A stretch of 64,000 nt of DNA from Thermococcus sp. 21S7 (GTDB lineage Archaea; Methanobacteriota_B; Thermococci; Thermococcales; Thermococcaceae), in contig NZ_SNUT01000001.1 in the NCBI RefSeq assembly GCF_012027615.1, positions 62,001 through 126,000 on the forward strand. The letters run 5' to 3'. Under the pieces are notes generated by a model, which saw nothing but the letters and a program-made list of their open reading frames with translations, did no database searches and was not told the origin of the DNA. Within the stretch, counting starts at the first letter, position 1. Each line of letters starts with the position of its first letter. Made by a program: the position numbers and the translations under genes. Below, piece after piece: positions 1 to 64,000 of the stretch.

Positions 1-506
1 GGGGTGTCAAGATAACCCGCGTTGAGATACAGCGCATAGACCCGCCGCGGGACATACAGGAGGCAATGGCCAAGCAGATGACGGCAGAGCGTGAGAAGAG
101 GGCCATGATACTCCTCGCGGAGGGTGAGAGGGAGAGCAAGATAAAGAAAGCCGAGGGTGAAAAGCAGGCGGCCATACTCCGGGCCGAGGGTGAGAAGCAG
201 AGGCAGATACTCGTCGCCGAGGGTCAGGCCGAGGCAATACGAAAGGTCCTCGAGGCACTCTCGATGGCCGACGAGAAGTACCTCGCCCTCCAGTACATCG
301 AGAAGCTCCCCGAACTCGGAAGGCAGGGCAACCTGATCGTGCCCTACGACACCGAGTCCCTAATCGGACTGCTGAGGATACTCCAGAAGGTGAAGGACAT
401 CCCGATGCCCGAGACGCCGGAACCTTCCGGCGGCGATGGCGGGGAGGAAGTGACCCCCTCCGAGCCTGGTGAAGGCAACTCGGATTTGAACCCGGAAAAG
501 GCTTAA
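1..506 (+). CDS. Stomatin/prohibitin (SPFH) family protein, C-terminal part
   Basis: Cut by the window edge: the frame is open from base 3 and gives 167 residues. Seen: the end of an SPFH (band 7) domain (RIDPPRDIQEAMAKQM), then a long Ala/Glu-rich stretch with repeated AEGE units at about residues 40-80, the usual stomatin coiled coil, then a conserved LQYIEKLPEL region and a Pro/Gly/Glu-rich tail. Family knowledge: archaeal stomatins are membrane scaffold proteins paired with NfeD, and the membrane-bound NfeD-type protease of Pyrococcus cleaves the stomatin C-terminus. A short nfeD follows after 32 bases, which supports a stomatin operon. Confidence 0.88.
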   Translation, partial: GVKITRVEIQRIDPPRDIQEAMAKQMTAEREKRAMILLAEGERESKIKKAEGEKQAAILRAEGEKQRQILVAEGQAEAIRKVLEALSMADEKYLALQYIEKLPELGRQGNLIVPYDTESLIGLLRILQKVKDIPMPETPEPSGGDGGEEVTPSEPGEGNSDLNPEKA

Positions 507-538
507 AGACCTTTTCTTAATTTTTGATGGTGGTGGGC

Positions 539-958
539 ATGGAAGCGCTCCCGATTTCCCTTCTTATCCTCGGCCTCCTCGTGATAGCCCTGGACATGAT
601 GGTTACCGCGTTCATAACCCCGATCGGAATAGCGATGGTCGTCATGGGGCTCCTGATGGGGTTCGGGGTGAGCTTCACCGAGAGCTTCGTCGCGGCCCTC
701 ATAGCGGCGGTAGTCTCGTACATTGTCGTTAGCCGCTACGTAAAAAAGGACGTCCAGGACGCCGGAAAGGGCAAGTACACCTTCGAGCTGAAGGGCAAGC
801 GCGGGAAAGTGGTTGAAATAGGAAAAGACCACTACATCGTCGAGCTTGAGGGGGACAGGTGGATAGCGCTGGCCGAGGGGGACGAGAAGCCCGGAATCGG
901 CGACACCGTTGAGGTCGTCAATGTTGACGGCGTCAAACTCATGGTCAGGAAGGTCTGA
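539..958 (+). CDS. NfeD-like short-form membrane protein
   Basis: 139 residues. About the first 65 residues are hydrophobic and form three or so membrane segments. From about residue 80 ([20 protein letters not shown]) the protein is a small beta domain typical of the NfeD OB-fold. It lacks the N-terminal ClpP-like serine protease of long NfeD. I chose ATG 539 because GGTGGTGG lies just before it; ATG 527 and TTG 524 would destroy that site. Its partner is the stomatin gene upstream. Its stop overlaps the convergent amidohydrolase gene by 14 bases. Confidence 0.82.
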
Positions 959-2201
959 ACTCCGCCCACAGCTCCTCCATCGTTTTTCCAAGTTTCGTGA
1001 ACAGGCCGTTTCTGTAAACGACCTCCCCGTTTACCGTGACCAGCTCGACATCACTTCCCCTGGTGGAGTAGACTACGTGCGAGTACGGATTTTCACCCGG
1101 CAGGAACTGGGCCTTTCTGGCGTTTATAAGGACCAGATCCGCGAGGTAGCCGGGCTTTATGAGGCCCGCCCTCAGCCCGAGTGCCCTTGCACCCCCGACA
1201 GTGGCCCAGCGGAAAACCTCCCTCGCAGAGGCGACGTCGGTTCTTCTCCTCCAGACCTTGTTCAGAACCGCCGCGAAGCGCATCTCCGTGAAGGTGTCCA
1301 TCAGACCCACCGGATTTGGGGAGTCGTTTCCGAGGGCGATGTTCGTTCCCCTCTCAAAGAGTTCTATTATCGGGGCTATCCTTCCCTCAAGCTTTGCCAT
1401 GCTCAGGGAGCAATGGACGAGCGTCGCACCGCTTTTCGCGTAGAGGGAAACCTCTGAATCGCTCAGATAGATGCCGTGGACGCCGATAAGGTTGTCCCCA
1501 AGTACACCGGCCCTTTCAAGGTATTCGACGGGAGAGAGGCCGTAGCGGCGTTTGACCTCCCGCACCTCCCCCATGCTCTGGGAGAGGTGAACGTGAATCA
1601 GGGCGTTCCTACCGCGGGCAAACTCGCCGATTTCCCTCATCAGCTCAAGGGACACCGTGTTGGTGGCGTGGGGCGCGAGGGTTGGGGTCATGAGCCCATC
1701 TTTTCCCACCCAGTCCTTAAAGAACCTGAAACCCTCCTCGGGCGCGGCTATGGGGAAGTCAATCGTGTCCATGACGGTCTGGCCGATGAAGGCCCTTATT
1801 CCAACTTCCCGGGCGGCCTTTGCTATCTCGTCGGCGAAGAAGTAGTGGTCGTTTATCGTCGTTGAACCGTTGGCCAGCGCTTCAGCCATTCCGAGGAGCG
1901 CCCAGCGGCGAACGTCCTCTGGTTTCCACTCCAGCTCCGCGGGCCATATAACGTCGCTGAGCCACCTCTCTATGGGCACGTCCTCACCAAGGCCCCGAAA
2001 CTTCGACATGGCGACGTGGGTGTGGGCGTTGACCAAGCCAGGTAGGACGATGTAGCCGTCTCCCCCGTAAACTTCATCGACGGCGTATTCACCGATTCTT
2101 TCCCGGGGGACGACGTCTCGGATGAACCCGTCTTCCACTACGACCGCGACATTCTTCCTTGGGGATTCGCAGTCAACGGCGGTTCCAATAAGTGCAAACA
2201 T
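945..2201 (-). CDS. mtaD: Amidohydrolase, 5-methylthioadenosine/S-adenosylhomocysteine deaminase type
   Basis: 418 residues, amidohydrolase superfamily. Metal ligands are visible: HTH at residues 60-62, His in HVHLSQS near 205, His in [11 protein letters not shown] near 242 and Asp in GNDSPNP near 293. The spacing fits the MTA/SAH deaminase subgroup, which removes ammonia from adenosine-type substrates in S-adenosylmethionine recycling. Guanine or other aminohydrolase activity cannot be excluded. The start at 2201 follows GGGTGATGTG on the minus strand; a longer reading to 2252 has no such site. A TATA-like TTTAAGTATC (about 2232-2243) supports its own promoter. Confidence 0.82.
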
Positions 2202-2276
2202 CACATCACCCTCTTGGACATCTGACGCGCTGATACTTAAACATTTTGACATATCGACATAAAGTTGCCCAAAGGA

Positions 2277-2285
2277 TTTAAATGG
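2277..2285 (+). promoter_or_regulatory. TATA box for a possible leaderless small ORF
   Basis: TTTAAATGG centred 27 bases before ATG 2307, the distance at which Thermococcales transcription usually starts. The next annotated gene (asnS) has its own TATA box further on. Confidence 0.45.
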
Positions 2286-2306
2286 GGAGCATTCCGAATA
2301 TCCCCC

Positions 2307-2375
2307 ATGCCACTACTGATAATCGTCCGGCCCAGAGTTCTCGGGATTGGAACGGTCACTCTGTGGATAAATTGA
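2307..2375 (+). CDS. Possible 22-residue leaderless peptide
   Basis: ATG to TGA, 22 codons, product rich in hydrophobic residues (MPLLIIVRPRVLGIG then TVTLWIN). It has no ribosome site but sits 27 bases from a good TATA box, as leaderless archaeal genes do. No family recognised. It could equally be the 5' transcribed region of an unrelated short RNA, or a relic. Low confidence. Confidence 0.25.
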   Translation: MPLLIIVRPRVLGIGTVTLWIN

Positions 2376-2411
2376 CGCTTTTCTGGTAGCCGTTGCTCCA
2401 AATCGCTACCG

Positions 2412-2419
2412 TTATAAAG
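2412..2419 (+). promoter_or_regulatory. TATA box of asnS
   Basis: TTATAAAG lies 31-38 bases before ATG 2450, giving an expected start near 2440 and a leader of about 10 bases that holds GAGGTGG. Confidence 0.6.
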
Positions 2420-2449
2420 TCCCCCTCAAAGCCTCTGGAGGTGGTAACG

Positions 2450-3742
2450 ATGATTGATAAGGTTTACTGCGCTGACGTTCGGCCAGATATGGAAGGTAAG
2501 CGCGTTAAACTTGCAGGATGGGTTTATAGGAAGAGAGAAGTCGGAAAAAAGGTGTTTATAGTCCTCCGCGATTCAAGCGGGATAGTTCAGACCATATTCA
2601 AGAAGGAGCTGAGCGAGGAAGCCTACGCCGAGGCGAAGAAGGTCGGAATCGAGTCTAGCGTGATAGTCGAGGGCACCGTCAAAGCCGACCCCCGCGCGCC
2701 CACAGGGGTCGAGATTCAGGCGGACAGAATCGAGATCGTTCAGAACGTGGACTTCTTCCCGATAACCAAAGACGCGAGCGACGAGTTCCTGCTGGACGTG
2801 AGGCACCTCCACCTGCACTCACCCAAGGTCGCCGCGATAATGAAGGTCAAGGCGACGATGATGCAGGCCGCTCGCGAGTGGCTCCTTCAGGACGGCTGGT
2901 ACGAGGTCTTCCCGCCGATACTCGTCACCGGTGCCGTCGAGGGAGGAGCGACGCTCTTCAAGCTCAAGTACTTCGACAGGACGGCTTACCTCAGCCAGTC
3001 GGCCCAGCTCTACCTTGAGGCAGCTATATTTGGCCTCGAAAAGGTCTGGTCGCTCACGCCGAGCTTCAGGGCCGAGAAGAGCAGAACCAGGAGGCACCTC
3101 ACCGAGTTCTGGCACCTTGAGCTTGAGGGAGCCTGGATGGACCTCTGGGACATCATGAAGGTCGAGGAGGAGCTGGTAAGCTACATGGTTCAGCGCACGC
3201 TGGAGCTCAGGAGGAGCGAGATTGAGACCTTCAGGAAGGACTTAACCACCCTCAAGAACGCGGTTCCGCCCTTCCCGAGGGTGAGCTACGACGAGGCGAT
3301 TGATATACTCCAGAGCAAGGGCGTCGAGATAGAGTGGGGCGAGGACATGGGCGCCGACGAGGAGCGCATCTTGACCCAGGAGTTCGAGGCCCCGTTCTTC
3401 GTCCACGGCTATCCCAAGGGCATTAAGGCCTTCTACATGAAGGAGGATCCGGAGGACCCGCGCAAGGTTCTCGCCGCGGACATGCTCGCGCCCGAGGGAT
3501 ACGGTGAGATCATCGGCGGTTCCCAGCGTGAGGACGACTACAACAAGCTCGTGCAGAGAATCCTCGACGAAGGCATGGATCCAAAGGACTACGAGTGGTA
3601 CCTTGACCTCAGGAAGTACGGCAGCGTTCCGCACAGCGGCTTCGGCCTCGGCCTTGAGAGGCTCGTCGCCTGGGTGCTGAAGCTCGACCACGTCCGCTGG
3701 GCAACCCTGTTCCCGAGGACGCCGAGCAGGCTGTATCCGTGA
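2450..3742 (+). CDS. asnS: Asparaginyl-tRNA synthetase
   Basis: 430 residues, the usual length for archaeal AsnRS. N-terminal OB-fold anticodon-binding domain (about 18-105, with LAGWVYRKREVGKKVFIVLRD), then a class II catalytic core: motif 2 FRAEKSRTRRHLTEFWHLE near residue 205 and motif 3 GFGLGLERLVAW near 405. The residues EKSRTRRHLTEFW and IIGGSQRE are typical of AsnRS rather than archaeal AspRS, so it charges tRNA-Asn. I chose ATG 2450 because of the GAGGTGG site and the TATA box 31 bases upstream; the longer open frame from 2393 runs through the promoter. tRNA-Arg follows 51 bases after the stop. Confidence 0.93.
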   Translation: MIDKVYCADVRPDMEGKRVKLAGWVYRKREVGKKVFIVLRDSSGIVQTIFKKELSEEAYAEAKKVGIESSVIVEGTVKADPRAPTGVEIQADRIEIVQNVDFFPITKDASDEFLLDVRHLHLHSPKVAAIMKVKATMMQAAREWLLQDGWYEVFPPILVTGAVEGGATLFKLKYFDRTAYLSQSAQLYLEAAIFGLEKVWSLTPSFRAEKSRTRRHLTEFWHLELEGAWMDLWDIMKVEEELVSYMVQRTLELRRSEIETFRKDLTTLKNAVPPFPRVSYDEAIDILQSKGVEIEWGEDMGADEERILTQEFEAPFFVHGYPKGIKAFYMKEDPEDPRKVLAADMLAPEGYGEIIGGSQREDDYNKLVQRILDEGMDPKDYEWYLDLRKYGSVPHSGFGLGLERLVAWVLKLDHVRWATLFPRTPSRLYP

Positions 3743-3750
3743 GCCTGCTC
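3724..3750 (+). terminator. Stem-loop across the asnS stop codon
   Basis: GAGCAGGCT (3724-3732) pairs perfectly with AGCCTGCTC (3742-3750), loop 9 bases, with the TGA stop (3740-3742) inside. No T-run follows at once, so a role in termination or mRNA 3'-end protection is only inferred. Confidence 0.35.
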
Positions 3751-3761
3751 CCACCACAACT

Positions 3762-3770
3762 TTTATAAAA
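3762..3770 (+). promoter_or_regulatory. TATA box of tRNA-Arg
   Basis: TTTATAAAA centred about 28 bases before the first base of the tRNA. Confidence 0.65.
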
Positions 3771-3793
3771 CTCCCCCAAGACCATTAGCCCGA

Positions 3794-3870
<77 letters not shown>

Positions 3871-3877
3871 GTAACAC

Positions 3878-4181
3878 AAACTTTTGCCCCGCAAAGTTTG
3901 ATCAAAAGCTGGTGATTCCTTCTGAATGGTCAGATTTTTAGTGGGTTTTTTGGGTTAGTGGTGACTTTATAAGGAGAGATTCATCGCCAAAAAGGCTTTT
4001 TTAACGGGTTCAACTTCACCCGCGCTCCTCCGGAGCGCTAAAAAAAGCGGAACCTATCAAGGGTTGCCTTTTTTGGAATGAATCCGGCCAAACTTGCAGA
4101 TTTCAACTGAAAACCCCTGTTGCCTAGCGAATTCTAAGTAAGGAATCACGAACTTTGATGAAACTTTGCAGGGCAAAGTTT
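3878..4181. repeat. Inverted-repeat bounded element (MITE-like) beside tRNA-Arg
   Basis: The left arm 3878-3921 and right arm 4139-4181 are imperfect inverted copies of each other (about 38 of 44 positions agree). Each arm itself begins with a palindrome: AAACTTTTGC CCC GCAAAGTTT on the left, and AAACTTTGC AGG GCAAAGTTT on the right. The centre holds a perfect 7-bp hairpin (GCGCTCC TCC GGAGCGC, 4022-4038) followed by an A-run. No open frame of note lies inside. A non-autonomous mobile element is the best reading; a structured regulatory region is the alternative. The rest of the gap to hef (4182-4251) shows nothing else that I recognise. Confidence 0.5.
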
Positions 4182-4251
4182 CCTGTACTCTCAAACCCCA
4201 GAAGCAGGGCTACGCCCGCGTTGGGAAACTTGCAAAAGAAAAGGCAATTAA

Positions 4252-6624
4252 TCACCCATCCCCGTCCTCAACGTAGGGGGCGGTTATCACCTTCCTTATC
4301 TCCCTTGCCTTCTTTTCGCCTATTCCCTCGACTTCCCGGAGCTCCTCCTCAGTGGCGGTGAAAACGCGCTCAACGTTCTCGAAGTGCCGAAGGAGCCTCT
4401 TCGCGAGTGTGGACGAGACGTAGGGGAGGCCCTCAACGATGAGCCTCTGCCTCTCGGCGAGGGTTAAGGCCTTCTTCTCGCTCCTGAGGCGAACTTCTTT
4501 CTTCCTCTCCTCCTGCTCGCGCTTCGCTAAGAGGTAGATGAACTGGGCCGTCTCCTCGGTTCCGGAGGAGAACAGTATGGGGACCCCCCAATCGAGGGTT
4601 ACTGCAGCTATGGCGCCCCTGATGGCGTTGGGGTGGACGTTCCTTATACCGTAAAGCTCGCCCTCTATGATTATCACCGGCTTCGGGTAGGCCCTCTTCA
4701 GCCTCTCAACCTGGTCGAAGAGTCTGCCGTCGATGATGGAGCCTATGAAGTCGTTGGCGCTCTTCCTCTCTATCCCGACCTCCTCGCTGACCACGTAATC
4801 AGCGACGTCGAGGGTTCTGACCTCTATCTCCGCTCCGAGCTCCTTAAGATGCTTTGGAACGCCGCTCCTGAGCTCGCGGTTGTCTACGTAAACAACTATT
4901 CCCTTCGGCTTCCTCACGAAGACGGGCCTTATCGGGAGCTTTTCATAGACCTCCTCCTTGGAAGGCCCGGGTTTCTCGGCCTTTTCCACCTTCTTCTCAG
5001 CATTTTCAGGCTTTTCCTTCGGCTTCAGAAACTCATCGAGGGAAGCTATTTTTCCCTTCGAGGGCATCTCAACACGCTCCACGGCCCTTTCCCTTATTTT
5101 ACCCCTCCCCGGGTGGGCTTTCTCAAGTTCCCTGGCGAGCTTCTTTATGGCGTCGAACATGCCCTTTTCCTTCCTCCGGGAGCTCCAGTAGTAGGCTTCA
5201 TCGCGCGTCCCCTTGGCCATCAGTATAACGACCCTCCCCGGCCTGTGCCTTCCGGTTCTTCCGCGCCTCTGGATGCTCCTTATGGCCGAGGGCACAGGCT
5301 CGTAGAAGACGACGAGGTCGACCTCGGGCACGTCGAGGCCTTCTTCACCAACGCTCGTGGCCACCAAAACATTGAACTCACCGCGTGAGAACCTTTCAAG
5401 GGTCTCCTTCTGCTCCCTCTGACTCATCCCCCTGTCGTTGCTCCTGCTCGCCTGCCCGATGAACCGCTCCGCCAAAACGCCCATCTCCCTGAGCTCCTCT
5501 ACTATCTTCCTCCCCGTGTCGCGGTAGTTCGTGAAGACGATGATTTTCGAGTTCGGCTTTTTCTCCAGCTGTTTTTTAACGAGCTCCTTCAGCTTCCCCA
5601 TCTTCGGGTGGTCGAGGCCAAGCTCCTTCGCCTGAACGAGGAGGTATATCACCTTCCTCATGCGCGGGTCTTCCATGAGCCCCCTGCTGGATTTCGTCCT
5701 CCTGTCCTCCCTGAGCTTCTTGAGGTACGCCCTCAGCGCGGTTAGCCCCTGGGTTTCAAGCAGTTCTATCGCGTGCTGCAGCTTTACAGCCTTGGCCTGA
5801 TACATTCTAAGCCGGCCGAGCTCGTAGTTGCCCCTCGCGACCTCCTGGTTTATCTTTGAACCCGCCTGGAGAACCTCCCTCTTGGAGATCTCCGGCGAGT
5901 ACGTGCTCACCAGCTTGAACTGGGCGAGGGGCTTGAGGCTCTCCTTGAGCATCTCCCTCAGAAGGGAGCGCACCTCCTTGTAGATGCCGGGGAGCTCAAC
6001 CCTCACCCACTCGAAGCTCATCCTCTGAACGTAGGGTTTGACGTCAGGCGAGCTCTCGGTTCTTATCTCGATGCGCTCTATCCCGAGGTTCCTGACTATC
6101 TCCCGTATCCGCTCCTCGTCGCTTCCGGGGGATGCCGTGAGACCGAGCACGAGAGGATACCTGGCAGTCCTGAGGTACTCCCTGGCTATGAAGACGTAGG
6201 AGTAGTTTCCCACCGCCCGGTGAGCCTCGTCAAAAACGAGCAGAACGACGTCCTTCAGAGAGATCCTCCCGGTAAGGATGTCGTTTTCAACGGTCTGGGG
6301 CGTTGCGGTTATTACCGTGCTTCTCGCCCACAGCTCGGCCCTCTGTTTGGGGGAGAGTTCACCGGTGAGGACGTTGATCCTCTCCGGGGGAAGGTCGAAA
6401 AGCCGCCTGAAGCTCTCGGCGTGCTGGACTGCCAAAGGCTTCGTCGGGGCGAGCATGAGAACCTTGCCGCCGTACTTCGAGAGCCTGTAATCGGCTATGA
6501 GCATGGCTATAAGCGTCTTTCCTAACCCCGTTGGCAGAACGACGAGGCAGTTGGTTTCCTTACAGCGGGCGTAGATTACCTCCTGGTAAACGCGGGGCTC
6601 GATTAGATCGCGGCGGAGATACAT
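4252..6624 (-). CDS. hef: Hef helicase/nuclease (XPF/FANCM family)
   Basis: 790 residues. The N-terminal SF2 helicase has Walker A LPTGLGKT at 31-38, DEAH near 134 and the C-terminal helicase signature QRRGRTGRHRPGRV near 455. A charged Lys/Glu/Pro linker follows (about 530-570). The C-terminal XPF-type nuclease has IERKSANDF near 625, the ERKxxxD motif, and a helix-hairpin-helix DNA-binding region ends the protein (LPYVSSTLAKRLL, VEGIGEKKAREI). Family knowledge: Hef unwinds and cuts stalled replication forks. No intein is present. The gene starts 3 bases after the small membrane protein gene, so both share a transcript. Confidence 0.95.
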   Translation of the reverse strand: MYLRRDLIEPRVYQEVIYARCKETNCLVVLPTGLGKTLIAMLIADYRLSKYGGKVLMLAPTKPLAVQHAESFRRLFDLPPERINVLTGELSPKQRAELWARSTVITATPQTVENDILTGRISLKDVVLLVFDEAHRAVGNYSYVFIAREYLRTARYPLVLGLTASPGSDEERIREIVRNLGIERIEIRTESSPDVKPYVQRMSFEWVRVELPGIYKEVRSLLREMLKESLKPLAQFKLVSTYSPEISKREVLQAGSKINQEVARGNYELGRLRMYQAKAVKLQHAIELLETQGLTALRAYLKKLREDRRTKSSRGLMEDPRMRKVIYLLVQAKELGLDHPKMGKLKELVKKQLEKKPNSKIIVFTNYRDTGRKIVEELREMGVLAERFIGQASRSNDRGMSQREQKETLERFSRGEFNVLVATSVGEEGLDVPEVDLVVFYEPVPSAIRSIQRRGRTGRHRPGRVVILMAKGTRDEAYYWSSRRKEKGMFDAIKKLARELEKAHPGRGKIRERAVERVEMPSKGKIASLDEFLKPKEKPENAEKKVEKAEKPGPSKEEVYEKLPIRPVFVRKPKGIVVYVDNRELRSGVPKHLKELGAEIEVRTLDVADYVVSEEVGIERKSANDFIGSIIDGRLFDQVERLKRAYPKPVIIIEGELYGIRNVHPNAIRGAIAAVTLDWGVPILFSSGTEETAQFIYLLAKREQEERKKEVRLRSEKKALTLAERQRLIVEGLPYVSSTLAKRLLRHFENVERVFTATEEELREVEGIGEKKAREIRKVITAPYVEDGDG

Positions 6625-6627
6625 GGT

Positions 6628-7044
6628 TTAAACTTGGAGGGAGCGAATAAAAGCTTTCCTGACGTCCCGCGCGGATGCGGGCTTTTCGGGCCTAACGATG
6701 AGCATCGCCACGAGAAGGCTCACCGGAATGGTCGGTATCAGGAATTCACGACCGAACAGCAGGTAGAGGTTGTTTACCGCGGGGGCAGCTTTAAAGAGCA
6801 CAAAGACCGCGGGAAAGTACCTAAAACCACCAGAGATACCAGTCAGGGCTGAAGTTACGAGGATTAAGGCCACACCCAGGGCAGTGAATAGGGCAAAGCT
6901 TCCGAAGAAGAGAATAGGGTCTGAGAGCCTCTGGGCTATGACGGGATTTGCCTCAGAGAGCCCTCTACTTACGCCAAACCAGGTTGTGAGCATGTCTAGA
7001 ACCGAAAACGCCACGAAAAATCCCGCGTACACCTTGCCCCTCAT
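6628..7044 (-). CDS. Small multi-pass membrane protein (DUF5658-like)
   Basis: 138 residues with about four membrane segments. The first carries SVLDMLTTWFGVSRGLSEANP, a pattern of DUF5658-type proteins (D-x-LTT, then E-x-NP). Function unknown. I chose ATG 7044 because GGTGGTGA precedes it; GTG 7056 would lie within that site. It is the first gene of a transcript that continues into hef after 3 bases. The family assignment is from memory of the pattern and is tentative. Confidence 0.6.
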   Translation of the reverse strand: MRGKVYAGFFVAFSVLDMLTTWFGVSRGLSEANPVIAQRLSDPILFFGSFALFTALGVALILVTSALTGISGGFRYFPAVFVLFKAAPAVNNLYLLFGREFLIPTIPVSLLVAMLIVRPEKPASARDVRKAFIRSLQV

Positions 7045-7150
7045 TCCCTTCACCACCGTTATCTACTCAGCTCCCTTTAAGTACTTTACTTCGTAGTTAG
7101 AACCTACACGTGTACAAACATAGGTACCTACACTATGGACGGACAAAGGA

Positions 7151-7156
7151 TTTAAG
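7151..7156 (+). promoter_or_regulatory. TATA box of leaderless gene at 7179
   Basis: GGATTTAAG centred about 25 bases before ATG 7179, which has no ribosome site; the mRNA probably starts at the ATG. Confidence 0.5.
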
Positions 7157-7178
7157 CGGTTCATCCCACAAGGCTACC

Positions 7179-7649
7179 ATGCTCCTCACGAGGCACGCCA
7201 GGGAGAGGCTCATCAAAAGGCTGGCGAAGAAGAGAAGACTTGAACGCATCTACGCCGAGCTGTGGAACTTCCTCGACCGCTCGCGGAAGATTGAGGTGAA
7301 CGAGAATGTGGTAATCCTCACGGACGGGAGAAAGAGTCTGGTCTGCGCCAGGCTTGAATGTGAGTTGCTGTCCCTTGAGGAAATCAGGGGGAGGGTTTCC
7401 GGGATTTCCGAGGCCTACGACTGCGTCTTCTTCGATGGGAGAAAAGCCCGGCATACCCTCCCCCGGAAATTCGTTGAAGGCATTCCAAACGGGAGGTACC
7501 GCTTCTACATGAACCGGGAAAAGAAGAGCCTCTACATAGGAAGCGAGGAACCCTTGCTGGCCATAACGATAAGACCGGCGAAGAGGGAGGAAAGAAATCA
7601 GGCCTCACCCGCGGGCACGACGAATATCTCCCCAAAGGGCTCCTCCTGA
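7179..7649 (+). CDS. Unrecognised basic protein
   Basis: 156 residues, rich in Arg, Lys and Glu, no membrane segment. The N-terminus ([20 protein letters not shown]) resembles the His-x-x-Arg start of several small nuclease-toxin-like families, but I see no complete motif, so I assign no function. The predicted start is leaderless (TATA 25 bases upstream). The last 52 bases overlap the convergent scpA gene, and the tail is low-complexity, so the ancestral protein may have ended earlier. A longer start at 7110 would lie before the promoter. Confidence 0.55.
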
Positions 7650-8257
7650 ATGAGGTCAACCTTGCCCATGTTGGAGAGGAACAGGAGGTAGAGGAAGGTT
7701 CTGGCGATTATCTTCGGCGTTGGGTCGAAGACCAGGTCCCAGAAGTTTATGGGCTCCCTAGTTTCCCTGTACATGTTCACGACTATCTCGTGGAGCCTGT
7801 AGACGTGCTTCTCGATGTCAACGCGGAAGTCATCGACGACGAATACCTCCTCCTCTATCTCGACCTTCTTCCTCTTCCGCGGCTTTCTCTTCTCGGCCTC
7901 CTCAAGGGCGTCCATGAGGGCATCCAGGAGGTCGTCGAAGGTGTAGTAGCGCTCGACCCGCCTGAGCGGCGGAGCTAAAGGTTCAACATCGACCCTTATG
8001 CGTTCCTCGTTGGGCTCCTCCTCTTCCTCATCGTCGGCGTGGAGTAAGGCCTCGCTCTTCATCCTGACGAGGATTGATGCCGCCAGAATGGCCCTCGCCG
8101 AAACGCGGAGGTCGAGCTCCTTCATCTCCCTGAGCCTCTCGATGTACTTCTCGGTCAGGTCAACGATGTCGATGTTCCAGGGGTCAACCTTCCCCATGGT
8201 GACGAGCTGGAGGAGAATGTCGACGGGCGTTATCTCCTCCTCACGGCGCGATTCCAT
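7598..8257 (-). CDS. scpA: Segregation and condensation protein A
   Basis: 219 residues. Kleisin partner of SMC: the N-terminus has [29 protein letters not shown]-type residues and [17 protein letters not shown], typical of ScpA. An acidic linker follows ([11 protein letters not shown]), and the C-terminus is a winged-helix-like region ([22 protein letters not shown]). It bridges the two SMC heads. ATG 8257 is preceded by GGGTGATAAAG, which includes the smc stop codon (8263-8265), so translation is coupled. No scpB is seen in the window. Confidence 0.9.
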
Positions 8258-8262
8258 CTTTA

Positions 8263-11200
8263 TCACCCGCCCAGGTGACCGAACATCTCCGCGTGCTCGG
8301 CCTCGCTTCTCTTCCTCGCCTCTTCAAGTATTTTCATGGCCTTCTCAAGGCTGAGTGCAACGACGCGCGAGACTCCTTTCCTCATGCTGACGCCGATTAT
8401 CTTGTCCGCGTTGGCCATCATGACGTCCCTCAGAGTTATCACGATGAACTGGCTGTTCTGGGAGGCCTCCTTGATGAGGTCAGCGACACGCTTGACGTTG
8501 GCATCGTCCAGGTGGGCGTCGATCTCGTCGAAGAGGTAGAACGGGGCCGGCTTGTAGCGCTGGATGGCGAACACGAATGCCAGGGCCGTTAAAGCCTTCT
8601 CGCCGCCGCTCATTGCCTCTATTCTCTTGACGTCCTTTCCTGCCGGTTTGGCCTCTATCTCCAGGCCTCCTGCGAAGGGGTCGTCCGGATTCTCAAGGAT
8701 GAGCCTTGCACTTCCCCCCGGAGAGAGCTTCGCGAAGAGCTCCGAGAAGTTCTTGGCTATCTCGCTGAGGGTCTGCATGAAGACGTTCCTCTTCTGTCCC
8801 TCTATCTCCTCGATGAACTCCTCTATGCTCTCCTTCTCAGCCAGAACCTGCTCGCGCTTGCTCTTCAGCTCAAGGTAGCGACGCTCAACGACCTCGAAGT
8901 CCTCTATGGCCTTCATGTTGACTGGCTCAAGGGAGCGTATCTCCTCTTCCATGCTATCTATCTGCTCGCGGAGGGCCTCAAGCTCCAGCGGAACTTCCTT
9001 GATGCTCCTGATAAGCTTGGCATCGTGGTGCTTGAGATCGTCCTCCTTCTCCTTCAGCGTGGCCTCGTACTGGGCGAGCTTTATCTTGAGGGTGTTGGCC
9101 TCAATGCGAAGCTCCTGGAGCTTGGAGTTGAGCTCGTCCTTCTCAGAGCGGAGGTCTATTATCTCGTTCTTGACCTTCTCGCGCCTCTCGCGGAGCTCCT
9201 TGAGCTCGTCCTTGACGCTCTCCTCAGCTTTTCTAAGCTCCTCCAGCTGCTTCTCGAACTCCTTTATCGCGTTCTCGTTCTCGGTGATGTTGGCCTTGAG
9301 CGCGTTTATCCGGTTCACGAGCCCCTCTATCTCCTCTTCGAGGTCGGCTTTCCTCGGGAGGAGTTCCTCGTTTATCCTTATCTCAAGGTTCTCAAGCTTG
9401 CTCTCGACCTTGCCCAGCTCCTCCCTGAGCTTGCTTATCTCGCCCTCCACTTCCCTGATCCTCTGGTTCAGCTCCCTCGCTTCTGGGTTCTCCAGAGCCT
9501 TCTTGAGCTTCTCCCGCTTCTTCTCAAGCCTCTCTATCCTTCCGCGGAGCTTCGCCATGTCGCCCTTTGTCCCGTGAATCCTCTTCTCCAGAACCTCAAT
9601 GAGCTTCTCGCTCTCTTCGATGCCTTCCTTGAGAGCCTTGTCCTCTGCCAGGAGACGCTCCATCTCCCTCTGGACGACCTGCAGGTCCTTGCTCAGGTCA
9701 CTCTTCCTCATGCGGAGCTCGAAGAGCTCGTTCTGGAGGCCCTTAACCTCGATCTTGAGCGCGTTAATTGAGGATTCCAAAGATTCTTTCTCGCGTTCGA
9801 GCTTCTCGACCCTCTTCCTTATCTCGTCGACGTTTACCCCAAGCTTACCCCTCGGCCTGTAGTGACCGCCGGTTATCGCTCCGCTCCTCTCAAGGAGCTC
9901 ACCGCCCAGGGTCACCATGCGAACCTTTCCGATTCCTACGGTTCTGGCTTCGTCAATGTCGTTCACGATGAGCGTGTCCCCAAGGGCGTAGGCGACGGCG
10001 TTCTTAAAGCGAGGGTCGTACTGGACAACGTCCATCGCGGGGATTCCAAGGGAAGGCCTCTCGCGCATCGAGCGGGGCTTTATCTTGTTGAGCGGGAGGA
10101 ATGTGAGCCTTCCGAGCTTTTTCTCCTTGAGGATTCGGATGGCCTTCTCGGCGACCTTGTCGTCCTCGACCACAACGTTGTCGTAGTTCCCGCCGAGGGC
10201 GACCTCCACGGCCAGAGCGTAGTCACTGTCCGCGACCCTTATCAGCTCACCGAGGGGTCCGTAGAGACCGGGTATGTTCTGGCCCTTGAGGAACTCGACC
10301 GCGCGGTTTCCGCGAACCTCCCTCTGAGCCTCGGCCTTGATGAGCTCTTCCCTGGCCTTGGAAAGCTCCCCCTCAATCTTTCTGAGGGCTTTGGTTTTCT
10401 CCTCAAGCTCTTTTTCAGACTTTCTGAGCCTCGCCTCGGCCCTGGACATCTTTCCGTCTATCTCGCCGAGTTCGGAGCGCTTGGCCTCAAGGGACTTTTT
10501 GGCCTCCTCGATTTTGGACTTGAGTGCAGTTCTCTTGGCACTGTCCTGGGCAATCCTGGCCTTAAGACGCTCTATCTCCTCCTCGAACTTTCTGATATCG
10601 CTCTCCTTCATGTAGAGTTCCCTCTTGGCCGCCTCAAGCTCGTCAACGACCTTGTCGAAGTCCTGCTTGGCTATGGCGAAGTCCCTGTCTATCTCGCCGA
10701 GCTTGATAACCAGCTCGTTCTTGACGACTTCCTTCTCCTTTATCTCCGCCTTGAGCTTTTCGCGCCTCTTCGTCCAGCGCTGAACGGCGTTCCTGCTCTT
10801 CTCTATCTCCCCGGATACCTTTTTCAGCTCCTCCTTGGTCTTGGCAAGCCTGTGCTGGTCCTCCTCTATCTCCTTCTGAGCCATCTCGATGTTCTTCCTT
10901 GCCATCTCAATCTTCGACTGAACCTCGCTTATCTTCCGGGTAACCTCAAGGATGCCGTCCTCGCTCTTCTCCTCAAGCTCCCTCTCGATGGCGTTCAGCT
11001 CCTTCTCCTTGGTGACTATCTCCCTGGCTATGTCCTTGAGGCGCTCCTCTATGGCAGCTATCTCCGCCTCTATCTCCTTGTCGCGGAGGTTGTTCTCTTC
11101 AATCAGGGACTTCAGCTTCCTTATCTCGCCTAGGAGAAGAGTTACTTTGGCTCTTTCAACACGCTCCTTAAGGTCGAGGTAGCGGAGGGCATCGTTGCGC

Positions 11201-11829
11201 TCCTTTTCGAGCTTGTCGAGCTGGGTTTTGACCTCCCGGATGAGCAGGTCAACGCGCGCCAGATTCTCCTCCGCCTGCTTCAGCTCCTTCAGGGCCTTCT
11301 CCTTCTTTGCGTCGTACTCGGCTATTCCGGAGATTTCGTCTATGAGCATCCTCCTCTCGGTCGGGCTCATCTTGATGAACTTGGTGATGTCTCCCTGGAG
11401 GACCAGGTTGTAGCCCTCCGGCGAGATCATCGCCGCGCTGAGAACGTCGAGGATGTCGCTCCTGCTGGTTCTCTTGCCGTTGAGCCAGTAGGTGCTCCTG
11501 CCGTCGGGATAAACGCGGCGCTTTATCACAACCTCGTCTTCGTCGATTGGGAATCCCCTGTCCTCGTTGTTGAAGTACATCGCCACCTCGGCGTACTTTG
11601 CCGGCGCCTCTGTTTTTGTGCCCGCGAATATGAGGTCGCTTATCCTGGTTGCGCGCATGGCTTTGGCCGATAGCCCGCCGAGGACGAAGAGAACGGCGTC
11701 ACCAATGTTGCTCTTACCAGAACCGTTGGCACCAACGATCGCTGTAAACCCCTTAGAAAGCGGAACGACTACCTTTCGATTACCGTAGGATTTGAAACCC
11801 TTCATTTCAATCTTCTCGATGTACGGCAT
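8263..11829 (-). CDS. smc: Chromosome segregation protein SMC
   Basis: 1188 residues, the family's usual length. Walker A GANGSGKSNIGDAV is near residue 33. Long coiled coils run at about 170-500 and 680-1020, and a hinge lies between them (GLYGPLGELIRVADSDYALAVE, and ERSGAITGGHYRPRG). The signature LSGGEKALTALAF-like sequence (MSGGEKALTALAF) is near 1085, and Walker B YLFDEIDAHLD near 1115. A homodimeric ATPase that organises the chromosome. A TATA box TTATATAA lies at 11863-11871 on the minus strand, and AGGTGTAGGGC precedes the ATG. Co-transcribed with scpA. Confidence 0.97.
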   Translation of the reverse strand: MPYIEKIEMKGFKSYGNRKVVVPLSKGFTAIVGANGSGKSNIGDAVLFVLGGLSAKAMRATRISDLIFAGTKTEAPAKYAEVAMYFNNEDRGFPIDEDEVVIKRRVYPDGRSTYWLNGKRTSRSDILDVLSAAMISPEGYNLVLQGDITKFIKMSPTERRMLIDEISGIAEYDAKKEKALKELKQAEENLARVDLLIREVKTQLDKLEKERNDALRYLDLKERVERAKVTLLLGEIRKLKSLIEENNLRDKEIEAEIAAIEERLKDIAREIVTKEKELNAIERELEEKSEDGILEVTRKISEVQSKIEMARKNIEMAQKEIEEDQHRLAKTKEELKKVSGEIEKSRNAVQRWTKRREKLKAEIKEKEVVKNELVIKLGEIDRDFAIAKQDFDKVVDELEAAKRELYMKESDIRKFEEEIERLKARIAQDSAKRTALKSKIEEAKKSLEAKRSELGEIDGKMSRAEARLRKSEKELEEKTKALRKIEGELSKAREELIKAEAQREVRGNRAVEFLKGQNIPGLYGPLGELIRVADSDYALAVEVALGGNYDNVVVEDDKVAEKAIRILKEKKLGRLTFLPLNKIKPRSMRERPSLGIPAMDVVQYDPRFKNAVAYALGDTLIVNDIDEARTVGIGKVRMVTLGGELLERSGAITGGHYRPRGKLGVNVDEIRKRVEKLEREKESLESSINALKIEVKGLQNELFELRMRKSDLSKDLQVVQREMERLLAEDKALKEGIEESEKLIEVLEKRIHGTKGDMAKLRGRIERLEKKREKLKKALENPEARELNQRIREVEGEISKLREELGKVESKLENLEIRINEELLPRKADLEEEIEGLVNRINALKANITENENAIKEFEKQLEELRKAEESVKDELKELRERREKVKNEIIDLRSEKDELNSKLQELRIEANTLKIKLAQYEATLKEKEDDLKHHDAKLIRSIKEVPLELEALREQIDSMEEEIRSLEPVNMKAIEDFEVVERRYLELKSKREQVLAEKESIEEFIEEIEGQKRNVFMQTLSEIAKNFSELFAKLSPGGSARLILENPDDPFAGGLEIEAKPAGKDVKRIEAMSGGEKALTALAFVFAIQRYKPAPFYLFDEIDAHLDDANVKRVADLIKEASQNSQFIVITLRDVMMANADKIIGVSMRKGVSRVVALSLEKAMKILEEARKRSEAEHAEMFGHLGG

Positions 11830-11897
11830 GCCCTACACCTAAACTGGAGAACGATGAGGTTGGTTATATAACTTTACCTGCCCGCTCACCTGTCCGC

Positions 11898-12323
11898 TCA
11901 CTCGACTATTCTGCGGAGGACGTTGAGTATCCTGTCATCCAAGCCATCGCTGACCGTGACGTAGAAGTCCGAGTTCTTCATGACGGCCATATCCCGTATC
12001 TTGCTGACAAAGCGAAGCGTGGGTTCGACCCCGTTCTCTATCATCAGATACTCGACGGCGTCCAGAACAACATCAGATTTCTCATTCTGGAGCTTGTCCC
12101 ACACAATCTGTTCGATGATGTGAAGCCGCGATGGATGAACCGCGTTCGGGTGGGAGACTTTGGTGATCCATACTGGGTAAACGTTGGGGGCGCTGACTTC
12201 GAATGGGGGCCTTCGGGTTATGAGAATCTTTTCCCTGCCGGGGTTTTTCGCCAGAATGTCATCGAGGCGGCGGTAGTCCATTATTCGCGAGTCCCTCCTG
12301 AGGGGTCGCCCCCTAAACATCAT
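11898..12323 (-). CDS. DUF835 family protein
   Basis: 141 residues. The sequence EKILITRRPP...VYPVWITKVSHPNAVHPSRLHII and DVVLDAVEYLMIENGVEPTLRFV is the pattern of DUF835, a domain common in Thermococcales that resembles a KaiC-like core without an intact P-loop. Function unknown. The start ATGATG at 12323 follows GTGATGA. It lies downstream of a divergent 175-base gap holding a palindromic CTTATAAG box (about 12398-12405) and two copies of GTTACGGT. Confidence 0.62.
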   Translation of the reverse strand: MMFRGRPLRRDSRIMDYRRLDDILAKNPGREKILITRRPPFEVSAPNVYPVWITKVSHPNAVHPSRLHIIEQIVWDKLQNEKSDVVLDAVEYLMIENGVEPTLRFVSKIRDMAVMKNSDFYVTVSDGLDDRILNVLRRIVE

Positions 12324-12498
12324 AAGTCATCACTTCGTACACATTTACTCGGATACCATGCCCATCATGTTACGGTCACAGTAAGTTTGCTAATCCACTT
12401 ATAAGCGTTACGGTATGAGACTGAACAGACAAATGTACAGATCATCGAGTTAAAGAGAAAAGAAAACAGTGAACCCAAAGCGGACGAATTCCCCTCAA

Positions 12499-12900
12499 TC
12501 ACTCTTTCCTCTCGCAGAGTTCGAGAAGCACACCGGTTACCGCCTTCGGATGAACGAAGGCTATCTTGGCACCGCCGGCACCGGTGCGCGGCTTCTCGTC
12601 TATGAGTCTGTATCCCTCTTCCTTGAGCTTCTCAAGGTGTCCCTCGATGTCCTCCACGCCGAGGGCGATGTGGTGTATGCCCTCACCGCGCTTGGCGATG
12701 AACTTGGCTATCGGCGAGTCCTCGGCCGTGGGCTCTAAAAGCTCGATCCTGCTCTCGCCGACGTGGATTATCGCGGTCCTTACCTTCTGGTCCGGAACCT
12801 CCTCGATCTCCTCGACCTTGAGGCCGAGGCCCTCCCAGACCTTGATGGCCTCGTCGAGGTTCCTGACGGCTATACCAACGTGGTCTATCTTCTTTATCAT
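12499..12900 (-). CDS. mce: Methylmalonyl-CoA epimerase
   Basis: 133 residues, vicinal-oxygen-chelate fold with two repeats. Ligands: His in KIDHVGIAV (residue 7), Glu in IELLEP, His in GIHHIAL near 76, and Glu in VLLELCE near 129. It converts (S)- to (R)-methylmalonyl-CoA. The start overlaps the end of the MeaB gene by four bases (ATGA), so translation is coupled. It is the last gene of the mutase subunit-MeaB-epimerase unit. Confidence 0.94.
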
Positions 12901-13856
12901 ACCTTCACCCCCAGGGCTTTTTCAAGTACCAGATCCGCGGCAGAGTAAGGGTCGATTTCACGCATCACAATCTTCTCTATCAGAACCGCCACCTCCTCCT
13001 CATCGAGTCTCTCACTTATCGCCTTGGCTATCCTGCCGGAGACTATGGTCTTGACCTCCTCCTTGGCCCGGAACTTCCTCTTCCGCCTTATCTCACCGCT
13101 GCGCTCAAGGAACTCGCCGTGCTCCTTTATGGCCGCCCAGAGTTCCCGGATTCCCCTCATGGTTGTGGCGACGGTTTCAATTATCGGCGGCCTCCAGCCG
13201 CGCTTCTCCCAGCGCTCCTTCTCAAGGTCGAGCATGAGGTTGAGCTCGAAGTAAGTGGCATCGGCCCCTTCCTTGTCGGCCTTGTTGATCACGAAGACGT
13301 CCGCTATCTCCATGAGGCCGGCCTTTATGGCCTGCACGTCGTCCCCCAGGCCCGGAACCGTGACGAGAACCACGGTATCGGCGGTCTTAACGATGTCAAT
13401 CTCGATCTGACCGACGCCGACGGTTTCAACGAAGATGACGTCGCAGCCGTAGGCATCGAGAACCTTTATGGCATCGTTCGCGGCCTTGGCGAGCCCGCCC
13501 AGGGAGCCGCGCGTCGCCATGCTCCTGATGAAAACCCCCGGATCGGTCGAATGCCTCTGCATCCTTATCCTGTCTCCGAGCAATGCTCCACCCGTGAACG
13601 GTGACGTGGGGTCTATGGCTATGACGCCGACGATTTTCCCCTCTTCCCTCGCCACTTTTATGAGCTTGTCGAGAAGCGTTGATTTTCCCGCCCCCGGCGG
13701 CCCGGTTATGCCGACGATGTAGGCGTTTCCGGTGTGCGGATAAATCCTTGAGATTATCTCCCTGGCCTTCTCCTCATCGTTCTCAACGAGGGTTATCAGC
13801 CTCGCAGTGGCGCGTCTGTCCCCCCGGAGCATGCGTTCTATAAGGTCCTCTATCAT
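12897..13856 (-). CDS. meaB: MeaB/ArgK-type GTPase, methylmalonyl-CoA mutase chaperone
   Basis: 319 residues. P-loop [12 protein letters not shown] near 52, switch region [26 protein letters not shown], and base-recognition NKAD near 190. It is a SIMIBI-class GTPase that loads and protects the B12 cofactor of methylmalonyl-CoA mutase. ATG 13856 follows GTGGTGA; 47 bases separate it from the upstream mutase subunit. Often annotated as an arginine/ornithine transport ATPase (ArgK), but the context here clearly supports the mutase role. Confidence 0.94.
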
Positions 13857-13903
13857 CGTCACCACTCGGACAAATTATCCAGGAAGAAATTATAAAGGTT
13901 GGG

Positions 13904-14335
13904 TTACTCCGACCTGAACTTCTTGAGCTTCGGAACGTTCTCGTCTATGAAGCCTATAATGTCGCCTATCGGGCTTCCCGGGCCGAAAACCTTGGCGACA
14001 CCGGTGCTCTCAAGCTGTTCCGCATCGTCGGGCGGGATTATCCCTCCGGCTATCACGAGAACGTCCTCGTTGGGCTTTATGCCGCGCTCCTCAAGGAGCC
14101 TGAGTATCTTGGGAATCAGAACCATATGAGCACCGGAGAGAATGCTTATTCCAAGGACGTCGACGTCCTCCTGGATGACGCTCTCGACTATCTGCTCGGG
14201 AGTCTGCCTTATGCCCGTGTAGATGACCTCAAAACCGGCATCGCGCAAGGCCCTCGCAACGACCTTGGCTCCCCTGTCGTGACCGTCAAGTCCCGGCTTT
14301 GCAACGAGAACCCTAACCTTGGAGCGCTCGACCAT
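13904..14335 (-). CDS. Methylmalonyl-CoA mutase, B12-binding small subunit
   Basis: 143 residues. The cobalamin motif is D17-G-H19-D-R-G22 (LDGHDRGAK), with His19 the axial cobalt ligand; SILSGAH and [10 protein letters not shown] complete the Rossmann-like B12 fold. It corresponds to the C-terminal domain of bacterial mutases, made here as a separate protein. The catalytic subunit is encoded at 54383-56071. Start ATG 14335 follows GGTGGTGAA. Confidence 0.94.
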
Positions 14336-14426
14336 TTTCACCACCGGATGAGTTTTGTTTCAGGCGGTATTTAAAGATTGTCAAAACTCAAGGTTGGGCT
14401 TTACTTTGGATATTTTGTCCATAAGG

Positions 14427-14436
14427 CTTTTTAATC
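14427..14436 (+). promoter_or_regulatory. TATA box of the PHP-domain gene
   Basis: CTTTTTAATC centred about 25 bases before ATG 14456, which has no ribosome site; predicted leaderless. Confidence 0.5.
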
Positions 14437-14455
14437 CCCCCACGGAGTTCATAAC

Positions 14456-15112
14456 ATGCTCGAATTTCCCCACGACCTGCACACCCATTCAGCCTACTCG
14501 GACGGCGTTGGCGGGGTTGGAGACAACGTTGCAACCGCGGAGGTCAGGGGTCTGAGAGTGCTCGGGATAAGCGACCACAGCCACTACCTCACCGGCAGGG
14601 CCTTCAACCGCTACATCAGAGAGGTCCGCCGCTGGGGCGAGGAGAGCGGAATAACGGTCCTAGCAGGGGTTGAGGCCAACATAACCCCGGGCGGCGTTGA
14701 CGTTGCCGCAGGAATGGTGGAAAAGCTCGATTACGTCACAGCCAGCGTCCATCTCTGGATGAACGACCCGGAGGAATACGTTGAGCTCGTGAAGGGAGCC
14801 CTCCTCGACGAGAACGTTGACGTAATCGGGCACTTCGGAGCGAGTTTTCCGCACATAGGCTATCCCGACGAGGAGAGCCTGAGAGAACTCATAGGGCTGG
14901 CGGAGGCGAACGGAAAGGCCTTCGAGATAAGCTCCCGCTACCGCGTTCCAGACCTCGGCTTCATAAGGGAATGCATAAGGCGCGGCGTAAAGCTGGTCTT
15001 CGCTAGCGACGCCCACAGACCGAGGGACGTTGGGAACGTCTCCTGGAGCGAGAGGGTCTTCAAGAAAGCGGGGGGGACGAAGGATGACCTGCTGCTCGGG
15101 GAGTTTTTGTAG
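14456..15112 (+). CDS. PHP-domain metal-dependent hydrolase
   Basis: 218 residues. PHP motifs: DLHTHSAYSDG (residues 7-17), ISDHSHY near 40, GVEANI near 70, and GHFGAS and FASDAHRP near 190. These are the metal ligands of a trinuclear-site phosphoesterase related to YcdX and histidinol phosphatase. The substrate cannot be told from sequence; it is not beside histidine genes. The CRISPR array begins 56 bases after its stop. Confidence 0.82.
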   Translation: MLEFPHDLHTHSAYSDGVGGVGDNVATAEVRGLRVLGISDHSHYLTGRAFNRYIREVRRWGEESGITVLAGVEANITPGGVDVAAGMVEKLDYVTASVHLWMNDPEEYVELVKGALLDENVDVIGHFGASFPHIGYPDEESLRELIGLAEANGKAFEISSRYRVPDLGFIRECIRRGVKLVFASDAHRPRDVGNVSWSERVFKKAGGTKDDLLLGEFL

Positions 15113-15168
15113 GTCCAGGGCTTATTGAAACCGATGACTACAAACTCATTCCCAGCCGCGATTACGAC

Positions 15169-16991
15169 TTTTCGATTCTCCTAAAGTCTTATTGGAACTC
15201 AAGGAAGGCAGACCCCCAGAGCCCCACAACGAGCCGCTTTCAATTCTCCTAAAGTCTTATTGGAACCCCTGCTGTCGCCAGCAAGAACAGAGCTATCACT
15301 ACCCTTTCAATTCTCCTAAAGTCTTATTGGAACCCAATTTGGGTAGTGCAAAATATCGAGGTTGTCAAAACTTTCAATTCTCCTAAAGTCTTATTGGAAC
15401 TAAGATGTACTACAGCGACGAGCTCGAACACAGGACGCTTTCAATTCTCCTAAAGTCTTATTGGAACCTTCTCCAAGGCCAATGGCAGATTTGCCTCCTA
15501 CATCTTTCAATTCTCCTAAAGTCTTATTGGAACTGGATAGAAGGTGGTGGTGGAACTTTTGGTGGTGCGTCTTTCAATTCTCCTAAAGTCTTATTGGAAC
15601 GTGCATACCTCGGCAGGCCGGAGCTGAGAGGGAAGACTTTCAATTCTCCTAAAGTCTTATTGGAACGAGACTCCACCTACAATAACCACCCGATTGACTT
15701 TTCTTTCAATTCTCCTAAAGTCTTATTGGAACTGAAGATGGCGACCGTGTGGGTAGCGGTAGGATACCTTTCAATTCTCCTAAAGTCTTATTGGAACTAC
15801 TTGTGGTTGTAGGTTCCTGGGACCCGAACAATCGCTTTCAATTCTCCTAAAGTCTTATTGGAACATTTACTTCCTCGGCGGAAACACTGCGTACAAGTAC
15901 TTTCAATTCTCTTAAAGTCTTATTGGAACGAACGACGCTCGGGTCGAACTCTACTTCTACCTCGTCTTTCAATTCTCCTAAAGTCTTATTGGAACAAGGA
16001 AAATACCCACCTGAAAAGGTGGAGGAGATTAACTTTCAATTCTCCTAAAGTCTTATTGGAACCTTCCATTCACCTTTGCATCACCCCTCCTCTCTCGTCT
16101 TTCAATTCTCCTAAAGTCTTATTGGAACACACTTTTGAAGAAGCAAAAGAATATGCAGAAAAGTCTTTCAATTCTCCTAAAGTCTTATTGGAACATTATT
16201 TATTTAAAAACGTTTCCCTTCGCGCCCGTCTTTCAATTCTCCTAAAGTCTTATTGGAACTCGAAACGGAATTGGGCTGGAGGGTCTATCCAAACAACTTT
16301 CAATTCTCCTAAAGTCTTATTGGAACGTCGGATCGACCTTGTAGACGACGTTTAGCTTCGCGGCTTTCAATTCTCCTAAAGTCTTATTGGAACAGAGAGT
16401 AAAAGAGTGGGGCTATTCAAGCCTGCTGACTTTCAATTCTCCTAAAGTCTTATTGGAACACCAATACTCTGTCCCACATCTCCAAGATTTCGTCCAACTT
16501 TCAATTCTCCTAAAGTCTTATTGGAACGACCTACAAGAAACAGATAAGGGGCTTCGTCGAGGCCCTTTCAATTCTCCTAAAGTCTTATTGGAACAGCCGT
16601 TCTTACTTTGACATCGAAATCCGTTCTTATCTTTCAATTCTCCTAAAGTCTTATTGGAACAGTTCCCAAAGTACAGATAAATCGTAGTGCTCCCGCCTTT
16701 CAATTCTCCTAAAGTCTTATTGGAACTCTATCTCCATTATTAAATTCCAGCTCGGAAACATCCTTTCAATTCTCCTAAAGTCTTATTGGAACAGGTGATT
16801 TGTGTGGCCAGGCGGAGGAGAACTTCTCTTTCAATTCTCCTAAAGTCTTATTGGAACGTCTCCTTGGTGGGAGCTTCACTAATCAAATCTTCGACTTTCA
16901 ATTCTCCTAAAGTCTTATTGGAACCGATTTTTCCCGCATTTTTCCCCTATGGGGAAATTTCCTTTCAATTCTCCTAAAGTCTTATTGGAAC
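15169..16991 (-). CRISPR. CRISPR array, 28 repeats and 27 spacers
   Basis: A 30-base repeat, on the + strand starting CTTTCAATTCTCC and ending TTATTGGAAC, occurs 28 times (first 15169-15198, last 16962-16991). Spacers are 35-38 bases. Repeats are identical except two: the leftmost has C1T and A6G, and the copy at 15900-15929 has CTTAAAG for CCTAAAG. In Pyrococcus the crRNA 5' handle is AUUGAAAG, so transcription here runs leftwards, from the leader on the right; the degenerate left repeat, the leader-distal end, agrees. No cas genes lie in the window, so the array must use Cas proteins made elsewhere. Confidence 0.98.
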
Positions 16992-17460
16992 AGGGCCCCT
17001 TTGCCTTCGTTCTCCCGAGTGGAGAGTTCAGAGACCTCCGATATTTAAGGTTTTCTGGAAAGGTTTGTGGACGGATGCTCCAATAATACCTGCCATCTCG
17101 GCCCTGCAAGAGCCTCATTCTGTTGGCAACAATCCCATTGAGGATATTTCCAACACATCTCACGATCATCCAAAGACCTTCCGGGGGACGTCCGCACAGT
17201 TTCTGACAAAAGCTTTTAGGTCATGCTGCCATATGGTGAGAAAAACGTTTTTGGCAGAGAACAGCCTATCCCGGGAGGGGAGCACTTTGATTAAAGCAGT
17301 TCGAAAAAATTTCGTCACAAAATTAGAAAATAACCCGCCACATAGTATCAAAGCCGAAAAGACAAAAAACCAACTTCCAACGCGCAATTGATGCATGTTT
17401 AAACAAAAAACCGGGTCGGAGAGCGGAATCGAAAACCGGGCGAGGGAGAGCGTGATAGCC
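16992..17460 (-). promoter_or_regulatory. CRISPR leader region
   Basis: About 470 bases between the last repeat and maf, AT-richer than the flanks and without a convincing gene. Read on the minus strand, a TATA-like TTAAATAT lies at 17041-17048, about 25 bases before an expected start near 17018, so the precursor would enter the first repeat after roughly 25 bases. Long A/T tracts lie further out. Small open frames in it (for example 17166-17465 minus) lack start signals. Confidence 0.65.
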
Positions 17461-17461
17461 A

Positions 17462-18016
17462 TCATATAACCTCAAATCCGAGCTCCCTCAGCTTCCAGAC
17501 TATCTCCAGCGGGAAGCCGACGACGTTGTAGTAGTCGCCCCGTATCCATTCGACGAACAGGCCCGCCCTTCCCTGTATGCCGTACGCCCCCGCCTTGTCC
17601 ATGGGCTCTCCGGTCTCGATGTACGCCTCGATTATGTCATCGTCAAGCTCCCGGAACTTGACCTCAGTGATGACAACCCCCGATATCTCCGTGTCTTTGT
17701 GGATTATGCAGTACCCCGTCGTGACCCTGTGTACCTTCCCGCTGAGGAGTCTGAGCATCTCAAAGGCCTCCTTCCTGCTACCGGGCTTTCCCAGAATGCG
17801 GCCGTCTACGCTGACAACGGTGTCGGCACCGATGACGGTTCCGCCCACGCGCCCGTGGACTTCCCTGGCCTTTCTCCTGGCAAGCTCCAGGGCGTACTCG
17901 GCGGGGTTTTCTAAATCACACTCCTCGCTAGCCCTGCTCGGGATAACCTCAAACTTCCGTATGAATCTGGAGAGTATCTCCCTCCTCCTCGGTGAGGCAG
18001 AGGCCAAAACCAGCAT
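17462..18016 (-). CDS. maf: Maf-like nucleoside triphosphate pyrophosphatase
   Basis: 184 residues. N-terminal LASASPRRREIL, then IGADTVV (catalytic Asp), GKP, KVHRVTTGYC, and DKAGAYGIQGRAGLFV: the full Maf/YhdE signature. It hydrolyses dTTP/UTP and modified nucleotides to monophosphates, a house-cleaning role. The start is at 18016; a TATA-like TTTTTTAAC at about 18037-18047 would place the mRNA start within a few bases of the ATG. Confidence 0.93.
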   Translation of the reverse strand: MLVLASASPRRREILSRFIRKFEVIPSRASEECDLENPAEYALELARRKAREVHGRVGGTVIGADTVVSVDGRILGKPGSRKEAFEMLRLLSGKVHRVTTGYCIIHKDTEISGVVITEVKFRELDDDIIEAYIETGEPMDKAGAYGIQGRAGLFVEWIRGDYYNVVGFPLEIVWKLRELGFEVI

Positions 18017-18137
18017 GGTCTCCCCTTCGGGAGAGGGTTAAAAAATCTTGCGAGAACTCAACCTGGCGATGAAGATTTCGCCGACTGAAAACCATCGTGC
18101 GGCGTGATGAGTGCCCCGCAGCGAGCCATGGCAGGTT

Positions 18138-18392
18138 TTAATCCCCCTGACCGTTGACGTCGCCTGCTCCATTGCCCCCAGGGACTTTGAGGGACTCCAC
18201 CTCCTGTTTGAGGGATTCAAGCTTCTCGTTGAACTCCCTCTGCATTTCGCCCATCTTCCAGACGACGAGGCCGAAGGCCATGACGAGGAGACCGAACCCA
18301 ATGGCGCGCCCCTCGGTTACCAGAATACCCACCAGCCCGAGGGCGCTCAGAACGGCTCCAGCGGCCTCAAGGGTGTCGTAACTCTCCCCCAT
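18138..18392 (-). CDS. Small membrane protein with C-terminal coiled coil (a)
   Basis: 84 residues. Two hydrophobic stretches (about 12-28 and 31-47) are followed by KMGEMQREFNEKLESLKQEV, a short coiled coil, and a Gly/Asn/Asp-rich tail. No family recognised. It overlaps the end of the preceding similar gene by 26 bases, so the two are co-translated. Both share the plan membrane hairpin plus coil, which suggests they may pair with each other. Confidence 0.6.
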   Translation of the reverse strand: MGESYDTLEAAGAVLSALGLVGILVTEGRAIGFGLLVMAFGLVVWKMGEMQREFNEKLESLKQEVESLKVPGGNGAGDVNGQGD

Positions 18393-18618
18393 CTCTCGTG
18401 TCCTCCCTTCCGTTCCTGAGTGCCTCTAGCTCCTCCTTAATGGTTCTCACCTCACCGCTGAGCTCCCACATCTTAACGATAAGAACGACAAGCAAAGCCA
18501 GTGGCAGGAGTCCAAGGAAGATCAACATCAGACCGGGACCACCGGGAATGAACGGCGTGAATATCAGGAGTATAAAAAAGATCGCCCCAAGGATAGCCAG
18601 CACGTCGGCGGCTCCCAT
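18367..18618 (-). CDS. Small membrane protein with C-terminal coiled coil (b)
   Basis: 83 residues. Hydrophobic segments at about 4-24 and 28-50, with FIPGGPGLMLIFLG between, then KMWELSGEVRTIKEELEAL, a short coiled coil, and a charged tail. Same architecture as the gene it overlaps downstream. No known family recognised; function not assigned. Confidence 0.6.
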   Translation of the reverse strand: MGAADVLAILGAIFFILLIFTPFIPGGPGLMLIFLGLLPLALLVVLIVKMWELSGEVRTIKEELEALRNGREDTRDGGELRHP

Positions 18619-18664
18619 TCCTTACCACCATGAAAAAGAAGGTAAAGAACTATAAAAAGTTTTC

Positions 18665-21600
18665 TCAGGTGGTCGCCCATATCGGTATGCCCGCATCGAG
18701 GAGCCTTTTCAGTTCCTTGCCTATCGGCGTGCTCTTGCTGACCTTGACGAGGCCCTTCTTGCTCGGCGTCGCCGTGAAGACGTACTGCTCCCCGCCGTAG
18801 AACTTGAGCGGTTTTTTGGCGTAGTCCGGCGAAACCCTCAGGACAATCGTTTTCTTCTTCTCCTCGACCTCGACGGGGAGCTTCTCCCTGGGCCTCTCAG
18901 CTTCCCTCTCGGCGAAGCTCTTGACGTCTATGCTTATGCCGATTCTCTTCTCCAGATCAGTTATGCGCTTGCCCTTCTTGCCGATTATCGCGGGAATGTC
19001 AAACTCGTCGGCGTAGATAACCGCCTTGTGCGGGCTGACTATCTCAACCTCCGCGTAAACGTCTGGAAGGAACTTCTTTATCTCCTGCTTGAGCCTCTTC
19101 TCCGCCAGCCTCAGCGCCGGGGCTTTCTCCTCCTTCTTAACCGGAACGACGCTTATCTCCTCACCGTAGGTGTAGATTTCGTACTCAAGCTCGCCGGTCT
19201 CGAAGTCCCTAACCTCGATTACCGGCCTCGCTAGGTCTTCCTCCCGCATGCCGCTCGGAACCTTGACGAGGTATTCGAGCGTCAGAACCTTGGCGACCCT
19301 TCCAGCCTTGATGAAGATGACGGTGTCGACTATCTGCGGTATCATTCCGAGTTCCACCCTTCCGATGAAGCGCTGGACCGCATCTATCGGCTTCGTCGCG
19401 TGCACAACGCCGACCATTCCAACACCGGCCAGGCGGAGGTCCGAGTAAATCTTAAAGTCGCTCGTCTTCCTCATCTCATCGAATATCGTGTAGTCCGGTC
19501 TCACCAGGAGGAGTATGTCGCCGGTCTTCTCCATCCTGCCGCTCAAAGCCGTGTACTGGGTGATTTCCTCCCCAACCTGGAGGTCGCGCGGCTTTTCCAT
19601 CGTCTTGACAATCCTGCCCATGCTCGCGTACCACTCAGCGAGAGCCTGAGCGAAGGTCGAGTTATGAACCAACACTGGAGTATTGCCAGCAATGAAGTTG
19701 TGGTTGGGAACGGTTATGTCATATACTTCAAACTCGCCCTCAATCACCGTGATTTCCTTAACCCTGTCCCAGAATATGTTCTCGTCGAGCATGAGACGCA
19801 AGTGGGCGAGATACTCCTCTATGAACTCGGCCTTGGTGTAGTAATCCTCCACTGCCTTTTCGATGAGCTCCTTTAGTGTTGTAACTCTAACCTCTGCTCC
19901 TGAAAGGAACAGACTCAGCATCGGCTGAGACATTACACCGTACGTCGAACGCCCTATCCTGTCAAAGAGGCGAGCGAGCAATACCCTGACGTTATCGCTG
20001 AGTGATGCCCACATTTTTGCCTCTCGTTTGAGCAGGCCTGTTTCTCTGTGAAACGCGCTCACCAGCTTGGCTATCGTTGAAGGCATTGGCGTTCTTTTGC
20101 CCTCCAGCCATAGCTTTGGCCCCTCCTGGTCAATTCCATTCCGCATGTAGAACTCTCTGGATACGCGAGAACTGATGAACTCAACGATTTCCCTCCAGCG
20201 GCTCAGCTCGTTCGCATAATCCATGAGGCTCTTGACATCTCTCTCAACTCCAACGTAGTCCCTGTAAATCTGGAGGTATTCCTGATAAATCCTTCCAAGT
20301 CTATCTGGGGAATACGAATTCTTGAGTGGGTTCTTGGTGGGTTTCCGAAGGAGTAAGCCGAGTGTTTTCACGGTCTCTCCCGCTGGAATCGTACCCATGT
20401 TGAGGTTTGTCTTGGTATCCAAATGCCTTTCAAAGCCACTAATCTTGAATTCAGGCCTGACGAGTTCGTAGAACTTCCTGATGCCCTTCGAGTTTTTAAT
20501 GAGTACCCTGTAGTAAGCGCGCCCCCTGACTCTCTTCTCGGAAACTATCGAAGGAATTCCAAGGCGCAGGAGGAGGTAATGAATTCCGTGAGCGAAATCC
20601 CTGCTTGCAGTGGCTATCTCAAGCTCCTTACCGATGTAGCCGTCCCCCTCAAAAACTCCCCTGAGGAAGGCGGCTATTCTCTTCTCATCTGCTCTGAGAA
20701 CAAGCTCAGGTACTCTCAGGGTTTTCGCCTTCTCCCTCTCAGGATAGCCGAGAGCCCTCAAGAGCTTCTCTATGGTCTTCGAGTTCCTAACGCGCAACCT
20801 CCCGGGCAAGACAAAGTAAAAGTCCTCCTCGCTCACGTTGAACAGGGACTTCATAAGCTTCTTGAAGTGCTCCACAAGCTTTTCATCGAAGTTATTGAAC
20901 TCAAAGACACTCCCAGAACCTTCTGCCCACATCAGGCCAAGGAACTCGAAGAACTCCTCGTCGAGCTTGATAAATGGAGGGATTTCACGCGAACTCCTGT
21001 GGTTTCTTCCCCGGTAAAATACTCCAGCGGTTTCCTCGGGGTTCGCCTCGGCAATGGGAACAGCCCGTCCATCTCTTAGCCTCGCGAAGAAGCTTTCATT
21101 TACTAACTCACCAACCCAGAGTTTCTCTGGAAGGTCATGTTTCGTGGCGATTTTTCTTGGAACCGCTATTGGGGAACCCTCACTTAGGTTACCCGCGTCA
21201 TCCCACACGACGAAGCCGTTCTTTATCGTTAAGACTGGGTGATTTGGACTGAGTGTTATCTCCCTCCCTGTAGAGGTTTTCAGCTTGATTAACCTTGTTT
21301 CTTTCCTCCTGTGGACCTTAATGACTTCCTGAACCTCGACCCGATTGTGAGATAGCGTTATGACTCTCGTTCCTGGTTTAAGACTTGAAATTGGAGCAAA
21401 CGTTCCATCTGCCAACAGAACTGGAGTTTCAGGGGGCAAACACTTTCCCTCGCCAGGGGCACCGGCTATAAGAAGGCCCTGAGCCTTGTCCCTGAGCCTC
21501 TCCAAAAGCTTCTCGCTCAGCTCGTAGTCCTCTATGCTCAGCTTCTTGACCGGCCTGACGGCGGTAATCTCAATCCTGTCGGCGAAGGGCGGCTTCGCTA

Positions 21601-22255
21601 TGACGATGCGGTAGTTCCTGAGCTGGACAACCGTTGCTCCGGGCTCGTCGAGCTCGATGAAGCTGTCGGGTTCTCTCTTGGCCCTCTCGACTATGTCGTC
21701 CGCTATCTCTTCAAGCTCCTCGTCGCTCAGCGGTTCTTCCCCTATCGGGACAAGTTTCCACTCGCCGGGCTTTCCCTTCTTCGCGAGCGGCCTCACTCCC
21801 CCCTTCAGGTGGACGCTCATGGTCGTCTCGTCGAAGAAGTCCTCAAGGCGGTGCCTTACCTCCCTCCTGGCGGTGAGGTAAATAACGTCTATACCCTTTG
21901 CCACCGCGATGTCCCTCTGCACCCCGTCGCCCGTTATCAGGGTGGCGCCCAGTTCCCTGGCTATCTCCCTGACCATGTTGTCTATCTCCCCGGATTTGGC
22001 TCCTTTTATCTGCCAGAGCTCCGGTCGTTCCCCGTGGAACTCCAGGATAATCCTGCCCTCGTTTGCCATTTCGCGGAGCTTTTTGAGCTCCTCAAGACCG
22101 GTGTGGCCTATCGCCTTCCCCTCGTTGGCCTGGTGCTCTATCTCCGCAACGACGGCCTCTGGTACGATGACCTTGACCCTTCCCTCAACGCCCGCGAGGA
22201 ACTGTGTAAGTCTGCCGTCAACAATCACGCTCGTATCGGCAACAAACATTCTCAT
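18665..22255 (-). CDS. PIN-domain/PilT-type ATPase with KH domain, interrupted by an intein
   Basis: 1196 residues, of which 594 (residues 272-865) are an intein; the spliced protein would be 602. The N-terminal PIN domain has FVADTSVIVDG, EAVVAEIEHQ and LITGDGVQRDIA (acidic nuclease residues). The PilT/VirB11-type ATPase follows, with Walker A GAPGEGK|ST split by the intein and Walker B-like TIFDEMRKTSD, and a KH domain holds IIGKKGKRITDLEKR. Family knowledge: archaeal PINc-ATPases, suspected in RNA handling, role unproven. ATG 22255 follows GAGGTGAGAGAG; a longer reading to 22306 lacks a site. Confidence 0.9.
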   Translation of the reverse strand: MRMFVADTSVIVDGRLTQFLAGVEGRVKVIVPEAVVAEIEHQANEGKAIGHTGLEELKKLREMANEGRIILEFHGERPELWQIKGAKSGEIDNMVREIARELGATLITGDGVQRDIAVAKGIDVIYLTARREVRHRLEDFFDETTMSVHLKGGVRPLAKKGKPGEWKLVPIGEEPLSDEELEEIADDIVERAKREPDSFIELDEPGATVVQLRNYRIVIAKPPFADRIEITAVRPVKKLSIEDYELSEKLLERLRDKAQGLLIAGAPGEGKCLPPETPVLLADGTFAPISSLKPGTRVITLSHNRVEVQEVIKVHRRKETRLIKLKTSTGREITLSPNHPVLTIKNGFVVWDDAGNLSEGSPIAVPRKIATKHDLPEKLWVGELVNESFFARLRDGRAVPIAEANPEETAGVFYRGRNHRSSREIPPFIKLDEEFFEFLGLMWAEGSGSVFEFNNFDEKLVEHFKKLMKSLFNVSEEDFYFVLPGRLRVRNSKTIEKLLRALGYPEREKAKTLRVPELVLRADEKRIAAFLRGVFEGDGYIGKELEIATASRDFAHGIHYLLLRLGIPSIVSEKRVRGRAYYRVLIKNSKGIRKFYELVRPEFKISGFERHLDTKTNLNMGTIPAGETVKTLGLLLRKPTKNPLKNSYSPDRLGRIYQEYLQIYRDYVGVERDVKSLMDYANELSRWREIVEFISSRVSREFYMRNGIDQEGPKLWLEGKRTPMPSTIAKLVSAFHRETGLLKREAKMWASLSDNVRVLLARLFDRIGRSTYGVMSQPMLSLFLSGAEVRVTTLKELIEKAVEDYYTKAEFIEEYLAHLRLMLDENIFWDRVKEITVIEGEFEVYDITVPNHNFIAGNTPVLVHNSTFAQALAEWYASMGRIVKTMEKPRDLQVGEEITQYTALSGRMEKTGDILLLVRPDYTIFDEMRKTSDFKIYSDLRLAGVGMVGVVHATKPIDAVQRFIGRVELGMIPQIVDTVIFIKAGRVAKVLTLEYLVKVPSGMREEDLARPVIEVRDFETGELEYEIYTYGEEISVVPVKKEEKAPALRLAEKRLKQEIKKFLPDVYAEVEIVSPHKAVIYADEFDIPAIIGKKGKRITDLEKRIGISIDVKSFAEREAERPREKLPVEVEEKKKTIVLRVSPDYAKKPLKFYGGEQYVFTATPSKKGLVKVSKSTPIGKELKRLLDAGIPIWATT
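19661..21442 (-). mobile_element. Intein with LAGLIDADG homing endonuclease
   Basis: 594 residues in frame in the PIN-ATPase P-loop, between Lys and Ser of GEGK|S. Splicing residues: Cys1 (CLPPETPVL), block B LSPNHPV at 64-70, C-terminal VYDITVPNHNFIAG and ending VLVHN with Ser as +1. Two endonuclease motifs: FLGLMWAEG (167-175) and FLRGVFEGDG (259-268). All are intact, so it should splice and may still home. Its codons look less GC-rich than those of the host gene, in line with separate ancestry. Confidence 0.95.
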
Positions 22256-22363
22256 CTCTCTCACCTCAGAAGATTCGGAACTCTCCTTCGAGTATGCTAC
22301 TTTCAATGGGTGCTACAGCTAAAGGTTCATAAAGGTTTAGCCGAAAAGTACATGGGTGGGACA

Positions 22364-23101
22364 ATGGGTAGGCTGATATCCATAGCCTCCGGCAAGGGAG
22401 GCACAGGGAAAACTACAGTGACCGCAAACCTGTCGATAGCCCTTGGGAAAATGGGCTACAGTGTCTGTGCCATCGATGCTGATCTCACCATGGCCAACCT
22501 GAGCCTCGTCATGGGAATAGACGATGCTTACACGACGATTCATGACGTCCTGGCCGGTAGAGCGACGATAAACGAGTCCATATACGCCACGACCTATGAA
22601 AATGTTCACCTCATACCAGCGTCGATAGACTGGGAGCACGTTATACGCGCAGACCCTAGAAAGCTTCCAAACGTCATACGCCCCCTTAAGAATTCCTTCG
22701 ACTTTGTGATTATAGACTCCCCCGCGGGACTGCAGATGGACGCAATGAACGCCATGCTGAGCGGGGAGGAGGTTCTCCTCGTTACTAATCCGGAAATCTC
22801 ATGCGTCACGGATACGATGAAAGTTGGTATCGTTCTGAGAAAAGCAGGACTCGTTGTTCTGGGATTCGTTCTCAACCGTTATGGAAGAAGCGAGAACGAT
22901 ATTCCCCCCGATGTAGCGGAAGAGGTTATGGAGATTCCCCTTCTGGCAGTCATTCCCGAAGACCCTTCCGTGAGGGAGGCAACCCTGGAGGGTGTCCCAG
23001 TTGTCGAGTACCGTCCAAACTCGGAGGGTGCAAAGTCATTCATGGAACTGGCCGAAAGAATAGCAAGGATATCGGGCTTCAAAGCCAGGGTGATGAGATG
23101 A
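22364..23101 (+). CDS. MinD/ParA-type ATPase
   Basis: 245 residues. Deviant Walker A KGGTGKTTV (residues 11-19), AIDADLTMANL, VIIDSPAGL: the MinD/ParA/Mrp family. It lacks an obvious C-terminal MinD membrane helix, though the end (IARISGFKARVMR) is mildly amphipathic. Role in cell positioning or cofactor assembly cannot be told. ATG 22364 is preceded by GGTGGGACA; an ATG at 22352 is possible. Its stop overlaps the GPN GTPase start (ATGA), so the two form a unit divergent from the PIN-ATPase gene. Confidence 0.85.
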   Translation: MGRLISIASGKGGTGKTTVTANLSIALGKMGYSVCAIDADLTMANLSLVMGIDDAYTTIHDVLAGRATINESIYATTYENVHLIPASIDWEHVIRADPRKLPNVIRPLKNSFDFVIIDSPAGLQMDAMNAMLSGEEVLLVTNPEISCVTDTMKVGIVLRKAGLVVLGFVLNRYGRSENDIPPDVAEEVMEIPLLAVIPEDPSVREATLEGVPVVEYRPNSEGAKSFMELAERIARISGFKARVMR

Positions 23102-23841
23102 TACTGGCCTTTGTGGGTACCGCCGGAAGCGGGAAGACAAGCCTAACGGAGGCGTTTGGGAGGTACCTAACGGAGAACGGCTACGGAGTCTCGTACGTTA
23201 ACCTGGACACGGGTGTGAAGCGGCTGCCGTACAGGCCGGATCTCGACGTTAGGGCAGAGGTAACCGCCTGGGAGATTATGGAAGAGGGCTACGGTCCAAA
23301 CGGGGCCATAGTGGAGAGCTACGATAGGCTCCTCCCAAGGGTCTCTGAGTACGTTTCTTCAATCATGGAACTGGATGGGGAGAGCGACTACGTGCTCCTC
23401 GACACCCCCGGCCAGATGGAGACCTTCCTCTTCCACGACTTCGGGGTCAGGCTGATGGACGGCCTCCAGGAGCCGCTCGCGGTTTACCTCTTCGGTCCGG
23501 AGGTGCTGAGGAAACCGACGGACTTCTGCTTCATCCGGTTCTTTGGCCTCATGATAGAGCTACGCCTCGGGGCTACCACCGTCCCAGCGATGAACAAGGT
23601 TGACACCGTGGGGAACATTGAGGAATACCGGAGGTACCTAGACGACGTTGAATACCTCACCGCCAGACTCAGACTGGAGCCGTCCACGCAGGGGCTCCTC
23701 GCCCACGGGATGTGCTCGGTCCTCCCCGAGCTGGCCCCTCCAACGAGGGTTCTCTACCTCTCGGCCAGAACGGGAGAGGGGTTCGATGACCTTGAGACCC
23801 TGGCCTACGAGCACCGCTGCACCTGCGGCGACCTGACCTAG
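23098..23841 (+). CDS. GPN-loop GTPase
   Basis: 247 residues. P-loop GTAGSGKTS (residues 7-15), the defining GPN motif in EGYGPNGAIVES near 66, DTPGQMETF near 102, NKVD near 170. Family: homodimeric GPN GTPases (Pyrococcus PAB0955), related to eukaryotic GPN1-3, which help assemble RNA polymerase II; the archaeal role is open. Translation is coupled to the MinD/ParA gene by a four-base overlap. Confidence 0.92.
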   Translation: MILAFVGTAGSGKTSLTEAFGRYLTENGYGVSYVNLDTGVKRLPYRPDLDVRAEVTAWEIMEEGYGPNGAIVESYDRLLPRVSEYVSSIMELDGESDYVLLDTPGQMETFLFHDFGVRLMDGLQEPLAVYLFGPEVLRKPTDFCFIRFFGLMIELRLGATTVPAMNKVDTVGNIEEYRRYLDDVEYLTARLRLEPSTQGLLAHGMCSVLPELAPPTRVLYLSARTGEGFDDLETLAYEHRCTCGDLT

Positions 23842-23935
23842 TTCACCCAAATACGAGGTTTTTGAGAGGACTTTCAGTTGAGGATGCTGGTTGTGAAAAC
23901 TCTTTCAAGGAATAAGGAAGAAGCCTTTTGGCATT

Positions 23936-23953
23936 GTACGTTCAAATCCGTAC
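23936..23953 (+). promoter_or_regulatory. Palindrome before asnB
   Basis: GTACG (23936-23940), 8 bases, CGTAC (23949-23953), ending two bases before the GGTGGGA ribosome site. A possible operator or chance palindrome. Confidence 0.25.
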
Positions 23954-23962
23954 GGTGGGAGC

Positions 23963-25405
23963 ATGTGCCTGATAGCCGGAGGAATAGGTGAGGGTTTAAG
24001 GGAGAGGTTCGCGAGGATGATACTCGCCGGAAAGCACAGGGGAGAGAACTCCTTCGGTGTGTGGACCGATACGGGAGTGCTCAAATCGGAGGACTTCTCG
24101 CGCGTTGCCGAGATTCCGGACGGGAGGGTTGGCCTCCTTCAGTGCCGGCTGGCGATGACGGGCTCGCCCGGCTACACCCAGCCATTCTACAACGACCTCG
24201 TCCTCGTCCACAACGGGGAAATATACAACCACACCCACCTGAGGGGTTACCTGGAGGGAAAGGGCGCCTCCTTCGAGACCGACGTCGACAGCGAGGTAAT
24301 CCTCAGGCTCATCGAGCATCTGCTCGGGGAAGGGTTGCGCGTGGGGGAAGCCGTGAGAAAAGTCATGCTCATGCTTGAGGGCGATTACGCGGTGGCTTTC
24401 AGCGACGGGGAGAGGATATACCTCTTCCGCGACCCGGTTGGGATAAGGCCGCTCTACTACTCGCCGAGGGGTTTCTTCGCATCGGAGAAAAAGGTTCTCT
24501 GGGCGATAGGCGAGGAAGCGATTCCCGTGGAGCCCGGGGAACTCGTTGTAATCTCCCGGCAGGGCGTGGAGAGGAAGAGGGTTTTCACGCTCACGGAGCT
24601 GAAGGGGACAGCCCTAACGCAGAAGGGGGCAAAGCGCGCACTTTTGAGCGTCCTGGAGCACGCGGTGAGGGTTAGAACCGGGAAAAAAACCGGAGTCCTG
24701 TTCTCGGGGGGGCTGGACAGCTCACTCATAGCTCTGCTGGCGTCCCGCCACTCCAATGTCGTTCTGTATGCAGCGGGCGCCGAGGGCAGTCCCGACCTTG
24801 AGTGGGCCAGAAGGGCCAGCGAACTCCTTGGACTCCCCCTCAGGGAGTACGTTTTTGACCTGGATGACGTCCGCGAGGCCGTTTCCAGGGTGGTCTTCGC
24901 AATAGAGGAGCCGAACGCCATGAACCTGGCAATAGGCATCCCCCTGTACTTCGCCACGAGACTCGCCGGGGAAGAGGGATGCAGGCTCCTCCTGAGCGGA
25001 CAGGGGGCGGATGAGCTGTTCGGCGGCTACGCGAAGTACCTCAAGAACCCGGCTCTGATGGAGAGTGACCTCCTCGAAATGGGGGAGAAGAACCTGGCCA
25101 GGGACGACAAGATAGCCATGCTCAACTCCGTCGAGGGGCGCGTGCCATTCCTCGACCTGGCGGTCGTATCCGTCGCCCTGAGAACACCGGCAGGCGCAAA
25201 GATTGAGAACGGAGTCAGAAAAGCTGTTCTCAGGAAGGCGGCCGTCGAGCTCGGCCTGCCAAAGGAGATAGCCGAGCGCGAGAAGAAGGCCGCCCAGTAC
25301 GGAAGCCACGCTCAAAAGCTCCTCGAAAAGCTGGCGAAGATGGAAAACCTGACCCTGAGCGGGTACGCTCAAAAAGCCTTCAGAGAGGTTTTTAAACGCG
25401 AATAA
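23963..25405 (+). CDS. asnB: Asparagine synthetase (glutamine-hydrolysing)
   Basis: 480 residues. Cys2 is the glutaminase nucleophile (MCLIAGGIG), with HRGENSFGV and LVHNGEIYNH in the N-terminal Ntn domain. The C-terminal PP-loop synthetase has LFSGGLDSSLIALL near 248, LLSGQGADELFGGY near 350 and NSVEGRVPFLD. It makes asparagine from aspartate, glutamine and ATP. It is shorter than E. coli AsnB, as in Thermococcales. GGTGGGA precedes ATG 23963. Confidence 0.92.
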   Translation: MCLIAGGIGEGLRERFARMILAGKHRGENSFGVWTDTGVLKSEDFSRVAEIPDGRVGLLQCRLAMTGSPGYTQPFYNDLVLVHNGEIYNHTHLRGYLEGKGASFETDVDSEVILRLIEHLLGEGLRVGEAVRKVMLMLEGDYAVAFSDGERIYLFRDPVGIRPLYYSPRGFFASEKKVLWAIGEEAIPVEPGELVVISRQGVERKRVFTLTELKGTALTQKGAKRALLSVLEHAVRVRTGKKTGVLFSGGLDSSLIALLASRHSNVVLYAAGAEGSPDLEWARRASELLGLPLREYVFDLDDVREAVSRVVFAIEEPNAMNLAIGIPLYFATRLAGEEGCRLLLSGQGADELFGGYAKYLKNPALMESDLLEMGEKNLARDDKIAMLNSVEGRVPFLDLAVVSVALRTPAGAKIENGVRKAVLRKAAVELGLPKEIAEREKKAAQYGSHAQKLLEKLAKMENLTLSGYAQKAFREVFKRE

Positions 25406-25432
25406 ACGTTTCTAAACGTCCGTTAATATTCC

Positions 25433-25480
25433 GGCCCTCGACGGGGGATTTTCGTCCCCCCATTCTCCTCGGCCCCGAAC
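25433..25480 (+). terminator. Hairpin region after asnB
   Basis: GGGGGA (about 25443-25448) pairs with TCCCCC around a TTTTCG loop, followed by a second G-rich copy (CGAACGGGGGC). Together they may end the asnB transcript before the next promoter (GCTTAAATAAGC, about 25507-25518). Confidence 0.35.
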
Positions 25481-25548
25481 GGGGGCAAACGATTGCGTGA
25501 AAAAGGCTTAAATAAGCTTCTTCCCAATGTAGAAGCAGGTGAAAAGGC

Positions 25549-26754
25549 GTGATAGGGAAAAAAAGCCTTGTAATCTTCATCAGTCTTATCTTCATCCTGA
25601 GCTCCGCTCCCCTCCCGCGCGCGTCCGCGGAGAATGCCCGGCTGATCATCCTGGTCAGCGACAACGAGGCCGACTGGGCGATAGCCGGGAACGTGGCCGA
25701 CCTCCTAGGGGCACATCTCATAGTCAGCCCCTGGGGCACCTACGACCCTGCGGTGAGCGCCGAGATACTCAGCGTCGAGCCGGAGAAGGTGATAATCGTG
25801 GGCGGCCCGGTGGCGATACCCGAGGAGTACACAAAGGATTTTGATGAGTTCGGAATCCCGTACGAGCGCTGGTACGGTGAAACCAGGTACGAGACGAACC
25901 TCGTGGTAATCCAGGCGCTCAAGGAGGAGTTCCCGGATGCCTTCGGGGAGATAGGAACCGTCGTCATAGCCAACGGACGCGATGCCCTGGCGATAGACGG
26001 CTACCTGGAGGCCATGAAGCTGAGACCCTACGAATTCGAAGGGAAGCCGATTCTCGTACTGACCGACGGGGGCAGGGAAAACGCAACGATAACCGCCCTG
26101 GAGCGCTTTACGCACGTATCTGAAGTCAAGTACGCGGCGACTTATTCTGGCCGGGAGGAGCCGATGTTCCCCCTGAATCGGGAAAAGATAGAAGCATGGA
26201 TGAAGGGTCACTTAGCCTCCTACAACGAGGGCGACCTCGCCCAATCCCCCACGAGGGATGAAGTTTACTCCCTGCTCATCAACGTTCAGAACAAAACAAA
26301 CCGCGCCGAAAAGCTGCTCGACGGTCTCAGAGTCCCCGATGCCAGAAGAAAGCTTGAGGAAGCGGAGAATGCCCTAAGCATGGCCTGGAACGCGTACAAC
26401 TCAGGCGATTATTCCAAAGCGTACAGGCTCGCCATGATGGCGAGTTTCAACGCAGACTTCGTGGTATCGCGGGCGTACCGCGAGATGAGAACCGTGTATC
26501 AGGGACTGCCAAACATGCAGCTGCAGGCGGAGATTCATCAGTTTGAGGTTATGGCAAGGGTTCTTAAGAAGAAGGGCTACGACGTGGGCGAGCTTGAGTC
26601 CCTCATCAGCCAGGCGAAAGAGGCCCTACGGAAGGGCGAATACTCCATCCTCCTGAACGATTTGATTCCACAGATAAGGGATGCGCTGGCCGAACTCACC
26701 ACCAAGAAACCCTCGCCTGGAACGCCCGGTGGAAGGCACAGAGGCAAACCATAA
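25549..26754 (+). CDS. Secreted protein with cell-wall-binding repeat 2 (CWB2-like) domain
   Basis: 401 residues. Signal peptide 1-27 (basic MIGKKS, hydrophobic core, ending PRASA). Residues about 30-200 carry CWB2-like features: VIIVGGPVAIPEEY, RWYGETRYETN, VVIANGRDALAIDGYL. The rest is helical with two ERM-like charged segments (KAEKLLDGLRVPDARRKLEEA region). In bacteria CWB2 binds wall polymers; in an archaeon it probably acts at the S-layer, and its ligand is unknown. GTG 25549 follows AGGTGA. Confidence 0.72.
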   Translation: MIGKKSLVIFISLIFILSSAPLPRASAENARLIILVSDNEADWAIAGNVADLLGAHLIVSPWGTYDPAVSAEILSVEPEKVIIVGGPVAIPEEYTKDFDEFGIPYERWYGETRYETNLVVIQALKEEFPDAFGEIGTVVIANGRDALAIDGYLEAMKLRPYEFEGKPILVLTDGGRENATITALERFTHVSEVKYAATYSGREEPMFPLNREKIEAWMKGHLASYNEGDLAQSPTRDEVYSLLINVQNKTNRAEKLLDGLRVPDARRKLEEAENALSMAWNAYNSGDYSKAYRLAMMASFNADFVVSRAYREMRTVYQGLPNMQLQAEIHQFEVMARVLKKKGYDVGELESLISQAKEALRKGEYSILLNDLIPQIRDALAELTTKKPSPGTPGGRHRGKP

Positions 26755-26792
26755 TCCTTTTTAACGCCTCCCCTCCACTTTCTTCGGTTAAA

Positions 26793-27821
26793 ATGCGGAT
26801 TCTGATGGTAGGGCACTACCCACCCCACGGAGGGGGCGTCGCGAACCACCTGGACAACCTCGTGAGGGAGCTCAGGAAGCGCCACGAGGTCCACGTTCTC
26901 ACCTACGGGCCGGTTGAGCCGAGACCCTTCGAGGCGGAGTTCGTCCATCAGGTCGCCGTCCCTCCTGTGTACGGAATCAGGGGAACGACCTTTGCCCTGC
27001 TGGGGGCAAAGAAAATATCCAGACTCCAGGGGAAATTTGACTTCGATTTGGTTCACGCCCACTTCGTTGGGACAACCAGCTACGCCGCAGTTCTGGCGAA
27101 AGGAAGGACAGGACTGCCCCTGGTAGTCACAGCGCACGGCAGTGACCTGGAACACACGGCAAAGCTGACCCTGGGGCGGTTCTACGTCAAGAGAACGCTG
27201 GCAGATGCAGATGCAGTCATAGCAGTCAGCCACTGGCTCGCGAAGAAGGCCGCATCCCTTGGTGCTGGAAGGGTCAGGGTCGTGCCCAACGGGGTGAGAC
27301 CTCTCCAGCCCGCCGATGGAAGGAAGGGGTACATCACGTTCATCGGTGCGCTCAGGGGATACAAAAGCCCTGAGACCTTCGTAGAGCTGGCACGAGCCTT
27401 TCCGAACGAAAAATTTCTGGTCGTCGGCGACGGCCCCCTTAGAGGAAAGCTCCAGGAAATGGCGCCCCCGAACGTCGAGTTCACCGGCTACCGTCACGAC
27501 GTTGGTGCGATACTGTCCAGGAGCAGGCTGCTTGTTCTGCCGTCCAAGAGGGAGGGCTTCGGGCTGGTCGTCCTGGAGGCCAACAGCCTGGGCGTCCCCG
27601 CGGTGGGGAGGCGCGTGAGCGCGATTCCGGAGCTTATACGCGAGGGGAAGAACGGTCTCACATTTGAGAGCTTCGATGAGCTTGTCGAGGCCGTGAAGAG
27701 ACTCCTCGAACCAAGGTTCAACGCCAGGACGGGAATGCTGGGGAGGAAGATAGCCGGCTTGTACACGTGGAGTGCCGTCGCCCGGGAGGTCGAGGGGGTC
27801 TATGAAGAAATCGTCGGGTAA
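26793..27821 (+). CDS. GT4-family glycosyltransferase
   Basis: 342 residues, GT-B fold. N-terminal VGHYPPHGGGVANHL (donor loop), VHAHFVGTTSYA, TAHGSDLE; C-terminal VPNGV near 167, and the GT4 E-x7-E motif in KREGFGLVVLEANSLGVP near 255. It transfers an activated sugar; acceptor unknown, plausibly surface glycan or lipid. A TATA-like TTTTTAAC about 27-36 bases upstream and no ribosome site suggest a leaderless mRNA. Confidence 0.87.
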   Translation: MRILMVGHYPPHGGGVANHLDNLVRELRKRHEVHVLTYGPVEPRPFEAEFVHQVAVPPVYGIRGTTFALLGAKKISRLQGKFDFDLVHAHFVGTTSYAAVLAKGRTGLPLVVTAHGSDLEHTAKLTLGRFYVKRTLADADAVIAVSHWLAKKAASLGAGRVRVVPNGVRPLQPADGRKGYITFIGALRGYKSPETFVELARAFPNEKFLVVGDGPLRGKLQEMAPPNVEFTGYRHDVGAILSRSRLLVLPSKREGFGLVVLEANSLGVPAVGRRVSAIPELIREGKNGLTFESFDELVEAVKRLLEPRFNARTGMLGRKIAGLYTWSAVAREVEGVYEEIVG

Positions 27822-27862
27822 CGTTTTTAACGGCCTCTTCTCGGTGAATCCTTGGTGGGAGA

Positions 27863-28882
27863 ATGACGGTGGTAATCAACATGCGAGATGGGCTGGACGA
27901 GAGGAGGATGGAGATAGCCGCGAGGTTCATACTGGAGGGAAAGCTCGTCGCATTTCCCACCGAGACGGTGTACGGTCTCGGGGCGGATGCGCTCAACGAA
28001 AACGCCGTGAGGAGAATCTTTGAGGCGAAGGGACGCCCGGCAGACAATCCGCTCATAGTCCACATCGCAGAATTCAACGACCTGAAAAAGCTCACGAGGG
28101 AAGTTCCAAGGGAGGCAAGACTCCTAGCTGAGAAGTTCTGGCCGGGGCCCCTGACGATGGTTCTGCCCAAGGGAGAGGAGGTTCCCTACGTCACCACCGG
28201 CGGCCTCGACACCGTCGCGGTGAGGATGCCGGCGCATCCCGTAGCGCTCGCCCTCATAAGGGCCAGCACTCCGATCGCGGCGCCTTCGGCAAACATAAGC
28301 GGGAAGCCGAGCCCAACGCTGGCGGAGCACGTAATAGACGACTTCTACGGGAAAATCGAGTGCATAATCGATGGAGGCGAAACAAAGATCGGGGTCGAGT
28401 CCACGGTGATAGACCTCAGCTCGGAGAGGCCGACCCTCCTCCGGCCGGGGGGGCTGCCGCTTGAGGAGATAGAGAACGTCATAGGTGAGGTTGAGATACA
28501 TCCGGCCGTCAGGGGCAAGCTGGTCGACGTCGCCCGTTCGCCGGGCATGAAGTACAAGCACTACTCGCCCAGCGCGCAGGTGATAGTGGTCGAGGGGAAG
28601 CGCGAAAACGTGAGGAGAAAGATAGGGGAGCTGGTGAAGGAGTACCGTTCCAGGGGACTGCGAGTTGGTGTCATGGCAACGGAGGAGTACGAGGCGGACG
28701 AGTTCTTCCACCTGGGGAAAACCGAGGAGGAGGTTGCTAGAAACCTCTTCAGGGCGCTCAGAGATCTCGACAAGAGAGATGTTGACGTGATAATCGCGGA
28801 GGGCATCGAGGAGAGGGGTCTCGGATTCGCGGTTATGAACCGACTGAGGAAGGCAGCGGGGTACAGAATAGTCTGGGCATAG
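27863..28882 (+). CDS. sua5: Threonylcarbamoyl-AMP synthase (Sua5)
   Basis: 339 residues. The YrdC-like catalytic domain (about 15-210) has FPTETVYGLGADA, KGRPADNPLIVHI and SANISGKPSPT. After a linker containing SPGMKYKHYSP, the C-terminal Sua5 domain (about 235-339) begins VIVVEGKRENVRRKIGELV. It makes threonylcarbamoyl-AMP from Thr, bicarbonate and ATP, the first step of the t6A tRNA modification. GTGGGAGA precedes ATG 27863. Confidence 0.94.
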   Translation: MTVVINMRDGLDERRMEIAARFILEGKLVAFPTETVYGLGADALNENAVRRIFEAKGRPADNPLIVHIAEFNDLKKLTREVPREARLLAEKFWPGPLTMVLPKGEEVPYVTTGGLDTVAVRMPAHPVALALIRASTPIAAPSANISGKPSPTLAEHVIDDFYGKIECIIDGGETKIGVESTVIDLSSERPTLLRPGGLPLEEIENVIGEVEIHPAVRGKLVDVARSPGMKYKHYSPSAQVIVVEGKRENVRRKIGELVKEYRSRGLRVGVMATEEYEADEFFHLGKTEEEVARNLFRALRDLDKRDVDVIIAEGIEERGLGFAVMNRLRKAAGYRIVWA

Positions 28883-28954
28883 ACAATGCTTAAATATCCC
28901 GAGCCCTTAAATTTAGCCAGCAGGCCTGACTTGAATCATAACGAGGTGAGAAGT

Positions 28955-30133
28955 TTGCCGGCAAACATTGGGCTGGAAGGGCCGGAAGAGCTCGAACAGC
29001 TCGCCTTCAAAAGGCTCAATGAGGGAAAAATCAAGGACGGGCTCAAATTGGTCCTCCGCGCCGCAAAAGGCTATGAGGGGGAGGGCCGGAAAGAGGACGC
29101 CGCAAGGCTGTACCGGTATCTGGGGTACGTCCTTCTAAAAAAGACCAACTCCGTTGAGAAAGCCCGTCCATCCCTTCTGAAGAGTGCTTACCTGTATATC
29201 GACCTTATAGAGGAAGAGATTTCCCGTGCCGAGGTTGACCTCAACACTCTTGATGAATACTGCCTGAACGTCCTTGAGATTTTCATGACCCTGGAGGATG
29301 AAAAAAACCTGATGAAGTACGCTGGAGAGTTCGCTGCCATTTATGAAGATTTGGGAACCGCATACCAAGACAACGATGATATTTTCGACGCCATCAATGC
29401 CTACGAGTCCGCATACTGGTATTACAGGGTTATCGGCAATGAAGAGGCGTACAAACAGCTCGCCGGAATGCTTATCACACTCTACGGACAGCTGGCAGAG
29501 GAGTATCTGGGCGACGGAAAGATTGAGGATGCGGCAAATGCATTTTACAACCTCGCCAAGTTCACGTGGGCAATATTCGGCTACGACATTCACTTCATAG
29601 AGATGATGGATACTGCCGCCAAAAACTTTGAAAGGGCAAGCAAAATCGCGTACTCGGAGGGAGACTTGGACAGAACCACTACGAATCTGGTCAAGGCTCA
29701 GTACGCCTACCTGCTGGCCAAAAACTTCAACAGATCCAAGCTAATCGCAATAAACGCCGCTAGGATGCTCAACCAGCTGGTGAGCCATTACAGGTCAGAG
29801 GGCAAAGAGCAGTCTTTGATGAACAAACTGATCGAACTCTCCGAATCCCTCATTGGCATAGGTAAGTTCGAGGAGGCTTTTAACATCTACAAAAACCTGC
29901 TTGAGATAAAGAGCTCCGTTGAGTTTAGGGTCAGGGTAAGACTCGCGGTCATCAAGCATTTTGCGGCAACAGAGGGCCACCCAGATATCTTTGCCGGTAT
30001 AACTGAACTCGAATATCAGATGTACAAGGGGAGATTCCCCAAGGCCCTAGAGTTATCCGAAAGGATAATGCTCCAGGAGGACCAGCTTAGCAAGCTCCTA
30101 TCCATGATTCACAGGGCAGAAGGACTCTATTAA
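28955..30133 (+). CDS. Helical-repeat (TPR-like) protein
   Basis: 392 residues, almost all helix, with repeated Tyr/Ala-rich pairs such as AARLYRYLGYVLL, AINAYESAYWYYRV, AANAFYNLAKFTW and EAFNIYKNLLEI, the spacing of TPR or SNAP-like repeats. No catalytic motif, signal peptide or membrane segment; probably a scaffold. I chose TTG 28955 because GAGGTGAG stands just before it; ATG 28886 lies inside the TATA box (CTTAAATAT, 28888-28897), so it would not be transcribed. Confidence 0.68.
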   Translation: MPANIGLEGPEELEQLAFKRLNEGKIKDGLKLVLRAAKGYEGEGRKEDAARLYRYLGYVLLKKTNSVEKARPSLLKSAYLYIDLIEEEISRAEVDLNTLDEYCLNVLEIFMTLEDEKNLMKYAGEFAAIYEDLGTAYQDNDDIFDAINAYESAYWYYRVIGNEEAYKQLAGMLITLYGQLAEEYLGDGKIEDAANAFYNLAKFTWAIFGYDIHFIEMMDTAAKNFERASKIAYSEGDLDRTTTNLVKAQYAYLLAKNFNRSKLIAINAARMLNQLVSHYRSEGKEQSLMNKLIELSESLIGIGKFEEAFNIYKNLLEIKSSVEFRVRVRLAVIKHFAATEGHPDIFAGITELEYQMYKGRFPKALELSERIMLQEDQLSKLLSMIHRAEGLY

Positions 30134-30149
30134 AATAAAAGTCAAACAG

Positions 30150-30575
30150 TCATCCTTTCTGCTGTACCTCCACCCTGGGAAGCGGTACATGGTAGGGCAG
30201 GCGCATCTCCTTGGCCAGAAGCATGAGTATCGGGGAGACTTCCTTCGTTATGAAGTTGACGACCTCTGCGAACATCAGCGAGTCAACCTTCTTTTCGTCC
30301 TCCCAGATGCCCAGTATCTCGTCTATCTTCTCCTTCTGCGGGGGAAGGTACAGCACCGCCCCCTCAACGAATCCCTCCGCAATTTTGGGGTTGTAGCTGA
30401 TCGTGTACTTGAACAGAACCTCAACCCCGTTCATCTTTCCGGTCGGGGTTCTGAGCTCGCCCAGCCTGACCTCCGTGACCTGAGGTGTCAGCCTGACCTC
30501 AATCTGACCCACGGGCACCGCCTGAGCGACCTTCTCCATTCCGATTCTTGTTATGTTGAATCCCATCACAGGCAT
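30150..30575 (-). CDS. Conserved-looking protein of unknown function
   Basis: 141 residues, soluble, alternating beta strands (GFNITRIGMEKV, IEVRLTPQVTEVRL, EVLFKYTISYNP, GAVLYLP) then a helical end (VNFITKEVSPILMLLAKEM). This beta-sheet-plus-helix plan recalls SecB-like folds, but I see no diagnostic motif and do not assign it. ATG 30575 follows GGTGGTGGGAGAA. It converges on the TPR-like gene with a 16-base gap. Confidence 0.6.
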   Translation of the reverse strand: MPVMGFNITRIGMEKVAQAVPVGQIEVRLTPQVTEVRLGELRTPTGKMNGVEVLFKYTISYNPKIAEGFVEGAVLYLPPQKEKIDEILGIWEDEKKVDSLMFAEVVNFITKEVSPILMLLAKEMRLPYHVPLPRVEVQQKG

Positions 30576-30655
30576 TTCTCCCACCACCAAGAACTCGGTC
30601 GGCACCTATAAAACGCTATCGGTAGGGCTTTAAACTTTCCCCCGAACTCCCTCAG

Positions 30656-31372
30656 ATGCCGAGGGAAAAAGTCGTCAGGGTGTGGGACGAACGGGAAGTA
30701 ATCTACTCCCCAAAGAGATGGCGCTACCTGCGGGAGAAAAGGGAGAAGGCGCTGAAGATAATGGAGCGCCTGAGCCAGTTTGACCCTCAGCTCTACGGCA
30801 GCGTCGCCAGGGGGGACGTCAGGCGGGAGAGCGATATAGACATCTTCATACCCTATCGGGTGCCGAGCTACCTCATCGAGCTGGCCCTTGAGGGACTGGT
30901 GAGCAGAAGGAAGATAGTCATGGCAACCCCGTGGCACCTCATAAAGGGCGTCATCGAGATAGACGAAGAAACGACGGTCACATTCCCTTTAATCGACCCT
31001 ACAGACAGGGAGCTTGAGTTCTACCGGTGGGGAGGGGCGGTTGATCTGTGGGGCGTGGAAAAGAAGGAGCGCGTCCCAGGCGTCAATAAGAAGCTGATAC
31101 TCATAGTCCCCACCGAGAGGGGGCACATCGAGAGGGAAGTCGTCGGGCGGGAGAGCGAGGTCGCCAGAATCCTCGGAGTCAGTGTGGACATCGTCACCGA
31201 GCGCGTCCACGTTCTGACGAGGAGGGACGCGATAGGAAGGACAGGAATCTACATCAACGAGGAAGTTCCCGACTGGATGAGCTTCGAGGAGGCCTTGAAG
31301 ATAATCACCGACCGCGACCCGAACGTCAGGAGAAAGGTGAGGGAGAGGGGAGGGCTGTTTCATAAGTTGTAA
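30656..31372 (+). CDS. Nucleotidyltransferase-domain protein
   Basis: 238 residues. Pol-beta type motif: YGSVARGDVRRESDIDIFI (residues about 43-62), the GS...D-x-D pattern, plus a third acidic residue in VIEIDEETTVTFPL. The C-terminus has VARILGVSVDIVTERVHVLTR and VPDWMSFEEAL, which may bind substrate. Related proteins include MNT-type antitoxins and tRNA-like nucleotidyltransferases, but it is longer than MNT antitoxins and no HEPN partner is adjacent. Substrate unknown. Confidence 0.75.
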   Translation: MPREKVVRVWDEREVIYSPKRWRYLREKREKALKIMERLSQFDPQLYGSVARGDVRRESDIDIFIPYRVPSYLIELALEGLVSRRKIVMATPWHLIKGVIEIDEETTVTFPLIDPTDRELEFYRWGGAVDLWGVEKKERVPGVNKKLILIVPTERGHIEREVVGRESEVARILGVSVDIVTERVHVLTRRDAIGRTGIYINEEVPDWMSFEEALKIITDRDPNVRRKVRERGGLFHKL

Positions 31373-31409
31373 CTTTTGTAATTTTTGTGGGTTGTTGTTT
31401 TCCGTAATT

Positions 31410-31418
31410 TTTAAATAT
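31410..31418 (+). promoter_or_regulatory. TATA box of candidate structured RNA
   Basis: TTTAAATAT, about 25 bases before the expected start near 31438. Confidence 0.5.
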
Positions 31419-31437
31419 TCTTGGGTTTTATTTTGGG

Positions 31438-31607
31438 GTGGTGTGGCAGTCTCCGGTATGTGGGGTTTTTAAGCCCGAACGGGGACTGCTGAAAAGCCTG
31501 AAGATGTGGGGAGTCACCGTTCCCCCCGAAAGCCACCCAATGAAGACGGAAGGGTGGAAGGTTATCCGCTACGATTGGTTCACAAGCTCCAAAAATAGCG
31601 GATAACC
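31438..31607 (+). ncRNA. Candidate structured RNA (four stem-loops)
   Basis: After a good TATA box, four stems follow within 165 bases: GCAGTCTCC 31446-31454 with GGGGACTGC 31481-31489 (9 bp, one T-G); GGGGA 31508-31512 with TCCCC 31521-31525; CCACCC 31533-31538 with GGGTGG 31552-31557; and GGTTATCCGCTA 31560-31571 with TAGCGGATAACC 31596-31607 (12 bp perfect). A 55-codon frame (GTG 31438 to TAA 31605, containing ESHPMKTEGWKVIRYDWF) is the alternative. I favour RNA because of the packed stems, but a small gene is not excluded. Confidence 0.42.
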
Positions 31608-31624
31608 AGAACGGTTTAGCAACC

Positions 31625-31633
31625 CTTATATGG
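31625..31633 (+). promoter_or_regulatory. TATA box of the toxin-antitoxin pair
   Basis: CTTATATGG about 34 bases before GTG 31663. Confidence 0.5.
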
Positions 31634-31662
31634 TTCGGCGAGAAGATTGATACGGTGAGAAC

Positions 31663-31833
31663 GTGGAGACCGTTAATGTGAGGGTCCCAAAGGAATTCGA
31701 GAAAAAGGTTAAGGCCTACCTTCAGGAACTCGAGAAACGAAGGGAGATTCTAAAAAAGACCGCGGGGATACTAAAAACGGAAAAATCGGCCACTGAACTT
31801 AAGGTGGAAATCTATGAAGAGCTTTATGGTTGA
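31663..31833 (+). CDS. Antitoxin-like small protein (VapB type)
   Basis: 56 residues from GTG 31663, preceded by GGTGAG. It starts METVNVRVPKEFEKKVKAYL, a ribbon-helix-helix-like strand and helix, then a charged helix (EKRREILKKTAGILK) and an acidic end (VEIYEELYG). Size, charge, position and 20-base overlap with the PIN gene are those of a VapB antitoxin. It would bind DNA and cap the toxin. Family-level match inferred from these features, not from a known sequence. Confidence 0.7.
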   Translation: METVNVRVPKEFEKKVKAYLQELEKRREILKKTAGILKTEKSATELKVEIYEELYG

Positions 31834-32272
31834 TTCAACGGTTTTCGTTGAGCATTTAAAGGGGAATCCCACTGCCACGGACATCCTTGAAGCCCTTATC
31901 GAAGAGAGTGTAGCCGGGTACATAAACGAAACCGTTGCGTCCGAAGTTGTTTTTATATACCTAAAGCTCAAAACCGGCAAAAGTTTCAGAACGCTGAAGA
32001 AAAAGCCAGAACTTGTTAGGACAGTTCAAAAAGGGCCAGTTTACGGGCTTCTCTCGCTCTTCAGATTCCTTGAAACAAATGAGTTCGTCTTCTCCCTGTC
32101 TAAAAAGCTTATTGAAAAATACGGCCTTCTTCCCAACGATGCCATCATCGGCGCAACGGCCATTTTCTACAACCTTGATGGGATAATAACCCTTGACAAA
32201 GACTTTGCCGAAATGGCTCAGAACGAGAACCTTTTGATTGTGTCTTCAAAAGAGGAACTGCTGAACCTCTAA
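31814..32272 (+). CDS. PIN-domain toxin (VapC type)
   Basis: 152 residues. PIN acidic residues: Asp in FMVDSTVFVEHL (residue 7), Glu in ASEVVFIY near 42, Asp in LLPNDAIIGATAIF near 116, Asp in ITLDKDFAEMA near 134. A metal-dependent RNase that usually cuts tRNA or rRNA. ATG 31814 follows AGGTGGAAATCT. Its neighbour is the antitoxin-like gene it overlaps. Confidence 0.87.
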   Translation: MKSFMVDSTVFVEHLKGNPTATDILEALIEESVAGYINETVASEVVFIYLKLKTGKSFRTLKKKPELVRTVQKGPVYGLLSLFRFLETNEFVFSLSKKLIEKYGLLPNDAIIGATAIFYNLDGIITLDKDFAEMAQNENLLIVSSKEELLNL

Positions 32273-32280
32273 TGGACAGC

Positions 32281-32316
32281 ACACAGTACAACCCTTTATA
32301 AACCCTTGTACTGTGT
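32281..32316. promoter_or_regulatory. Palindrome enclosing a TATA-like box
   Basis: ACACAGTACAA (32281-32291) and TTGTACTGTGT (32306-32316) are perfect inverted copies with a 14-base centre holding CTTTATAAA. It sits between convergent genes (toxin and serS), where a promoter is not expected. It may be an operator-promoter left from a lost gene, or a bidirectional terminator. Confidence 0.4.
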
Positions 32317-32355
32317 ACGGTACAAGAACCGGGGAAAAGGTGAGAGACGAAAGGC

Positions 32356-33720
32356 TCACTCACAACAGCGCTCCTTCATGCTCGCCGGCAGAATCTCCTT
32401 GAAACCCGTGTACTTCCAGAGGGCCTTCGGAAGCTTCACGACGCCCTCTTCCGTCTGGTGGTTCTCAAGGATGGCAACGATTGCCCTGGAGGTCGCGATA
32501 GCAGTCGAGTTGAGCGTGTGGACGAACTTGGGCTTCTCGTGGGTCTTGTCGCGGTAGCGGATGTTAAGCCTCCTCGCCTGCCACTCGGTGCAGTTGCTCG
32601 CGCTTACGACCTCCCTGAACTTGCCCTGGCCCGCCATCCAGGCCTCGATGTCGTACTTCTTGGCGGCGACATAGCCCAGATCGCCGGTGCAGATGTTCAC
32701 GACCCTGTAGGGAATCTCAAGCTCCCGGAATATTTCCTCCGCGTTGGCTATGAGCTTCTCGTGCCATTCCCAGCTCTCCTCCGGGCGGGAATAGACGAAC
32801 TGCTCGACCTTGTGGAACTGGTGAACGCGGAAGATTCCCTTCGTGTCTTTTCCTGCAGTTCCAGCCTCCTTGCGGAAGCAGGGGCTTATTCCGACGTAGA
32901 GGAGCGGCAAGTCCTTCCCCTCGATTATCTCGTTGGCGTGAAGGCCCGCCAGGGGGTGCTCGGCCGTCGGGATTAGGTACAGGTCTTCACCCTCCACCTT
33001 GTAGATGACGTCCTCGAAGTCGCCGAAGCTCGTGACGCCCTCCTCAACAAAGCGACGCACCATGTAGGGCGGTATGACGGGGACGAAGCCCTTCTCTATG
33101 AGCCTGTCGAGGGCGAAGCGGAGCAAAGCAAGGTCGAGGATGACCAGCTCGTTCATGAGATAGTAAAAGCGCGCACCGCTGACCTTCGCGGCCCTCTCAA
33201 GGTCGGCACCGCGGAGGAGTTCAAGCATATCGACGTGGAGCCTCGGTCTCCAGCTCAGAACCTCGTAGTCCATCTTCCCGAGGCTCTGCTCCTTGAAGCT
33301 CTCAAGGAAGCCCTCCCAAACTCTCGCCTTGCCCCAGAACCTTATCGGGACGTTCTCGCTGTCGTCCTTGCCGACGGGAACGCTCTCGTGGGTGATGTTC
33401 GGGAGACGCCAGAGGTAGTAGTCTATCTTCTTCCTCAGCTCCTCGACTTCCTTCTCAAGCCCCTCGATCTGCTCCACTATCTCGTTGCTTTTAGCCAGCA
33501 GATCGTCTATTGGTTCGCCCGCCTTTTTGCGCTTGCCTATCTGAACGGCAAGCTGGTTGCGCTCCTTCCTGAGCTGGTTTATTCGCTTGAGGTTCTCGCG
33601 CCACTTCCTGTCGAGTTCGAGAATTTCGTCTATCCACCCGAGCTTTTCGGTTTCGCCCCTCTTGATGAGGTCCTTTCTGACAATATCGGGATTTTCACGG
33701 ATGAGCTTTATGTCCAGCAT
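32356..33720 (-). CDS. serS: Seryl-tRNA synthetase
   Basis: 454 residues. N-terminal helical hairpin (about 25-100, KERNQLAVQIGKRKKAG) that holds the long arm of tRNA-Ser, then a class II core: motif 2 SPCFRKEAGTAGKDTKGIFRVHQF near 280 (FRKEAG and RVHQF), and motif 3 LNSTAIATSRAIVAILEN near 405. It is the common SerRS type, not the rare methanogen form. ATG 33720 follows CAGGTGTTGGCG. The protein ends with a Cys pair (CCE). Confidence 0.96.
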   Translation of the reverse strand: MLDIKLIRENPDIVRKDLIKRGETEKLGWIDEILELDRKWRENLKRINQLRKERNQLAVQIGKRKKAGEPIDDLLAKSNEIVEQIEGLEKEVEELRKKIDYYLWRLPNITHESVPVGKDDSENVPIRFWGKARVWEGFLESFKEQSLGKMDYEVLSWRPRLHVDMLELLRGADLERAAKVSGARFYYLMNELVILDLALLRFALDRLIEKGFVPVIPPYMVRRFVEEGVTSFGDFEDVIYKVEGEDLYLIPTAEHPLAGLHANEIIEGKDLPLLYVGISPCFRKEAGTAGKDTKGIFRVHQFHKVEQFVYSRPEESWEWHEKLIANAEEIFRELEIPYRVVNICTGDLGYVAAKKYDIEAWMAGQGKFREVVSASNCTEWQARRLNIRYRDKTHEKPKFVHTLNSTAIATSRAIVAILENHQTEEGVVKLPKALWKYTGFKEILPASMKERCCE

Positions 33721-33792
33721 CGCCAACACCTGGGGAAAGAAGGTGAAGGAGTTTAAAAAAGGTTTTGATGGGAGATTTGGCGGGGCGACAAC

Positions 33793-34995
33793 TCAGCCGA
33801 AGAACGTAACTTCAACCTCCTCGCCGGCCTCCAGTATCTCAACGTTCTCAGGAACCTCGATGAAACCGTCAGCGTCCACGAAGCTCGTGACCGCTCCGCT
33901 CCCCTTGAGTATCGGCACCGCTTTTTCATCCTCTACCTTGACCGGGAGGAACTGCCTCCTGCCCTTGACGGAAAAGACCTTGTGAGCGAGCCTCTTTTTG
34001 ACCTTCCTAACCTCGCTCTCCCTTCCCAGGAGTTTTCTAAGGAGCGGGGCGACGAGAAGGGTGAAGTTCGTCAGGCAGCTTGTGGGGTAGCCTGGCAGGC
34101 CAAAGACGGGCTTTCCATTGATCAGGCCGATTATCGTCGGCTTACCCGGCTGAATCGCTATGCCGTGAATCTTCACCTCCCCGAGCTCCTCGATTATCGA
34201 GCTGGTCAGGTCCCTTATTCCCCCACTCGCGCCGCCGCTGAGGATTACCATGTCGCAGCACTCGATTCCCTTTTCGATGAGCGCCTTGAGGCTCTCGCGG
34301 TCGTCCCTGGCTATGCCGAGGAAGAGAGCCTCGCCTCCGAGCTCCCTGACCGCGTCCGCTATTGCGCGGCCGTTTATGTCGTATATCTGACCGTATCTCA
34401 GCTCCCTCCCGGGGAGAACCACTTCGTTCCCCGTGCTTATCACGGCAACCCTGGGCTTTCTGAATACGGGAACCTCGGCGATTCCAACGGCCGAGAGAAG
34501 TGCGGTGTCCTTGAAGGTCAGCCGGGTTCCGCGTTTGAGGAGGGTCTTTCCTTGGGGGATGTCAGCTCCGGCCTTCATGACGCCCAAGCCCGGATAGGCC
34601 GGCTTGTAGATGATGACCTCCTCCCCTTCCCTGTCCACGTCCTCAAACTGCACCACCGCATCGGCACCCTCGGGCAGGGGTGCGCCGGTGGAGATGTAAA
34701 CGCTCTCACCGGGTTTGAGCTCCACCGCTGGCGTGTCCCCAGCGTTTATCTCCCCGACGACCTTCAGTCTAATCGGCTCGCTCTCGCCCGCCATGAACGT
34801 GTCTTCAGCCCTTACGGCGTAGCCGTCAACCGTGGCGCGGTCGAAGGGCGGGACGTTTATCGGCGAGGTCACGTCTTCAGCCAAAACCCTGCCCAGTGCT
34901 TCGCCCAGGGGAACGCTTTCGATTTCCGGCTCCATCGGGAATGAGTCTATGACATCGAGGGCCTTCTCCAGGGGAACGACCTTCAGGAACGCCAT
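33793..34995 (-). CDS. moeA: Molybdopterin molybdenumtransferase
   Basis: 400 residues. MoeA features: PPFDRATVDGYAVRAEDT (residues about 48-65), GAPLPEGADAVVQFED near 110, RVAVISTGNEVV near 182, ILSGGASGGIRD near 248, and IQPGKPTIIGLINGKPVFGLPGYPTS-type region near 280. It inserts Mo or W into molybdopterin. In Thermococcales the product is the tungstopterin of aldehyde ferredoxin oxidoreductases. No other cofactor genes lie nearby. Confidence 0.94.
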   Translation of the reverse strand: MAFLKVVPLEKALDVIDSFPMEPEIESVPLGEALGRVLAEDVTSPINVPPFDRATVDGYAVRAEDTFMAGESEPIRLKVVGEINAGDTPAVELKPGESVYISTGAPLPEGADAVVQFEDVDREGEEVIIYKPAYPGLGVMKAGADIPQGKTLLKRGTRLTFKDTALLSAVGIAEVPVFRKPRVAVISTGNEVVLPGRELRYGQIYDINGRAIADAVRELGGEALFLGIARDDRESLKALIEKGIECCDMVILSGGASGGIRDLTSSIIEELGEVKIHGIAIQPGKPTIIGLINGKPVFGLPGYPTSCLTNFTLLVAPLLRKLLGRESEVRKVKKRLAHKVFSVKGRRQFLPVKVEDEKAVPILKGSGAVTSFVDADGFIEVPENVEILEAGEEVEVTFFG

Positions 34996-35058
34996 TTTAT
35001 CACCTGGAGAAAAGAGAACACCGTTCTATAAATGGGTTGCGTAAAAGAAAACGTTTAA

Positions 35059-35211
35059 CTACCACTCATCCTCATCTTCCCAGTCTTCCTCTTCCCACTC
35101 CTCTTCCCAGTCCTCATCCTCCCAGTCCTCTTCGAGTTCCCACTCCCTCTCTTCCTCGAAGAGCTCCTCCTCAAACTCCTCGACCTTCTTCTTTTTCTTA
35201 GGAGGCTGCAT
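35059..35211 (-). CDS. Acidic tryptophan-rich small protein
   Basis: 50 residues from ATG 35211, preceded by GGGGGAT. It begins MQPPKKKKKVEEFEEEL and continues into a run of Glu/Asp with six regularly placed Trp residues (WELEEDWEDEDWEEEW and on). The basic head and acidic tail look like a nucleic-acid-protein mimic or chaperone tail; function unknown. The codons are in good use (GAG, GAA and GAC mixed) and there is no stop in 51 codons, so it is likely real despite low complexity. Confidence 0.7.
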   Translation of the reverse strand: MQPPKKKKKVEEFEEELFEEEREWELEEDWEDEDWEEEWEEEDWEDEDEW

Positions 35212-35341
35212 CCGTATCCCCCTTTCTACTTGCCGATAATGGCTTATAAACTTTTTTCCACAGAATCAAAGCCGTTCACGGCCAAAATCTTTGATTAGAA
35301 CGGTTAGAAAGGTTTTTAATTGTGGAGACGTATCAGAAACC

Positions 35342-36103
35342 ATGAGGGTGGCGATCGTAACAAGCGATGCCAGGGTCTACTACCTGGCAACGAAGGTGCT
35401 GAAGGAGTACCGCATACCCTTCCACAGCCTCCGGGTCGGGGATAGGATACCCTTTGATGTTGAGGTCGTCCTGACGGGCGAGGAGGACTACGGAAGGGTT
35501 GATTTCCCCGTCAAGGTTGTCGTGAGGGATGAGAACTTCATAGACGAGCTCCTGGCGAAGCTCGAAGGCAGGGAGAGGTTTAAAAGGGTGTACGTAGCCA
35601 TTGACCCCGGTGAGAGGCCCGGCCTGAGCGTCGTTGCCGATAACCGCGTGCTTGAGGTTCACCACCTGAAGAGCCCGCGCGACGTTGAAATAATCCTCGA
35701 CCTGCTGGAGAAGTACCCCGGTGCTAAAATCAAAATAGGGCACGGGGCCAAGAGGCAGAGGGTTCTCATGCTGAAAGCCCTCGCAGACCTGCTTGGATAC
35801 GACTACCCGATCACCGTCGTCAACGAGTCGAGAACGACCCCCAAAGTCGGGGGGATGGATGTCTCCCAGGTTCAGGACATCGTGGCGGCCATAAACATAG
35901 GCCTGCGCGAGGGAAGGGAGGTTCCCATCGGAGAGCTTATAGAGGCGAAGGAGCCCACGAAGCGTGAGATTGACGATATAAAAAGACGGAGCCGCGAACT
36001 GAGCGGGAACATCACGATATCCTCAAAGCTCGCCCGTGAGGTGGCCCTGGGTAATTTAACGCTTGAGGAGGCCATCGAAAAGCAGAGGAGGCGGTCAAGA
36101 TGA
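35342..36103 (+). CDS. RNase H-fold protein, YqgF/RuvC-like
   Basis: 253 residues. An N-terminal alpha/beta region (about 1-75) is followed by an RNase H-like core: strand [17 protein letters not shown] near 85 (Asp), [10 protein letters not shown] near 160 (Glu, with the TT of YqgF DERLTT-type motifs), and [18 protein letters not shown] near 175 (Asp). These are the three acidic positions of RuvC/YqgF nucleases. Start ATG 35342 is leaderless, with GTTTTTAATT about 30 bases upstream. It ends in an ATGA overlap with cdc48, so the two are translated together. The assignment is by motif; activity unproven. Confidence 0.68.
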
Positions 36104-38613
36104 TTTTTGGTAAGGACGAGGAGAGGTACGAGAAGATAAAGCTCCGCGTTGCGGAGGCTTTGAAGAGAGACGTCGGCAGGGGGATAGTCCGCTTTGACAG
36201 GAAGTACCAGAAGCAACTCGGAGTTGAGCCCGGCGACATAGTTGAGCTGATTGGGGAAAGAACCACCGCCGCGATAGTGGCCAACCCCCACCCCGACGAC
36301 CGCGGACTGGACATCGTAAGAATGGACGGCTACATCAGGAGGAACGCCGGGGTGAGCATCGGCGATTACGTCACCGTCGCCAAGGCCGAGGTGCAGGAGG
36401 CGAAGAAGGTCGTGCTGGCGCCCGCCCAGAAGGGTGTCTTCATCCAGATACCCGGCGACATGGTCAAGGGAAACCTCCTGGGCAGGCCGGTGCTGAAGGG
36501 AGACCTCATCGTCGCGAGCAGCAGGAGCGAGGGCGGCTACTACGGCGGTTCGCCCTTTGACGAGCTTCTGCGCGGTCTCTTCGAGACCATGCCCATCGGC
36601 TTTGGAGAACTCAAGTTCGTCGTCGTAAACACGGTTCCAAGGGGAATAGTCCAGATAACCTACAACACAGAGGTTGAGGTTCTACCCCAGGCGGTGGAGA
36701 TACGCGAGGAGGCCATCCCGGAGGTCACTTATGAGGACATCGGCGGTCTGAGCGATGCTATTCAGAAGATACGCGAGATGGTCGAGCTTCCGCTCAAGCA
36801 CCCTGAACTCTTTGAGCGCCTTGGAATTGAGCCGCCGAAGGGTGTTCTCCTATACGGCCCGCCGGGAACGGGTAAGACTCTCTTGGCCAAGGCCGTCGCC
36901 AACGAGGCGAACGCTCACTTTATAGCCATCAACGGGCCGGAGATAATGAGCAAGTTCTACGGCGAGAGTGAAGAGCGCTTAAGGGAGATATTCAAGGACG
37001 CCGAGGAGAACGCACCTAGCATCATATTCATAGACGAAATCGACGCAATAGCCCCCAAGAGGGAAGAAGTCGTCGGGGAGGTTGAAAAAAGGGTTGTCAG
37101 CCAGCTGCTCACCCTCATGGACGGCCTGAAGGGCAGGGGCAAGGTCATAGTTATCGCCGCCACCAACAGGCCGGACGCCCTCGACCCGGCTCTCAGGAGG
37201 CCGGGAAGGTTCGACAGGGAGATAGAGGTTGGGGTTCCCGATAAGAAGGGCAGGAAGGAGATACTCCAGATACACACCAGGGGAATGCCCCTCGAACCGG
37301 ACTACGACAAGGCCACCGTCCTCAAGGTTCTCAGGGAGCTCGTGAAGAGGGAAGCCTTTGAGAGGAGGAAGCTGGAGAGGCTCATCGAAAGGGTTGAGGC
37401 CGCGAAGAGCGACGATGAAGTGAGGGAAGCCCTGAAGAGCGAGAGCGAGGTATATCCCGAGGTCAGGAGCAGGCTGATAGACAGGATGCTTGAGGAGATA
37501 GCCGAAAAGACTCACGGCTTCGTTGGGGCGGACCTCGCGGCACTCGCCAGGGAGGCGGCCATGGTAGTCCTCAGGAGGCTCATCAACGAGGGCAAGATAA
37601 GCCCCGAACAGGAGAGGATCCCCCCGGAGGTTCTCCAGGAGCTGCGCGTCAGAAAGGCGGACTTCTACGAGGCCCTCAAGATGGTCGAACCCTCGGCCCT
37701 CAGGGAGGTTCTCATCGAGATGCCCAACGTCCGCTGGAACGACGTCGGCGGGCTCGAAGAGGTAAAGCAGGAACTTAAGGAGGCGGTTGAGTGGCCCCTC
37801 AAGTACCCGAAGGCCTTCCAGAGGCTTGGCATTGAACCTCCGAGGGGAGTCCTCCTCTACGGCCCGCCCGGAACAGGCAAGACCCTCTTGGCTAAGGCGG
37901 TCGCGACGGAGAGCGAGGCGAACTTCATCGGCATCCGCGGGCCGGAGGTGCTGAGCAAGTGGGTCGGCGAGAGCGAGAAGCGCGTGAGGGAGATATTCCG
38001 CAAGGCCCGCCAGGCCGCGCCCACGGTCATATTCATAGACGAAATCGACGCGATAGCCCCCGCCAGGGGAAGCGACATGAGCAGGGTCACCGACAGGCTC
38101 ATCAATCAGCTGTTGACTGAGATGGACGGCATAGAGCGGAACAGCGGTGTCGTGGTTATAGCGGCGACCAACAGGCCGGACATACTCGACCCCGCCCTGC
38201 TCAGACCGGGCAGGTTCGACAGGCTCATACTAGTTCCAGCGCCGGACGAGAAGGCCAGACTGGAGATACTCAGGGTCCACACGAAGCGCGTCCCGCTGGC
38301 GGGCGATGTGAACCTCCGCGAGCTGGCGAAGAAGACGGAGGGCTACTCCGGAGCGGACATAGAGGCCCTCGTTAGGGAGGCGGCGCTGCTGGCGATGCGC
38401 AGGATAATGGCAGAACTCCCGGCGGAGCTGGTCGAGGAGGAGAGCGAGGAGTTCCTTGAGAAACTCAGGGTTTCAAGGAGGGACTTCGAGGAGGCCCTCA
38501 AGAAGGTCAAGCCGAGCATAACGCCCTACATGGTCGAGTACTACAGGAACTTCGAGGAGAGCAGGAAGTCAAGGGTCGAGAAGAAGGGAGGACCGGACTA
38601 CTACACCTTCTGA
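36100..38613 (+). CDS. Cdc48/VCP-type AAA ATPase (first paralogue)
   Basis: 837 residues. The N-terminal double-psi barrel domain (about 10-195) carries [12 protein letters not shown]. Two AAA modules follow, each with GPPGTGKT (near 245 and 585), DEIDAIAP, and NRPD. The insertion between D1 and D2 is longer than in the second paralogue, and the tail is charged and ends GGPDYYTF. Hexameric protein-unfolding motor, thought to feed substrates to the proteasome. Its upstream partner is the YqgF/RuvC-like gene; the second paralogue is at 59893-62280. Confidence 0.93.
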
Positions 38614-38688
38614 TTCCCTTTTCCTTTGGAAAAAGTTTTATACGTTGGTGCCCAAGAACTTACACGATTAAACCGAGGGGTGGCGAAA

Positions 38689-39015
38689 ATGGTCAAGATA
38701 ATAGCCTCTAAACTTAGGGACGTGGAGCTGATAACCGACACGGGCATAAGGCTCGGCTGGGTCTACGACCTGAGCTTCGATGAGGAAACCGGCGATATTC
38801 TCGTGATAGTTGCCGAGCCCGACGAAGACCTCGATACGAGCGAGTTTGTCACCGATCACGAGGGTCTTCTCCTCATACCGGTGAGCGCGGTTAAGAGCAT
38901 CGGTGAGGTAATCATAATAGACTCGGGCAAGCTCGCGGTCAAGTCCAAGCTCAGAAGGGTCGGCACGATAAAGAGGAGACTCACGGAGGAGGAGTCGAGA
39001 ACCCTCGGGGGATGA
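38689..39015 (+). CDS. PRC-barrel domain protein
   Basis: 108 residues. MVKIIASKLRDVELITDTG followed by RLGWVYDLSFDEETGDILVIV and LIPVSAVKSIGEVIII matches the PRC-barrel pattern (a strand-rich domain of RNA or photosynthetic proteins; in archaea probably RNA-linked). ATG 38689 follows GAGGGGTGGCGAAA; a start at 38626 would lie in the promoter (GTTTTATACG about 38637-38645). Confidence 0.75.
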   Translation: MVKIIASKLRDVELITDTGIRLGWVYDLSFDEETGDILVIVAEPDEDLDTSEFVTDHEGLLLIPVSAVKSIGEVIIIDSGKLAVKSKLRRVGTIKRRLTEEESRTLGG

Positions 39016-39020
39016 CCCCC

Positions 39021-39728
39021 TTAATATCCCTCGTAGAGCCTCTCCGCAAGGAACCTCGGAAGCCCCGCTTCCACTATCTTCTCCGCGGCAGAATCGACAT
39101 CGTACTCCACCCTGCAGAACTCAACGTTGTCCGGGGGTTCTTTTTCGGTATCGATTAAAGCGCAGGCCGCCCTCCAGTCTCCGTCCCTGGGCTGACCGAC
39201 GCCTCCGGGGTTGATGATTCTCCTGCCCCCCAGCACCTTCAGCATCGGCACGTGGGTGTGACCGACGAGGAGGTCGTCCTGTCTGATATACTCCAGAACC
39301 GCCCTGAACTCCCCGTCGGAAAACCAGGGAAAGAGGTACTCGTCCAGGGGCGCCCTCGGGGAGCCGTGGATGAGGAGGTAGCTCCTGCCGGTATCGTCGG
39401 TGAAGAGCTGCCTCACGGGGAGTCTTCTGAGAAATTCGAGGTTTTCCACGGTCATAACGCGCTGATGCCACCTGACGGCCTGCCTCGCGTATGGGTTGAA
39501 GCCCCACTCGGCGCCGAAGGCTATCGCGTTGTCGTGGTTTCCTCGAACGCAGAGGAAGGTTCGCTTTTCCATCCGCTTCCCTACAAACTCAACGACCTCG
39601 TTTGGGGAAGCGCCGTAGCCGACCAGGTCGCCCATGCAGAGAACCGCGTCGGCTTTTCTTACCTCCCGCCAGACGGCCTTTAAAGCTTCAATGTTCGAGT
39701 GGATGTCGGAGATGAGGGCGACGAGCAT
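39021..39728 (-). CDS. Calcineurin-like metallophosphoesterase
   Basis: 235 residues. Motifs: LISDIHSNIEAL (residues 5-16), GDLVGYGASPNEV near 36, RGNHDNA near 64, HGSPRAP near 121, VGHTHVPM near 154, INPGGVGQPRDG near 172. This is the complete two-metal site of YfcE/MJ0936-type phosphodiesterases. Natural substrate unknown. ATG 39728 follows GGGTGGTTCC. Its 3' end abuts the PRC-barrel gene (5-base gap, convergent). Confidence 0.9.
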   Translation of the reverse strand: MLVALISDIHSNIEALKAVWREVRKADAVLCMGDLVGYGASPNEVVEFVGKRMEKRTFLCVRGNHDNAIAFGAEWGFNPYARQAVRWHQRVMTVENLEFLRRLPVRQLFTDDTGRSYLLIHGSPRAPLDEYLFPWFSDGEFRAVLEYIRQDDLLVGHTHVPMLKVLGGRRIINPGGVGQPRDGDWRAACALIDTEKEPPDNVEFCRVEYDVDSAAEKIVEAGLPRFLAERLYEGY

Positions 39729-39769
39729 GGAACCACCCGATGAATAGACGGTGAGGAAATAGAAAAAGG

Positions 39770-40639
39770 TTAGGTCCTCCAGAGAAGGCCGGCAAAAATC
39801 ATCAGCAGGCCAAGGGAAAGGGAGAGCGGACCTTCGAGACCTACCTGATGAGTGGTCGTGCACTTCTCCGTTTCATTTCCGAAGGGATACCTGCTGTAGA
39901 GTCTCATGGAAGTAAACTTGAACCCCTTCTCAATCCGTATCCACGTTGTGTTCCTAGTGGGGAATTCGTAGGAGTAGTTCTTCTCAGTGCCGTTGACCTC
40001 CACGCTGCCTTCCAGATGAAGGACAAACGGCCCCTCGCGTGGATAGAGTATTTTGAGGAACTTTGGCACTCCTTCCACCGTTCGGTTAAGAATCGTCAGG
40101 TTCACGGAGTCATCGTTGAGAACTATTCCCGTGCTGCCGTTGTCAGGTATCCGGATGACTCCCCGGGGGTTTTCAATCTCCGCATAAAAACCGAGCCAGA
40201 AAGGATAGTCCGTGGTGGTGACGTACTTAAAACCTCCGGGAACGGGTTTAAAGCTGGGCGTGTCCAGCACTACGGTGGTATAGGGACTCTGCCAGTAAAC
40301 CTCGACGGTCGTGTTTCCGAGACCCTCCACGCGGAAAAGTCTCAGGGGCAGGGGCGGCTCGACCGGAACGTAGAGTGCGCCCTCCTTTCTGTAAACCGGG
40401 GAGCGTCCGGTTTCTGGATCCAAAACGGTGACGTTCGGGGACTCCAGGGGTGCCCTGAAGGCCAGTATGAACCCTCTTACGATGTTCCCGTTGGTAACGT
40501 TGAGAACCTTCACGTCTACGGTCGGAATGACGGGTTCGACGGCACAGCTCACTGCAACGCGGGAGTTGTAATCCCGTATGGTTATGAGACTCCCAATGAG
40601 CACAAAGATGACGCCCAGTATTAAGATGGGGCGCTTCAC
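39770..40639 (-). CDS. Surface protein anchored at both ends
   Basis: 289 residues. A hydrophobic N-terminal segment (KRPILILGVIFVLIGSL), an extracellular beta-rich middle with about ten N-glycosylation sequons (NVT, NTT, NGS, NLT, NRT, NYS, NET and others), and a C-terminal membrane helix (LSLSLGLLMIFAGLLW). No family recognised. The start is uncertain: GTG 40639 is preceded by ACGGTGGGTCTT, so I use it, but an ATG 27 bases upstream (40666) is possible. Confidence 0.62.
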   Translation of the reverse strand: MKRPILILGVIFVLIGSLITIRDYNSRVAVSCAVEPVIPTVDVKVLNVTNGNIVRGFILAFRAPLESPNVTVLDPETGRSPVYRKEGALYVPVEPPLPLRLFRVEGLGNTTVEVYWQSPYTTVVLDTPSFKPVPGGFKYVTTTDYPFWLGFYAEIENPRGVIRIPDNGSTGIVLNDDSVNLTILNRTVEGVPKFLKILYPREGPFVLHLEGSVEVNGTEKNYSYEFPTRNTTWIRIEKGFKFTSMRLYSRYPFGNETEKCTTTHQVGLEGPLSLSLGLLMIFAGLLWRT

Positions 40640-40717
40640 AAGACCCACCGTCACAGAATTGGACAAACTTCCTAAAAACTTTTTGTCGTAAAAGGTCGAA
40701 CAAAGGAAGAAAGAAAA

Positions 40718-42112
40718 TCACTCCTTCTTCTGCCTGGCCTTCCAGTTGCTCCAGCGGTAGAGTGCCGCGAGAGCCTTTATGGCCCTCTCCGGCTCCGGAT
40801 AGGCCGGGATTCCCTCCTCGTTGAGCATGTCAATGGCTTCCTTGGCCTCTATGCCGCCGACGATTGCAACGACGAGGGGCTTCTTCCTGCCGCTCTCGTT
40901 GTACTCGCGGATGACGATCTTGGCCAGGTCGCGCGGGTCGAGGACTGCCGTCTGGCAGTAGAGCACCGCTATGGCGTGCATGTTCGGGTTGGCGAGTGCG
41001 TCGCGAACCGCTCCTTCGTAGCTCTCAGCGCCGGCCATACCCGTGAGGTCAACCGGGTTCTTGTAGGAACCGAAGGGCGGCATGTGGTTGGCGAAGACCT
41101 TGAGGTCCTCAAGGTTGTCGTAGAGGTGCAGTCCCTCCTCCTCTGCGGCATCGGTGGCCATAACTCCTATTCCACCGCCGTTGGTGAGGATGACGACGTT
41201 CTCCCCAGCGGGCTCCGGAAGGTTGCTCAGCGTTCTCGCCCAGTCGAAGGCCTCGCCTATGGTAAGCGCCCTGAGAACGCCGCTCTGCTTGAAGGCGGCC
41301 TCGTATATCTTGTCGGCGCCGGCGAGGGAACCGGTGTGGCTTGCGGCTGCCTTGGCACCGCGCTCGCTCCTCCCGGCTTTGATGATGATAATCGGCTTCT
41401 CCTTGCTGACCTCCCTCGCGACGTCCATGAAGCGCCTTCCGTCCTTGATGCCCTCCATGTAGATGAGTATCGCCTTGGTGTTGTCATCGGTCTTGAAGAA
41501 CTCAAGGAGGTCGGCATCGTCGATGTCGCTCTTGTTTCCGACGCTGACGACGGCCGAGAGGCCGACCTTTTCGAGGATGGTCCAGCCCATGAGGGCTATT
41601 CCGAGGGCTCCGCTCTGGCTGATGAGGGCCAGGTTGCCCGGCATGACGTCGGTGGGGCCGAAGGTGGCGTTCATCTTAGCTGGTGTGTAGACGACACCGA
41701 AGATGTTCGGGCCGAGGATCCTCATGCCGTACTTGTGGGCGGTCTCGACTATCTGCCTCTCGACCTTCTTGCCCTCCTCGCCGAGCTCGCCGAAGCCGGA
41801 GGTTATGATCGGAAGGACCTTAACGCCCTTCTTTCCGCACTCCTCTATAACCCCCGGAACGAACTTGGCCGGAACGACGATAACGGCCATGTCGACCTCG
41901 TCCGGAACGTCGAGAATGCTCTTGTAGGACTGGAACTTCCTTCCGTTTATCTCAATCTCAACACCCTTGACGTTAACGGGGTAGATTTTGCCATCGTAGC
42001 CGTACTCGACGAGGTTCTTCATAACGGCGTATCCTATCTTGCCCGGTTTCTCAGAAGCGCCTATGACGGCGATGCTCTTTGGTCTGAATAGAGCCTCCAG
42101 GTTTCCGTCCAT
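40718..42112 (-). CDS. acdA: Acetyl-CoA synthetase (ADP-forming), alpha subunit
   Basis: 464 residues. CoA-binding Rossmann domain (KSIAVIGASEKPGKIG near 12), then a ligase-CoA region with ILGPNIFGVV near 133, and the phosphorylated catalytic His in AAASHTGSLAG (about residue 259). Ends with LVVAIVGGIEAKEAI. It makes acetate and ATP from acetyl-CoA, ADP and phosphate with a separate beta subunit, not seen here. Which isoform (I or II) cannot be told by eye. ATG 42112 follows GAGGTGATTGAG. Confidence 0.9.
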   Translation of the reverse strand: MDGNLEALFRPKSIAVIGASEKPGKIGYAVMKNLVEYGYDGKIYPVNVKGVEIEINGRKFQSYKSILDVPDEVDMAVIVVPAKFVPGVIEECGKKGVKVLPIITSGFGELGEEGKKVERQIVETAHKYGMRILGPNIFGVVYTPAKMNATFGPTDVMPGNLALISQSGALGIALMGWTILEKVGLSAVVSVGNKSDIDDADLLEFFKTDDNTKAILIYMEGIKDGRRFMDVAREVSKEKPIIIIKAGRSERGAKAAASHTGSLAGADKIYEAAFKQSGVLRALTIGEAFDWARTLSNLPEPAGENVVILTNGGGIGVMATDAAEEEGLHLYDNLEDLKVFANHMPPFGSYKNPVDLTGMAGAESYEGAVRDALANPNMHAIAVLYCQTAVLDPRDLAKIVIREYNESGRKKPLVVAIVGGIEAKEAIDMLNEEGIPAYPEPERAIKALAALYRWSNWKARQKKE

Positions 42113-42310
42113 CTCAATCACCTCATCCGAATGAAAGTCACAGTTTCACGTCCGTAAAACGAGTTATAACTTTTCTCTTCTCTTTTTGACGATAAGAAAC
42201 TCGACGGACGTTAAAAGAACCGAAGGTTGGACACCGTTGATTCAAAACCCACCCGGAACCCCAAAATTCTTATTAATCCCAACGCCCAAACCAAGGATTC
42301 AGGTGATAGC

Positions 42311-42799
42311 GTGAGGGCTTTCGGGAGCAGGGCCGAGCGGAGGGCCCTCCGTCTGCTGAGCGTTCTCTTCGACTTCGTCGTGATAGCCCTGGGCACCCTG
42401 ACCATGCTCTACGTTGTCAGAATGGTATGGGACCTCACGGTAAGCTCGCTCATCCATTTCGCCCCTGAGCAGGCCCTCCAGGGCATAGTTCTCATCCTGA
42501 TATTCCTTGAGATTTTCGAGATAATCGTCATGTACATCATCTACCACCACGTTCCAATGAAGAACGTCGTGGAAATCGGCGTGCTGGCGCTCGTGAAGGA
42601 ACTCCTCATAACGCTCGACCTAACGGAGCTCGGCTGGCAGGTGCTCCTCGGCATGGCGGCACTGATAGCGGCCATGGGCTGGGTGTACACGAGGGAACGG
42701 CAGAGGGAGGACAGCTACAACCGGTTCCTCATAGAGCGGGGCATCACGGAGAAGGATGTGGACGACATGACCAAAACCCTTGGAGAGGCCAGGGAATAG
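42311..42799 (+). CDS. PsiE-like membrane protein
   Basis: 162 residues. Four membrane segments (about 12-38, 46-70, 78-92, 105-122), then a soluble charged tail ([19 protein letters not shown]). The arrangement and the [23 protein letters not shown] region fit the phosphate-starvation-inducible PsiE family. Function unknown; no phosphate genes nearby. Start GTG 42311 follows AGGTGATAGC. A TATA box TTATTAAT lies near 42269. Confidence 0.65.
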
Positions 42800-42848
42800 G
42801 CAAACCCTAAATAGGCCCGCGACGTTCTTTTGCTCAAGGGGTGATGGT

Positions 42849-43874
42849 ATGGGCGTACAGATAGGCGAGCTCGTTCCGAGGAAGGAGATAGAGCTGGAGA
42901 ACCTCTACGGAAGAAAAGTAGCCATAGACGCGTTCAACGCGATATACCAGTTCCTTTCAACCATAAGGCAGCGCGACGGGACACCGCTCATGGACTCCCG
43001 CGGGAGGATAACCTCCCACCTCAGCGGCCTCTTCTACAGGAACATCAACCTTATGGAGGCAGGGATAAAGCCGGCGTACGTTTTCGACGGGAAGCCCCCG
43101 GAGTTCAAAAAGAAGGAGATAGAGAAGCGCCGCGAGGCGAGGGAAGAGGCCGAGGAGAAGTGGTACGAGGCTCTGGAGCGCGGCGACCTTGAGGAGGCCA
43201 AGAAGTACGCGATGCGTGCAACCAAGGTCAACGAGGGACTGATAAACGACGCCAAGAGGCTCCTTGAGCTGATGGGAATCCCCGTAATTCAGGCGCCGAG
43301 CGAGGGGGAAGCTCAAGCAGCCTACATGGCCGCCAGAAAGAAGGTCTACGCTTCCGCCAGCCAGGACTACGACTCGCTCCTCTTTGGAGCCCCCAGACTG
43401 GTGAGGAACGTCACGATAACCGGCAGGAGAAAGCTCCCCGGAAAGAACGTCTACGTTGAGGTCAGGCCCGAGCTTATAGTTCTGGAGGAGGTTCTCAAGG
43501 AGCTCGGCATAGACAGGGAGAAGCTTATAGAGATGGCCATCCTGGTCGGCACGGACTACAACCCCGGAGGGATAAAGGGCATCGGGCCCAAGAAGGCCCT
43601 CACGATAGTCAAGCGCACAAAAGACCCCCTCGCCAAGTACCAGAAGGAGGGAGAGGTTGACCTCTACGCGATAAAGGAGTTCTTCCTGAATCCCCCGGTC
43701 ACCGACGAATACGAACTCAGGTGGCGTGAACCCGACGAGGAGGGAATCCTCAAGTTCCTCTGCGACGAGCACGACTTCAGCGAGGAGAGGGTGAAGAACG
43801 GTCTTGAGAGGCTGAAAAAAGCCGTGAAAGCGGGGAAGCAGGCGACGCTGGAAAGCTGGTTCGGGAAGCGCTGA
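42849..43874 (+). CDS. fen: Flap endonuclease 1
   Basis: 341 residues. The N domain begins [14 protein letters not shown]. Metal ligands: Asp in AIDAFN (27), FDGKPPEF (80), EGEAQAA (near 152-154), SQDYDSLL (near 173-175), and GTDYNPGG near 236. A helix-hairpin-helix KGIGPKKAL follows. The C-terminus [11 protein letters not shown] is a PCNA-binding box. It cuts 5' flaps in Okazaki fragments and repair. ATG 42849 follows GGGGTGATGGT. Its 3' end lies 13 bases from that of tfb. Confidence 0.97.
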
Positions 43875-43887
43875 CCTTTTCTTTTCC

Positions 43888-44787
43888 TCAAACCGGAATC
43901 TTCAGGTTGAGCTTGTCCACGAGCTCCTTGTAGCGGTTCCTGACGGTGACCTCGGTGACGCGCGCTACCTCGGCCACCTCGCGCTGGGTTCTCTTCTCGT
44001 CCTCCAGCAGGCCGGCGATGTAGAGGGCGGCCGCGACCAGACCGGCGGGGCTTTTCCCGCTCGTCAGGCCCCTATCGTAGGCTTCATCGAGTATGGCCAC
44101 CGCGCGCCTTCTGACCCTCTCGCTCAGTCCGAGTTCGTCGGCGAACTTGTTGACGTAGTCGGTCGGCTTGACGAAGAGCTTCTTCGGTGTGAGGTTGAGG
44201 TTTCTCGCTATGAAGCGGAAGCTCCTTCCTATCTCCTTCTTGTCAACTCGCGATATGTCCGCTATCTCGTCGAGGGTTCTCGGAACCTTGAGGAGCCTGC
44301 AGGCGGCGTAGACGCAGGCCGCTATGACGCTCTCAATGGAGCGGCCCCTAATGAGGCCCTTTCTCACCGCTTCGCGGTAGAGCCTTGCCGCCTCTTCCTC
44401 GACGTGCCTGGGGAGCTTGAGCTGGCTGGCTATCCTGTCGAGCTCGCTGAGGGCGAAGGCCAGGTTCCTCTCGGCGGCGTCGCTCACGCGGAGGCGGCTC
44501 TGCCACTTCCTGAGCCTGTACATCTTCTCACGCATCAAACCGGAAAGGTTCCTATCAATCCCGATATCTGTTGAGAGACCCTTATCGTGTAGGAGGATGC
44601 TCTCGGGGGCACCAACTCTCGCCCTCTTCTCCCTCTGGCTCGCGTCAAAGGCGCGCCACTCCGGTCCCATGTCTATGACGTTCTCCTCAATAACGTAACC
44701 GCAAACCTTACAGACGACCTCTCCCCTACCCGGGTCGTAGATGAACTCCGTCGAGCCGCAGACCGGGCAGACCCTACGCTTGCTCAC
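43888..44787 (-). CDS. tfb: Transcription initiation factor TFB
   Basis: 299 residues. Zinc ribbon with C7, C10, C26 and C29, B-finger region FDASQREKRARVGAPE, then two cyclin-like repeats (about 105-200 and 205-295), the second ending in EVTVRNRYKEL, the helix-turn-helix that reads the BRE. Recruits RNA polymerase with TBP. Thermococcales often have two TFBs; which one this is cannot be told. Confidence 0.96.
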   Translation of the reverse strand: MSKRRVCPVCGSTEFIYDPGRGEVVCKVCGYVIEENVIDMGPEWRAFDASQREKRARVGAPESILLHDKGLSTDIGIDRNLSGLMREKMYRLRKWQSRLRVSDAAERNLAFALSELDRIASQLKLPRHVEEEAARLYREAVRKGLIRGRSIESVIAACVYAACRLLKVPRTLDEIADISRVDKKEIGRSFRFIARNLNLTPKKLFVKPTDYVNKFADELGLSERVRRRAVAILDEAYDRGLTSGKSPAGLVAAALYIAGLLEDEKRTQREVAEVARVTEVTVRNRYKELVDKLNLKIPV

Positions 44788-44825
44788 TCAAACACCCCCA
44801 ACCGGCCGGCTATTTTATAAAGCCC

Positions 44826-45104
44826 TTATAAACCTTCTCCTTTTTTCACAACGTAGCGGAGTAACCAGGCGAGGTCCTCCCGCTTGAAGGTTATCCGCTC
44901 CAGAACGCGGACGTCCCAGTCCTCCTCAACTATGTTGGCATAAATCCAGAGGAAGACGGGGTCGTCGTCCGTTCCAACGTGGAGGTTCTTGTAGAGAACG
45001 TCAACCGTCCCGTCCTTGTTCTTCTTAACCGAGACGGCCTTCCAGGTTTCGAGACTGACCTCTCCCTTTTCGTCGAGTATTTCGATTATCTCCCTGGCGT
45101 TCAT
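44826..45104 (-). CDS. Small protein of unknown function after PDCD5
   Basis: 92 residues. MNAREIIEILDEKGEVSLETWKAVS, then KNKDGTVDVLYKNLHVGTDDDPVFLW: a helix followed by strands, acidic. No family recognised. ATG 45104 follows AAGGTGCTCCC and lies 14 bases after the PDCD5 stop, so it is probably co-transcribed with it. Confidence 0.68.
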   Translation of the reverse strand: MNAREIIEILDEKGEVSLETWKAVSVKKNKDGTVDVLYKNLHVGTDDDPVFLWIYANIVEEDWDVRVLERITFKREDLAWLLRYVVKKGEGL

Positions 45105-45118
45105 GGGAGCACCTTCCG

Positions 45119-45457
45119 CTACCACTTGATTTTGAAGTCCCGCCTCGTTCTGGCGTCTATCTGTGAGAGTATCTTCTTCAGCTTGGCGTCGTCTATCGGC
45201 TCCCTTATCTGTCCTGCCTGATAAAGCTGAACGAGAACCAGCTCAACCTGTCTCGCCAGTTCGGGACGAACCAGCTTTACCCTGCCGAGCCTCTCCCTGG
45301 CGTCCTGCGTGAGAATCCTCCTCATTATCGCATCGAGCTGAGCCTCAAGCTCCATCTCCTGCCTCAAAGCCTCCTCCTGAGCCTTCTGCTGCTCAAGGTA
45401 CCTCTTCTGCAGTTCCATGAGCTTGCGCTTCCTGATCTCCTCTATGTCCTCGGCCAT
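45119..45457 (-). CDS. PDCD5-family DNA-binding protein
   Basis: 112 residues. The PDCD5/TFAR19 pattern is clear: KRKLMELQKRYLEQQKAQEE near 10-30, then ILTQDARERLGRVKLVRPELARQVE near 48-72 and ILSQIDARTRRDFKIKW at the end. A three-helix, basic protein that binds DNA; the role in archaea is open. Confidence 0.93.
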   Translation of the reverse strand: MAEDIEEIRKRKLMELQKRYLEQQKAQEEALRQEMELEAQLDAIMRRILTQDARERLGRVKLVRPELARQVELVLVQLYQAGQIREPIDDAKLKKILSQIDARTRRDFKIKW

Positions 45458-45573
45458 CCTCTCACCCCCACCATAGGGTTGGGGCTCGGGTTAAAAAGGT
45501 ATTGGGCAAAAGGTTTAAATTCACCTCGGACAACCCGAAAATGTAACGTGAGCAATGCCGACTGGTGATAAAA

Positions 45574-47196
45574 ATGAAGAGCCGTTCGGTGGTGTCCGCA
45601 CTCACCGCGTTCCTACTGCTCGCTTCGCTTTTCTCACCAGTTAAAGCGTACAGCACGGCCTGGTGTGAGGTCTGCCACCAGCTCCTCGTCGAGAACAACG
45701 GCGTTTTTGCCTTCAACGGGAGCAAATTCGTAGATTTGACCCGTCAGATAGAGCCCCCTCCGCTTCCCGACCTGTACTTCCCCGAGTTCGTCTGGAATCT
45801 GGGGGTAGCCACGGCGGGGAACGTCACGGTAATATACTCATTATACCACGACTCCCTCGACATGGGGGTATACAACGGAACCTTCCCCGTTTTCCTCATC
45901 CCCACCATTTCCTGGTACACGGGGGGTGCTGGGGATTTTCTGTTCTACAACGGGAGCATATTCTTCGTTGCGTCGACCAGCTGCTGCGGGCCGCACTACG
46001 CGAGCGATGATGTCTACAGGGTCGGCCCGAGGACCATGGAGAGCTGGGACCTCATCCGGTACGCCCGGAAGATAGTGCCGCAGGAAAAAGAGAGCCTCAC
46101 CCCCATGGCGGGGATTAAACTGGGGCTTGATGAAAACGGCCGGCTCTGGGCGGGGGTGTACCTGTGGGACTCAAACGTCACGCTCTACTACCTCTACAAC
46201 GGCACGAACTTCACGCTCGTTAACGCGAGCCCCCGGCTCCACATCCCGAAACCGGAGCCCCCCTTCAGGATCGAGGTCAGAAGGGGGATAACATATTATT
46301 TGCACTATCCCCTGCGCCCCTACACCCCAACGAGGTACATCCTCATCAGGAACGGAACATCGAGGGATGTTACCGATGAAGTCAGGAGGCTGGCCTACTC
46401 GGTCAGGCCGGTGGAGGTTTTCCACGGCTTCTGGGACGGCGGAAGAAGGGAGTGGGTGGTCTCATTCAGCATGTACGACCTGCCCGTGACGTACGCGGCA
46501 AACGGAAGCTGCCGCAGGCCTATTAACGTCGAAGGCCTGCCCCTCGGCGTGTACAACGGTTCCTACGTTCTCCTCGGCAACGGCACGCTGGGCTGGAGGA
46601 ACCAGACGGTGAGAACGCCCCAGCAGAGCTACCCCTGGTCGAAGTCCATCGTAGATGTCGAGGTGTACGTGAGAGACGGCCGTCCCGTGGTGGCGTTCCC
46701 GTGGGAGACTGAGGTAAACGGGACTGCAAGGAAAGGATTCGTCCTGTACGAAGCTACCGAAAATGGCTTTGAGGTTCGCAACGTCACCGGCACGGAAGAA
46801 CCCGGCAGAGAACTCCTCGTCTACCCGATTAGTGGGGGAGAGGAGTCATGCAGGGCCAACGCTACTGGAACACTGTGCGTGGACACGGAAACGGGAACCG
46901 CCTTCATCCGGACCGAGAACGGAACGGTGCCGGTCAACTATTCGGTGGCCTCGCGGACGGAAGTGGTCATCGTCGGCAATGGAACCTTCCTGCTCCTGGG
47001 GGAGGGGAGCACCTACATAGTCCCGCCCTACGACAGCCCAATAGACGTTCTCTCCCTGCCGGTTTGCGTGGAGAAGAACACCACCGAGAATCAAGGAGAA
47101 ACTACAGGGAGCCCTAAAACTGGCCAGAATGCCGTTCTCTACGGAATAGCCGCACTGGGAGCGGTTGTTCTGATAATCCTCCTCAAAAGACGTTAA
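45574..47196 (+). CDS. Secreted, heavily glycosylated, C-terminally anchored protein
   Basis: 540 residues. Signal peptide (MKSRSVVSALTAFLLL, cleavage near SPVKA). Cys pairs (WCEVCHQLL near 32-38 and TSCCGPH) and about twenty N-x-S/T sequons. The C-terminus has a Gly/Ser/Thr-rich stretch, then NAVLYGIAALGAVVLIILLKRR-type anchor. The strand-rich repeats (for example YNGS, GNGT and WDGG motifs) suggest a propeller-like ectodomain. No function assigned. ATG 45574 follows GGTGATAAAA. Confidence 0.75.
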   Translation: MKSRSVVSALTAFLLLASLFSPVKAYSTAWCEVCHQLLVENNGVFAFNGSKFVDLTRQIEPPPLPDLYFPEFVWNLGVATAGNVTVIYSLYHDSLDMGVYNGTFPVFLIPTISWYTGGAGDFLFYNGSIFFVASTSCCGPHYASDDVYRVGPRTMESWDLIRYARKIVPQEKESLTPMAGIKLGLDENGRLWAGVYLWDSNVTLYYLYNGTNFTLVNASPRLHIPKPEPPFRIEVRRGITYYLHYPLRPYTPTRYILIRNGTSRDVTDEVRRLAYSVRPVEVFHGFWDGGRREWVVSFSMYDLPVTYAANGSCRRPINVEGLPLGVYNGSYVLLGNGTLGWRNQTVRTPQQSYPWSKSIVDVEVYVRDGRPVVAFPWETEVNGTARKGFVLYEATENGFEVRNVTGTEEPGRELLVYPISGGEESCRANATGTLCVDTETGTAFIRTENGTVPVNYSVASRTEVVIVGNGTFLLLGEGSTYIVPPYDSPIDVLSLPVCVEKNTTENQGETTGSPKTGQNAVLYGIAALGAVVLIILLKRR

Positions 47197-47214
47197 GAAT
47201 AGAATGACTGGAGC

Positions 47215-47667
47215 TCAGTACTTCTTGAGCTCCGGAATCTGTTCCTCAAGCTCCTTTTTGAGCTCGGTGGCGATCTTGTCGAGGAAGCTCTGTCCCTGCG
47301 GGGTGACGATCCTGCCCTCACCCGGAACCTTCTGGACAAAGCCGGCGGCCTCAAGCTGCTGGAGGGCCTTCCTTATGATACTCCCCCCCGCCTTGTAGAA
47401 GTGCTCCGGGGCGTGGCCGCGGTTCTTCCTGCCGCCGTACCAGGTGCGGAGCCTCTCGATGCCGACAGGACCGTCGACGTAGACCTTCCTGAAGATGCTG
47501 GCAACGCGGTAGTACCACCAGTCGTCCTGCTCGGGAATGCGCTCCTTGTGCCTGCTGGTCTTGACGAACGGGGCCCACTCGGGCGGCTTTATGGCCTCAA
47601 TCTCCTTGAGCTTCTGCGCAACCCTCTCAACGAGCAAATCACCGGGAACGTCATAAACTGTCGCCAC
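47215..47667 (-). CDS. rps19e: Ribosomal protein S19e
   Basis: 150 residues. [34 protein letters not shown], and [20 protein letters not shown] are the S19e signature. Component of the small subunit head. GTG 47667 is chosen over TTG 47673 because GAGGGATTGAAA precedes it and the family begins M-A-T-V-Y-D-V-P. It overlaps the YhbY-like gene upstream. Confidence 0.97.
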
Positions 47668-47669
47668 TT

Positions 47670-48086
47670 TCAATCCCTCCCCTTCTTGAATTTCCTCCTG
47701 AATTGAGCGATATCGAGCCTGACTTTCTTAACGGGCTTCTCCTCCCGCTTTTCCTTCGAAAGCTCCTTTCTCTGGAGCTTCCTTAAATACTTTTCCCAAC
47801 CTTCCCTCGGTTTGAACAATATAAACCTTTTGCCGCGAACCTCGATGAGTTCGCTGTCCGTCATCTCCGCTACCTTCTCGGCAAGCTGGCGCCTGTCAAG
47901 CTCGGTGCTTATGAGCGCCCCCTTCCTTATCTCAACCTTCAGTATCCCGTCCTTCTCAAGCTGGGTGTTTATCTCCTCTATGACACCATCATCCAGCCCT
48001 CTCTTACCTATCCAGGCTCTCGGGGGGATGTCGTAGTATCTCGCCCTTATGGCGCGTCTCACCTTTCCGGGTAAGCGTTTCTCCAT
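47670..48086 (-). CDS. YhbY-like CRM-domain RNA-binding protein
   Basis: 138 residues. CRM/YhbY pattern: [30 protein letters not shown] with KRGL (the GxxG-type loop), [12 protein letters not shown] and [15 protein letters not shown] basic Lys-rich tail follows. CRM domains bind RNA, often pre-ribosomal. Placement just before rps19e (2-base gap) supports a ribosome role. ATG 48086 follows GAGGTGAGAGAG. Confidence 0.82.
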
Positions 48087-48143
48087 CTCTCTCACCTCTT
48101 AGCTCTCGCGGTCAAGCACTTTAAAAAGGTTGGCCTTTTAAAC

Positions 48144-48539
48144 CTATTTGCCGAAGCGCTCCATAGCTTCTTCCGGGGTAAAGACCTCGGGGAGCCACTC
48201 AAAGTGCTTCTTGTTGTAGGTGATCAGCGGGGCGTTGAGTTTCAGTGCCAGGGCACCTATCATGTAGTCCCTGGCGTTTTTGGAGAAGTTCCAGCGACCG
48301 ATAGCCGAGTTCACAGCGAGTTCAGCGCATGTTTCATCAAATCCATTAATCTCAATTGCTAAAGAGCCAAAAATCGCCATTAACTTGCTCCTTGCTTCGG
48401 GTAAACCCCTACGTCGGGCGTACCTGTAGAGCAGTTCCATATAGACAACGGCGCTCGTAACGGGTTCAAGGCTCGATTCCATCAACCATTCTAAAAAGGC
48501 AATGTTATTAAAGGCGTTTGTGTCCAGGACTACCTTCAT
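48144..48539 (-). CDS. vapC: PIN-domain toxin (VapC)
   Basis: 131 residues. VVLDTNAFNNIAFL (Asp 6), VVYMELLYRY near 31 (Glu), and NARDYMIGALALKLNAPLITYNKKHF near 90 (Asp), the PIN acidic set. A ribonuclease controlled by the AbrB-type gene before it, whose stop overlaps its start by four bases. A separate PIN toxin lies at 31814-32272. Confidence 0.9.
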   Translation of the reverse strand: MKVVLDTNAFNNIAFLEWLMESSLEPVTSAVVYMELLYRYARRRGLPEARSKLMAIFGSLAIEINGFDETCAELAVNSAIGRWNFSKNARDYMIGALALKLNAPLITYNKKHFEWLPEVFTPEEAMERFGK

Positions 48540-48784
48540 TCTCCTCCCTCCAGCTCGCGGAGAGAGCGCCCTATGCCCCTCGCAAGCCCCTGTCTGACTT
48601 CTTCGATGGTCTCGTCTATGTCCCTCGTTATCTCAGCAAATTCCTTGAGCAAATCAGTCAGCTTCATCAAGACGTACCTGTCACCTTCACGAACGAAAAC
48701 AACTTCGTCCCCGGCCTTTATTCCCAGTGCCTCCCGTACATCCTTGGGAATCGTCACCTGGTATTTCTTTGTCACAACTGGCAT
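48536..48784 (-). CDS. vapB: AbrB/SpoVT-type antitoxin (VapB)
   Basis: 82 residues. VVTKKYQVTIPKDVREALGI, then GDEVVFVREGDRYVLMKL, the swapped-hairpin DNA-binding domain, with a helical tail that caps VapC. It binds its own promoter. ATG 48784 follows GGTGAAGGTA. Typical unit with vapC. Confidence 0.92.
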   Translation of the reverse strand: MPVVTKKYQVTIPKDVREALGIKAGDEVVFVREGDRYVLMKLTDLLKEFAEITRDIDETIEEVRQGLARGIGRSLRELEGGE

Positions 48785-48878
48785 TACCTTCACCGATAGA
48801 GTATTACCTCTTCAGACCTAATAACCCTTTTGGGGCGAGATTAATAAGGTGTTCCTGGTACTCAAAGGGGGGACAACC

Positions 48879-49484
48879 ATGAAGGTTCACCATCTCTACT
48901 CCGGCGGCAAGGACTCAAGTTTAGCCGCGTGGATTCTAACCAAACTCGGCTACGAGGTGAAGCTGATAACCGTCAGCTTCGGCCTCCTCGACAACTGGAG
49001 CTTCGCCAGAGAAACGGCGGAGAGGCTGGGCTTCGAGCACCAGGTCGTCTATCTGCCGGGGGAGACTCTAGAGAAAGCCGCAGATATGGCAATCACAGAC
49101 GGCCACCCAAACAACGCTATTCAGTTCATCCACGAGAGGGCCCTTGAGGCGGTGGCTTCAATGCCGGAGGTCGAGAGGGTCAGCGACGGAACGAGGAGGG
49201 ACGACAGGGTTCCCTTCCTCGACCTGCCGAAGGCCCGCTCCCTGGAGGACCGCTTCAACGTCGCCTACATAAGACCCCTACTCGGCCTCGGCTACAAGAC
49301 GATACGGGAGCTGACGGAGAAGCTCTTCGTCGTTGAAATCCGGGAGAGCGAGGAGCTTCAGAAGGCGGACTACGAGGTTGAGCTGAGGCACCTGCTCCGC
49401 GAGAAGGGAATCGACCCGCTCGAAATCTTCCCCAAGAGCCACTATCAGTCGAGGGTTCTCGGCTGGAGGGAGAAAGGGATTTAA
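48879..49484 (+). CDS. PP-loop ATP-pyrophosphatase
   Basis: 201 residues. PP-loop LYSGGKDSSLAAW at 6-18, VRDG-like VERVSDGTRRDDRVPF near 102, and RPLLGLGYKTIRELTEKL near 135. N-type ATP pyrophosphatase fold, similar to ThiI/TtcA or asparagine-synthase-like enzymes, and to archaeal proteins often called alpha hydrolases. Substrate unknown; no Cys-based thiolation site visible. ATG 48879 follows GGGGGACAACC. Confidence 0.8.
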   Translation: MKVHHLYSGGKDSSLAAWILTKLGYEVKLITVSFGLLDNWSFARETAERLGFEHQVVYLPGETLEKAADMAITDGHPNNAIQFIHERALEAVASMPEVERVSDGTRRDDRVPFLDLPKARSLEDRFNVAYIRPLLGLGYKTIRELTEKLFVVEIRESEELQKADYEVELRHLLREKGIDPLEIFPKSHYQSRVLGWREKGI

Positions 49485-49516
49485 ATTTTCTTTCCCACTT
49501 TCGCAGGGGGGCATCT

Positions 49517-50284
49517 ATGAAAATCCTCACGGTTGTAGGCGGTAGATTTCTCCCAGGCAGGGTCAGAAAACTTGTCGAGGAAATCTCCGGGAGGATCGAG
49601 GTTCTGGAGAACGCGCTCCTGTTCCCTGAGAGCGTCAAGGCCGAATACGGAAGGTTCAACGCGGCAAGTTCCGTCCTTATAGGCCCCAGGATAGGAGGGA
49701 GGGGTTCCAGGTACTACACATCGGCCTGGCTCTTCGATACATCGAGAAAGTTCGTGCCCGAGAAGAGCGTCCTCTCCAGCGAACTCCCATTAACTCCGGC
49801 CGAATACAGGCTTGAGCTCGACGTCCCCGGCTCCGGAAGGATTGAGCTTCCTGGATACAGGCTCAAAAACGGGGTTCTCCTCCTCTACATCACGCCGAGC
49901 TACAGGTTTACGTTCCCCAGCGACGTCATGACGGCCGGAAACCTGGAGGACTACGCCCAGGTATCGCTCAAACCCCTGGAAAACGGCTTCGAAGGTGAGG
50001 TCAGCCCAAGCCTCCGGAAGGCAGACTACGCCGACCTCTCCCTCGTAGGCAAAATGGTCGAGGACATAGTCTTCTTCGGGGACGAACCCGGGAGATTCAC
50101 CTACGAGTTCCTGAGCGAGCCGATTCTCGTGGTGTCCCATGAGAAAATCCTTGATCCGCCGAAGCTTCAGAAGGCCATGAACGGCCTCTCAAAGGTGAGC
50201 GGACACGGAAAATTTACGCTCAGACTCAGCGTTGGAAAGGCGAGGGAAGAAATGGAGTTCAAAGTTGGGCTTGGAATGGAATAG
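49517..50284 (+). CDS. Unrecognised soluble protein
   Basis: 255 residues. MKILTVVGGRFLPGRVRKLVEE then a beta-rich body with aligned segments (EYRLELDVPGSGRIELPGYRL, SLKPLENGFEGEVSPSL, KFTLRLSVGKAREEMEFKV). No membrane segment, no catalytic motif. The N-terminus looks Rossmann-like. No family recognised. A TATA-like TTTAAATTTTC lies at 49480-49490, and GGGGGGCATCT precedes the ATG. Confidence 0.58.
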   Translation: MKILTVVGGRFLPGRVRKLVEEISGRIEVLENALLFPESVKAEYGRFNAASSVLIGPRIGGRGSRYYTSAWLFDTSRKFVPEKSVLSSELPLTPAEYRLELDVPGSGRIELPGYRLKNGVLLLYITPSYRFTFPSDVMTAGNLEDYAQVSLKPLENGFEGEVSPSLRKADYADLSLVGKMVEDIVFFGDEPGRFTYEFLSEPILVVSHEKILDPPKLQKAMNGLSKVSGHGKFTLRLSVGKAREEMEFKVGLGME

Positions 50285-50293
50285 AAAAGGAAA

Positions 50294-50524
50294 TCAGAGC
50301 CCGCTGAGCTTTCTGATGATCGGGTTCTCGGCCTCTTCGGGCTTTATCTCCTCGACGCTCTCGATCCATATCTTGTTCCTCGGAACGCGGTGCTTGCTGC
50401 CGACCTCGGAGTAGAGCATCTCGACGACGTCCTCGGCCTTGAGGCCGCGGTATTCCCTGGTGAACCTCTCCCTCTTTCCGTTCCTCTCGAAAACGCCCTT
50501 AACGCGGAAGACCTTAACCTCCAT
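50294..50524 (-). CDS. rplX: Ribosomal protein L18Ae/LX
   Basis: 76 residues. [22 protein letters not shown] and [21 protein letters not shown] are the archaeal LX sequence. Component of the large subunit. It is the last of the LX-aIF6-L31e-L39e group on the minus strand, a common archaeal arrangement. Confidence 0.94.
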
Positions 50525-50541
50525 AGCTCACACCTCCATCA

Positions 50542-51228
50542 TCAGTCAAGGAAGCCCAAGGCTTCTTCAATCTTCACTATCTCGGGTCCGGTGGTCAGGT
50601 GCCCGACGACGACACCGTGAGAGTTCGCCAGCATGCAGGAACCAACGAAGGGAACGCCCATGTTGGCGGTTCCGACATATATGTCAACCTTGAACAGGTC
50701 GCGGAGCCACTCAAGCTCCTCATCGGTCGCCTCGGGGTGAACGAGTCCCCCCCTGTTGGTGACCACTCCAACGCTTCCAACCGCGTGGAAGTCGCCAATC
50801 ATGCCCCTCTCGACCTCGACGCCGAGTACGTCCTCAAGTTTCTTGGCCTCCTCGCGGCTGAACTTTGCACTCACCAGCGCCGCCCTGTCGTTTGCCAGTA
50901 TGAGGTTGCCAAAGGCAGTGAGGGTGCTCTGGAACGGGACTATCTCGGTGTCAATCCCGTGCTCTCTGAGCTGACCGTTTATCTTCTCCAGCTCGGCGTC
51001 CCAGACGTACCAGGGGACGACTATCGCGTTGGAGTTTCCGGCCGCGAATATACCCACTATGCGCGACTTCATTATGCTCGTTTCAATGAGCGGAACCTTG
51101 AGAACCTCCATGAGAACCTCTAGCTTCTTCTCGCCGAGGCCCTCCCTGATAAGGGCTAGCCTGTCTGTGGCGGTGCCGTAAACGCCCAGGTATGGAGAGT
51201 TCTCAAAATCGAGCCTTTCTATGTGCAT
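50542..51228 (-). CDS. eif6: Translation initiation factor 6 (aIF6)
   Basis: 228 residues. Five-fold repeated pentein: NSPYLGVYGTATDRLAL, IVGIFAAGNSNAIVVP, GNLILANDRAALVS, VGSVGVVTNRGGLVHP, and GSCMLANSHGVVVG. It binds the large subunit and stops premature subunit joining. GAGGTGACGAG lies before the ATG. In operon with rpl31e. Confidence 0.97.
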   Translation of the reverse strand: MHIERLDFENSPYLGVYGTATDRLALIREGLGEKKLEVLMEVLKVPLIETSIMKSRIVGIFAAGNSNAIVVPWYVWDAELEKINGQLREHGIDTEIVPFQSTLTAFGNLILANDRAALVSAKFSREEAKKLEDVLGVEVERGMIGDFHAVGSVGVVTNRGGLVHPEATDEELEWLRDLFKVDIYVGTANMGVPFVGSCMLANSHGVVVGHLTTGPEIVKIEEALGFLD

Positions 51229-51255
51229 CTCGTCACCTCGTTAAATTAAAAGTAA

Positions 51256-51525
51256 TCAGGCGAGGGAGACCTTGGCAATCCTCTTGCCCTCTTCCTCTTC
51301 AACAACGACCTTAACGCGGAGCTTGTTGGGCGGCTTCTCCGCTCCGCGCTCCCAGAGCTTCTCGTTGACGTCGGTGCCGATGACGACCTCGTCGGCCTTG
51401 GCGTGCCTGGCTATCCACTCGCGGACGAAGCGGGCAGCCCTCGGGGCCCTCTTCCAGCGCGGAACGCGCTTCTTTATCTTCTTGATGGGAACGACGAATA
51501 TGACTTCCTCTCCGGGCTTGATCAT
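51256..51525 (-). CDS. rpl31e: Ribosomal protein L31e
   Basis: 89 residues. [59 protein letters not shown], the L31e signature. Large subunit, near the exit tunnel. ATG 51525 follows GAGGTGATTTAG. Confidence 0.96.
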
Positions 51526-51535
51526 CTAAATCACC

Positions 51536-51691
51536 TCACTCCTTAAGCTTGGTCCTCCTCCACATCCTTCTCTTCGGGTGGGTCATGACCTTCCTGTTGG
51601 TCTTGACGATGACCCAGACCGGAATGCGCCTGTTCTGCTTGGCGGCCTTGGCAAGTCTGAGCTTCTTCGCAAGCGGCTTGTTTCTCGCCAT
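51536..51691 (-). CDS. rpl39e: Ribosomal protein L39e
   Basis: 51 residues from ATG 51691 (minus strand): [20 protein letters not shown], then [16 protein letters not shown] and TWRRTKL-like end ([10 protein letters not shown]). It fits archaeal L39e exactly in length and sequence and lines part of the exit tunnel. GGAGGTGTAGTT precedes the ATG. It is the first gene of the minus-strand ribosomal unit. Confidence 0.96.
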
Positions 51692-51745
51692 AACTACACC
51701 TCCCGGGATTATCATGATGCCTGTTGATGCTTTGGCTATCCTTTT

Positions 51746-53179
51746 TTAAGCTTTTTCGTGGGGTCTAAGTGCTTCTCGAATCAGCTCGTCAACTCCGTCT
51801 TTTCCGCATACGTATCCCAGCTTTCTCATTCTAGAGTAGCCAATAACTGTATCTTTGCCCCTGTAAAATACAACGTCTGCATCAAAAGGATACTTTTTGA
51901 AGCCCTGGAGGCCATCTTCGGATATTTCGCCCCTGAAAACGATGCATTTGCCGTCTTTGCACTCAAGAACCTTAACGTCCTCCGGCCAAAGAAGGTTGAG
52001 CCTCAATGCGTAATCCAGCACTTCCTCTTGGAGTTCGAGAGTGGAAAGAGTGCCTTTCGACCTGTTGTGGTCGAGTATCATCATCAGAGCCTTCGTGAGG
52101 GCCCATAGTGGAGGGTCATTATGCTCGTAGTCTCTCCCCAAGTTAATGTACGGGTTGGCATACAGGAACTCCGGAATCCTGCGCTTCCACATCATGAACT
52201 CGGCTATTCTTGTTAGGCGAATTATCCTGTTGGAGATAACCCTGTAGTCCTCGTACCATCTTATATCGTTGCCCCACTTGAGGTTCACACGTTTGAGCTT
52301 TCCAAGCCAGATATCCTCGCTGAGCTTTGTCTTGAACAGATTGTTTTCTTTTGCAAATTCGTATGCTTTAAGAAAAATCTCGTAAGCTTCTTTCACCGGC
52401 TTAAACTTTCGCATGGCAAAGTTGTAAACAACGGCCTCGCTCAGATTCCAAATGATATCCTGAATGGAGCCTACGGGGTCTTCGGCTTTTCCGTTCTTCA
52501 CTAACTCCCACTCTCTCTTTGCCTTCTCGTGGAACTTTTCACCCTTCTCCTCGAATTCTTTTAGTGTTTTCTGGTATTCTTCCCAGTAATCAATCTCCTT
52601 AGGCTTGGAGAACCTCTCCAAGGCCTTTATGAGCTCCTCCGGAACTTCAAAGTTGTGGGATTCAAGGTATTCTTTAAGTCTGACGAGAACCTGGTAGAAA
52701 ATATCCTCCCTGGCTTCCATCAATATTAAGTTACAGAGTTCCACTACTTCTTCCTTAGATATCGGGGAATCGTTAGAGATTTTAGAATAGAGGCAACATA
52801 ATGTCCTTGCAATTTTAAATTTATTGTAGACATCAGGATGATTTTTTAAGATGTCTAAGATGTCCACATTTTGAATTTTTGAGTAATTTAGTATTTCTTC
52901 AATATACGAACATGCTTCTCTAAGGAGTATCTTTCTATCCGAGGTTCCCAAGGAGATAACGAGCCCGAGTTCGTTCCTTAGTGTAAGTTCATCGCTCCCG
53001 AAAAATCCAATAACTCCCCATGAAAAGTTAAAAAGTAGTTGTGGAAGTCGCTCCTTTAATTGTTTCAGGGCTTCTTCCTGAGATAGTGGTTTCTTTCTGG
53101 TTACACTTATTCCACTTTTAACATCATTCCATATGCCCTTGGCAGAGACGTAGTTTAGTACAATTGAGGGGAGATTCAC
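51746..53179 (-). CDS. Large unknown protein of an accessory operon
   Basis: 477 residues, mostly helical, many Lys/Glu/Leu/Tyr residues, no signal peptide, no membrane span, no motif that I recognise. Recurring segments (KPLSQEEALKQLKERLPQLL, DIIWNLSEAVVYNF, IIRLTRIAEFMMWKRR) give no family. The codons are plainly AT-richer than the flanking genes. Start GTG 53179 follows AGGGGGAATTGCA. As the last gene behind a putative surface protein and a nuclease-like gene, it may serve as partner or immunity protein, but this is inference only. Confidence 0.66.
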   Translation of the reverse strand: MNLPSIVLNYVSAKGIWNDVKSGISVTRKKPLSQEEALKQLKERLPQLLFNFSWGVIGFFGSDELTLRNELGLVISLGTSDRKILLREACSYIEEILNYSKIQNVDILDILKNHPDVYNKFKIARTLCCLYSKISNDSPISKEEVVELCNLILMEAREDIFYQVLVRLKEYLESHNFEVPEELIKALERFSKPKEIDYWEEYQKTLKEFEEKGEKFHEKAKREWELVKNGKAEDPVGSIQDIIWNLSEAVVYNFAMRKFKPVKEAYEIFLKAYEFAKENNLFKTKLSEDIWLGKLKRVNLKWGNDIRWYEDYRVISNRIIRLTRIAEFMMWKRRIPEFLYANPYINLGRDYEHNDPPLWALTKALMMILDHNRSKGTLSTLELQEEVLDYALRLNLLWPEDVKVLECKDGKCIVFRGEISEDGLQGFKKYPFDADVVFYRGKDTVIGYSRMRKLGYVCGKDGVDELIREALRPHEKA

Positions 53180-53191
53180 TGCAATTCCCCC

Positions 53192-53449
53192 TTATGAAGC
53201 GCTTCCGTAGATAAATGCCACATAAAGGTTTGACTTATACATCCTGTAAACGGAGACTATTCCTGGCTGACCTTCCAGATTGCGGTAGTATCCATCCCGT
53301 ATCAATGAGGTAACTCTGAAAACTGTGGTTCCCTTTGCCTCCCATTTAGTTAAGGAGACACCCGGAATCTTAACATGAGGAAAATCGGGACCTTTTTCGT
53401 TCGGATTTTTAGGTACGGTTATGCTTTCAGCGCCATAGACTTTCTTCAT
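53192..53449 (-). CDS. Short protein with PD-(D/E)XK-like signature
   Basis: About 85 residues (GTG 53464 would give 90). Sequence: PKNPNEKGPDFPHVKIPG and TKWEAKGTTVFRV, with an Asp then E-x-K (EAKG) at the spacing of restriction-endonuclease-fold nucleases, followed by a beta-rich end (YRMYKSNLYVAFIYGSAS). The N-terminal helix expected in that fold (GNWKAVAYLAMKKVYGAE) is partly upstream of any ATG. ATG 53449 overlaps the stop of the previous gene (ATGA). It is either a separate coupled gene or the tail of a frame-shifted protein. See findings. Confidence 0.55.
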   Translation of the reverse strand: MKKVYGAESITVPKNPNEKGPDFPHVKIPGVSLTKWEAKGTTVFRVTSLIRDGYYRNLEGQPGIVSVYRMYKSNLYVAFIYGSAS

Positions 53450-54288
53450 TGCAAGATATGCCACAGCCTTCCAGTTGCCCCAATAATGAACCTAATCCCT
53501 TTTAAAGCCGCCAGCTCCCAGTTACCCTCCTTTAAATTCTTTACAGTAGCGTTAAGAGCAAGTTTGCCTGATGGCACGATGAGAATTATTCCAACCAATT
53601 CTCCAACGGTAACTTTAAAATCCTTATCTTTTTTATGGATAAATTCCTTCACGTAAATCCTCTTAGGAAGACCTCCATAAAACTCTCTTTCATAGATGTG
53701 GATTGTTTTTTCATCCCTTTTTCTCTCTTCTATGTAGTTGTAAAAGTATTGATAAGCACTGTCGAGCTTTTCACGAATTTCGTCACTGTATTCGTAAATG
53801 GCCTCGGCAACTTCGATGGAGAACATTACTACCGCCATTGTAAGGAGTGCATAAAGTGCGGTTAAAACCCATTCACCTACTACAAAAACCGGAATGAACA
53901 TGACAGCCATAGCCGATGGGACGAACACACTAGTACCCGTGGACATCGCGATCCCCATAGATTTCACCCAAAGCAGTAATGGATGTTCGTTTGACCAAGT
54001 TGAATGTGCTAAACCCTGCGTGGATGTGGCAGATTTAACGTTAATAGCAGACCCGCCCATAAACTCCTCAGGAGAAACATGAGTTTCAATGAATGCCTTA
54101 ACTTCCTCCGGTGTGTTCAAGCTGGAGTTATCGGCTATAACGAGCTTCACTGGGACACCGTAAATCTCAATTTCATAAACCCTCATTCCCGCGGTTGTCT
54201 GCTGAATCGCATCCTTGGTGGCGAGTGCGGGCTGTAGAACTAACCCGAATATTAAGATTGAAATAATCAGTCCAATAACTCTTCTCAC
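53446..54288 (-). CDS. Signal-peptide membrane protein, first gene of the accessory operon
   Basis: 280 residues from GTG 54288 (GGTGATG before it). Signal peptide (MRRVIGLIISILIFGLVLQPALA), a beta-rich extracellular part to about residue 110, hydrophobic segments near 115-165, a charged KRDEKTIHIYEREFYGG region, then VGELVGIILIVPSGKLALNATVKNLKEG and a short end. No family recognised. The end reads as if cut off, and the following gene continues in another frame. TATA box GATTTATAAC at 54320-54329. Confidence 0.66.
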   Translation of the reverse strand: MRRVIGLIISILIFGLVLQPALATKDAIQQTTAGMRVYEIEIYGVPVKLVIADNSSLNTPEEVKAFIETHVSPEEFMGGSAINVKSATSTQGLAHSTWSNEHPLLLWVKSMGIAMSTGTSVFVPSAMAVMFIPVFVVGEWVLTALYALLTMAVVMFSIEVAEAIYEYSDEIREKLDSAYQYFYNYIEERKRDEKTIHIYEREFYGGLPKRIYVKEFIHKKDKDFKVTVGELVGIILIVPSGKLALNATVKNLKEGNWELAALKGIRFIIGATGRLWHILQ

Positions 54289-54319
54289 TTACATCACCAA
54301 GAAAGAATCTAATGGTGAA

Positions 54320-54329
54320 GTTATAAATC
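54320..54329 (-). promoter_or_regulatory. TATA box of the accessory operon
   Basis: GATTTATAAC on the minus strand, about 32-41 bases before GTG 54288. Confidence 0.55.
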
Positions 54330-54382
54330 TTACTTGATAGAAATTAAAATTCAAACTGACACCTAGAAGAAAGATAGAAAGC

Positions 54383-56071
54383 TCAGAATATCAGCGGAGC
54401 CCTGTACTCGCCCCAGACCTCACGGAGGACGTCGGTGACCTCTCCGAGGGTCGCGAGGTGCCTGTGGGCCTCGATGATGTAGGGCATGAGGTTCTCGTCC
54501 TCGGTTTCGGCCGCCTTCCTGAGCCTGTCGAGGGCCTCCTCGACCTTCTTGCTGTCTCTCTCACTCCTGAGCTTCTTGAGCCTCTCGATCTGCTTCTCCC
54601 TGATGCTCGGGTCGACCTTGAGTATCTCGACGTCGAGCGGCTCGTCGACGATGAACTCGTTGACGCCGACGATGATGCGCTTCTTCTCCTCGACTTCCCT
54701 CTGGTACTTGTAGGCGCTTTCCGCTATCTCCTTCTGGATGTAGCCCCTCTCGATGGCCCTCATCATTCCGCCCATCTTCTGAATCTTCTCGATGTACTTC
54801 AAAGCTTCTTCGTAGATGTGGTCCGTGAGCCACTCGATGTAGTACGAACCTCCGAGCGGGTCTATGGTGTCAACGACCCCGCTCTCGTAGGCGATTATCT
54901 GCTGGGTTCTGAGGGCAATCCTGACGCTCTTCTCGGTCGGAAGGCTCAGAGCCTCGTCGTAAGAGTTGGTGTGCAGGGACTGAGTTCCTCCGAGAACCGC
55001 TGCCAGGGCCTGAATCGCAACCCTGACTATGTTGTTCTCCGGCTGCTGGGCGGTGAGCGTTGAGCCGGCCGTCTGGGTGTGGAAGCGCAGGAGCATCGAG
55101 CGCGGGTTCTTGGCGTTGAACCACTCCCTCATTATGTAGGCCCAGAGCCTCCTCGCTGCCCTGAACTTGGCAATCTCCTCCAGGAAGTTGTTGTGGGCGT
55201 TGAAGAAGAAGCTCAGCCTTCCGGCGAACTTGTCGACGTCCATGCCCCTGTCTATGACTGCCTTGACGTACTCTATACCGTCGGCGAGGGTGAACGCAAC
55301 CTCCTGGACGGCGTTGGCTCCGGCCTCGCGGATGTGGTAGCCGCTTATCGAAATCGGGTTCCACTTGGGGACGTGCTCGGCGCAGTACATGATGATGTCG
55401 GTCGTAAGGCGCATGCTCGGCTGCGGCGGGAAGATGTAGGTTCCCCTGGCTATGTACTCCTTGAGGATGTCGTTCTGAACGGTTCCCCTGAGCTGGTTTG
55501 GCTGGACTCCCTGCTCTTCAGCAACCAGAATGTACATAGCAAGGAGGTTGGCGGCGGTCGAGTTGATGGTCATACTCGTCGAAACCTTGTCGAGCGGGAT
55601 TCCGTCGAAGAGGACGCGCATGTCCCAGAGGGAGTCGATGGCGACACCGACCTTTCCGACCTCACCCTCGCTCATGGGATGATCAGAGTCGTAGCCTATC
55701 TGGGTCGGCAGGTCGAAGGCGACGCTCAGACCGGTCTGGCCCTGCTCCAGGAGGTACTTGTAGCGTCTGTTGGACTCCTCAGCGGTTCCGAAACCGGCGT
55801 ACTGCCTCATCGTCCAAAAGCGGCCGCGGTACATGGTCGCGTAAACTCCGCGGGTGAACGGGTACTCACCGGGGAAGCCGAGCTTTTCGAGGTAATCCCA
55901 GTCCTCTCCGAGGTCGGCGGGGGTGTAAACGCGCTTTATTTCAAAACCGTCGTCGGTCATGAACTTCTCCTTTCTCTCGGGCCTCTTCTCGATGAACTTT
56001 TTAACCGTCGTTTCGTCCCAGCGCTTTTCCTCCTCCCTAATCTTCGCGAGCTTCTCCTTATCGAAAGTCAT
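54383..56071 (-). CDS. Methylmalonyl-CoA mutase, catalytic (large) subunit
   Basis: 562 residues, the length of archaeal catalytic subunits that lack the B12 domain. Start region [21 protein letters not shown], substrate-binding [16 protein letters not shown] near 115, and [14 protein letters not shown] near 140, [12 protein letters not shown] near 240 (Tyr/His of the active site), and [20 protein letters not shown] near 335. Partner of the small subunit at 13904-14335. ATG 56071 follows GGTGGTAGGC. Confidence 0.95.
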
Positions 56072-56158
56072 GCCTACCACCTGCCCCTATTTGGGCGCCG
56101 GCCTATAAAAAGCTTTTACATAACTAAAGGCTGTGTTTGACATCGGATAAATTATCCA

Positions 56159-56974
56159 TCAGTCGGGAAAGTCGCGATTTATTAGAACCGCCCAGGCAGC
56201 GGCCAGGAAGAGGGTCACAACCGCACCAAAAAAGACGGCGGTATGGGAGGGATTCCCGATGAAGGCGCTCAGGTCAACCTTATCGAACCCGGCCTTCAGC
56301 AGAACCACAGCCTGATAGCCGAGGGTGTAGCGTTCTGGATTTTTAACGTAGGGAATCTGGGGCAGGAGGAACTGAAGGAGGAACACAACCCCGAAGGTGG
56401 CCAGCGAGGCGTAGAGCGGGCGCGTTATGATGACCGAAATCACCATGGCCAGTGCCCCGAGGGCGGCCAGAACGAGGAGCGTCGCCCCCAGTGCAAGGAG
56501 AAAGTCGGGCAGGCCCTTCCAGAGACCGTTCGCGCCGGTGCTGTAAACGACCGGGTTGTAAAGCCAGATGACGGTGTAGGGAACCCCGAAGAGAACCGCG
56601 AGGGCACCGAGTCCAGCGAGGAACTTGGCTGCGACAACCTCGCTGAGCCTCACCGGCCTTGCAAGCAGCACCCTTATCGTCCCCCTGTCTATCTCGCCCG
56701 CGAGGAGGTCGCTCATGAGGATTATCGCGATGAGCTGGCCGATTATGCCGAGCCAGTAGTTGGGGACCAGGTCGAGCATGAGTGCCTGAAACGACTTGAG
56801 CATGGCATCAACACCGGTTCCTGAGGCATTCGGGCTGAGGAGGTAGATGAACGCGGGAGAGAACGTGACGAGGAAGAGAACCTTAAGCTTCCTTGAGCGA
56901 ACTAACCTCCTGAACTCACTCTCAAAGACCACCCAAAGGGCGCTCTGGAAGGGCCTCACGCCTTCATCGCTCAT
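56159..56974 (-). CDS. ABC-2 type transporter permease
   Basis: 271 residues, six hydrophobic segments. LAGEIDRGTIRVLLARPVRLSEVVAAKF is the typical ABC-2 (NodJ/YhaP-like) cytoplasmic loop. Partner of the ATPase gene it overlaps by ATGA. Exports an unknown substrate, perhaps a lipid or drug. Ends INRDFPD. Confidence 0.84.
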   Translation of the reverse strand: MSDEGVRPFQSALWVVFESEFRRLVRSRKLKVLFLVTFSPAFIYLLSPNASGTGVDAMLKSFQALMLDLVPNYWLGIIGQLIAIILMSDLLAGEIDRGTIRVLLARPVRLSEVVAAKFLAGLGALAVLFGVPYTVIWLYNPVVYSTGANGLWKGLPDFLLALGATLLVLAALGALAMVISVIITRPLYASLATFGVVFLLQFLLPQIPYVKNPERYTLGYQAVVLLKAGFDKVDLSAFIGNPSHTAVFFGAVVTLFLAAAWAVLINRDFPD

Positions 56975-57909
56975 TCCTTCCACCCCACGTTGAAGCGCTT
57001 CATCAGGATTCTCTCCAGCGGGCTCGTATGGGACTTGAAGAGCTTGAGGGCGAGTCCCTCCTCGGCCAGAAAGGCGGGCAGCTCAACGAAGACCCGCTCC
57101 ACGAACCTCTCGTCGAGCTTCACCCTGAGGATTCCCTCTTCCTCCCAGGCTTCCCTTACGTAGACCTTATCCTTCAGAAACTCCAGGAGCTTCCCGTTGT
57201 CCGAGACAACAACGTCGTAATCAGTCCCCTCAACGTTCACCAGATCCCTAACGCGCCCCTGCTCGATGAGCTGGCCGTCCTTGATCAGGCCGACGTGGTT
57301 GCACATCCTCTCTATCTCGCTGACTATGTGCGAGCTTATGAATATGGTCTTTCCGGCCCTGGCCAGCTCCAGAACCTTGCCGATGAACTCCATTCTCCCG
57401 AGGGGGTCGAGGTTGCTCGTGGGCTCGTCAAGGATGAGAAGTTCCGGGTTTCCGAGGAGGGCCATGGCAAAGGTGACCCTCTGCCTCTGGCCGCTTGAGA
57501 GCTCCCTTATCCTGTTGAAGGCCAGCTTTCCAACTCCCGTGTAGGCCATCAGCTCCCTCGCCTGCTTTATTGCCTCCCCCTTCGGAAGTCCAAGGAGACG
57601 GCCCATGTACGTCAGGAACTCGAAAATCGTCATGTCTTCATACGCGAGGGGCTTTTCGGGCATGTAGCCGACCTTCCGCATTATTTCGACCCTCTCACCC
57701 GGCATATCGAGGCCAAAAATCCTTATCTCGCCGTAGGTCGGCTTCAGAGCCCCGATAAGCATCTTTATCGTGGTGGTCTTTCCGGCGCCGTTGGGGCCGA
57801 GAAAGCCGTAGACTGCCCCCTTGGGAACCTTGAGGTTGAGATGGTACACAACGTTCATCCTGCCGAAGAACTTGGTGAGCTTCTCAGTCTCGATGATGTA
57901 AGTGGACAT
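56971..57909 (-). CDS. ABC transporter ATP-binding protein
   Basis: 312 residues. Walker A GPNGAGKTTTIKM near 39, Q-loop and YEDMTIFEFL, signature LSSGQRQRVTFAMAL near 136, Walker B LLILDEPTSNLDP near 156, switch His in ISSHIVSEIE. The C-terminal extra domain is common in DrrA-type exporters. ATG 57909 follows TTGGGTGTTGAG. Confidence 0.94.
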   Translation of the reverse strand: MSTYIIETEKLTKFFGRMNVVYHLNLKVPKGAVYGFLGPNGAGKTTTIKMLIGALKPTYGEIRIFGLDMPGERVEIMRKVGYMPEKPLAYEDMTIFEFLTYMGRLLGLPKGEAIKQARELMAYTGVGKLAFNRIRELSSGQRQRVTFAMALLGNPELLILDEPTSNLDPLGRMEFIGKVLELARAGKTIFISSHIVSEIERMCNHVGLIKDGQLIEQGRVRDLVNVEGTDYDVVVSDNGKLLEFLKDKVYVREAWEEEGILRVKLDERFVERVFVELPAFLAEEGLALKLFKSHTSPLERILMKRFNVGWKE

Positions 57910-57973
57910 CTCAACACCCAAAGGAATATCGAAACGAAGCTAAATAAGGGTTTCGGGAGCTTATATTCAAGTA

Positions 57974-58858
57974 ATGATAATAGGTAACGTCGGCCTCGAC
58001 AGCTCCGCAAAGCTCGCCTTCCAGAGCCACGCCCACACCGACCACTTCGTTAGTGCGGAGGTCATATACGCCACCAGGGCTACCAAATTCCTGAGTCATC
58101 TGCGGAAGGGCGGCTTCTACAGGGAAATTGAGTTTGGAAAGGCCTTCTACCTCGGCGATTTCAAGGCGAAGCTCTATCCAGCTGGGCACATGCTCGGATC
58201 GGCCGGGATAAAGCTGTGGCTCGAAAACGGGACGCTGTTTTACACCGGCGACACCAAGTGGTTCAAGCTCAGAACGGCCGAGAAGAGCCGCTTCCCAAGG
58301 GCGGACTTCCTGGTAATCGAGGCCACCTTCGGCGTTCCGCACTTCACGTTCCCAACGCCGAGGGAGGCCGAGAAGAAGCTAATCGCCTTCGTCGAGGAGG
58401 CCCTTGAGAGGGGCAAGAGACCTGTTCTCTACGTCAACCAGATGGGGAAAGCCCAGGAGGTCATGAAGATACTCGATATCCACGGCTACACCGTCAAAGC
58501 ATCGCGGGAGATGGTCAAGGTGGCGCGCGTTTATTCAAAGTTCGGCATCTCCTTCGGCAACATCGCGGCCGATGGCGAGGTCGTCCTGCGTTCCTACCGC
58601 TCGCCCCGTGTTGAGAACTCCCTCTCCCCCTGGGAGCTTACGGTTTCCGGTTTTGGAACCCTCAAACTCAGCAACCACGCCGACTTCTGGGAGCTGATGA
58701 GGATCGTGGAGAAGGTAGACCCCGAGAGGGTTTTCACGGTTTACGGCTTCGCTGAAGAGTTTGCAAGGATTCTCAATGGTATTGGATATGAATCAGTGGC
58801 TATAGAATCCACCACAACATTGCCAGAACGCTGGGAATTCTTTAACCAAATTCTTTAG
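57974..58858 (+). CDS. Metallo-beta-lactamase fold hydrolase (exonuclease-like)
   Basis: 294 residues. HAHTDH motif (residues 19-24), AGHMLGSAGIKL near 77, TGDTK near 97, IEATFGVP near 120, and NHAD near 238 complete the metal site. The layout matches mRNA 3'-end-processing-factor-like and DNA-ligase-associated nucleases of archaea, smaller than aCPSF. Substrate unproven. Ends in a small GTTGT/ACAAC palindrome after the stop, a possible terminator. Confidence 0.84.
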   Translation: MIIGNVGLDSSAKLAFQSHAHTDHFVSAEVIYATRATKFLSHLRKGGFYREIEFGKAFYLGDFKAKLYPAGHMLGSAGIKLWLENGTLFYTGDTKWFKLRTAEKSRFPRADFLVIEATFGVPHFTFPTPREAEKKLIAFVEEALERGKRPVLYVNQMGKAQEVMKILDIHGYTVKASREMVKVARVYSKFGISFGNIAADGEVVLRSYRSPRVENSLSPWELTVSGFGTLKLSNHADFWELMRIVEKVDPERVFTVYGFAEEFARILNGIGYESVAIESTTTLPERWEFFNQIL

Positions 58859-58892
58859 TCGTTGTTTAATGTACAACAAAGAACACGAAAGA

Positions 58893-58901
58893 TTAATATA
58901 T
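58893..58901 (+). promoter_or_regulatory. TATA box of candidate RNA upstream of hsp20
   Basis: TTAATATAT about 25-30 bases before an expected start near 58925, with no gene following for 300 bases. Confidence 0.5.
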
Positions 58902-58924
58902 CTCCTGACACACACATTAAAGTG

Positions 58925-59101
58925 CAAGAGGCGTAGACGACTGGCATTTAAGTTCGGTACGTAGCAACGTTGCGGGCCCTAGTAGGGACGCCCGCTGCCC
59001 GGAAGCTTGAGGTTTCCCTCAAAAAACATGAAGGGGGTGATGCCCAAGCTTCCCCCTCCCTCTTTGTACTTCTTCCAACGACATCCATGTAGCGTTGCTG
59101 T
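58925..59101 (+). ncRNA. Candidate structured RNA between the MBL gene and hsp20
   Basis: Starts after a strong TATA box. Stems: GTAGCAACG (58961-58969) with CGTTGCTGT (59093-59101), 9 bp with two G-T pairs, which would close the domain; GCGGGC (58972-58977) with GCCCGC (58990-58995) plus inner CCC/GGG; and GGAAGCTTG (59001-59009) with CAAGCTTCC (59045-59053), perfect. Inside the last loop, GAAGGGGGTGATGCC carries a TGATG that resembles a kink-turn/box C-like site. No known RNA family is recognised with certainty; the archaeal hgc or H/ACA-type classes are possible. End may be earlier, in the CCCTCCCTCTTT stretch. Confidence 0.5.
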
Positions 59102-59162
59102 TTCTCCACATCCCCCGGTATGCCTCCTGACCTTCTTTAATGATCATCTATGAACACAAAAC

Positions 59163-59171
59163 TTTTTAAAC
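59163..59171 (+). promoter_or_regulatory. TATA box of hsp20
   Basis: TTTTTAAAC about 25 bases before the expected start near 59192. Confidence 0.65.
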
Positions 59172-59183
59172 TTCACTCTTTTA

Positions 59184-59198
59184 GTTACTATCGGTAAC
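59184..59198 (+). promoter_or_regulatory. Phr-type heat-shock operator
   Basis: GTTAC TATCG GTAAC, a perfect palindrome lying over the predicted transcription start of hsp20. Family knowledge: Pyrococcus Phr represses hsp20 and an adjacent AAA ATPase gene through such TTAC...GTAA sites. The phr gene is not in the window. Confidence 0.75.
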
Positions 59199-59220
59199 CA
59201 AAAGATTGGGGGGTGGGAGT

Positions 59221-59709
59221 ATGGCCTGGAGGAGGGACCGCTACTGGGATCCCTTCGACCTGATGAGGGAAATCCAGGAGGAGATCGACGCCATCTTCAG
59301 GGACGTCTTCCGCGGACCGAGGCTCTGGAGCTACCGCGAGCCGAGCGAGCGCTACGAGTTCGTCAGCGAGACCTGGCGTGAGCCCTTCGTGGACATCTTT
59401 GACCGCGGGGACAAGTTCGTCATAACCGTCGAACTGCCGGGAGTGCGCAAGGAGGACATCAGGCTCCGCGTTACCGATGACACCGTCTATCTTGAGGCCC
59501 AGGTGAGACGCGAGAAGGAGCTTGAGACGGAGGGGGCAATAAAGATCGAGCGCTACTACAGCGGTTACAGAAGGGTCATCAGGCTGCCGGAGGAGGTCAT
59601 TCCAGAGAAGACCAAGGCGCGCTACAACAACGGCGTCCTTGAGATAGAGATACCCAAGAAGGCTCCCAAGAAAGAGGAGGGCGAGGGCTTCGAGGTTAAG
59701 ATAGAGTGA
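59221..59709 (+). CDS. hsp20: Small heat-shock protein Hsp20
   Basis: 162 residues. N-terminal WRRDRYWDPFDLMREIQEEI arm, alpha-crystallin domain (about 58-145, with VDIFDRGDKFVITVELPGVRKEDI and ARYNNGVLEIEIPK), and a short tail with an I/V-x-I/V-type EVKIE end. Oligomeric holdase chaperone. ATG 59221 follows GGGGGGTGGGAGT. Heat-shock regulation is inferred from the Phr operator. Followed after three hairpins by cdc48. Confidence 0.95.
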   Translation: MAWRRDRYWDPFDLMREIQEEIDAIFRDVFRGPRLWSYREPSERYEFVSETWREPFVDIFDRGDKFVITVELPGVRKEDIRLRVTDDTVYLEAQVRREKELETEGAIKIERYYSGYRRVIRLPEEVIPEKTKARYNNGVLEIEIPKKAPKKEEGEGFEVKIE

Positions 59710-59718
59710 CAGGGAAGA

Positions 59719-59821
59719 CAGGGGGGACACCCCCTTATCTTCCTCTACCATCAAACCCCCGATGTGGGGCTTCGCCCCACGACCCCGCTTTAATTTAAAA
59801 CCGGAGGGGGCTCCGCCCCCT
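59719..59821 (+). terminator. Three GC-rich hairpins after hsp20
   Basis: GGGGG ACA CCCCC (59722-59734), followed by TTATCTTCCTCT; GTGGGGC TTC GCCCCAC (59764-59780); and AGGGGGC TCC GCCCCCT (59805-59821), with AT-rich TTTAATTTAAAA between the last two. They may end the hsp20 transcript or control read-through into cdc48. Confidence 0.5.
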
Positions 59822-59892
59822 GCAACCCCAGGTAAAATAAAAACATTGAATCTCACGATCATCGGTCATGAAAAGTATGGAGGTGGTAAAAA

Positions 59893-62280
59893 ATGGCCGA
59901 AAAGAGAGAGGTCAAGCTCAAGGTTGCCTCTGCCTATCAGCGTGACGTTGGCAGGGGAATAGTTAGGATAGACCGCAAAGCCATGCGCGAGATTGGTGTC
60001 CAGAGCGGTGACATCATCGAGGTAATCGGAACCAAGAACACTGCCGCCGTCGTCTGGCCGGCCTATCCAGAGGACGAGGGGCTAGGCATCATCAGAATGG
60101 ACGGAACCATAAGGAAGAACGCCGGCGTCGGCCTCGGTGACGAGGTTACGGTGAGAAAGGCCGAGGTCAAGGAGGCGAAGAAGGTCATCGTAGCCCCGAC
60201 CGAGCCGATTCGCTTCGGCCACGACTTCGTTGAGTGGTTCCACAGCAGGCTCGTCGGAAGGCCCGTCGTCAGGGGCGACTACATCAAGGTCGGAATACTC
60301 GGCCAGGAGCTGACATTCGTGGTCACCGCGACGACTCCGGCCGGAATAGTCCAGATAACCGAGTTCACCGAGTTCACGGTCAGTGAGAAGCCGGTTAAGG
60401 AGGTCAGCAAGACCGCCGCCCTCGGCGTCACCTACGAGGACATAGGCGGCCTCAAGGACGTCATCCAGAAGGTCAGGGAGATGATAGAGCTCCCGCTCAA
60501 GCACCCGGAGATATTCGAGAAGCTCGGGATCGAGCCGCCGAAGGGTGTTCTCCTATACGGCCCGCCGGGAACGGGTAAGACTCTCTTGGCCAAGGCCGTC
60601 GCCAACGAGGCGAACGCTCACTTCATAGCCATCAACGGGCCGGAGATAATGAGCAAGTACTACGGCGAGAGCGAGGAGAGGCTCAGGGAGGTCTTCAAGG
60701 AGGCTGAAGAGAACGCGCCGGCGATAATCTTCATCGACGAGATTGATGCAATAGCTCCAAAGAGGGAGGAGACCCACGGCGAGGTCGAGAAGCGTGTCGT
60801 CAGTCAGCTCCTCACCCTGATGGACGGCCTCAAGAGCCGCGGAAAGGTCATAGTCATAGGCGCAACCAACAGGCCGGACGCCATAGACCCGGCCCTCAGG
60901 AGGCCGGGAAGGTTCGACCGCGAGCTTGAGGTCGGAGTTCCCGACAAGGCCGGCAGGAAGGAGATACTCCAGATACACACGAGAGGAATGCCCATCGAGC
61001 CCGAGTTCAGGAGGGGCAGGGTCATCGAGATACTGGAGGAGCTGGAGAGGAACGACGCCTACCGCGAGAGCGCCGAGAGGGCCCTGATGAAGGTCAGGAA
61101 CGCGAATGATGAGGAGATTCCGGAGATACTCAGGGGCGTAGACGAGAAGCTCTACGACGAGGTCAAGGCCAGACTCATCGATGCCCTGCTGGAGGAGCTG
61201 GCTGAAGTCACCCACGGCTTCGTCGGTGCCGACCTCGCGGCACTCGCCAGGGAGGCGGCGATGGCAGCGCTCAGGAGGCTCATCAAGGAGGGCAAGATAG
61301 ACTTCGAGGCAGAGCACATACCCAAGGAGGTCCTTGAGGAGCTCAGGGTCACCAGGAAGGACTTCTACGAGGCGCTGAAGATGGTCGAGCCGTCAGCCCT
61401 CAGAGAGGTGCTCCTTGAGGTTCCGAACGTCCGGTGGGACGACATCGGCGGCCTTGAGGATGTGAAGGAGGAGCTTCGCGAGGCCGTCGAGTGGCCGCTC
61501 AAGTACCCGGAGGCCTTCATGGGACTCGGAATCACCCCGCCAAAGGGCATACTCCTCTACGGCCCGCCCGGAACCGGTAAGACACTGCTCGCTAAGGCCG
61601 TGGCAAACGAGAGCGAGGCGAACTTCATCGCCATCAAGGGTCCAGAGGTGCTGAGCAAGTGGGTCGGCGAGAGCGAGAAGAACATCAGGGAGATATTCAG
61701 GAAGGCGAGGCAAGCGGCTCCGACGGTGATATTCATCGACGAAATCGACGCCATCGCCCCGCGCAGGGGAACCGACGTCAACCGCGTAACCGACAGGCTC
61801 ATCAACCAGCTCCTCACCGAGATGGACGGAATCCAGGAGAACAGCGGTGTCGTCGTCATAGCAGCTACCAACAGACCGGACATCATAGACCCGGCCCTGC
61901 TCAGGCCAGGAAGGTTCGACAGGCTGATACTAGTTCCAGCGCCGGACGAGAAGGCCAGGCTGGAGATATTCAAGGTGCACACCAGGAACGTGCCGCTCGC
62001 GGAGGACGTCAAGCTCGAAGAGCTGGCGAAGAAGACGGAGGGCTACACCGGTGCCGACATCGAGGCGGTGGTCAGGGAGGCGGCGATGCTGGCCATGCGC
62101 AGGGGACTGCAGGAGGGCATCATCAGGCCCGGCATGAAGGCCGACGAGATAAGGGGGAAGGTCAAGGTGACGATGAAGGACTTCGAGAAGGCTATGAAGA
62201 AGATAGGCCCGAGCGTGAGCGAAGAAACCATGGAGTACTACAGGAAGATTCAGGAGCAGTTCAAGCAGGCACGCGGATGA
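59893..62280 (+). CDS. Cdc48/VCP-type AAA ATPase (second paralogue)
   Basis: 795 residues. N-terminal double-psi barrel domain (about 1-185, with [12 protein letters not shown]), D1 with GPPGTGKT near 225, D2 with GPPGTGKT near 560, DEIDAIAP and NRPD in both. Like its paralogue at 36100 but with a short tail (EQFKQARG) and a shorter link. Downstream of hsp20, as in Pyrococcus, where the two are heat-induced together. GGAGGTGGTAAAAA precedes the ATG. Confidence 0.95.
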
Positions 62281-62909
62281 TGTCCGCAGTCCACACGGCA
62301 GGGGGTGAGCTCCCCCAACCTTTCAACTTTTGAGGCCAACTCTTCTGCGGTGGTTCCACGAATGTTGGGGGCTTGAGCTTCTTTTCGCGCTCACGCTGAT
62401 TCTGGTGGTGTACATCCGCCCGCTGGCCGTCGTAGGCCTCTGGCTCATCATGGGAAGCTCATGGAGTACCGAAAGGCCATCAAGAGCCGCTGGTTGTTTT
62501 CACCGCATCACTTCTCTCCTAATAGAGCTAAGATAATCCTCGGAATCTCCTGATGGACCAAGACCATTGGAATAACCTCCGTGGAGGCAACCCGGTGGTG
62601 AACACCGTCCACGCGACTTTCTGGCTCTGCAGTTCCTGAGCCCCCACATTTTTGAAGTCTCGTCTTTTGGAGCTGTGATCACCCACTACCAAAAAGTTAA
62701 CCCACAACAACCCCCAAGACACGAAAAAATCAGTCCCCACCCCAAAAGGTCGGCTTTCGAGAAGAATGTAATTTAAAAACAACTAGAAAAAGTAAAGATG
62801 AGGATTATTTCATTCTTCCTTTTCAAATTTGTGAGATTTTCTAATAGAATTCTTCTCACACTAACAACAATTTAAATAATCCCCCAAGTAGCCAAATCTG
62901 GTGGTTTCC
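62281..62909. other. Gap before sstT: terminator and possibly decayed coding sequence
   Basis: A hairpin GGGGG TGAGCT CCCCC (62301-62316) followed by TTTCAACTTT should end cdc48. From 62330 to about 62540 the sequence has short open pieces that look like parts of a membrane protein (LLFALTLILVVYIRPLAVVG, then in another frame MEYRKAIKSRW near 62461), so a decayed gene is likely. A palindrome CCTCCGTGGAGG follows near 62577. The part from 62680 on is AT-rich and holds the sstT promoter (TTTAAATAAT, 62871-62880). I see no intact gene. Confidence 0.45.
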
Positions 62910-64000
62910 ATGGGGACTTCCAAAGGTGGAATAAAGAACGGGGTACACGTGCTGGCTGAAAAATGGAGCAGACTGAGCCTTGTCAAGCGGATACTCCTTG
63001 GCCTCGCCATGGGTATAATCCTAGCCATCACAATCCCTGATGCAGCACGACCACTCTCAATTCTCGGGTCTCTGTTTGTTGGAGCTCTGCGAGCGGTAGC
63101 GCCGATACTCGTGTTTTTCCTGGTAATGGCTGCAATCTCACAACACAAAGGAGTCCAAAAAACCACAGATGTTATGAAAACAATAATAATCTTGTACCTA
63201 TTAGGAACTCTAGGAGCGGCATTTGTCGCTGTTGCTGCCAGTTTTATACATCCCGTGACAATAGAGCTTGGACTTGAAACTCCTCCTGAACTTGCCCCTC
63301 CTGGGGGCGTTGGTGAAGTTCTCAAGACACTTCTTATGAACCTTGTTGATAATCCCGTAAATGCCCTCGCAACCGCCAATTACATTGGCATCCTCGCCTG
63401 GGCAATCCTCCTCGGGATTGCCATCAGGAAGGCTCCCGAACCTGCCAAAGTTGTTATCGGCAGTATGGCAGATGCAGTGTCCCAGGTTGTACGATGGGTG
63501 GTGAATTTCGCACCCTTCGGTGTGATGGGTATCGTCATAAACATAATAACAACCCACGGCTTAAAAGCGCTGACAAGCTATGGACAGTTAATTATACTGC
63601 TCGTTGGAACCATGCTCTTTGTTGCCCTTGTGATGAATCCCCTTATAGCATTCCTCCTGTTGCACAAAAACCCATACCCTCTAGTGTTCAAGTGTTTGAA
63701 GAACAGCGGGATCACTGCTTTCTTTACGCGTAGCTCCGCCGCAAACATTCCTGTGAACCTAGCGTTGTGCGAGGAGCTTGGATTGGATAAGGATGTTTAC
63801 TCAGTTTCAATTCCCCTGGGGGCGACCATAAACATGGAAGGTGCTGCAATCACGATATCTATACTTGCTCTTGCCACAGCCAATACCCTAGGAGTTAATG
63901 TCAGTATGGGCATGGCGCTCCTGTTGAGCTTTGTTGCCGCCATTAGTGCGTGTGGTACTTCGGGCGTTGCGGGAGGTTCACTGCTACTGGTTCCGCTCGC
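62910..64000 (+). CDS. sstT: Serine/threonine:sodium symporter, 5' part
   Basis: At least 363 residues, open to the window edge, so partial. Dicarboxylate/amino acid:cation symporter family: KRILLGLAMGIILAI and VAPILVFFLVMAAIS near the start, then FFTRSSAANIPVNLALCEEL and SIPLGATINMEGAAITISIL near 260-320, and ACGTSGVAGGSLLLVPLA near the visible end. The SSAANIPVN and TINMxGAAITI pattern matches SstT rather than glutamate carriers. It takes up Ser/Thr with sodium. ATG 62910 follows GGTGGTTTCC. Base use looks less GC-rich than in the neighbours. Confidence 0.9.
   Translation, partial: MGTSKGGIKNGVHVLAEKWSRLSLVKRILLGLAMGIILAITIPDAARPLSILGSLFVGALRAVAPILVFFLVMAAISQHKGVQKTTDVMKTIIILYLLGTLGAAFVAVAASFIHPVTIELGLETPPELAPPGGVGEVLKTLLMNLVDNPVNALATANYIGILAWAILLGIAIRKAPEPAKVVIGSMADAVSQVVRWVVNFAPFGVMGIVINIITTHGLKALTSYGQLIILLVGTMLFVALVMNPLIAFLLLHKNPYPLVFKCLKNSGITAFFTRSSAANIPVNLALCEELGLDKDVYSVSIPLGATINMEGAAITISILALATANTLGVNVSMGMALLLSFVAAISACGTSGVAGGSLLLVPL

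What the first reader, a model, noticed from the sequence alone, without database searches (positions are those of the whole stretch)
53440..53520. Reading-frame break inside a possible toxin
The frame of the short nuclease-like gene is open upstream to TAG (about 53504-53506 on the minus strand) and there encodes VHYWGNWKAVAYLAMKK, the helix that precedes the PD-(D/E)XK core in such folds. The first gene ends in the other frame with an odd short tail (FIIGATGRLWHILQ). One base change in the overlap would join the two into a single surface protein with a C-terminal nuclease. This suggests an inactivated toxin, a sequencing error, or true coupled translation through the ATGA.
Basis: partly seen in the sequence, partly recalled or inferred. 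Interest (0 to 1): 0.6.

Follow-up and report, generated by a model that had tools for sequence, protein, structure and literature searches.

The report
Broken archaeal toxin-like gene
A heat-loving archaeon (a Thermococcus relative) carries a surface protein with a nuclease-like tip that is one intact protein in related species but is split by a frame error here; the family behaves like a swappable toxin with a matching partner gene, and is not described in the databases or papers searched.

Summary
The frame break is real in this sequence. The 280-aa gene (53446-54288, minus) and the 90-aa frame behind it (53192-53464) are two pieces of one gene. Six related Thermococcus genomes carry it as a single open frame of 351-365 aa, with an invariant junction (GATGEAV) where the window is out of frame by one base. 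No relative has the two-protein ATGA arrangement, so coupled translation is unlikely. The window genome shows almost no other broken genes and the site is not a long homopolymer, so a recent real mutation is likelier than a sequencing error; only reads can decide. The gene looks like a polymorphic-toxin-type module: signal peptide, membrane segment, and a C-terminal tip with an E...GPDF...WEAKG pattern shared with a 29%-identical paralogue family, followed by a cytosolic partner gene. Tip and partner N-terminal part are exchanged as a block between species, with near-identical DNA on both sides. Copies sit at several chromosomal sites; 4 of 12 are broken, two with an intact partner. The nuclease fold rests on the motif only: profile searches found nothing and AlphaFold models were poor. 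Toxicity and immunity are inferred.

The parts
53446..54288 (-). 5' piece of the broken toxin-like gene, 280 aa: signal peptide (about 1-23), hydrophobic segment (about 117-165), conserved pre-tip region; last 7 residues are out of frame
53459..53473 (-). frame break around codons 273-275: net one-base difference from all six intact relatives; the downstream frame is -1 relative to the upstream one
   Evidence: DNA alignment; invariant GATGEAV
53192..53464 (-). 3' piece: C-terminal tip with GPDF and WEAKG (nuclease-like), 90-aa open frame
51746..53179 (-). partner gene, 477 aa, no membrane segment, intact; N-terminal part co-varies with the tip; candidate immunity protein
53180..53191 (-). 12-base gap with GGGGG ahead of the partner's GTG start; operon-like spacing

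Best explanation
This is a recently inactivated copy of a two-gene polymorphic-toxin-like module of Thermococcaceae. In intact relatives, gene 1 makes a 351-365 aa protein with a signal peptide and a membrane segment, ending in a PD-(D/E)XK-like tip (Glu in GEAV, Asp in GPDF, ExK in WEAKG). Gene 2 makes a cytosolic partner that probably neutralises the tip. Tip and partner N-terminus are exchanged together by homologous recombination in the conserved flanks, as in toxin/immunity pairs. In the window the frame is off by one base at the left edge of the tip, so the long product ends after 7 wrong residues and lacks the tip; the partner stays intact. Shown: single ORF in relatives, the break, purifying selection on both pieces, block exchange, constant pairing, several chromosomal sites. 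Inferred: nuclease fold, delivery to neighbours, immunity, and that the lesion is in the organism rather than in the reads.
For: Six intact relatives with the frame continuous through the junction. The tip piece in the window has dN/dS about 0.10 against G025, so the break is recent. Only 2 of 145 genes compared in this genome show a frame change, this one and one likely over-extended ORF. Block exchange: G025/G067 are 99-100% identical over most of the toxin N part and 97-100% over most of the partner C part, but 62-82% in the tip and about 50% in the partner N part. dS G025/G067 is 0.11 for N and 1.17 for C; G067/G031 is 0.96 for N and 0.16 for C. Paralogue family B shares GE-V...GPDF...WEAKG and has its own partner, found full-length only beside it. 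Independent broken copies in G101, G007 and G016.
Against: No profile match to any nuclease or toxin family; no similarity to Hjc by profile comparison; AlphaFold models at pLDDT 34-35. The partner is large for an immunity protein, and only its N-terminal part co-varies with the tip. G061 pairs a type-II tip with a short-type partner, so the pairing of types is not strict. No raw reads.
Confidence: 0.6

Rival explanations
1. Sequencing or assembly error: the strain has an intact gene and the frame change exists only in the assembly.
For: Draft genome of 48 contigs; both pieces are conserved and the partner is intact; a single isolated lesion.
Against: Almost no other frame changes among 145 orthologous genes. 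The site is not a long homopolymer. Other family copies, two of them in single-contig genomes, are broken at other places.
Confidence: 0.25
2. Regulated use of two frames: -1 slippage, or termination and re-initiation at the ATGA, so that the tip is made separately or at low level.
For: The frames are arranged as a -1 slip would need, and the stop overlaps an ATG.
Against: All six relatives have one frame, and at the ATG position four of the six read ATA. No classical slippery heptamer and no well-placed ribosome site seen in the overlap (inspection only). The re-initiated product would lack the motif Glu.
Confidence: 0.06
3. The module is not an intercellular toxin but a membrane-anchored nuclease used inside the cell, for example against viruses or plasmids, with the partner as regulator.
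For: The hydrophobic segment could leave the tip on the cytoplasmic side; the partner is cytosolic; patchy distribution at several sites.
Against: No PADLOC match. A signal peptide and tip/partner block exchange are more typical of toxin/immunity pairs.
Confidence: 0.25
4. The tip is not a nuclease; GPDF and WEAKG are conserved for another fold or activity.
For: No fold or profile support.
Against: Spacing and identity of E, D and ExK fit the superfamily pattern and form the invariant core between two families about 29% identical overall.
Confidence: 0.25

Closest known systems
Bacterial polymorphic toxins with Tox-REase tips (Zhang et al. 2012, PMC3482391)
   Same: C-terminal tip with E/D/ExK pattern (Tox-REase-5 is listed with FDG and EAK), export signal, partner gene directly downstream, tip exchange
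   Different: No match to any Pfam toxin profile; short delivery region without repeats; partner large, with only its N part exchanged
CDI CdiA-CT/CdiI modules
   Same: Tip and partner vary together beside conserved flanking sequence (general knowledge; PMC3150448 abstract)
   Different: No resemblance to CdiA or CdiB in the scans made; here the conserved flanks lie in the toxin N part and the partner C part
VARTIG modules of Thermococcales (PMC8416519)
   Same: Thermococcales, surface proteins, recombination, organisation compared to polymorphic toxins
   Different: No Ig domain found here; two genes only; the VARTIG authors report no DNase or RNase toxin in their modules

Membership tests
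Polymorphic toxin systems | Conserved N-terminal region joined to an exchangeable C-terminal tip | tested here: met
   dS contrast and identity profile; but only two related tip types within family A, plus family B
Polymorphic toxin systems | Dedicated partner gene directly downstream | tested here: met
   constant neighbour; its immunity function not tested
Polymorphic toxin systems | Export or delivery signal | tested here: inconclusive
   N-terminal hydrophobic segment followed by ALA, by hydropathy only; no dedicated predictor on hand
Polymorphic toxin systems | Recognised toxin domain in the tip | tested here: not met
   no Pfam or NCBIfam match; so it is described as working like one, not filed as a member of a named toxin family
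Polymorphic toxin systems | Toxicity to cells lacking the partner | not testable with these tools
   needs an expression assay
PD-(D/E)XK nucleases | E...D...ExK motif, invariant across divergent members | tested here: met
   GE-V, GPDF, WEAKG invariant in 8 copies of families A and B
PD-(D/E)XK nucleases | Common core fold | tested here: inconclusive
   pLDDT 35 and 34; no profile similarity to Hjc
Tox-REase-5 (PF15648) | Match to the family profile | tested here: not met
   direct Pfam scans of the proteins list no such match; the genome search found none in 115 genomes, but its control genomes were silent too

The most novel reading that the evidence does not exclude
An undescribed archaeal toxin/immunity family in which one recombination block spans the toxin tip and only the N-terminal specificity part of a large partner, and in which the toxin gene is repeatedly inactivated while the partner can be kept as immunity.
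Probability: 0.4. Interest if true: 0.7.

Novelty: new variant of a known kind. Interest (0 to 1): 0.5.

Why it matters
Experimentally tested toxin/immunity pairs in archaea are scarce: the VARTIG paper (2021) states that predicted archaeal polymorphic toxin systems had not been experimentally characterised (PMC8416519). This family is small (two genes), has natural tip swaps with near-identical flanks, and has natural broken copies with an intact partner. That makes the toxin/immunity idea directly testable with ordinary cloning.

Tried and rejected
Pfam, NCBIfam, PADLOC and PHROGs scans of toxin and partner: only weak hits without meaning. PDB sequence search: nothing. Viral contigs and plasmids: nothing. 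Tox-REase-5 in the phylum: none, control also silent. Hjc profile comparison (one search was a faulty first try): no similarity. AlphaFold of the whole protein and of the tip: too poor for a fold search, so none was run. Coupled translation was set aside because relatives have a single frame. Phase variation was set aside for this site because it is not a simple repeat; the G101 break does lie near A-runs and stays open.

Full report
What was checked. The window lies in a draft genome (G000, 48 contigs, 99.9% complete) whose close relatives are Thermococcus and other Thermococcaceae. Neighbouring genes are methylmalonyl-CoA mutase (54383-56080) and ribosomal protein L31e (51256-51525).

One gene in relatives. 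A search with the 99-aa second frame found it inside longer open frames of 359-431 codons in four other genomes. A search with the first piece found open frames of 359-383 codons, running on through the tip, in six genomes: G025, G067, G064, G031, G061, G034. In all six, piece 1 residues 1-273 are followed at once and in frame by the second piece from residue 8. The DNA alignment shows a net one-base difference in the window at about codons 273-275. The residues GATGE are invariant in the relatives, and the Glu codon is what the break destroys.

Mutation or error. The piece after the break keeps its frame to a stop near that of the relatives, with dN/dS about 0.10 against G025, so the break is recent or not real. 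Frame changes were counted against G064 orthologues over 400 kb: 2 of 145 genes in G000, one being this gene, the other looking like an over-extended ORF. The site has no long homopolymer. These facts favour a real mutation, about 3 to 1 by judgement; only reads can decide.

Other broken copies. G101 (single contig, another genus) carries the same family broken by a different frame change, with its 613-aa partner intact. G016 has a TAA in the toxin and a partner split into several frames, in a MAG. G007 has a broken family-B copy whose frame changes just ahead of the tip, and its partner match contains a TAG. Among 12 copies long enough to judge (9 of family A, 3 of family B), 4 are broken, the window's included; G066 and G074 run off contigs and were not counted.

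The module. The intact protein has a signal-peptide-like start ending in ALA and a hydrophobic segment at about 112-165; the partner has neither. The partner starts 12 bases behind the toxin frame with GGGGG ahead of its GTG. Family A toxin and partner occur together. Family B (G101, G035, G007), about 29% identical to family A, has its own, dissimilar partner that was found full-length only beside it. Modules sit at several sites: mutase/L31e (G000, G025, G067, G064); purine genes (A in G034 and G031, B in G035); a purB/Alba-like neighbourhood (G061, G016, G066, G074 in part); near enolase (G101); another site in G007. These neighbours were named by eye except the mutase and L31e.

Tip exchange. 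Between G025 and G067 the toxin N part is 99-100% identical in most windows and the partner C part 97-100%, while the tip is 62-82% and the partner N part about 50%. Synonymous divergence confirms it: G025/G067 dS 0.11 for N and 1.17 for C; G067/G031 0.96 for N and 0.16 for C. The flanking mutase gene and its downstream gap are only 80-91% identical, so the module itself seems to have moved between species. The window's break lies at the left edge of the exchanged block, which may be a coincidence. The pairing is not strict, since G061 has a type-II tip with a short-type partner.

Mechanism. The conserved core of the tip across families A and B is GE-V...GPDF...WEAKG, which fits the E...D...ExK pattern of PD-(D/E)XK nucleases. 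Zhang et al. 2012 (PMC3482391) list similar patterns for toxin REase families. Profile searches and models did not confirm the fold, so this step rests on the motif. Delivery to other cells and neutralisation by the partner are inferred from architecture and co-exchange.

Literature. Searches found no description of this family. The VARTIG modules of Thermococcales (PMC8416519) are different, and their authors report no DNase or RNase toxin in them. Makarova et al. 2019 in mBio on archaeal toxins is not held, so a prior description there cannot be excluded.

Noticed in passing
L061:9768-15076: Tandem array in G101: family-B toxin and partner, then a broken family-A toxin and intact partner; A and B share the first 27 residues (signal peptide).
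   Followed up: partly
L118:6612-8973 and L022:4912-7814: In a purine-gene neighbourhood, one species holds family B and another family A.
   Followed up: partly
L120:1383-2249: A 288-aa Thermococcus protein resembles the partner's C-terminal part (about 25% over 254 residues); no Pfam or NCBIfam family. Similar weak matches in about ten genomes.
   Followed up: partly
window 48144-48793: PIN-domain gene beside a MazE/AbrB-like gene on the minus strand: an ordinary VapBC-type pair.
   Followed up: no
L083-L102 (G064, first 400 kb): G064 shows more frame-changed orthologues (9 of 127) than G000 (2 of 145); sequencing quality or gene decay not resolved.
   Followed up: no
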